From a virus: a stretch of 27,817 bases of DNA. The notes below the pieces were generated by a model. That model had not been told where the DNA came from and searched no databases. It saw nothing but the letters and a program-made list of their open reading frames with translations. Below, one piece after another: positions 1-27,817 of the stretch. A program made the translations under genes and the position numbers. Position 1 is the first letter of the stretch. Each line of letters begins with the position of its first letter. The stretch is taken from IMG/VR virus record IMGVR_UViG_3300048914_000026, positions 1 to 27,817 of that record; one strand, 5' to 3'.

Positions 1-1229
1 ACCCGCCCCCGGAAGTCGAGGTTGTGGGGGAGCCAGAAGCACTTGAAGCGCCGCAGCTCGTCAGCGGTCTCAAGGTCCCGCAGGAGGACCGCTTGGTCCG
101 CTACGATCCCCCGGTTCCTCTCATGGATGCCAGCGAGGGTGATCCGGTGGCCCTTGCGCTGCTCAGGGGTCATCGCCTCCCAAGCCTCAGGGTCGAGCTT
201 GGCAGGGATGGAGAGCAGGGCGTTGGAGGGGAGGCCGAGCTTGTCGTAGTCAAGGCCCCTGTCAAAGCACCACTTCACAAGGTCAAGGATGGGCTGGTTG
301 ATGGCCCACGCGGTCCCTTGGATGGCGTTCACCGACTTCAGCACATAGTCCATGTCGCCTGCCTTGATGGCATCGCGGATGAGCTTCTTGTGGTCTGAGT
401 TGTAGGTACGGACGAGCTTGACGGTGCGGGCCGAACGTTCCTCGTAGTAGCATCCGGTGTCCATTGAAGTCCACGGACGCGGAGGGACGACCATGGGGCG
501 GTGGATGGGCTGCATCCATGCCATGCTCTCGCGGAGCTGACCGAACATGGTGACCCCTTCGTCCGTGAGGCGAACGAGGGTGTCGGAGACGTTGCGGGCG
601 ACAGGAAGCGTGACGACTTCGATCAGCCCCGGAAGGGCCTCAAGGGTAGCGTTCAGGAGAGGCTCTGCGACCTTCAGCTTGTATGCCTGATCCCATGCCT
701 CATGTTCGGGAGCGTTGTCCTTGGCGAGCTTGTTGAAAGCCTTCTTGGCGTTGCGGGCGCTGCCTTGCTTGGCGGCGACCACGCGGAGGCGAGCAGCCAC
801 CTTCTTGCCCTGCTGTTCCTCGATGTCGAGAGCGACGATCTCAGCCTCGATCTGCCCACCGATAGCGGTCTGGACAGAGGCGAGCTTGTTGGCCTGGGTG
901 ATACCGGCGAAGATGCAGTTGAGGGTGATGAAGGACAGGAGGTCAGCGTCAAGGCGGTTGAGGACCTTGAGCGCTGTATGGCTCTTGCCCTTCCCGGCAG
1001 TCGCGTTGTTGGCGTCGAGCCACTCGCGGACCTTGGCGGTGACGAGGGGGATGGACCCCCGGATCATCTTGACGGCTTCGGCTCCCGAGTTGCCGCCCAT
1101 GTTGTCAATCGTGGATTGCTGCTGCTTGATGTAGCGCTCGTAGCCGTCCTTGGCGGCGCGAAGCTCGATGGTGCGCTGGGCTTCGATAAGGTCGGCAGTT
1201 TCGGTCGTCAGGGCAGGCTGTGTGTGCAT
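1..1229 (-). CDS. T7-type single-subunit DNA-directed RNA polymerase, N-terminal part (cut by left edge)
   Basis: Reading leftwards from an ATG at 1229 gives 409 uninterrupted codons that run off the window, so the C-terminal palm and fingers are not visible. The translation follows T7 RNA polymerase in order: an N-terminal region with the 'IPLVTAKVREWLD' and 'DLLSFITLNCIFAGIT' stretches, then 'RPMVVPPRPW' followed by 'GCYY' (T7 has CVVPPKPW and GGGYW), then 'AIQGTAWAINQPILD' (T7 AQNTAWKINKKVL), and at the edge 'FWLPHNLDFRGR' (T7 IWFPYNMDWRGR). A strong ribosome site, AGGAG eight bases before ATG, supports the start. The enzyme would transcribe phage genes from phage-specific promoters, independently of host sigma factors. 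It lies downstream of the integrase but behind a terminator-like hairpin, and a candidate phage promoter precedes it. Catalytic residues lie outside the window, so activity cannot be judged. Confidence 0.93.
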   Translation of the reverse strand, partial: MHTQPALTTETADLIEAQRTIELRAAKDGYERYIKQQQSTIDNMGGNSGAEAVKMIRGSIPLVTAKVREWLDANNATAGKGKSHTALKVLNRLDADLLSFITLNCIFAGITQANKLASVQTAIGGQIEAEIVALDIEEQQGKKVAARLRVVAAKQGSARNAKKAFNKLAKDNAPEHEAWDQAYKLKVAEPLLNATLEALPGLIEVVTLPVARNVSDTLVRLTDEGVTMFGQLRESMAWMQPIHRPMVVPPRPWTSMDTGCYYEERSARTVKLVRTYNSDHKKLIRDAIKAGDMDYVLKSVNAIQGTAWAINQPILDLVKWCFDRGLDYDKLGLPSNALLSIPAKLDPEAWEAMTPEQRKGHRITLAGIHERNRGIVADQAVLLRDLETADELRRFKCFWLPHNLDFRGR

Positions 1230-1244
1230 CGAGGCAACTCCTGA

Positions 1245-1280
1245 ATGTGCTTGAGGGTATGGGTGACTTTTAGACCGGAT
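1245..1280 (-). promoter_or_regulatory. Candidate phage-type promoter upstream of RNA polymerase gene
   Basis: On the minus strand this holds CTAAAAGTCACCCATACCC, starting at 1273. The 10-mer CTAAAAGTCA recurs in the window only upstream of the late operon near 24,154, on the same strand. The position, 35 to 45 bases before the polymerase start codon and after the integrase hairpin, suits a promoter, and TCAC followed by ATA loosely recalls the T7 promoter core. Function is inferred. Confidence 0.4.
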
Positions 1281-1358
1281 CGGAGACGGTCCACGATCTG
1301 GGAGGGTCACTAGGCGAGGGGCTGGAGGGAGGCAAGGGGGAAATCTTCAAGGGATGCG

Positions 1359-1393
1359 AAAAGGCTCCCAAGGGTGATCCCTCAGGAGCCTTT
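1359..1393 (-). terminator. Terminator-like hairpin after the integrase
   Basis: The two arms at 1360-1374 and 1379-1393 form a 15-bp stem on the minus-strand RNA with loop AUCA. Two adjacent U-G/G-U wobbles sit in the middle, so the stem is continuous only when read leftwards. Four U residues (UUUU then CGC) end the stem. It begins about 10 bases after the integrase stop codon and separates integrase from polymerase transcription. Confidence 0.65.
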
Positions 1394-1402
1394 CGGAAGC
1401 GC

Positions 1403-2530
1403 TTAGAACCGGAGTGTGGGGACGTTATTCCCCGCAAATTCCCCGCAGACCCCTGAGGGTCTAGTCATCGTTCGTGGCGCTCCCTTCAGTTCGGAGTGAG
1501 GCGACTTTCCCCGCATATTCCCCGCGCGGGTAGCGTGGAAATCGAGGGCCGCAGTAGCCGCCTCAGCCGCCGTCCTGTCGTCAACGTGAGCGTAGCGCAG
1601 GGTCGTCTGGATCGTCTTGTGACCCATGATCGTCTGGAGGACACGGATGCTCATCCCCGCCTGAATTGCGCGAGTGGCATAGGAATGTCTACAACCGTGG
1701 AAGGTGAAGGTGCTATCATCGTGCAGGCCCATTGCCTTACGAACCTTGTCCCACTCGTTCCTGAGCTGCCAGTAGCCGGGGAGCCCTGCGGAGACGAGAG
1801 GCCCCAAGACCTTGTAGATGTCGTTGGTGATCGGCACCGACCGACCCTTACCGTTCTTGGTCTTCCACAGCCTGATCCAAGCAGGCTCCACCTGATCGGG
1901 GACGAGGGAGAGCAGCTCGGAGGCTCGAAGCCCCGTGCGGATCGCTACCCAGACAATGCTGTCGTAGGGAGCCGGGAGCAGCTCCATCAGCCGATCTTCC
2001 TCGTCGTAGGTGATCCAGCGGATACGCCCCTCGTCCTCATCGCGCCAATCGATCTCGGGCACAGGGGTCTTCTTCAGGTCCCGCTTGAAGCAGAACTTGA
2101 GGAAGGCCGACATACAGGAGAGGTAGCGGTTGATGGTGCTATCGGAGACGCCAGCCCCCTGTAGGGTCGTCACGACCATATCGACGGCGTTCGTGTCGAA
2201 GGCATCCATCGCCATGTCATCGCCCAGGATGGAGCGTATGCGGTCGAGCTTACGGAAGCTCTCGGCCTCAGTCTCCTGCCCGGCCCACAGGAGGCCCTTC
2301 GCACGGGTGGCGGCATCGCGTAGGCTCACAGCCGCGCGAAGGGTCTGCTGGATGGGCTTGTGCCCCTGAGGAAGCTCGCCGGTCTCGATCTGACGCAGCA
2401 GCTTCGCCTCAAGGAGCTTGGCGTCCTTGGCGCTCTTGGCGGTCCCACGGAGGCGCTGGTCCCCCTTCTGGACTTCCACGCGGAAGTTGCCCGTCAGGAC
2501 CCCTCCCCGCTTCTCTGCATAGATAGACAC
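1403..2530 (-). CDS. int: Tyrosine recombinase / phage integrase
   Basis: This 375-residue protein has the full tyrosine-recombinase layout: an N-terminal arm-binding region (about 1-60), a SAM-like core-binding domain (about 75-165) and a catalytic domain. Visible catalytic residues are R202 in 'RTGLRASELL', a Lys near 225, H278-x-x-R281 in 'HGCRH', H304 in 'IMGHK' and the nucleophile Y313 in 'LRYAHV'. It should catalyse site-specific integration and excision of the phage at an att site. The start is GTG at 2530. AAGGA lies ten bases upstream and overlaps the end of the MarR-like gene, which suggests translational coupling. The C-terminal tail of about 50 residues after Y313 is long and is partly encoded by tandem TTCCCCGCA repeats (1428-1526). 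A terminator-like hairpin follows. I see no truncation or frameshift. Confidence 0.95.
   Translation of the reverse strand: MSIYAEKRGGVLTGNFRVEVQKGDQRLRGTAKSAKDAKLLEAKLLRQIETGELPQGHKPIQQTLRAAVSLRDAATRAKGLLWAGQETEAESFRKLDRIRSILGDDMAMDAFDTNAVDMVVTTLQGAGVSDSTINRYLSCMSAFLKFCFKRDLKKTPVPEIDWRDEDEGRIRWITYDEEDRLMELLPAPYDSIVWVAIRTGLRASELLSLVPDQVEPAWIRLWKTKNGKGRSVPITNDIYKVLGPLVSAGLPGYWQLRNEWDKVRKAMGLHDDSTFTFHGCRHSYATRAIQAGMSIRVLQTIMGHKTIQTTLRYAHVDDRTAAEAATAALDFHATRAGNMRGKSPHSELKGAPRTMTRPSGVCGEFAGNNVPTLRF
1428..1526. repeat. Four TTCCCCGCA repeats inside the integrase 3' end
   Basis: Copies start at 1428, 1439, 1507 and 1518. Each pair is spaced exactly 11 bp, about one helical turn, and the fourth copy ends in G instead of A. 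They encode parts of the integrase tail. Two further copies lie at 24,518 and 24,533. Spacing and location suit arm-type integrase binding sites, but that is inference. Confidence 0.6.
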
Positions 2531-2535
2531 GGCGA

Positions 2536-2961
2536 TCAGTCCTTCGAGTTGCTGTTCGCGGCCACAAGCCGCTGCACGATCTTTCGCCCCTTGGGTGACA
2601 GGGCATACATGTTGCGACGGAGTTCCTCCGGGTCGGCCTCACGGGTGATGAGACCGTAGCCTGCGCCTCCCGCTCTCGTCTTGTCCGAGAGATCGAGAAG
2701 GTAGCGGCTTGCGGTGGACTTCTTCATGTCCGCCTTCTCAGCCAGCTCCGTAAGGCTCATGCCTTCGTTGAGCGCGACCGTAAGGAACATCTGAACCTCG
2801 CCCACCGGCATGGTGGAACTCAGTTCACGAAACTGGACGATAGCCTCACAGATGGACCGTATGACCCCTCTGTTACGTCCTACAATGTTCTCGTCGTCTA
2901 CCATCTCAAAGCCCCTTGCTACCGTGGTGGCGGGGTGAGTGCTGAGGGTCGCGGTAAGCAT
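2536..2961 (-). CDS. MarR-like winged-helix regulator
   Basis: A 141-residue protein with a winged helix-turn-helix. The 'MSLTELAEKADMKKSTASRYLLDLS' region (residues about 67-91) reads as helix-turn-helix with recognition helix, followed by a wing containing 'GLITREADPEELRRNMYALSPKGRKIV', the usual MarR beta-hairpin and linker. MarR proteins are dimeric DNA binders that act near their own promoter. Next to an integrase this is the best candidate for a lysogeny or early-gene regulator, though the target is unproven. The ATG at 2961 has GGAG seven bases upstream. A second in-frame ATG at 2904 has AAGGGG upstream and would give 122 residues, so the start is uncertain. The integrase start lies a few bases downstream, implying one operon. 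Palindromes at 2982-2996 and 3032-3046 lie in its leader and promoter. Confidence 0.75.
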   Translation of the reverse strand: MLTATLSTHPATTVARGFEMVDDENIVGRNRGVIRSICEAIVQFRELSSTMPVGEVQMFLTVALNEGMSLTELAEKADMKKSTASRYLLDLSDKTRAGGAGYGLITREADPEELRRNMYALSPKGRKIVQRLVAANSNSKD

Positions 2962-2981
2962 AACTTAACTCCGTCTCGATG

Positions 2982-2996
2982 TGCGGACAATCCGCA
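2982..2996. promoter_or_regulatory. Candidate operator palindrome TGCGGA-CAA-TCCGCA
   Basis: A perfect 6-bp inverted repeat with a 3-bp spacer (15 bp in all) lies 21 bases upstream of the MarR-like start codon. MarR-family sites are usually near-palindromes of about this size. Binding is inferred. Confidence 0.4.
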
Positions 2997-3031
2997 GGTT
3001 GGAGACACGTTCCACAGCCTCTCACATTTTT

Positions 3032-3061
3032 TTCCATACGTTGGAACCCCTGAAATCTCAA
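3032..3061 (-). promoter_or_regulatory. Candidate sigma70-type promoter with overlapping palindrome, driving regulator and integrase
   Basis: On the minus strand TTGAGA (3061-3056), a 17-base spacer and TATGGA (3038-3033) form a host-type promoter with a good -35 and a poor -10. A 15-bp palindrome, TTCCA-TACGT-TGGAA (3032-3046), covers the -10 box. That layout would let a dimeric repressor block polymerase. The promoter lies between the late terminator and the MarR-like gene, where an early or lysogenic promoter would be expected. Confidence 0.4.
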
Positions 3062-3102
3062 AAACACAGATCGCCCCGTCCCACATGGGGACAGGGCGAC
3101 CT
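3056..3102 (-). terminator. Terminator closing the late (virion/lysis) operon
   Basis: Arms 3068-3082 and 3088-3102 pair as a GC-rich 15-bp stem with a 5-base loop. Its two non-Watson-Crick positions are G-U on the minus-strand RNA but A-C mismatches on the plus strand. UUUUU follows shortly after the stem (GUGUUUUUGAG). It lies 35 bases after the holin stop codon. Confidence 0.7.
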
Positions 3103-3136
3103 TATGGTCAACTAGGCAACATTACCGGATCGTGAG

Positions 3137-3541
3137 CTATTTCTGACCAAATCCAAACTTGTTGACTAGGGTGCGGATACCGAAGGAAGCCGCGATTGCT
3201 GACAGGAATGAAACCTTATACCATTCTGGCGCGGAAGCGATTGCGGAAAATCCGCCATCTACAACCTCTTTTCCCCATGAGCCGCAGAAGGCGAGGATCA
3301 TAGGCATTGACAGGAGCAGCGTGAGGTACTCGTCCTTCCACGAATGCTCCATCTGCTGGGCAGCTTCGTTGTCCCAAGTGATCTCGGCGTCCTGCGCCTT
3401 GTTGAGCCTTGCGACTTCCGCCTCCGCTCGGGCAATCTCGATCTTGGCCTGAGCGTCGATCTGGATTTCCTTGAGCTGCTGCTTCTTCTCTAGGGCCTTG
3501 CCTCCAATGCCCAGAAGGGTGGTGATGATGTCGAGGATCAT
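3137..3541 (-). CDS. Holin, three-helix gene-transfer-agent-like family
   Basis: A 134-residue protein. Residues about 20-60 are charged and helical ('EIQIDAQAKIEIARAEAEVARLN'). They are followed by the 'HSWKDEYLTLLLSMPMILAFCGSWG' segment and a C-terminal 'EWYKVSFLSAIAASFGIRTLVNKF'. The hydrophobic stretches and the W-K-D-E-Y and P-E-W-Y motifs fit the 3TM holin family described from gene-transfer-agent release, which is common in Alphaproteobacteria. It would form holes in the inner membrane at lysis. It is the last gene before the late terminator and starts two bases after the stop of the preceding coiled-coil membrane protein. No endolysin gene adjoins it. Confidence 0.8.
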   Translation of the reverse strand: MILDIITTLLGIGGKALEKKQQLKEIQIDAQAKIEIARAEAEVARLNKAQDAEITWDNEAAQQMEHSWKDEYLTLLLSMPMILAFCGSWGKEVVDGGFSAIASAPEWYKVSFLSAIAASFGIRTLVNKFGFGQK

Positions 3542-3542
3542 A

Positions 3543-3770
3543 TCAGCCCCCGATCATCTTCTGGAATAGGCCGGGGCCGAGTATGCCCGAAAGGGCAGCA
3601 ACGACAGCGCCCATTCCTAACATCCTGGCCCCTGACTTCTCAAGGACCCTGATGCGGGTTTCGTGATCATCTGCGGTGGATCGAGCGAGGGTCATGTGAT
3701 CGAGGATGCTATCCTGCTTTTCCTCGATGCGGGTGAGCCGTTCAATCACGGAAATGTCGTCAAGAGGCAT
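3543..3770 (-). CDS. Small coiled-coil/one-helix membrane protein, XhlA/holin-like
   Basis: A 75-residue protein starting 'MPLDDISVIERLTRIEEKQD'. A short coiled coil (about residues 8-45) is followed by one hydrophobic helix ('MLGMGAVVAALSGILGPGLFQ'), so it would be anchored in the inner membrane. This layout matches XhlA-type haemolysin/holin accessory proteins and other small lysis proteins. I chose the ATG at 3770 because GAGAGG lies upstream at suitable spacing; an upstream GTG at 3812 would extend it further into the preceding gene. It overlaps the end of the 77-residue gene by 11 bases and precedes the 3TM holin, so it belongs to the lysis cassette. The precise role is inferred from position. 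Confidence 0.6.
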   Translation of the reverse strand: MPLDDISVIERLTRIEEKQDSILDHMTLARSTADDHETRIRVLEKSGARMLGMGAVVAALSGILGPGLFQKMIGG

Positions 3771-3993
3771 TGCTGTAGGTCCTCTCGGTGTCGGAGAGGA
3801 ACGCTCGTTCACAGTGACCCTTGCCGAAGATCAGCTCGATCAGGAAGACGGAGGTAGACCCCCACCACTTCCCGACCTGTTTGGCCTCGTAGGAGCGACT
3901 AGAGAACGATTGGTCCCGGTTGCCCCCAAGGAGTGTGTTCAGCCCTTGGGTGAGGGTCCCAAGGACATTGATGATGTATTCTTTGAAGGTCAT
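3760..3993 (-). CDS. Small phage protein of unknown function (77 aa)
   Basis: Starts 'MTFKEYIINVLGTLTQGLNTLLGG' and includes 'DQSFSSRSYE', 'LIELIFGKGHCERAF'. Similar short proteins sit near lysis genes in many tailed phages, but I know of no established function. The start is set by an ATGA overlap with the gene before it, which indicates translational coupling. The N-terminal segment is mildly hydrophobic and amphipathic rather than a clear signal peptide. The unusual conserved-looking aromatic and Cys-His content in the second half suggests a folded domain. Confidence 0.65.
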   Translation of the reverse strand: MTFKEYIINVLGTLTQGLNTLLGGNRDQSFSSRSYEAKQVGKWWGSTSVFLIELIFGKGHCERAFLSDTERTYSNAS

Positions 3994-4355
3994 AGGGTGC
4001 TTGCGGTGATGAAAAGCTGGTCGATCTGCTCGTCTGTGAGACCAAGTGCAGGACCGATGGAGGCGATGAGAGGACTGTCGCGCTTGACGTTCGCCTCGTA
4101 TTCCCACTGGATTTTCGCAGCTTCGCGTAGGAAGTCGTCAGGGATCGCAGCGATTTGAGCGTCTACCGTGGAGGCGGTGATCCCGGCTCCAAGAAGGGCG
4201 AGACGGGCCTGCGCCATCGTGACGGCTTGGGGGACGATAGGAGTAGCGTCAGGCTCGTCGTCAGTGGTGAGGATGAGATCGTCGCGGACGGTCCCCGGTT
4301 CGGGTGGCGTGTCGAACCAGTAGCGACGGCCCTCAGTGTCAATGTAAGTAGGCAT
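3990..4355 (-). CDS. Tail-fibre-linked small protein of unknown function
   Basis: A 121-residue protein starting '[21 protein letters not shown]'. The C-terminal half carries 'VTMAQARLALLGAGI', 'KIQWEYEANVKRDSPLI' and 'GPALGLTDEQIDQLFITA'. That pattern recurs in short proteins encoded just after tail-fibre genes, so a role as fibre-associated or chaperone-like protein is plausible but not established. The start follows from a TAATG overlap with the stop of the collagen-like fibre gene. It ends in an ATGA overlap with the next gene. Soluble, with no membrane segment. Confidence 0.7.
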   Translation of the reverse strand: MPTYIDTEGRRYWFDTPPEPGTVRDDLILTTDDEPDATPIVPQAVTMAQARLALLGAGITASTVDAQIAAIPDDFLREAAKIQWEYEANVKRDSPLIASIGPALGLTDEQIDQLFITASTL

Positions 4356-6367
4356 TAGGCCCAAGTCCCCTTGGTATAGGCACCTGTTTCGGCAATCTTG
4401 CGGAGAGTGATGTAACTTTGAGCGCTGACATTCGCAGCGGCTGCGGTTGCCAGGTTAAGTGACGGGATTAGCGTTCCTGTAGCGCTGATATCGACGTAGC
4501 CTGTAATCTGTACGACCAATCCCGTACCGATACCTGCTGTAACAGGAACTGAGGTAGACGCTCCGCCTGTTCCAGCAGAAGACGAACCGCTTAGTGCGGA
4601 AGGCGCTGAATTCGCATCATAGCCTGATACAGTAAGACGTCCACGCACGATGGTGGCGGTCCCTGCCCCCTTCAGATCTATGGCAGACAGATTTCCAGAT
4701 GTGGACGACATACTCGTCAACTCTACGAGCATATCAACCGCATAGATGCCGGTTGCATCTACCGTTAGTGTTCCGGTGTTGAAAATCTTCTGCGCAGCCG
4801 TGGTCGATGTGAGGGTATAGAATGTCGTAGTGATCTGGGCGTACTTGAAGGCAGAACCTACACCGCCAATCGCTGTGTCCACTTCAGTCTTCGTGTAGGC
4901 GTCCGTGATCCCGTATCCTGCCAAGGTCGTAGGGTTAGTCCCACCTGTCACCCGGCCCTTGGCGTCCACTGTTACGCTCTTGTAGGTCCCGGCAGTTACC
5001 CCGGAGTTGGCGAGCGTCAGCGTGACAGAGGTAGCCCCGGAGCCGGTCGCATCCCCAGAGAAGGTGATCGACTGATTGCCGGTAATGTAGGCGTTGGTGT
5101 CCAGAGACCATGTGTTGGCAGCGGTTTTCGCTAGGAGACCGGAAGTCCCTGCTAGACCAGCGATAGACGTGAGGTCCCCGTCGAGAGGCTGGGCATCGGT
5201 GATCCCATAGCCGCTGAGGGTCGTAGGGTTCGTGCCTGCCGTGACGCGGCCCTTGGCATCCACGGTGACGCTCTTGTAGGTCCCTGCGGTGGCGACAGTG
5301 GCGAGGGTGGTCGCAAAGGACCCTGTGCCCGAGCCGGTTACGTCTCCGGTGAGCGTGATGGTCTGATCGCCGCTGTTCGTCCCCGTGAGGCCGAGAAGCG
5401 TCTTGGCCTGAGCCGTGGTCAGTGCTTCCACGTTGCCGGTAGCTGCCGTGGTGCGCCCGAGGAACGTGCCGGTGGCGACTTGAGCCATCTGTCCGAGCGT
5501 GACCTTGTTGGCCCCGATGGTCAGTGTGACAGCCGTGGTTCCAGAGCCGGATACGTCACCGCTGTACGTGATTGACTGATTTCCAGTCAGGTAGGCGGAG
5601 GTATCGAGAGCCCAGGTGTTGGCGGCAGTCTTCTTCAGGAGGCCCGAAGTCCCCACAAGACCCGCAATGGAGGTCAGGTCTCCGTCGAGGGGCTGGGCGT
5701 CCGTAATGCCATACCCGGAGATGGTGGTCGGCTTGGACCCAAGGTTGGCGTAGGTGAAGTTGGCGGTGGTGACGTAGCTGCCTGCGGCCTGCTTCCCACT
5801 GAGGGCAGTCTGGAGGTCAGTCTGATCGGTGATGGTGCCAGTGATGGCCCCCCAGACGCCAGCGGCTCCTGCGGGACCCTGAGGACCTTGGATGCCTTGG
5901 ATGCCCTGCGGACCTTGCGGCCCGGTGTCCCCGGTGTCCCCCTTAGGGCCGGTAGGACCTTGGAGGCCCTGAGGACCCTGAGGCCCGGCGTCTCCCTGAA
6001 GACCTTGCGGCCCGGTAGCCCCGGTAAGCCCTTGCGGACCCTGAGGGCCAGTAGCGCCTTGAGGGCCTTGGATGCCTTGAGGACCTTGAGGGCCAGTGTC
6101 TCCCTGAGGGCCTTGAAGACCCTGCGGGCCGGTAGCGCCTTGCGGGCCTACGTCCCCCTGAGGACCCTGAGGCCCGGTGTCTCCCTGAGGCCCTGTAGGA
6201 CCTTGGGGACCGGCAGGGCCTATAATAGCCGCGAGGATCGGATCGTCGGAACTCTCAGCGTGAAACGAGGTAAGCGCGGCATCGCTGTCCCCGTTGATGA
6301 ACACAGGGTCAGAGGTTCCGCTGTCCCCCGGCACGAATACCGTGGGCGGAATATATGGATCAGGCAT
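4355..6367 (-). CDS. Collagen-like tail fibre protein with repeated modules
   Basis: A 670-residue fibre. Residues 1-49 should attach it to the tail. Residues 50-169 are 40 uninterrupted Gly-X-Y triplets rich in GPQ and GDT, expected to form a collagen-type triple helix. After that come two copies (about 213-285 and 381-453) of a module beginning '[20 protein letters not shown]', with shorter '[16 protein letters not shown]' units at 361 and 459, as in other phage fibre shafts. The C-terminal 170 residues look like a beta-rich trimeric tip, the likely receptor-binding head. The DNA for this tip (4,360-4,900) is visibly less GC-rich than the shaft, which may reflect exchange of host-range domains. 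It follows the adaptor gene closely and overlaps the next gene by TAATG. Confidence 0.85.
5009..5731 (-). repeat. Two-copy fibre-shaft module (direct repeat)
   Basis: Two 73-residue modules, at about 5,513-5,731 and 5,009-5,227, encode near-identical sequence ('[20 protein letters not shown]', then 'TAANTW.LDT.AY.TGNQSIT.SGD'). They are separated by about 285 bp. They probably arose by internal duplication in the fibre shaft. Confidence 0.75.
5861..6220 (-). repeat. Collagen-like Gly-X-Y coding repeat (40 triplets)
   Basis: This 360-bp GC-rich tract encodes 40 consecutive Gly-X-Y triplets in the tail fibre. The short period makes slippage likely, so copy number may vary between relatives. 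The antisense frame is also open here and is only a shadow. Confidence 0.9.
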
Positions 6368-6375
6368 TTTCTAAT

Positions 6376-6978
6376 TCAGTAATCGAGCCGATAGGCAGGC
6401 TGGATGGTCATCGGCCCCGAGAAGTCCTCTTGGAGCTGCTGGGCCTGAAGCTCCTGCACCGCGAGAGCGAAGCGGTCGGCAAACCGCTGGAGGCGCTCGT
6501 CCTCGAAGTGATCTGCGGCGTACTCAGCGGCCCCGTAGATCAGCGCATCGGAGGCGCTCAGGGTCCAGTGGTTCGTATCCGCGTCAGCGTCCAGCGCAGG
6601 CTCCACGCCATAGTAGCGTAGATGGAGGGTGTCGGTCGTGGCGGGGGCCGGGCGCATCCGAAGGTCGTGTCCGGTCTGAACGAACAGGCACGGATCGCCT
6701 CCTGAGGCGGGGGTTGCCAGATAGCGCCCCATGTCCACCCTCTCCAGCTCGCGGGTGTCCGAGAACAGCTCGATCAGCTCAAGGTAATCCGCAGGGACAC
6801 GGAAGATGCCGTCCACGTTCGGAGGGTTGAACGACACATACTTCTGCATGAAGCTGGGCCGCAACAGACGCTCAAGGCGGGTCTGGGTAAGACCCACGAA
6901 CTGAGCTGCCAGCTCGTCGGTCATGTCACTTCGGTTGATGAGGCCCCGAAGGCGGGCCTTGATGTCTGCGTAGTTCAT
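6376..6978 (-). CDS. Head-tail adaptor (connector) protein of short-tailed phages
   Basis: A 200-residue protein starting 'MNYADIKARLRGLINRSDMTDEL'. It has 'FVGLTQTRLERLLR', 'VPADYLELIELFSDTRELERVDMGRYL', then 'DTLHLRYYGVEPALDADADTNHW' and 'DALIYGAAEYAADHFEDERLQRFADRF'. This series is typical of the phage adaptor family that forms the ring below the portal in podoviruses. It would join the portal to the tail nozzle. The gene starts six bases after the previous stop (TAAGACATAATG) and is followed by the collagen-like fibre. The size fits the family and no defect is seen. Confidence 0.8.
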   Translation of the reverse strand: MNYADIKARLRGLINRSDMTDELAAQFVGLTQTRLERLLRPSFMQKYVSFNPPNVDGIFRVPADYLELIELFSDTRELERVDMGRYLATPASGGDPCLFVQTGHDLRMRPAPATTDTLHLRYYGVEPALDADADTNHWTLSASDALIYGAAEYAADHFEDERLQRFADRFALAVQELQAQQLQEDFSGPMTIQPAYRLDY

Positions 6979-6984
6979 TATGTC

Positions 6985-7302
6985 TTAGATGATGCGGCGG
7001 GAGGTCGCCATGAGGCCCTCCATGTCGAGGCTCTGGAGGCGCTTGAGAACGTCCTTCAGCTCCACGTTCTTGTCGAAGATATTGAACCCTTCGGCCATCC
7101 ATTGCTCGACTACGGAGGTCGGGATGGCGGCTACGTGGTGGAAGTCGCCCATGCGGCTGTTCGCGCTCTCGATGCGCTGGGAGGCCAGGTTGCTGAGGAA
7201 GTGGGACCCAAGGTCCTGAGTGCGCTTGATGACGAGGTTCTCGTCGTCCACGCGGAAGGCATTTTCGGTGTCTACGAGAGACACGCTCTTTGAATTGTCC
7301 AT
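6985..7302 (-). CDS. Small conserved protein between capsid and adaptor genes
   Basis: A 105-residue soluble protein starting 'MDNSKSVSLVDTENAFRVDDENL' and containing 'DLGSHFLSNLASQRIESAN' and 'VVEQWMAEGFNIFDK'. I do not recognise a domain. Small proteins in this slot, between the major capsid protein and the head-tail adaptor, are frequent in podoviruses and are often virion or assembly proteins. The start codon follows CAAGACATC, closely resembling the AAGACATA before the next gene, so both may rely on a similar weak ribosome site. A structured hairpin separates it from the capsid gene. Confidence 0.6.
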   Translation of the reverse strand: MDNSKSVSLVDTENAFRVDDENLVIKRTQDLGSHFLSNLASQRIESANSRMGDFHHVAAIPTSVVEQWMAEGFNIFDKNVELKDVLKRLQSLDMEGLMATSRRII

Positions 7303-7327
7303 GATGTCTTGGTTTGAGGGAAGGGGT

Positions 7328-7358
7328 GTGGCCCCACGACACTAGGTCGCAGGGCCAC
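7328..7358 (-). other. RNA hairpin just after the major capsid gene
   Basis: On the minus-strand RNA, GUGGCCC-UG-CGAC, a five-base loop, then GUCG-UG-GGGCCAC form a 13-bp stem with two adjacent wobble pairs. On the plus strand the same positions are A-C mismatches. It lies eight bases after the capsid stop codon. There is no U tract, so attenuation, RNase processing or 3'-end stabilisation fits better than full termination. Confidence 0.55.
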
Positions 7359-7365
7359 GGACGAA

Positions 7366-8289
7366 TTACGTCAGGTTGGTGATGAGGGCGTCACCGGCGT
7401 AGTTCTTGTGCTTCAGGCCGAACTCGCCAACGATCATGTTCATCTGAGCATCGCCGGTCTTCGCCAGCGGCTCGCGGGTCCAGCCACGGAGGGTCACTTC
7501 CTCCCACATGCCCGGATCGATGAGCCAGGCATCCTGCGACCGCTGGAAGCGGTTCAGGACGACCTTGAACTCACCGAACGGCGAGACGTAGAGGTTGACC
7601 ACGTTGACGAGCTTGGTGCCCTCGCCATCGAACTCACGCTGACGGCCAGCGGCCCCGGTGAAGCCCGCGACGATAAGGCTGTCAGCAGGCTTGATCATCA
7701 GGACGTTCGGCTCGGCACCTACGTTATAGGCAGCCTGAGCGGCAGCAAGCAGCGCCGTTTCGCTGAAGGCAGCGGCGGTGCCGGTCGTGCCACCCAGCGG
7801 GGTCGCAGCGCCCATGTAGTAGCGGTTCGTCGCCACGGTGACCTGGGACGCAGCGGAGGCGGTCAGGCGCGGCGTGGTCGTGCTGTCACCGGCAGTCGCG
7901 GTCTGGGCGAGGCCGATGTAGGCGTTCTCCTTGTCGCGCTTCAGTTCCTCACCGGCCTTGGCGAGCTGGTAGGCGGTTTCCTTGGCGCGACCGTACTGGT
8001 CCACGGCGTCTTCGGTTGCCGAGACCTTGATGGTCTTCTCCATGATCTGCGTATAGTTGGACCGCAGGGTCGGAGGGGTCAGGGTGGCGTCAGCGGCGGT
8101 GAAGCCTTCGACCTTAGCGTTGGTCTGGACGGCCCGCAGGCTGTCTTCCATCCACTGGAACTGACGGTTCTTGGTCTTGCTTGCGCCGATCATCGTCTGG
8201 AACGGCGTCTTGGTCGGGGTGATGCGGCTGATGATTTCCGAGACATCTTCCTTGATGCCAACGGTGTCGTAGGTGGTGTAGGTTGCCAT
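7366..8289 (-). CDS. Major capsid protein, SU10-like (HK97-fold) family
   Basis: A 307-residue protein starting 'MATYTTYDTVGIKEDVSEIISRI'. It continues 'TPTKTPFQTMIGASKTKNRQFQWMEDSL', a start typical of the SU10-type major capsid family (DUF5309), which has the HK97 fold. It also has 'NYTQIMEKTIKVSATEDAVDQYGRAKETAYQLAKAGEELKRD', matching the spine-helix region of that family, and a C-terminal 'PFGEFKVVLNRFQ' and 'DPGMWEEVTLRGWTREPLAKTGDAQ'. It would form the icosahedral shell. The preceding gene is the scaffold, as expected for coordinated assembly, and the following 76 bases contain a stable hairpin that may modulate message level. Confidence 0.9.
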   Translation of the reverse strand: MATYTTYDTVGIKEDVSEIISRITPTKTPFQTMIGASKTKNRQFQWMEDSLRAVQTNAKVEGFTAADATLTPPTLRSNYTQIMEKTIKVSATEDAVDQYGRAKETAYQLAKAGEELKRDKENAYIGLAQTATAGDSTTTPRLTASAASQVTVATNRYYMGAATPLGGTTGTAAAFSETALLAAAQAAYNVGAEPNVLMIKPADSLIVAGFTGAAGRQREFDGEGTKLVNVVNLYVSPFGEFKVVLNRFQRSQDAWLIDPGMWEEVTLRGWTREPLAKTGDAQMNMIVGEFGLKHKNYAGDALITNLT

Positions 8290-8331
8290 GTTCTTGTAAC
8301 TTGAAAGGGAATTAGGGGGTTAGGGTTGGGT

Positions 8332-9354
8332 TCAGTCGCTGGTGTCGGCCCAGCGCTCCATGAAGGCGGCAACGGCGTCGTCACGGCTGCCCGAGCGGGC
8401 GAGCTTGGTGAGACCCTCGTTTCCACGCTTCCCTGAGGCGAGGCGGTCAGAGCGGTTGGAGCTAGGCTTCACGACCTTCTTGGCCGTGTTCTTCACTACG
8501 GTCTTCTTGACCGCAGCCTTGGCCTTGAGGCTGTCGAGGCGCATGGCCTTGTGCATGAACTTGAGGACGGTCGGATCGATGATGCCGGTGGCGACATCTT
8601 CGGGCATCCCGTTCTCAACTGCGTAGGCGAGGACCTTGCTGTAAACCTCACGGTTCCAGCCCGGCACATCGCGCTCAAGGACGGTGATCGCTTCCTTCGC
8701 GGCTGCGATGCGTTCGTCCTGCTTCTGCTGGGCGATGCGACCAAGGAAATCCTTCGCCTCCTGATCGATGAACTCCAGCTCCTGCACGGCCTCACGGGCT
8801 TCAGTGCGGAGGGCGAGGAACTCATCGGGAGTGAGGCGCTGCTGGGCTACCAACCAATCGATCTTCTCGAAGGGGGCGACCCGTTCCTTGGCCTTGTCCA
8901 GCATACGCTGGGTGACTGCGACCGCTCGCTCGGTATCCGCTTCTGCGGTCTTGCGGGCGGTGGCGACTTCTTGAGACTTGCGAGTGAGGGAGGCTTCCTG
9001 CCCGTAGAGGCGCTTCAGCTCCTTGACGGTGACGCTCTTTTCCTCGCCGTCAACGGTCAGCGTGACCCGGTGGTCGTCCCCTGCAACAGGGGCAACGCCG
9101 GCATCATCGTCTGCTTCATCGTCATCGGTGGCTTCGTCGTCGTTGTCGTCACCTTCGTCCTCATCTTCGAGGTCGAGGTTCTCATCTTCGTCGTTGTCGT
9201 TAACCTGAGGCTCGGTCTCGTCGTCCTCATCGGTGTTTACCCCCTCGTCCGTGTCGGATGGCGTTTCAGCGTCCTTCCAGCGGTCAAGGAAAAGGTCAGT
9301 GGCGTCGTTAAGCGAGACGCCGGTTTCATTGACGCCCTCAGTAGGGGTGGTCAT
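8332..9354 (-). CDS. Capsid scaffolding protein
   Basis: A 340-residue, highly charged protein. Residues about 37-90 are almost all Asp and Glu ('DEDENLDLEDEDEGDDNDDE'). A helical, coiled-coil-like middle with 'KELKRLYGQEASLTRKSQEVATARKTAEAD' follows, and the C-terminus is basic ('KKTVVKNTAKKVVKPSSNRSDR'). This charge pattern and a place directly before the major capsid gene are typical of podovirus scaffolds, which template the procapsid and leave or are degraded before packaging. The start is set by an ATGA overlap with the upstream gene. The acidic tract is low-complexity and produces open antisense frames that are not genes. Confidence 0.82.
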   Translation of the reverse strand: MTTPTEGVNETGVSLNDATDLFLDRWKDAETPSDTDEGVNTDEDDETEPQVNDNDEDENLDLEDEDEGDDNDDEATDDDEADDDAGVAPVAGDDHRVTLTVDGEEKSVTVKELKRLYGQEASLTRKSQEVATARKTAEADTERAVAVTQRMLDKAKERVAPFEKIDWLVAQQRLTPDEFLALRTEAREAVQELEFIDQEAKDFLGRIAQQKQDERIAAAKEAITVLERDVPGWNREVYSKVLAYAVENGMPEDVATGIIDPTVLKFMHKAMRLDSLKAKAAVKKTVVKNTAKKVVKPSSNRSDRLASGKRGNEGLTKLARSGSRDDAVAAFMERWADTSD

Positions 9355-9656
9355 CGGTCAGTGTTACCTTGGATTGTAATGGGGCCGTCTTCGCGTTCAG
9401 CATGTTCGGCGTCGAGCCGCTGCACCGCCTGATCCTTCGTGAGGACCCGTGCGTTCAGCTCGGCTTCGATGGCCTGGAGGCCCCGGTAGAGGTTGTAGGT
9501 GTCTTCGCGTCCCGTTGCGTCGGATGGGCTGCTCTCCGTGAAGGAGGCAAAGCACTCGATAGCGAGGGACTTGAGGACGGATTGAAAGGTGGGATCGGAA
9601 AGGAGGCTGGCGGCTGCCAGCCCCCTCTCGATGATTTCGTCTGTGGTAGGTGTCAT
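9351..9656 (-). CDS. Small protein between portal and scaffold
   Basis: A 101-residue soluble protein starting 'MTPTTDEIIERGLAAASLLSDP', with 'NLYRGLQAIEAELNARVLTKDQAVQRLDAEH' near the end, predicted helical. I do not recognise a family with a known function. It is linked by TAATG to the end of the portal gene and by ATGA to the scaffold start, so it is co-translated with head genes and may be a head-assembly or minor capsid protein. In many podoviruses a short protein of this kind sits in the same slot. Confidence 0.65.
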   Translation of the reverse strand: MTPTTDEIIERGLAAASLLSDPTFQSVLKSLAIECFASFTESSPSDATGREDTYNLYRGLQAIEAELNARVLTKDQAVQRLDAEHAEREDGPITIQGNTDR

Positions 9657-11701
9657 TACCCGTTGGGTGAGATGATTGCGGTTGCCTTCGCGTTCTCCGG
9701 GGGAGCCTTGGCGAGTTCTTCCTGCGCCAGTGCGATCTCGGCCTCTGCGACTTCGATCCGGTTCTCGGTCTCGGCCTGCTTGCGGTCCTGATCCATCGCC
9801 TTGATGTGGAACTCGATGGTCTTGAAGCGGCGGTCCATGTCGGCCTTGAACTGAGCGAGCGTGGCGTTGTCGCTTTCCTTCTTCTCGGCCAAATCCTGCT
9901 TGCGCTGGTTGAGTTCGAGTTCCTGTTCGCGGAGCTTGAGTTCGGTAGCGGCGAGGGGATCGGGCTGCGGAGGCGGCGTCTGCTCGGGGTTCTTGAGGAA
10001 CATAGAGATGTCCCGGTGACCCTTCGTCTCGAAGACCGTCTTGTAGAGGTTGTACCTCTCCTGCGGCGTATAGAGATGAGCGATTGCCGGGTCCTGGGCG
10101 AGGATGGTGCCCAGCTCCAGATACTCCTTGGCGCGGTTGTCACGCTCCCCGTAGCCGAGGCGGAAGTCGATGGTTACGTCCCGCTGGTTCGACCAATCGC
10201 AGGGGGTCACAGGGACCCATTGCCCGGCGACATCTACGACCCGCTGGTGGTTCTCGTTCTCCACCACAAGGCGGTAGACTTCGAGGAACAGCGGCCCAAG
10301 GAACTGCGAGGCGAAGGCACGGGCCATCGTCTTCTGGCGCTGCATGGAGGCTCCGATGAGCTGCTCCACCATACCCTGCGAGTTCTGATTGCTGATCGCG
10401 TCCTTGTTGAGACCCTGCGAAAGCCGGGAGACGCCAGTTACGTCCTCCTTGTCCTCATCGAGCATCTGCACGGTTTGGAAGACGAAGGGGTTCAGCGGGG
10501 CCTGCGGGATCGGGAAGATACCGTCAGGGCGCGTGACGTTGACCAAGCCACCGATGCGGTTGTCTAGCAGCTCTCGGGGGTTGGTCAGGGCACCCTTAAC
10601 AACGCCCATGCGCGGGTTGTTGGCGACAACGGCGTGGTCGAGGATCGAACGAACCAAGACGGTCTTGGCGTTCTGGGTCGGGATGACGCGGGCCGCGAAG
10701 TTCTCACCCCAGAAGCGGTGAGGCGTGGGGAGGGGCGCGTAGGAGAAGAACGGGTGGCGATCCACCTGTTCCTTGTCGAGAATGACATCTCCGCAATGGA
10801 CGATCTTCCAGAGCTTGGTGGTCGTCCCGTCGAGGTTCAGGCGCGTGTAGGTCTCATAGACCACATGCTTGCGGGAGCCGGGCTGACGGTCGGCGCTATC
10901 GGAGGTAACGCTGCCATCGGACACACTATCGAAGCGGTTGACCCGCTCGTTGTCCATCGCCAGCTCATCGTCCTTGCCGTCCGAGAGGCTATCGACCTTC
11001 TTGGCGTCGAACCCATCGGCCTTCAGCTCATCCTTCGACTTCTCCGTTCGGTGGGAGATGATCGGGGAGGATCGGAGGTCCTTGATGTTGGGCGGAACGA
11101 TGAATTCCTCCATCGGGAGGCACTCGATCCTGACCTGGCTCTTGTCTTCCTTGCGGGTCAGGGTCCCTGAGTAGAGTTCCGTATCCGGGTCGATTTCGAG
11201 GTCTTCGAGCGTTACGCCATCATCGGCCAGCAGCTCGTCCAGACTATCACCATCGAGGTCCTCGAAGGTTTCCTCGATCTCGGAGACGCACTTGTCCCAA
11301 TAGACCTTCACGACCGCGTTGCGGTGCGTCAGTCCCCCGTGGATCACGGAGGCGAACAGGCATGTGCCAGCGTTAAGCTCGAAGACTACGTGCTTGACGT
11401 AGGCCGTGGCGACCTTGGCGAGAGGAACATCGTCCTCACCCTTGGGCGAGAAGGCCACAATGTCGCCGTGAGCGCTGAAGGTCTCTAGGAGGGTCGCCTT
11501 GGCGCTCTCCACCGTGTCGAATACGTCCGTGGAGACATACTTGGAGTTCCCGGCGTGGAAGGGGGCGGGGAGCTTGCCGTTGTAGTAGTCTTCGACCTTA
11601 CGGCGTTCCCCGGCCAGCTTCGTGTCCGTGTACTTGACCCCGGCCTTCAGGTCGGAAGTCAGTAGGGACAGGATTTCACTGTCCGATAGTTTCTTAGGCA
11701 T
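9656..11701 (-). CDS. Portal protein, P22-like family
   Basis: A 681-residue protein starting 'MPKKLSDSEILSLLTSDLKAG'. It has 'GERRKVEDYYNGKLPAP', 'STDVFDTVESAKATLLETF', 'HRNAVVKVYWDK', 'PMEEFIVPP', 'HPFFSYAPLPTPHRFWGENFA' and 'DVTGVSRLSQGLNKDAISNQNSQGMVEQLIGAS'. These are the usual landmarks of P22-like portals, as is the size. Twelve copies would form the DNA channel at one vertex and dock the terminase. The last 120 residues are a charged coiled coil ('LKLREQELELNQRKQDLAEKKE'), like the barrel of P22 portals. It starts directly after the large terminase stop (TAAATG). Confidence 0.9.
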   Translation of the reverse strand: MPKKLSDSEILSLLTSDLKAGVKYTDTKLAGERRKVEDYYNGKLPAPFHAGNSKYVSTDVFDTVESAKATLLETFSAHGDIVAFSPKGEDDVPLAKVATAYVKHVVFELNAGTCLFASVIHGGLTHRNAVVKVYWDKCVSEIEETFEDLDGDSLDELLADDGVTLEDLEIDPDTELYSGTLTRKEDKSQVRIECLPMEEFIVPPNIKDLRSSPIISHRTEKSKDELKADGFDAKKVDSLSDGKDDELAMDNERVNRFDSVSDGSVTSDSADRQPGSRKHVVYETYTRLNLDGTTTKLWKIVHCGDVILDKEQVDRHPFFSYAPLPTPHRFWGENFAARVIPTQNAKTVLVRSILDHAVVANNPRMGVVKGALTNPRELLDNRIGGLVNVTRPDGIFPIPQAPLNPFVFQTVQMLDEDKEDVTGVSRLSQGLNKDAISNQNSQGMVEQLIGASMQRQKTMARAFASQFLGPLFLEVYRLVVENENHQRVVDVAGQWVPVTPCDWSNQRDVTIDFRLGYGERDNRAKEYLELGTILAQDPAIAHLYTPQERYNLYKTVFETKGHRDISMFLKNPEQTPPPQPDPLAATELKLREQELELNQRKQDLAEKKESDNATLAQFKADMDRRFKTIEFHIKAMDQDRKQAETENRIEVAEAEIALAQEELAKAPPENAKATAIISPNG

Positions 11702-13285
11702 TTAGATCGCGGTTAGGTAGAAGTCGTCCGTGGAGACGACAGGCGTGAAGACGCCTTCGTGGATATGGTTCGCAATGGCGAGGGCAGTCACACAGTCGTC
11801 GTGACAGCCGCTCTCGGCCTCCATGTTCCCGCTGTCGGTCACAATGTAGGTCATCAGTTCAGCGATGGTGGTGCGGTCGAGTAGCGTCAGCTCCCCTTCG
11901 CGCAGCGAGGCGCGGAGCTGGTCGATTACCAACGGCTTCGTCTTGGTGTTCATGCGGAACCCAAGGTTTACCGTCTCCTTGTCATCGAGCTTGTCGTATA
12001 CCGTCTCCGTGTAGAAGTTAGGGTATGCGAAGTCTTTGCCCAGACGAGTGCAAGTGAGGATGCCGTGGTTGTTGCTCTCGACCGCTATCTTGGCGGTATT
12101 ATAGAAGAACCCTAGGGCCTTCAGGACCGTAGCGAAGTAGTCGGGGTGGACATGGCCTCGCCATATCCCGACTTGTCGTTTCTTGCTGTTGAGGATTTGG
12201 GCGACCGAATAGTCTCCCCCTCGGACGCCCATCGCTACGTCAGCGCCGATGTAGTATGTTTCGGCGGGGTCTACCTTCTCATAGACGGTAAGCTCCCCTC
12301 GCCGGTCATCTTGGAACTCGTCTCCCATCAGCCCCATTGTGGGGGCCGATCTGGGCGCGGACTGCGCCATCTCCGAGAGTTGCTCAGGGTTGAACACGGG
12401 GCGACCCGTGGTCAGGAAGGCTTCTTCAGGTGTCGAAGGGTACTCCTGCTTGAACAGGTCGATACCGTTCTGGGCCACCTTGCGGCGGCGGAACATGAGC
12501 TGCTCGTCATCGAGGTCATGCAGCTCTACGAGCCGTTCTTCCTCGGGAGTGCGCTCGAAGCCTTCGGGGACAGCTTCGCGGTATTCGTCTTGGATGAACC
12601 ACGGGAGGAAGACCGGAATGTAGCCGTTGGTCCCTTCGACCGCTCCCTTCCACATATCGTAGAAGACGCCAGAGACGCCATTGGCCGTGCTTTCGATGAA
12701 GACACAGGTGTTGGGGCGGCTAGGAATGGCCTGGAGGATACCGTTCAGGATATCCTTGGCGGTGTTCTTGGGCCAGAACGCCAGCTCCGACAGGTGGGCG
12801 ACCGTGATGGTTTCGCCTCGGCCTACGCTCTCACCGCCTGCGGTGGCGACCGCATAGCCGCTGTCGAGCTTGTCGAAGTTGAGTTCCTTGCGCGACGAGT
12901 ATTTCGTCTTGGGCTTGAGGGCCTCAGGGGTGTTGTCGTAGTAGCGGCGGGTCATGTCGAACAGCGCTTTCGTGCTGTCCGAGTGGTGGGTCACAACCAT
13001 AGCCTTCTGGGCTTTGCGCTGCGAGGTCCACCAATACATGTAGCCGCCAACGGCGGTGGAGAGGCCCATCTGGCGGGCCTTGAGAATGATTACACGGACC
13101 CGGCCTTCCGTCTTCATCTGATCATTGACCATCTGAAGCAGTCGGCTCTGGGCCTCGTTGAGCTTGAGGTTGACTACCTCACCATCCTTGGTCCTGATCT
13201 TCAGGGCCTTGGAGGCGTAGTAATCGAAGTCCTCGAAAAGCCGCTTCCTGATCTCCTTCCGCCTCTGATCGGCGGTCTGGGTCAT
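11702..13285 (-). CDS. terL: Terminase large subunit (packaging ATPase/nuclease)
   Basis: A 527-residue protein, normal for the family. The ATPase domain has a Walker A-like 'KARQMGLST' at 69-77 and a Walker B/catalytic Glu region 'TVAHLSELAFW' at 161-171. The RNase H-like nuclease domain has the three acidic clusters expected: D349 in 'YIGADVAMG', E403 in 'IAVESNNHG', and 'CHDDCVTALAIA' near 498-509. It pumps DNA into the procapsid through the portal and cuts it. The start overlaps the upstream gene by ATGA and the portal follows immediately. All key residues are present, so it should be active. Confidence 0.95.
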   Translation of the reverse strand: MTQTADQRRKEIRKRLFEDFDYYASKALKIRTKDGEVVNLKLNEAQSRLLQMVNDQMKTEGRVRVIILKARQMGLSTAVGGYMYWWTSQRKAQKAMVVTHHSDSTKALFDMTRRYYDNTPEALKPKTKYSSRKELNFDKLDSGYAVATAGGESVGRGETITVAHLSELAFWPKNTAKDILNGILQAIPSRPNTCVFIESTANGVSGVFYDMWKGAVEGTNGYIPVFLPWFIQDEYREAVPEGFERTPEEERLVELHDLDDEQLMFRRRKVAQNGIDLFKQEYPSTPEEAFLTTGRPVFNPEQLSEMAQSAPRSAPTMGLMGDEFQDDRRGELTVYEKVDPAETYYIGADVAMGVRGGDYSVAQILNSKKRQVGIWRGHVHPDYFATVLKALGFFYNTAKIAVESNNHGILTCTRLGKDFAYPNFYTETVYDKLDDKETVNLGFRMNTKTKPLVIDQLRASLREGELTLLDRTTIAELMTYIVTDSGNMEAESGCHDDCVTALAIANHIHEGVFTPVVSTDDFYLTAI

Positions 13286-13953
13286 GCGGGCTTGGCGTCT
13301 TCCTCTGCCAGCTCGTCAAGGAAGTCCTCAGCGGTTCGGAGGTTGACGTTGCTGGTGGCAGCAGGCTTGGCGAGGTTCCATTCAAGGAGAGTGCGGATCG
13401 TGGCGAGCTTGTCCTTCGTGGGAAGGTCGGTCGCCAGCATCTCCACAGCCTCCTTCATGGCCTTGCGGGCAATGGGATTGTCGGGGAGAGCCCCTTCCAT
13501 ATCCATGAGCTTGAAAATCCTTTGGGCGATCTTGCGGGCTTCTTCCCGCTGAAGGGCCGCTTCGTGGTTGGTGGTGCCGAGGGGGTTGCCTGCGATCTTG
13601 GACGGCTTCGCTTTGCGGGCTTCGGAATTCGCCGCCGCTCTACTGATCTCGGATAGCTTCTCGGGGTTCTCGCGCTTGAGGCGAGCGAAGTAGGCGTCTC
13701 GGGGCTTGCCTACGTAACCTTGGCGCTCTCGCTTCCTCTTAGGTTTGGGAGGCGGCGGGGGCGGGTTGAGCGCCAGGTCGATTAGGGCTTCAAGCGTCTT
13801 CGGCTTGTTCTTCGCCCCCTTCGGGCGACCCCGTGGGCGCTTCGGGGCCTTCTTCAGCTCGTCCAGCAGCCACTTCGGGCGTGTTTTCGACCCTTTTGGC
13901 CTTCCGCCCTTGTTTCGCGGGGGCTGGTCGGTCGGCGGCGTTTCGATGCTCAT
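13282..13953 (-). CDS. terS: Probable terminase small subunit with AT-hook motifs
   Basis: A 223-residue basic protein. The N-terminus carries three hook-like motifs ('GGRPKGSK', 'RPRGRPKGAKNK' and a poly-Pro/Lys stretch 'NPPPPPPKPKRKRERQ'), which suit minor-groove DNA binding. The C-terminal half is helical ('ALQREEARKIAQRIFKLMDMEG', 'KDKLATIRTLLEWNLAKPA'). Location directly before terL with an ATGA overlap supports a small-terminase role, meaning recognition of packaging sites. I saw no confirmed TerS domain. The ATG at 13,953 is chosen over a TTG six bases earlier. The first 164 bases overlap the preceding gene in another frame. Confidence 0.6.
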   Translation of the reverse strand: MSIETPPTDQPPRNKGGRPKGSKTRPKWLLDELKKAPKRPRGRPKGAKNKPKTLEALIDLALNPPPPPPKPKRKRERQGYVGKPRDAYFARLKRENPEKLSEISRAAANSEARKAKPSKIAGNPLGTTNHEAALQREEARKIAQRIFKLMDMEGALPDNPIARKAMKEAVEMLATDLPTKDKLATIRTLLEWNLAKPAATSNVNLRTAEDFLDELAEEDAKPA

Positions 13954-14140
13954 TCTCAATCATTCGGCTGATTGCGCCCCGGATGGTGAGGGCGTGTTCG
14001 GGAAGCCCTGCGAGACCGCTGGGAATGCTGTCACGAATGGCGGTCAGGAGGGCGATCTGTTCCTCGTCTGTAAGGTAACGGGAGCCCTTGATCCGTTCAG
14101 CTTCCCTAAGGAGCGAGACGGTATCCTTGATGTTGAACAT
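13790..14140 (-). CDS. Small protein overlapping the small terminase gene
   Basis: A 116-residue protein starting 'MFNIKDTVSLLREAERIKGSR'. The first 65 residues look like a compact helical domain. The last 55 ('RNAADRPAPAKQGRKAKRVEN', then acidic, Glu/Pro-rich) are low-complexity and share their DNA with the hook region of the next gene in another frame. AAGGA five bases before the ATG is a strong ribosome site, so translation is likely. Function is unknown. Its place before terS and terL suggests a packaging accessory, or a first half of an earlier terminase gene. Confidence 0.6.
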   Translation of the reverse strand: MFNIKDTVSLLREAERIKGSRYLTDEEQIALLTAIRDSIPSGLAGLPEHALTIRGAISRMIENEHRNAADRPAPAKQGRKAKRVENTPEVAAGRAEEGPEAPTGSPEGGEEQAEDA

Positions 14141-14157
14141 TAGTGTCCTTGGAGGGT

Positions 14158-14186
14158 GTGGGGAGGGGACTTAGCCCCTCCGCCAC
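14158..14186 (-). other. Stable hairpin between ejection and terminase genes
   Basis: GTGGGGAGGGG (14,158-14,168) pairs with CCCCTCC-G-CCAC (14,175-14,186) around a six-base loop, with one bulged base. No U tract follows on the minus strand (ACACCCUCC). It lies between the 1055-residue virion gene and the packaging genes, so processing or partial attenuation is plausible. Confidence 0.5.
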
Positions 14187-14190
14187 GTTG

Positions 14191-17100
14191 TTAGTTTTGC
14201 TTGCGCGATCTGCCGGGACCCTTGGTCATGGCACCCGCCTGGAGGCTTTCCTGCGTCTGATGCGGCTTGATCATGGCGAGGTCATAGATACCCTGACGGA
14301 CTTGCTTGATCTCTCCATCCTGTGCGCCAGAGGCGAGCAGTTCAGGCATGATGGCGTCATCGAAGAAGCTGCGAGCCTCATCGCCGGTCTTGATGCGGTC
14401 CCTGACATGCTCGGCCATGCGACCCACGGCAGCCTCAGTGTCGGGACTGAGGCCACGGGTCATGTCCATGATGATGTCCGTGCCTGCGCTGATGTTGCGG
14501 TTCTTCGCAGTATCGTACTCACGCTGGCGGCGGACTTGCTTGTAGTAGGGACCCGCTTCCTTGGGCGGCTCCGAGGCAGGGGCTGCGGGAGCGCCTGTGT
14601 CATCACTGACGCCTCCGGTGAGGCCACCGTTATCGACAGCGCCGGTCTTCGTGTTGACGAAGGACCCATCAGCCTGCGCTACCCATCCGGCCTGAGCGTC
14701 AGCCTGCTTCGCGGCCTCGAAGTCAATCGGGGCTTGGGCAGCAGGCGTGGCAGGGGCGGGCTTGGGAGCGGGCTGGGCGGCATCTAGGCGAGCCTGAGCG
14801 GCCTCATCCACAGGGACGGGAGCTGGGGCAGGAGCGGGAGCTGGAGCGTCAGCAGCCTTGGGCGGGATGCCGAGTTCTTCGACGGCCTTGCCCATACGCC
14901 CACCGAGGACAGAGCCGATCTTGCGGTTCTGCGTCGGGTAGTTGTGACGGATGCGGTTGATCTCGCCTGCGAGGTCAGGGACTTGCTGCTCAACATGGTC
15001 GAGGACAGCCGGAAGGTCCTTGGGATCGATCCCGAGACGGGCAGCGAAGGCGTTCTGGACGCCGCTGTCGCCGGGGATACCCTGAGCGATAGCGTCTTCA
15101 ATCGCAGCCTGAGCCGGGTCCACCTTCTTGGGCTTGGGGGCCGGGGCTTCCTTGGGCGGCTTGGGCGGCGTGAAGTCCACGTTGGGATACGATGCCTTGA
15201 GGGCGTCCTGCTTGGCCTTCTGGCGCTGGGCAGCGATCTTGAGGACATCGTTCCACCCAGCGATCTCAGCGTTGGTCTGAGACTTAGGGACAGGGACCGG
15301 AGTGACGGCGTTGAGGCCAGCATCTGGGCTGTTGGCCTGCTGCTGCCACATGGCGTCTTCTTGCGCCTGCTTGGCGGCTGCGGCTTCCTGATCGGCTGCG
15401 GCGAATGCCTTCTGCTTGGCCTGTGCCCTCTGGAGCGGGGTGGGACCCTTCTCCTGACGGACGGTCCATGCAGCGTTCTGCTCTTGGGCCTTGGCACGGA
15501 GAGCCGCACTGTCGGCTCTGGCCTGGGCGGTATCGCGGGCCTTGAAGATGTCCGCGAGCTGGGCTTCGCCTTCGGCGTCCGATCCTGCTTGTTCCAGAGC
15601 CGCACGGCTTTCCTGTTGACCTGAGGGGCCGACGATCTCGCCTAGCTTCTTGTATCCGTTCTGCTTGTCCAAAAGGCGCTTGGCCGCATGGACACGGGCA
15701 GCTTCAGCATCGCCAGCGGTCGCCTTGGTGGCCCAACGGATGGACCGGCCAACTACACCGGGGATGGGAAGGAGATCGGTGCCTGTGGCAACGACCTGTC
15801 CAGCCCTTGTCAGGAATGAAGGATCGCGGGCGATTTCAGGGGTGAGGCGGCGAGCAACCTGGGTCTTCTCGATGGCGTCCGCGACCGCATCGCCTTCGGT
15901 GGTGCCTCGGAGAGCGTCGATTTCCTCTTGCGGGAGCGAGTGCTTGCGGCTGATGGCGTTCTGGAGCCTGAGCTGTTCGGACTTGGGGATGCCGAGCAGC
16001 TTGACATGCTCCATGAGCTGGTCGGTGTAGCCGTCGATCACATCGTTGACGGTCTTAACGTCGAGCGGGGCGCGAGGCTTGGGACCGACTAGGCCACGGT
16101 TGACGGTGTTGTGGGTCTTTACGAGGTCAGCAACGAACTCGGAAGCATAGCGGGCAGCCTTAGGGTCCATCGCCGCCTGCGTCTTGGCGAAGTTCTCGGC
16201 ACGGATTTCAGGCTTGGCGTTGTGGGCAAGTGTTCCTGCCCCATAGCCGCCTACGCCTCCTGCGAGACCGCCGAGGGTGGAGGCAATCGCCTGCCCGGTG
16301 GGGCCGAGGCCGGCAGCCTGGGCAACCTGACCGCTAACGTCTGCGCCGACAGCGCCTGTTGCGCCGCCCACAGTGTCGCGGATAGGTGTCGAGCCGAACT
16401 CCTTGAGAGCCTCTGATACCGCGCCAGTTCCTGCCTTGGCGAGAAGGCGTGAGATACCAGCAGTACCGAGAGCGGACGATCCGCCCTTGATGATCTCACT
16501 GGAGAGATGGTTTTCGCTGTCAGGGAGGCCGAGGCCGTGACGCACGGTCTTCCCAAAGTCAGCGGTATAGTCCTTGTATCCCCAGGCCCTGCCGATGAGG
16601 GTGTTGACAGGATCGAGGGCGATGCCGGGGATATCGGCAAGCCCTTCAACTACGTCGCCAGTGCCCTGAGCAATTCCACGGCCAAGCTGACCCAAGGAAT
16701 GGACCCCGAGGAAGCCGCTATCATCAGCGGGCTGAACAGGATCGGGATTAGCGGCAGGAGGCTTGCCGGAAGCCACGGGGACAGGTTCCTGTCCGATGGG
16801 GCCGTCCTCAGGCGGGGCTTCATCACCCTCTGCACGAACGGCGGGAGGCGCTGGATGCTCCCCGATCTTGTAGCCCTCAATGAGCTGGCGGATCGAGACC
16901 TGACCGCGATTGTAGTCGCGCCTGATCTGGGCATCGATGGCGTCAGTTCCGGCCTCAGGAGTGGCGAAGACTTGGAAGCCGTTGCCACCGGGGTTCTTGA
17001 GGTTGCCGACATTGTTGGTCGAGGACCCTTCGGTCTTGACGTAGGCGTCTCGGAACGCCTGAAGCTGATCGGGGGTGAGGGGCTTATCGATGTCAACGCC

Positions 17101-17358
17101 AAGGGCCTTGGCGATGGTCGCCATCTTGGCGTCTACGATGTGGTCTGGGTTGTCGCCGCCGTGGGAGGCGCGGGGGGTTAAGCCTCCCGTGTGCGACTGT
17201 GAGGCCGGTGCGGACGAAGGCGTCCCCTTGCTTGCTTGGAGCTGCTTGAGGGTGACGCCTTCTTCCTGAATGTATGCGTCAATATCCGCTTCGGGGGCAC
17301 CCATATCGATCATCTTGGCGATGTTGCGCTTGATGCGCCCGATGTCGGGATTAGACAT
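14191..17358 (-). CDS. Large internal virion/ejection protein with muralytic-like N-terminal domain
   Basis: A 1055-residue protein. After an N-terminal 'MIDMGAPEADIDAYIQEEGVT' segment common in podovirus ejection proteins, residues about 85-165 read like a lysozyme or transglycosylase-type domain: 'FRDAYVKTEGSSTNNVGNLKNPGG' with a candidate catalytic Glu at 110, then 'FQVFATPEAGTDAI' and 'RGQVSIRQLIEGY'. This would open peptidoglycan as DNA enters the cell. A Gly/Ala-rich, mildly hydrophobic stretch ('GGLAGGVGGYGAG', about 360-380) follows, and then long helical, Ala/Lys/Gln and Pro-rich regions. It is coupled by TAATG to the preceding ejection gene. It could be the window's only muralytic protein. 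Confidence 0.75.
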   Translation of the reverse strand: MSNPDIGRIKRNIAKMIDMGAPEADIDAYIQEEGVTLKQLQASKGTPSSAPASQSHTGGLTPRASHGGDNPDHIVDAKMATIAKALGVDIDKPLTPDQLQAFRDAYVKTEGSSTNNVGNLKNPGGNGFQVFATPEAGTDAIDAQIRRDYNRGQVSIRQLIEGYKIGEHPAPPAVRAEGDEAPPEDGPIGQEPVPVASGKPPAANPDPVQPADDSGFLGVHSLGQLGRGIAQGTGDVVEGLADIPGIALDPVNTLIGRAWGYKDYTADFGKTVRHGLGLPDSENHLSSEIIKGGSSALGTAGISRLLAKAGTGAVSEALKEFGSTPIRDTVGGATGAVGADVSGQVAQAAGLGPTGQAIASTLGGLAGGVGGYGAGTLAHNAKPEIRAENFAKTQAAMDPKAARYASEFVADLVKTHNTVNRGLVGPKPRAPLDVKTVNDVIDGYTDQLMEHVKLLGIPKSEQLRLQNAISRKHSLPQEEIDALRGTTEGDAVADAIEKTQVARRLTPEIARDPSFLTRAGQVVATGTDLLPIPGVVGRSIRWATKATAGDAEAARVHAAKRLLDKQNGYKKLGEIVGPSGQQESRAALEQAGSDAEGEAQLADIFKARDTAQARADSAALRAKAQEQNAAWTVRQEKGPTPLQRAQAKQKAFAAADQEAAAAKQAQEDAMWQQQANSPDAGLNAVTPVPVPKSQTNAEIAGWNDVLKIAAQRQKAKQDALKASYPNVDFTPPKPPKEAPAPKPKKVDPAQAAIEDAIAQGIPGDSGVQNAFAARLGIDPKDLPAVLDHVEQQVPDLAGEINRIRHNYPTQNRKIGSVLGGRMGKAVEELGIPPKAADAPAPAPAPAPVPVDEAAQARLDAAQPAPKPAPATPAAQAPIDFEAAKQADAQAGWVAQADGSFVNTKTGAVDNGGLTGGVSDDTGAPAAPASEPPKEAGPYYKQVRRQREYDTAKNRNISAGTDIIMDMTRGLSPDTEAAVGRMAEHVRDRIKTGDEARSFFDDAIMPELLASGAQDGEIKQVRQGIYDLAMIKPHQTQESLQAGAMTKGPGRSRKQN

Positions 17359-18539
17359 TATTCAAGTCCGTATTTCTGCTTGAGAGAGCTGCGGCCCCCT
17401 CTGGGAGACGGAGCGGCTGTGGTGGGTCCACCGGAAACGGTAGGCGCGGTGTTGGACACATCGATGCCGTACTGATTGCTGATGTCGGCAGCGCGGGCCT
17501 GATGGTAGTTACGGCTCCGCTCCAGCATCCGCATGGCGTTTGCCAGTTCGTGGGCGGCACCCTCGTTGTCACCGGACGAGACCATCGACATGATCTTGGC
17601 ACGTTCGGCGTCACCATCGGTCTGGACGCCACGGGCATCCATGAGCTTGGTGTTGACGAGTTCCTGAGTGAACTGCTGGAGGGCACCGTAGGCACGGGAA
17701 CCTTCATCAGCGAACACGCCAGATACCGCCTTACCCGTGTTCAGTAGATTACTGACTAACCCCAGGTTGAGAGTACCATTCTGAAGGCTGGTAAGGACGC
17801 TGTTGCCGAGGTCGAGAGTAGCGTTCGCCGCGCTTACTTTACCGGCGTAGTCGTCGTATTCCTTGACGGCTCCGACAGGGACCTGACGGCCTGCTCGCTG
17901 CGCTGCGGCGATCCGCTCTCGTCCTGCCTGATTGAGACGGGCGATCTCAAGGTTCGTGTTGTTACGATCCCTGTTCCAATCGTCCTGATGGTCGAGGTAG
18001 CGGTCCTGATAGTCCCAATGGCGGGAGCTATCGCGATCTCGCTGGTCCACAGAGTAGACGGTCCCGTCATAGCGACGGTCAGCGTTGTAACGGGCGTTGT
18101 TCTCGGACGTTGCCAGCTTCCGGTTGGTGATGCTGTCTTCGTAGTCCGCCACTGCCGTCCGCTTGAACACAGGCTGGCCCGTGGTCGGATCGATGCTGTA
18201 GGTGAACGTACCGTCCTTGAGCATCTGAGGCTTGAGCTTGTCAGCCTCTGAGTTGAGCGTGGCGTTGAAGGCCGTGGCCCCTGCCCCCAGCCCCTGAAAG
18301 AAATCAGGGTGAGACAGGAGACCCGTACCGAATGCAATGAGAGCGTCAGCCGCGCCAGGCTTCTGCTTGAGGCGACCGAAGAAGCCGGGCTGCTTGATCT
18401 TGGAGAGCGAGGTAGCCTGAGGGCCGCTGTCGGACGGATCGAGACCTAGAGGGCCGGGGTCCTGTGCGGAGATGTTCGGGGCATATCCGGTGCTGAAGTT
18501 GTTGACGAAATCAGGGTCGATAGGATCATAAAGGGCCAT
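17358..18539 (-). CDS. Putative ejection (internal virion) protein
   Basis: A protein of 393 residues starting 'MALYDPIDPDFVNNFSTGYAP'. It has a Pro/Gly/Ser-rich N-terminus, the 'ALIAFGTGLLSHPDFFQGLGAGATAFNATL' segment, which looks like a small amphipathic membrane-interacting region, then a charged helical centre rich in Asp, Arg and Asn. I recognise no enzymatic domain. Position between two other likely ejection proteins and upstream of the muralytic-like one suggests it leaves the head with the DNA to build the channel across the envelope. GGAG lies six bases before the second of two adjacent ATGs, so the start at 18,539 is preferred to 18,542. It ends in a TAATG overlap with the next gene. 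Confidence 0.65.
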   Translation of the reverse strand: MALYDPIDPDFVNNFSTGYAPNISAQDPGPLGLDPSDSGPQATSLSKIKQPGFFGRLKQKPGAADALIAFGTGLLSHPDFFQGLGAGATAFNATLNSEADKLKPQMLKDGTFTYSIDPTTGQPVFKRTAVADYEDSITNRKLATSENNARYNADRRYDGTVYSVDQRDRDSSRHWDYQDRYLDHQDDWNRDRNNTNLEIARLNQAGRERIAAAQRAGRQVPVGAVKEYDDYAGKVSAANATLDLGNSVLTSLQNGTLNLGLVSNLLNTGKAVSGVFADEGSRAYGALQQFTQELVNTKLMDARGVQTDGDAERAKIMSMVSSGDNEGAAHELANAMRMLERSRNYHQARAADISNQYGIDVSNTAPTVSGGPTTAAPSPRGGRSSLKQKYGLE

Positions 18540-18549
18540 CATTTGCTCC

Positions 18550-19503
18550 TTAAATCTTCATGCCCATGCCGCCGAGGACGGAGCCGACCCCGAGGACGGA
18601 GCCGAGGATCGAGCCGCTGGACTTCTGGGTGCTGGTGGAGCTTCCGCCCCAATTGTTGGAGCCGACGATCCCGTAGTATTGCTTGAGAAGGTCCATGCCG
18701 CGCTGATCGTTGCCCTGCCACTTCTGGAAATTGGCATCGAGCTGGCCCTGACGGTCCTGCTGGTTGAGCTGACCGGCCTTGATGGCGGCGTCTTGATTGC
18801 CGAGGGCCATACTGTTCCCGCCAGCGATGGCGTCTGCGCCCTGACCGAAGGCCGAGCCGTAGAGGCTTCCTGCCGCGCCCATGCCGCTCATGTTCGCCGT
18901 GCGGGCGTTCTCTGCGAGGCTGAGGCCGTTGTTGTAGGCATTGCCGCGCATGGTGGAGGCAATGTCTCCGATCTGATCCTGAGCGCCGCGCATCGCCACA
19001 CCAGCAGCGATCCCTGCGCGGGAGCTGTTGATGTTGCCGGTGCCGGTGGCTGCCCGGTCAATGGTCGGAAGGTCGTTCTCGTAGAGATTGCGGGTGACAT
19101 CACGCGAGGCGGCGTCGATCTGCCCCTGAAGGAACGGATTGTTCGCATACTGGCTGGCAGCGTCGATGTTCGCCTTGGTCGGGTCGGTCCCGGCCATTTG
19201 GGACAGCTTGTCGGCAGCGCCGGTGAGACCCGTGGTGCCACTCTCAAGGAGGGACTTACCGCCTCCGGTGAGTGCCGAGGAGTTCTGGGTTCCCTGACCG
19301 CCCACGTAGCCGAGCGTGTTCTGAATTGCCTGCGCAGTGGCAGGGTCCATACCGGCGTAGAGGTCTCCAGTGTACCAAGGCGTTCCGGCCTTGGACTGAT
19401 AGAGGCTGCCAGCGTTGTTGAAGATACTCTTGAGGGCGTCTGCCTGGGGCTGCCAAGGCTTGGTATCAGTGGTGGTGGTGGTGGAGCCGCCAAGGAGGCC
19501 CAT
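18550..19503 (-). CDS. Putative ejection (internal virion) protein, Gly/Ala/Asn-rich
   Basis: A 317-residue protein starting 'MGLLGGSTTTTTDTKPWQPQ', continuing 'ADALKSIFNNAGSLY' and 'YAGMDPATAQAIQNTL'. The centre is full of Ala, Gly, Asn and Gln ('ARNLYEND'-like helices, 'GIAAGVAMRGAQDQIG', 'AGSLYGSAFGQGADAIAGG'), and the C-terminus is hydrophobic and Gly-rich ('SILGSVLGVGSVLGGMGMKI'). This pattern is common among head-to-cell ejection proteins of podoviruses, which insert into or cross membranes. The stop is followed at once by GGAG for the next gene, so the two are translationally close. Confidence 0.65.
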   Translation of the reverse strand: MGLLGGSTTTTTDTKPWQPQADALKSIFNNAGSLYQSKAGTPWYTGDLYAGMDPATAQAIQNTLGYVGGQGTQNSSALTGGGKSLLESGTTGLTGAADKLSQMAGTDPTKANIDAASQYANNPFLQGQIDAASRDVTRNLYENDLPTIDRAATGTGNINSSRAGIAAGVAMRGAQDQIGDIASTMRGNAYNNGLSLAENARTANMSGMGAAGSLYGSAFGQGADAIAGGNSMALGNQDAAIKAGQLNQQDRQGQLDANFQKWQGNDQRGMDLLKQYYGIVGSNNWGGSSTSTQKSSGSILGSVLGVGSVLGGMGMKI

Positions 19504-19521
19504 AATCGTATTCCAGTAGTG

Positions 19522-20043
19522 TTATGCTGTGTTTGAGATGGCGGCGTTCCAATCCACACGGGCGGAGACGGCGATTTCAGCGATGTTGGGGGCTGCGGAG
19601 ACTGCGATCTTGGCCTTCCGTCTGGCGGCTTCGATCTTGGCCCCAATCGAGGCCCATTGGACAGCATTGGTGGACACTTCGGCGGCGAGATCGCCCACGG
19701 TGGTCCCTACTGCTTCAGCCTCAGCGGTGAGAAACGGTGTAGGGGAGCTGGGATCGGCCAGATATGCCTGAGCCTCTGCCTGTTTAGCGAGGTAAGTGAG
19801 CCCCTGTCCGCTGCCTGGAGTGATGAAACGGGCGCGAATGGCCTCGGCTTCGCTGTCGATGTTAGCGTGAAGCCACGCACGGACGACTGAGAGGTCCGTC
19901 TGGCCGGAACTGAATGCCTGAGCGGGGACCTGAAGCAGTCCAGCGCCTTCGGGGATGACTTGGGAGGCTGCTTGGCCCTGCGACACGGAGCCTCGCCACA
20001 ATTCTGACCCTGTGGCAAGGTCGTAAACGATGAAATAGTCCAT
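19522..20043 (-). CDS. Tail-fibre-associated protein, small (assembly-like)
   Basis: A 173-residue protein starting 'MDYFIVYDLATGSELWRGSVS'. The C-terminal half, 'ARFITPGSGQGLTYLAKQAEAQAYLADP', 'FLTAEAEAVGTTVGDLAAEV', 'IGAKIEAARRKAKIAVSAA', is a pattern seen in small proteins encoded beside tail-fibre genes in many phages. It may be a minor fibre component or assembly factor. The gene begins three bases after the stop of the coiled-coil fibre. Predicted soluble, with an N-terminal beta hairpin and C-terminal helices. Confidence 0.65.
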   Translation of the reverse strand: MDYFIVYDLATGSELWRGSVSQGQAASQVIPEGAGLLQVPAQAFSSGQTDLSVVRAWLHANIDSEAEAIRARFITPGSGQGLTYLAKQAEAQAYLADPSSPTPFLTAEAEAVGTTVGDLAAEVSTNAVQWASIGAKIEAARRKAKIAVSAAPNIAEIAVSARVDWNAAISNTA

Positions 20044-20046
20044 GTT

Positions 20047-21531
20047 CTACTTTAGAAACTCTGTGACGGTCAGGATTGACCCGTTTCCGACCGTAAGTGT
20101 GGTCGGCTCTACGTTGGTGACGATGATGTCGTAAGTGTACGACCCGGCAGCTAGGCCCGTGTCCAAGTCCATAATCACGGTGCCGCCTGCCGCATTTGTA
20201 CCGGCGTACTGTTGGATCAGGGAGATCAGCTTCATGTTGGTCCCATTACGCCGTAGGGTGATTGTGTTATTGAAGTCGTCGCCTGAAGTCAGGCTCAGAT
20301 AGCACATGATCTGCATCTGGCTCTCAGCGAGGGTCTTGTTAACGGTTACGGACAGCACAGTGGCGTTGGTGTTCGTGGGGATGCTTGTGTTCGTACCGAG
20401 TTCAACGGCCCCGAACTTGGTAACTGCGTTGCTGGCGATGTTGCTGGTCGTGACGCCGCCCACCGCAATGGCACTGGAGGTAATCGAGCCGGAAACCATG
20501 AGGTTACCGTTGATTTTGACGCCACCGCTGTCCACCGAGAAGGGTGTCACAGCGGCCACGCCGGGCATCACTACGTTGAAGTTGTCAGCAAGGATCGTGA
20601 ACTCGCCTGAGGTCCCGCCATTGTTCTGAGAAAAGCCGGTGACGTAGCCGTTTACGTCGAGAGTGACCCCGTATTTGGCCTGAAGACCGTTGATCGAGGT
20701 CCCGTAGGTGCTGAGGGTCGAAGTGTGCCCGCTGACGGTAGTGGTCAGCGTCGTGACGTTGGACGAGATCGCGCTGTCAGCGCTCGCCCGCGTACTGGCC
20801 TCGCTGGTGATGCGGGCAGACAGCGCAGAGTTGCCGCTGGTGGCGTTGTTGACGGTACTTTCGAGCGTTGTAGTGCGGGAGGCTAGGGCGCTGTCGGCGT
20901 TCGTCCGTGCGGTCGTCTCATCGGTGATGGAGGCGGAAAGCGTGGCATCTGCCGTCTGATAGCCCGCTTCGACCGTATCGATGCGGGAGGCGAGCGCTTC
21001 GTCGGCATCGGCCCGCGTGAAAATCTCGGTGGAGACCAGCGCCCGTACCGCGTTGTCGCCTGCTTGGAAGTCGGCCCTTACGGTATCGATCCGAGAGGCT
21101 AGGGCCTCATCGTTCGTGGTGCGGGCGAGCTGCTCCGACATCACGGCAGCGTTGACCGTGGAGATGTTGGACTGAAGCTGGGCGGATACGGTGTCCACCT
21201 TGCTCGAAATCGCCTCATCGGCAGAGGCCCGAGCGATTTCCTCGGACGTGATCTTGGCGTCAGTGGCAGCGTTCGCCGCCGTGAAGTCGGCTTCAATGGT
21301 AAAGAGCCGGGCCGCGAGGGCGTAGTCTTCCTCGATCCGGGTGATGCGCTCGTCTTCGACCTTGGCGGTTGAGTTGGCGTCTGCCGCCTTGACAACGACC
21401 TGGAGGGCTTGGGAGAGCTTATCCAGCTCGTCGTCAACGTAGGAGGGCAGGCTGTCGGGTAGGGAGGGCCGAAGCGACCGGACGTAAGCCGGGAAGTCCA
21501 GCGGGTTCAGTGGTTTGGTATCTTCGACCAT
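20047..21531 (-). CDS. Tail fibre/spike with coiled-coil repeats and beta-rich tip
   Basis: A 494-residue protein starting 'MVEDTKPLNPLDFPAYVRSLR'. Residues 96-260 carry five copies of a repeat of about 36 residues with the core 'SEEIARASADEAISS...VDTV', expected to form a trimeric coiled coil. A region 'YGVTLDVNGYVTGFSQNNGG', 'FTILADNFNVVMPG', 'FSVDSGGVKINGNLMVSGSITSSA' matches the domain found in central fibres and host-specificity proteins (DUF1983-like). The last 130 residues form a beta-rich tip. The start at 21,531 is chosen because an upstream in-frame start would overlap the nozzle gene by about 85 bases with a sequence that does not look like a protein. It would bind the host surface. 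Confidence 0.75.
   Translation of the reverse strand: MVEDTKPLNPLDFPAYVRSLRPSLPDSLPSYVDDELDKLSQALQVVVKAADANSTAKVEDERITRIEEDYALAARLFTIEADFTAANAATDAKITSEEIARASADEAISSKVDTVSAQLQSNISTVNAAVMSEQLARTTNDEALASRIDTVRADFQAGDNAVRALVSTEIFTRADADEALASRIDTVEAGYQTADATLSASITDETTARTNADSALASRTTTLESTVNNATSGNSALSARITSEASTRASADSAISSNVTTLTTTVSGHTSTLSTYGTSINGLQAKYGVTLDVNGYVTGFSQNNGGTSGEFTILADNFNVVMPGVAAVTPFSVDSGGVKINGNLMVSGSITSSAIAVGGVTTSNIASNAVTKFGAVELGTNTSIPTNTNATVLSVTVNKTLAESQMQIMCYLSLTSGDDFNNTITLRRNGTNMKLISLIQQYAGTNAAGGTVIMDLDTGLAAGSYTYDIIVTNVEPTTLTVGNGSILTVTEFLK
20758..21246 (-). repeat. Coiled-coil-coding tandem repeats in the tail fibre
   Basis: Five degenerate units of about 108 bp encode the 'SEE.ARA.ADEALASRIDTV' motif at residues 96, 132, 167, 203 and 242 of the fibre. 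The DNA units have diverged, but the protein motif is clear. Unit number probably sets fibre length. Confidence 0.75.
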
Positions 21532-21548
21532 CGGTGTTTCTGTTGGAG

Positions 21549-23183
21549 TTAGCCTCTGCGGCCCCGAGCCACGACATTCGCGTCGAACCCGGAGAAGGAG
21601 AAGTCGCCTGAGCCTGTGTAGGTCATGCGCCACGCAAGGTAGCGGCCGGCCACGCGGCCCGTATCGACCTTGGTGGAGGCGGAAGGATCGAACGTCAGAG
21701 CGTCCCCGAAGGCGACTTCGGCCTCCACAACGTCCGTTGCTCCAAACTGGAACGATACCGGATCGCCTCCCTTGATGCCGAGCTGCGGGTAGAGGGTGTG
21801 GATGACCTTGTAGCCGGGCAGGGGGACTTCAAGCTCGTCCAGATCGAGACCCACACGTTCAGCCACGCAGGGCTTGAGGGCTTCAGTGCAGACAGGAGCG
21901 GAGAGCCCGCCGCCAACCATGCGGTCGAGGCCGGTGATGCGGCTTTGAGTGATCCCAAGGCTCGCGTCCTTGCGGGAGGCGAACAGGGTGTAGGAGCGTT
22001 GGACCTGATCGGGGACCTGAAAGTCCTCGGAGGCTACGTCAGCGAAGGTGAGGGCGCTGAAGGACGAGTAGGGGTCGCCCTGCGGAAGCGTTCCGTAACC
22101 TACCGCCGTGACGTTCGGTGCGTCGTAGAAGGTCCATCGGCCTGAGGGGTAGTGGTAGACGGCCTGGCGGTTGCAGCCGGTCGTCGCCCCAGCGAAGCCG
22201 GTGCGGTCGTCGGTGGACGGGTAGTTGAAGTGGATTTCGCTCAGGATCGGATCGTGGCTCACGAAGCACAGGCGGCGCTTCGAGAAGTCCAGATTGTCGA
22301 AGATGAAATCCTTGACCTTGCCCTGAGCGATGGAGGTCTTGGTGGCCCCATCGTGAGCGTAGATGTCGTTCTGATCGAAGACGTAGTGCATCCCATCGAC
22401 CTGAACCACGCAGTTGAGGTTGATCGAGCCTGCCCGGTCATAGAGCTTGCGGAAGCGGAACATGAAGTTGCCCCCGATGTAGTCCATGATCCAGACTTCG
22501 TTCTGGCAGTAGATGACGAAGCTGTCGCGCAGGGTCATCCCGTCAACGATGGGGGTGCGCATCTCGTTGATGATGTTCTCACCGGACGAGTTGGTGGTCT
22601 CGGTGGTGTCCCATGTCTGCGGGGGAGCGCCGAAGGTGGCGAAGTCCGACCACTTGACCATCGTAGGGTACTCGGTGCCTCCTTTGGAGACGCCCAGAGC
22701 GATCAGGAAGTCCTTGTAGCCCCGCATGGCGAGGCAGCGATAGGTCGAGGGCCAGGCGGTAAGGGGGAGGAAGGTGGCATCACCCTGACCCTTCATCAGC
22801 GGTACGCCATCCTTCTGATTGAGGTAGGCGATGGACCCAAGGAAGCTGTGCGACCAAGGGGTGTCCGTGGTGATTACGTGGGGGTCGGGAGGGCTGACAT
22901 CGGTGAGGGTAGGACCCCCGGTGACGGTGTAGATGGAGCCGGTGTCACCTACCGCGACGATGGCATCATTGCCCTCAGTGACCGGGGGGATGGAAAAGAG
23001 GTAGGCGGGATCGAAGTCGGACGGAAACTGATAGACTTCCCGATGCACAGGGGCGCGGGTGATCTTGCGGTTGTCGAAGCGCACGTTCACGCCTGCCGAG
23101 AGGGCGTTGGGCGGGAGGTCGAAGGGGTGAAGGTCCGAGACGATCCCTGAGCCGCCGAGGTCGCGGACAGGGAGGTTGGGCAT
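21549..23183 (-). CDS. Tail protein, probable nozzle/DNA-stabilisation (propeller-type)
   Basis: A 544-residue protein starting 'MPNLPVRDLGGSGIVSDLHPFDLPPNALS'. It continues 'AGVNVRFDNRKITRAPVHREV', 'DAIVAVGDTGSIYTVTGGPTLTDVS', 'AYLNQKDGVPLM', 'TLRDSFVIYCQNEVWIMDYIGG' and 'VVQVDGMHYVFDQNDIYAHDGATKTSIAQGKVKDFIFDNLD'. The recurring beta-strand pattern and these landmarks match a family of podovirus tail proteins thought to be beta-propeller nozzles, comparable to T7 gp12 and P22 gp10. It would close the tail tube and hold DNA in the head. The assignment is by pattern only. It follows the collar fibre gene with a five-base gap. Confidence 0.7.
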   Translation of the reverse strand: MPNLPVRDLGGSGIVSDLHPFDLPPNALSAGVNVRFDNRKITRAPVHREVYQFPSDFDPAYLFSIPPVTEGNDAIVAVGDTGSIYTVTGGPTLTDVSPPDPHVITTDTPWSHSFLGSIAYLNQKDGVPLMKGQGDATFLPLTAWPSTYRCLAMRGYKDFLIALGVSKGGTEYPTMVKWSDFATFGAPPQTWDTTETTNSSGENIINEMRTPIVDGMTLRDSFVIYCQNEVWIMDYIGGNFMFRFRKLYDRAGSINLNCVVQVDGMHYVFDQNDIYAHDGATKTSIAQGKVKDFIFDNLDFSKRRLCFVSHDPILSEIHFNYPSTDDRTGFAGATTGCNRQAVYHYPSGRWTFYDAPNVTAVGYGTLPQGDPYSSFSALTFADVASEDFQVPDQVQRSYTLFASRKDASLGITQSRITGLDRMVGGGLSAPVCTEALKPCVAERVGLDLDELEVPLPGYKVIHTLYPQLGIKGGDPVSFQFGATDVVEAEVAFGDALTFDPSASTKVDTGRVAGRYLAWRMTYTGSGDFSFSGFDANVVARGRRG

Positions 23184-23188
23184 CTAGC

Positions 23189-23977
23189 TCAAATTCTCAT
23201 AATGTAGTGCAGCCCCATGACCGGAGGCAGCGTGGCGACCGTGACGCTGTGCGTGTGGTCGGCGGCAGTGCTGGAGGTATGGGTGTGCGACGAGGTAGCG
23301 ACCGTGGCCGGGTGGGTGTGGGCATTGCCTCCACCGACCGAGCTGGAGCGTCCGAGGGTGGCACCAGCGGTATCGGAGCCCATGCCGTAGGAGGCACCTG
23401 AGGACGACCCTGTGGTGGCCTGGACGGGGGTGCCTTCGCCGTTGGTGGCGAGGGTGTTGTAGGCTCCCGTGGTCGAGCTGAACTCGTAGTGGTAGTGAGC
23501 GGGGATCTCGGCGGTGGTGAGCGTGTGGCCGTCCACCGTGGCCGTGTGGGTATGGTCTCCACCCGTGATGGTATGCGTATGGGACCCACCGGCTGCGGTC
23601 GTCGCTGTGGCGCTGAGGGAGCCTGCGGTGGCACCCTTGGCAGCGACAGTCCCCGCACCGATGACGATCTGATCTACGAGGTTCGGAGGGGTGATGTTCC
23701 CTGTGCCGTCAGATCGGGGGACCGCTACACCGTTACACAAGGTCCATCCGGCAGGGACGGTAGCCGAGGACCCATACCACAGAGCGATCAGTCCGACAGG
23801 GGACCCTTGATTGAGGGTCTCATCGGTGACGGTGACAGGGCTGTTGATGTTGGGGAAGGTATTCTGGAGGGCTGACTTGATCAGGCGAATGTGATCGTCA
23901 GCCTGCTGAACGAGGTCGGTCGCAGCCGGGTAGGACGGATTGAGCTGCGAGATGAGCGTAGCGGTTTCGAGAGGCAC
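23189..23977 (-). CDS. Tail collar/short tail fibre protein with His-rich repeats
   Basis: A 262-residue protein starting 'MPLETATLISQLNPSYPAATDLV'. It has the tail-collar domain ('SPVGLIALWYGSSATVPAGWTLCNGVAVPRSDGTG', 'PPNLVDQIVIGAGT') followed by many His-x-His motifs ('GSHTHTITGGDHTHTATVDGHT', 'AHTHPATVATSSHTHTSST', 'ADHTHSVTV'). In T4 gp12-like fibres such motifs coordinate metal ions in the trimeric shaft and tip. It should be a receptor-binding short fibre, ending 'LPPVMGLHYIMRI' as is typical. The start codon is GTG at 23,977 with only a weak ribosome site. It is the first gene of the late operon. Confidence 0.88.
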   Translation of the reverse strand: MPLETATLISQLNPSYPAATDLVQQADDHIRLIKSALQNTFPNINSPVTVTDETLNQGSPVGLIALWYGSSATVPAGWTLCNGVAVPRSDGTGNITPPNLVDQIVIGAGTVAAKGATAGSLSATATTAAGGSHTHTITGGDHTHTATVDGHTLTTAEIPAHYHYEFSSTTGAYNTLATNGEGTPVQATTGSSSGASYGMGSDTAGATLGRSSSVGGGNAHTHPATVATSSHTHTSSTAADHTHSVTVATLPPVMGLHYIMRI

Positions 23978-24099
23978 TTAGGGTCTGCTTTAGGGGTAAA
24001 CTGGAGGGGGAACTGAGAAGGAGACCCATAGAAGGGGCGTAAGGGAGGCTTAGGGTAGGGCTCTAGGATAAGACCCTATTTCATTCCTCTGGGTGGGCT

Positions 24100-24236
24100 T
24101 AACGATCACTCAAGAGTGGGTGAGCGTAGTGTTCTTCTAAAGTATGACTTTTAGCCCCTTTTTTGACACACCCTAGGATTTCTGCGGGTTTCGTAACGAT
24201 CAGTGCAGAGTGGGCGTAACGATCAGTCCACAGTCC
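24100..24236. repeat. TAACGATCA iterons (three copies) flanking the late promoter
   Basis: Copies start at 24,100, 24,194 and 24,217. The last two are in tandem with a 23-bp period. The consensus is TAACGATCA-(C/G)T-, continuing to AGTGGG in the first two. The first copy includes the inverted repeat CACTC-AA-GAGTG. Two copies lie upstream and one downstream of the candidate late promoter, as in operator pairs or origin iterons. Confidence 0.6.
24125..24160 (-). promoter_or_regulatory. Candidate phage-type late promoter
   Basis: On the minus strand CTAAAAGTCATACTTTAGAAG begins at 24,154. It shares CTAAAAGTCA exactly with the region before the RNA polymerase gene. It lies about 160 bases upstream of the first late gene. 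The TACTTTAGA portion resembles a T7-type initiation region. Function is inferred. Confidence 0.4.
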
Positions 24237-24517
24237 AGCCCACCGGAGACATGGGGCAGCTAGGGGCGTGGACCTGGCGCTCAGAACGATGCCTCGGGGT
24301 CGTAGCAGGGAGAGGATCGGGGTGGTGGCGGGAGGGGGACCCTGTGTTTCCTATGGGACCCAAATATTCGAGTTTCCAAACTCCGAGGGTCCTCACCGCT
24401 CGAAAGCGAGGGATAACAACAACTACAGTCCGGCTTTAGCGGATTTTTGGAAACGGATGGTCTCAAGGCGTCGGTTGTCCCTGCCAGCGGGCGGAAAGGG
24501 ACCCTAAAGACAGGCAA

Positions 24518-24541
24518 TTCCCCGCATGTCAGCTCCCCGCA
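24518..24541. repeat. Two CCCCGCA repeats matching the integrase 3' end repeats
   Basis: TTCCCCGCA at 24,518 and CTCCCCGCA at 24,533 match the four repeats inside the integrase 3' end, with 15-bp rather than 11-bp spacing. They may be integrase arm sites or sites for another phage DNA-binding protein. Confidence 0.5.
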
Positions 24542-24596
24542 TCGCCTAGACCCTAGGGAAACTGCGGGCTTGCAACGGATATTCGATCCGATGGGC

Positions 24597-24816
24597 GCGG
24601 GGGACATTAGGCGCGGGTGCATCACGATAACCACACATATTCGCCGGGACATTTGCGCCTAACCAAATTGGCGATAGGCCGGAACGGGGACATTTTGTTT
24701 TAAGCGAAAAGAGGGAGGCGCAAGGTCGCAAGGGAAGCGCCCGGCCATTGGGCAACATTCCGCCCCTGCGCTCTATCCCTGCATGTGCATCTGTCCCCTA
24801 TTGCGTAATGTCTCCA
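24597..24816. repeat. GGGACATT motif cluster
   Basis: Exact GGGACATT occurs at 24,601, 24,646 and 24,687 on the plus strand. Related inverted copies lie at about 24,792 (TGTCCCC) and 24,807 (AATGTCTCC). The nearby AT-rich patch (ATTTTGTTTTAAG) would suit an origin or an activator-controlled promoter for the rightward genes. Confidence 0.5.
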
Positions 24817-24891
24817 TTGCGCCCATATGCTCGGGGGCAGGGTGATCCCCTGCGGCGCGGCGGCGCTATCCGCCATCGGTACGGAGACCCC

Positions 24892-25014
24892 ATGTCCTAC
24901 GTTCTCGCCTCCCTTGTCGATGCGGTGGCGCAAGCCTCCTTCCCTCTCCTGCTGGGCGCTGGTGCGCTCTGCATCGCTCGTAGCTGGGGGCGCTTCCTGC
25001 GCTCCATGAACTGA
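24892..25014 (+). CDS. Tiny membrane protein (40 aa)
   Basis: Reads 'MSYVLASLVDAVAQASFPLL', then a hydrophobic 'LGAGALCIARSWGRF' end with two Arg near the C-terminus, so a single membrane helix is plausible. GGAG lies five bases before the ATG, a good ribosome site. It is the first rightward gene after the control region. The first 13 bases around its start (ACCCCATGTCCTA) are identical to the start of the 705-residue gene, so both proteins begin MSYVL. Function is unknown. Confidence 0.5.
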   Translation: MSYVLASLVDAVAQASFPLLLGAGALCIARSWGRFLRSMN

Positions 25015-25025
25015 AAGCAAACGCA

Positions 25026-25193
25026 ATGCCTATTGATCGTCGTTCACATTCACGTCCTCGCCTGTCCCTGCGCTTCCCTTCGGACTGCTCTCCCACTGAG
25101 CAAGCATGGCGCAAGCGTAACGCAATCCCGGCGCTGCTCGATGCCCCTTCGTGGGCTTCTAGCTCTGCTGAACTGTCCGCAATTGAAGAATAA
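25026..25193 (+). CDS. Possible small ORF (55 aa), unknown
   Basis: Starts 'MPIDRRSHSRPRLSLRFPSD' and includes 'TEQAWRKRNAIPALLDAPSW', ending 'ELSAIEE'. It fills the gap between the 40-residue ORF and the 705-residue gene on the same strand, with no overlap. The ribosome site is weak (only GAAAG upstream), so it could be spurious. A basic N-terminus and acidic C-terminus are the only features seen. Confidence 0.35.
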   Translation: MPIDRRSHSRPRLSLRFPSDCSPTEQAWRKRNAIPALLDAPSWASSSAELSAIEE

Positions 25194-25217
25194 CCGCACA
25201 AGCGAAAGGTTAACCCC

Positions 25218-27335
25218 ATGTCCTATGTCCTGTTCGTATTCGATCACTCCAACGGTGAGCGCGATTGCCTCTATAGCCTCGTAAACCACGGCGCGACTGA
25301 TAGCCTCTTAGGCGATTACGCATCGCGTGATCTCGATTACGTTAAGTCGCTGGCTGATAGCGCTGCGGCTGAGTTCTCCGCGCCTAGTGTGGTGGGGTCG
25401 GGGGTATCTGCGCAGTATGCGATCTTTAGGACTAGCACTGTCCCCATGGGTCGCCACGGATTGGACCTGAGCCGCTTTCGCTCTCCGGTCTATGTGCCTG
25501 CACCTTGCGTTGCGGCGGCTCTCCATCGCGGCTGGCGTGTGCCTGAGGCATGCATGGGGGATTTCATCGCACCTCGCGTGGCGTCGGCTCTCGCCTCTGT
25601 GTCTGCGCCTGCGGTCTATCCCATCAATCCCGACTTGCCTGTGGAACTGAGCGACGGAACGCCTTGTCGTGTGATCCGGGTAAACCGTGAGTGGGGGGAT
25701 ATCCGCATTCGTCCCCTGCGGCGTCCTCGCGGTTCCTACGCGAGGGACTGGAATGATGAGTGGAACCATAGCCTTGTTACGGGCGAGTTCGGCGGCTCCC
25801 CTCACTATCTGCGCCTGCAAAACGTGATCGCGCGGCCTGCTCCTGTCGATGTGGAGGAAAGCGGGAGCGATAGCAGCGAAGCGCCTGCCCCTGCGCCTGT
25901 GGTTCGCTTTGAAGTCCGTTCGGGTCTCAATGGGACTGATCGCGATACCTGGGGCTGCGTCCATGAAGCGGAAAGCGGCAAGGCTGCGGCTGCTTGGGTC
26001 TCTGAGCGCAAGGGAGACTATCAGGCTGCCGGTAAGTCCCTTGTCATCGTCAAGGTTGAACTAGCAGCGCCTTCGGTTGACTGGCGGGAGCGGGAAGCCT
26101 CGCGCCTCTCGGACGGGACCTATACGCCTTTGCCGGGCGATTGGGCGCGGCTGATCGCAAGGGACTATCCCGACCATTTCCCCCATGTTGCCAAGAGCGA
26201 TAAGCGCAAGGTCGCCTTTACGGAGACTGAAGGCAGCGGGGAGCGCGATAAGCAAAAGGTGCTTTCGGCTCGGGCATACATGGATCGCTTTTTCTGTGGG
26301 GGCGGCAAAGCGTCGTGGTACGGTTACGAAAGGGAGCGCTTCATTTCCGATATGCTGGGCGCTTCCATTAAGCCCCTGCTTGCGCCTCTGGCCGATGCCG
26401 ATGCCCTAGAGCGTGTCTATCTGGACTGTCAGAGGGGCTATGATGTCAATTCGTGCATGTCGCATAGCCTCGGTGATTATCGCTCCCCCATCCATCCTGT
26501 CCGCGTTTACGCGATGGGCGGCGATATCACTATGGCGCTTCTGCGCGGCTATGGGGACAGTGCGCCCGATGACTTCGCGGCGGCGGACGTTGATCCCGAT
26601 GCCACTTGGGATAGCGCAGGGCCGATTGTGGCGCGGTGTCTCGTCTGGCCGGAAGGGAAGCAATATGGGCGAGTGTATGGCGACTGCGACGCCGCGCGTA
26701 TGCTTCGGACTGCGCTAGAGGCTGACGGCTATCGTTCGGGTGATCTCTACGGCGCAAAGATTGCTAAGGTCCGTGGCGAGGGGCGTTATTCTCACATGTG
26801 GGTCATGCCTTACTTGGACATTGGCGACGGTAACTTCTCGGACGGCGGCGACTATTGGACAGTCGGTGGGGATTATTGCGGCGGCTCCACGTCTGGCATG
26901 ATTGAAGCCGAGGAAATGGAGACCTGCGCCCATTGTGACGAACAGTGCAGCGCGGACGATTTGTCCTCTGTGCTGGTGGGCGAGGGCGATTATGAGCAAT
27001 GGTGTTCTAGCTGCTGCTATGACACGGGACATTGTGAACATCTGGGCGAGACTGTCGCACATGATGAACTGCGCGAATTTGTCGATAACCGGGGCTGGAC
27101 TGTCCATGTTGCTGGGTGGCTGCTGGACAACGGCACGATTGAGGCTGTGCAGGATACTAACGGCGAGTGGCGGCATCCATCGCAAGCATTCACCTGTCCC
27201 GATTGTTCCGAAGTGTTCCCCATCGATGAAGGCGAGGAAATGGAACTGCCCACCGGCGATACGGTGACGTTGTGTTCCGATTGCCACTCTGAGCGGGAAG
27301 CCTCGCCCGAATTGCCTCTGGCGTCTGCGGCCTAA
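25218..27335 (+). CDS. Large phage protein of unknown function with C-terminal Cys clusters
   Basis: A 705-residue protein starting 'MSYVLFVFDHSNGERDCLYS'. I do not recognise residues 1-370. A middle block has 'CMSHSLGDYRSPIHPVRVYAMGGDITMALLRG', 'IVARCLVWPEGKQYGRVYGD' and 'MWVMPYLDIGDGNFSDGGDYWTVGG', which looks like one folded domain. From about residue 570 come two zinc-ribbon-like clusters: C-x2-C-x3-C with a later W-C-x2-CC and C-x-H, then 'CPDC' (about 660) and 'CSDC' 20-odd residues on. Proteins of this build occur in several phages without assigned function; DNA, RNA or protein binding are all possible. AAAGG upstream supports the start. It leads the rightward cluster with the peptidase gene. 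Confidence 0.85.
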   Translation: MSYVLFVFDHSNGERDCLYSLVNHGATDSLLGDYASRDLDYVKSLADSAAAEFSAPSVVGSGVSAQYAIFRTSTVPMGRHGLDLSRFRSPVYVPAPCVAAALHRGWRVPEACMGDFIAPRVASALASVSAPAVYPINPDLPVELSDGTPCRVIRVNREWGDIRIRPLRRPRGSYARDWNDEWNHSLVTGEFGGSPHYLRLQNVIARPAPVDVEESGSDSSEAPAPAPVVRFEVRSGLNGTDRDTWGCVHEAESGKAAAAWVSERKGDYQAAGKSLVIVKVELAAPSVDWREREASRLSDGTYTPLPGDWARLIARDYPDHFPHVAKSDKRKVAFTETEGSGERDKQKVLSARAYMDRFFCGGGKASWYGYERERFISDMLGASIKPLLAPLADADALERVYLDCQRGYDVNSCMSHSLGDYRSPIHPVRVYAMGGDITMALLRGYGDSAPDDFAAADVDPDATWDSAGPIVARCLVWPEGKQYGRVYGDCDAARMLRTALEADGYRSGDLYGAKIAKVRGEGRYSHMWVMPYLDIGDGNFSDGGDYWTVGGDYCGGSTSGMIEAEEMETCAHCDEQCSADDLSSVLVGEGDYEQWCSSCCYDTGHCEHLGETVAHDELREFVDNRGWTVHVAGWLLDNGTIEAVQDTNGEWRHPSQAFTCPDCSEVFPIDEGEEMELPTGDTVTLCSDCHSEREASPELPLASAA

Positions 27336-27361
27336 CTGTCCTCAATTTAGGATTATCTACC

Positions 27362-27817
27362 ATGTCTAAGGTATTCACTATGGGCCGTCCGGTTGCGGCG
27401 CTGCCCTATTCTCCTTCCCCTGCTGAACTGACGGAAATGCAAGCGGGCGTTTCGGGTCTGCTAGAGGTCCTGAGCTGGGCGCGGCCTCACGGGTCGCAAG
27501 CTGAACTGGACTTCGTTAAGCGCCATGTGCTTGCGCCGCTAAAGGCGCTGGGGGTTCCCTATCAGGTCGATAACTTCGGGAATGTATGGGCCACGGTTTC
27601 CCCTTACTCGGGCTATGATGGGCCTGCCTTCCTGTGGTCCTGTCATGTAGATACGGTTCACTCTAAGGGCGGTCGGCAGTCCGTTCGCTTTAGGGCCGAT
27701 GGGCGCACGGTTGAACTGGTGAAAGGGAAGCCGGGGCGCTGCCTGGGGGCAGATGATGGCGCGGGCCTGTGGCTGCTCTTGGAAATGATCAAGGGCGGCG
27801 TTCCGGGGGGCTACGTG
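27362..27817 (+). CDS. M20/PepT-like zinc peptidase, N-terminal part (cut by right edge)
   Basis: An ATG at 27,362, with AGGA nine bases upstream, opens 152 codons that run off the window. The sequence shows 'FLWSCHVDTVHSKGG', the His-x-Asp metal and catalytic motif of M20-type co-catalytic zinc peptidases, and 'CLGADDGAGLWLLLEMI', matching the bridging-Asp region (GADD.AG) of PepT-like enzymes. The N-terminal part ('ELDFVKRHVLAPLKALGVPYQVDNFGN') fits the same family. Such enzymes remove amino acids from short peptides or hydrolyse related amides in the cytosol. The remaining metal ligands are outside the window. A gene of this kind in a podovirus is unusual. Confidence 0.75.
   Translation, partial: MSKVFTMGRPVAALPYSPSPAELTEMQAGVSGLLEVLSWARPHGSQAELDFVKRHVLAPLKALGVPYQVDNFGNVWATVSPYSGYDGPAFLWSCHVDTVHSKGGRQSVRFRADGRTVELVKGKPGRCLGADDGAGLWLLLEMIKGGVPGGYV

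Follow-up and report, generated by a model that had tools for sequence, protein, structure and literature searches.

The window analyzed here, a stretch of viral DNA of 27,817 bases that is a whole IMG/VR record, ends inside a gene for a clan MH metallopeptidase. In relatives of this gene, a second gene, encoding a protein with putative zinc fingers, lies directly upstream with few exceptions. The new point is this near-obligate two-gene unit; the peptidase family itself is already known. We propose that the fragment encodes the N-terminal part of a clan MH exopeptidase or amidohydrolase that is cytosolic, has a single domain, and binds two metals, and that partner and peptidase form a joint module for early host takeover or counter-defense, a reading to which we give a probability of about 0.5.

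The window ends in the 5′ part of a clan MH metallopeptidase gene

The peptidase reading frame occupies positions 27362 to 27817 on the plus strand. It comprises 152 codons and is open to the end of the contig, with its 3′ end absent, and because the window is the whole record, the remainder of the gene cannot be read there. We assigned it as the 5′ part of a clan MH metallopeptidase gene of PHROG 4191 from the reading frame, a match to that profile (annotated "peptidase"; E = 7.6e-17), and its 70% identity to a relative, L002. Nine relatives of the fragment were found in viral contigs. L002 is the best of these, with the identity extending over residues 19 to 152 (tblastn; E = 7e-63 relative to the candidate stretches), and its own match to PHROG 4191 has an E value of 3.5e-62. 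These matches show that the metallopeptidase gene read in the earlier note is real and not a chance reading frame. No Pfam peptidase model, M20 and M28 included, matched the fragment in a Pfam search, and an exact-pattern search of the viral contigs found no complete copy of the window gene.

The two motifs described in the earlier note are present. HVD (27644 to 27652) supplies H95, a metal ligand, and D97, and GADDGAG (27746 to 27766, from residue 129) supplies D131, the expected bridging ligand. Three of the seven expected active-site residues are therefore visible in the window copy, and we take them to be metal-site residues from general knowledge of M20/M28 enzymes. All 105 complete relatives have the aligned H, D, and D. 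The ribosome site was also found as described: AGGA at 27349 to 27352 lies 9 bases 5′ of the peptidase ATG.

Complete relatives gave a view of the rest of the enzyme. The L002 peptidase is complete at 434 amino acids, with its active-site positions at H133, D135, D169, E195, E196, D223, and H295. The same series H, D, D, E, E, D, H is kept without exception by the 105 complete relatives with an upstream partner, and presumably, from what is generally known of M20/M28 enzymes, it forms a two-metal clan MH active site. The ligands past the window's part of the gene (EE, D, and the final H) are thus kept throughout these relatives. The earlier note named two refuting cases, that the rest of the gene is truncated and that the contig passes into host chromosome just beyond the window. 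Downstream of the L002 gene come phage genes for nucleotide metabolism and replication (reductase, dNMP kinase, exonuclease, DNA polymerase, and primase/helicase), and this arrangement, with the gene itself complete, argues by analogy against both. Contig 3300026095_000601 encodes a capsid protein with 79% identity to the window's own; the pair is present there too (L015), and its peptidase gene is whole, with 386 residues.

The predicted fold is PepT-like, but the M20 lid domain is missing

We used an AlphaFold model of L002, built with 78 sequences, in which the core (about residues 60 to 325) is mostly at pLDDT >90. The closest solved folds are the PepT-type tripeptidases 3rza (Z = 26.6) and 3gb0 (Z = 26.4), both at 2.3 Å over 242 aligned residues; the next structural matches are other M20 and M42 enzymes. 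The earlier note's description of the gene as M20/PepT-like therefore holds for the nearest folds. It does not hold for family membership, where the lid is absent and Pfam favors M28. The lid was judged in relatives. In L002, 72 residues separate the fifth ligand (D223) from the last (H295), and the model contains no inserted domain; therefore, the M20 lid is missing. The family profile has 65 columns over the same interval. Pfam M28 matched 63 of 78 family members at E ≤ 0.01, against 5 of 78 each for M20 and M42. The M20 model PF01546 matched none of the fragment, L002, L011, or L012, and the NCBIfam PepT-like model TIGR01883 scored 19.3 bits against a cutoff of 274. For the M28 model PF04389 (gathering cutoff, 21.3), the scores were 26.6 for L002, 28.9 for L012 (phage BDU-MI-1), and 20.3 for L011 (phage Pasto). 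From the missing lid and the Pfam counts, we call the predicted enzyme a lidless clan MH two-metal exopeptidase that is PepT-like by its modeled fold and not a full member of M20.

The partner gene has a conserved core and a Cys-rich C-terminal region

The partner gene lies at 25218 to 27335 on the plus strand, encodes 705 amino acids, and leaves 26 bases between its end and the peptidase gene. We found no Pfam family for this reading frame. It is related to PHROG 6980 by a weak but consistent match (E = 4.1e-5, residues 470 to 617), and this profile matched 35 of 78 partners at E ≤ 0.01. Alignment defined a core at residues 385 to 545 (26370 to 26852) with the pattern SCM...Y...R...YGD...PYxD, in which the Cys of SCM (C413) and the Asp of PYxD (D534) are invariant in 105 of 105 sequences. 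From C570 onward, a Cys-rich C-terminal region (26925 to 27284) has the look of LIM/FYVE-like zinc fingers of the treble-clef type, an assignment that comes from the sequence and from weak matches: a partner profile from ten relatives matched LIM chains with a best E value of 0.0052, and the structural matches of the region were likewise weak.

The AlphaFold model of the partner is confident from about residue 223. No significant relative was found among solved structures, where the best Foldseek E value was 0.54 and the best Z score 5.0, and in a viral structure library the best matches were uncharacterized phage proteins. The top structural rows were of GNAT type (RibT among others, ATE1 and FemX ranking further down), at Z scores of 5.0 or less, which is below a meaningful level. 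With these scores and nothing below an E value of 0.5 in Foldseek, we do not accept a GNAT or aminoacyl-transferase fold as an established identity. We also set aside kinship of the core with PcfJ. The order of motifs looked similar, but the hhalign probability was 0.2%; as the PcfJ profile was very thin (three sequences from four loci, L216 to L219), this comparison was underpowered and is not a disproof.

A 19-base direct repeat (24887 to 24905 and 25213 to 25231; 89% identical) was seen at the partner start. Its second copy spans the start of the partner, and its first copy spans the start of a 40-codon reading frame (24892 to 25014) that, like the partner, begins with MSYVL. This is possibly a duplicated start region or a leader reading frame; short two-copy repeats can also arise by chance.

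The peptidase and the partner form a near-obligate pair

The partner is directly upstream of 121 of 129 peptidase genes, counted without L001 and L013, which are copies of loci already counted. It is downstream in one (L116) and on neither side in seven. In L030, L079, and L122, the peptidase is no more than 330 bases from where the stretch begins. The real exceptions, with room upstream and no partner, are L117, L118, L120, and L123, all of them MAG assemblies. In one of these, from a Chromatiaceae MAG, the peptidase begins 7 bases after an apparent recD-type helicase gene (L120, 5933 to 7998). In the reverse count, over 79 loci that were found with partner patterns and that share contigs with the peptidase set, a peptidase adjoins the partner in 73. 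The stretch stops close to the partner in L138, L146, and L203, which leaves L137, L142, and L148 as the real exceptions. Hidden Markov models built from three different seeds each gathered 121 of 125 upstream reading frames as one family.

The partner cluster was found within 6 kb of the peptidase in 108 of 127 loci, and the next most frequent neighbor family in the same clustering was found in 30 of 127. Thus, the pair holds together while its surroundings change. From partner stop to peptidase start (taking the longest reading frame), the median distance is −1 base, and it is at most 60 bases in 74% of the 121 pairs; in L002 the 26-base distance is the same as in the window. No single-reading-frame fusion of the two was found. 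The pair occurs across diverse phages and prophages, and phage LR756502 has a partner-like protein downstream of the peptidase (E = 7.4e-6). For the distant peptidases of Thermus phage P23-45_stolb1 and Bacillus phage vB_BcoS-136, no partner was present in the stretch fetched. L067 and L103, the latter from Mesorhizobium sp. STM 4661, carry the peptidase twice, with about 4.5 kb between the copies and a partner gene for each.

We also compared the divergence of the two proteins in a mirror-tree analysis. The correlation was high (r = 0.85), and none of 2,000 permutations reached it. However, three control neighbor families, on 6 to 8 nonredundant loci each, gave r values of 0.82 to 0.92. The correlated divergence is therefore not specific to the pair, and we do not use it as evidence for the pairing. 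The earlier note had placed the peptidase gene in a phage operon. That setting stands, but its precise form, a two-gene unit with the upstream partner, was not described there. That the peptidase is nearly always found behind the zinc-finger partner suggests that both work together.

The family is widespread in phages and lies in the early region

With two relatives as tblastn queries, the peptidase was found in 382 and 372 of 50,697 phage records. Therefore, the peptidase is less unusual in phages than the earlier note thought when it called this not a usual phage gene, and it is conserved in KP34-like and PhiM1-like phages. The host genera of the matching records are mostly Klebsiella (230), Pectobacterium (51), and Vibrio (42), and eight places in a 636-kb phage record, LR756504.1, match the peptidase query. 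The family is already annotated in hundreds of phages, and the window gene adds one member. A scan of IMG/VR with alignment A1 found 275 relatives among 311 candidate stretches, the best 80 of the 275 corresponding to 79 loci. The set of 129 peptidase genes used for the pairing count is redundant, with 120 complete peptidases falling into 77 groups at 80% identity.

We considered a bacterial housekeeping gene as the source. Genome contigs held 37 peptidase loci, and the partner was present in most of them and missing from four MAG loci, which argues against this source. The PHROG 4191 profile matched 9 of 14 control genomes and thus also catches cellular MH peptidases.

In phages KP34, PP90, Ep4, and KF1, the pair precedes the primase and helicase, and in phage Pasto a gene annotated as ArdA-like antirestriction is immediately upstream of the pair. 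KP34 gp10 and gp11 are both in the core-gene table of KP34-like phages in PMC4411677, and PMC6115819 places the peptidase of PhiM1-like phages in the early region and assigns it IPR007484. The two-gene unit is not discussed in the available passages of either paper or in the open PMC literature searched, and the same literature held no work on the function of the peptidase or the partner. Around the pair, promoter and terminator sites were no more numerous than in shuffled sequence.

Elsewhere in the window (3 to 1310, 1403 to 2530, and 11702 to 13285), we observed a T7-like RNA polymerase fragment beside a tyrosine integrase, plus a terminase. The terminase is nearest to that of Roseobacter phage CRP-7 (40%). 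Judged from these genes, the phage is probably temperate and does not resemble a standard T7 relative. On the minus strand, a reading frame of 1,055 amino acids (14191 to 17358) had no PHROG match at an E value of 0.001.

A joint early module is the favored role of the pair

In the joint-module reading, the peptidase and the zinc-finger partner would be made together early in infection and would act on one substrate. The partner may capture or modify a protein or peptide of the host, which the peptidase would then trim or hydrolyze. The purpose would be host takeover or counter-defense and not bulk amino acid recycling. Recycling is a rival reading: a broad PepT-like di- or tripeptidase could free amino acids from host peptides for phage protein synthesis, with the partner an unrelated early traveler. 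PepT tripeptidases are the nearest solved folds, and the L002 phage carries nucleotide-metabolism genes (the reductase and dNMP kinase). However, scavenging leaves unexplained both the adjacency of the partner in 121 of 129 cases and the early-region position, and many bacteria own PepT-like peptidases, so we consider it rather unlikely. A more specific counter-defense role, in which one host peptide or amide (a toxin, a signal, or an N-terminal tag) is inactivated and the partner is a sensor or carrier, is a narrower form of the joint-module reading and overlaps with it. The early-region position and the ArdA-like neighbor in Pasto favor this version, but that neighbor is a single annotated case, and PADLOC gave no match for the peptidase and a weak homing-endonuclease row for the partner; we consider it, too, rather unlikely. 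Unlikely, given the structural scores above, is the idea that the partner represents an acyl- or aminoacyl-transferase of a new kind, its core GNAT-like and its Cys catalytic, that tags host proteins or peptides, and that the lidless peptidase erases or processes the tag. If this were true, the pair would be a write/erase system through which the phage controls a protein modification early in infection.

Phages do cut murein, and an amide hydrolase fold would suit action on murein peptides for lysis or entry. A cell-wall role of this kind is nevertheless very unlikely, as no signal peptide or transmembrane stretch was apparent on reading the sequence, several named phages have the pair ahead of the primase and helicase, and the enzyme has a single exopeptidase domain. 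The peptidase sits at a contig end, which would fit a chance reading frame or a cellular gene joined on by chimeric assembly. This explanation is barely credible for the window, because L002 is 70% identical with the same upstream gene at an equal distance and the contig with the 79%-identical capsid protein also bears the pair; for the family, it is refuted.

The peptidase gene is conserved in the early region of phages that infect Klebsiella, Pectobacterium, and Vibrio, and "putative peptidase" is the only role that annotations give it. Its near-obligate pairing with a single partner family across diverse phages and prophages makes two orphan genes one testable unit, accessible in KP34-like laboratory phages.

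Comparison with known systems

The phage peptidases can be set beside two cellular families. PepT (M20; 3rza and 3gb0) shares its catalytic fold with the L002 model at 19% identity over the aligned part, but M20 enzymes have a lid (dimerization) domain between the fifth and last ligands that is absent in the phage relatives. M28 (PF04389) shares their single-domain layout, although their Pfam scores are weak. The window partner differs from PHROG 6980 by a long, low-confidence N-terminal part (residues 1 to 222). The closest known systems are the named members of PHROG 4191: KP34 gp11, PP90 orf9, the Pasto "zinc peptidase," and the peptidase of BDU-MI-1. The fragment is 38 to 40% identical to the two named phage records matched directly, and the window copy is partial. 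The upstream partner family is common to these phages and the window, and the active-site residues are alike in the relatives.
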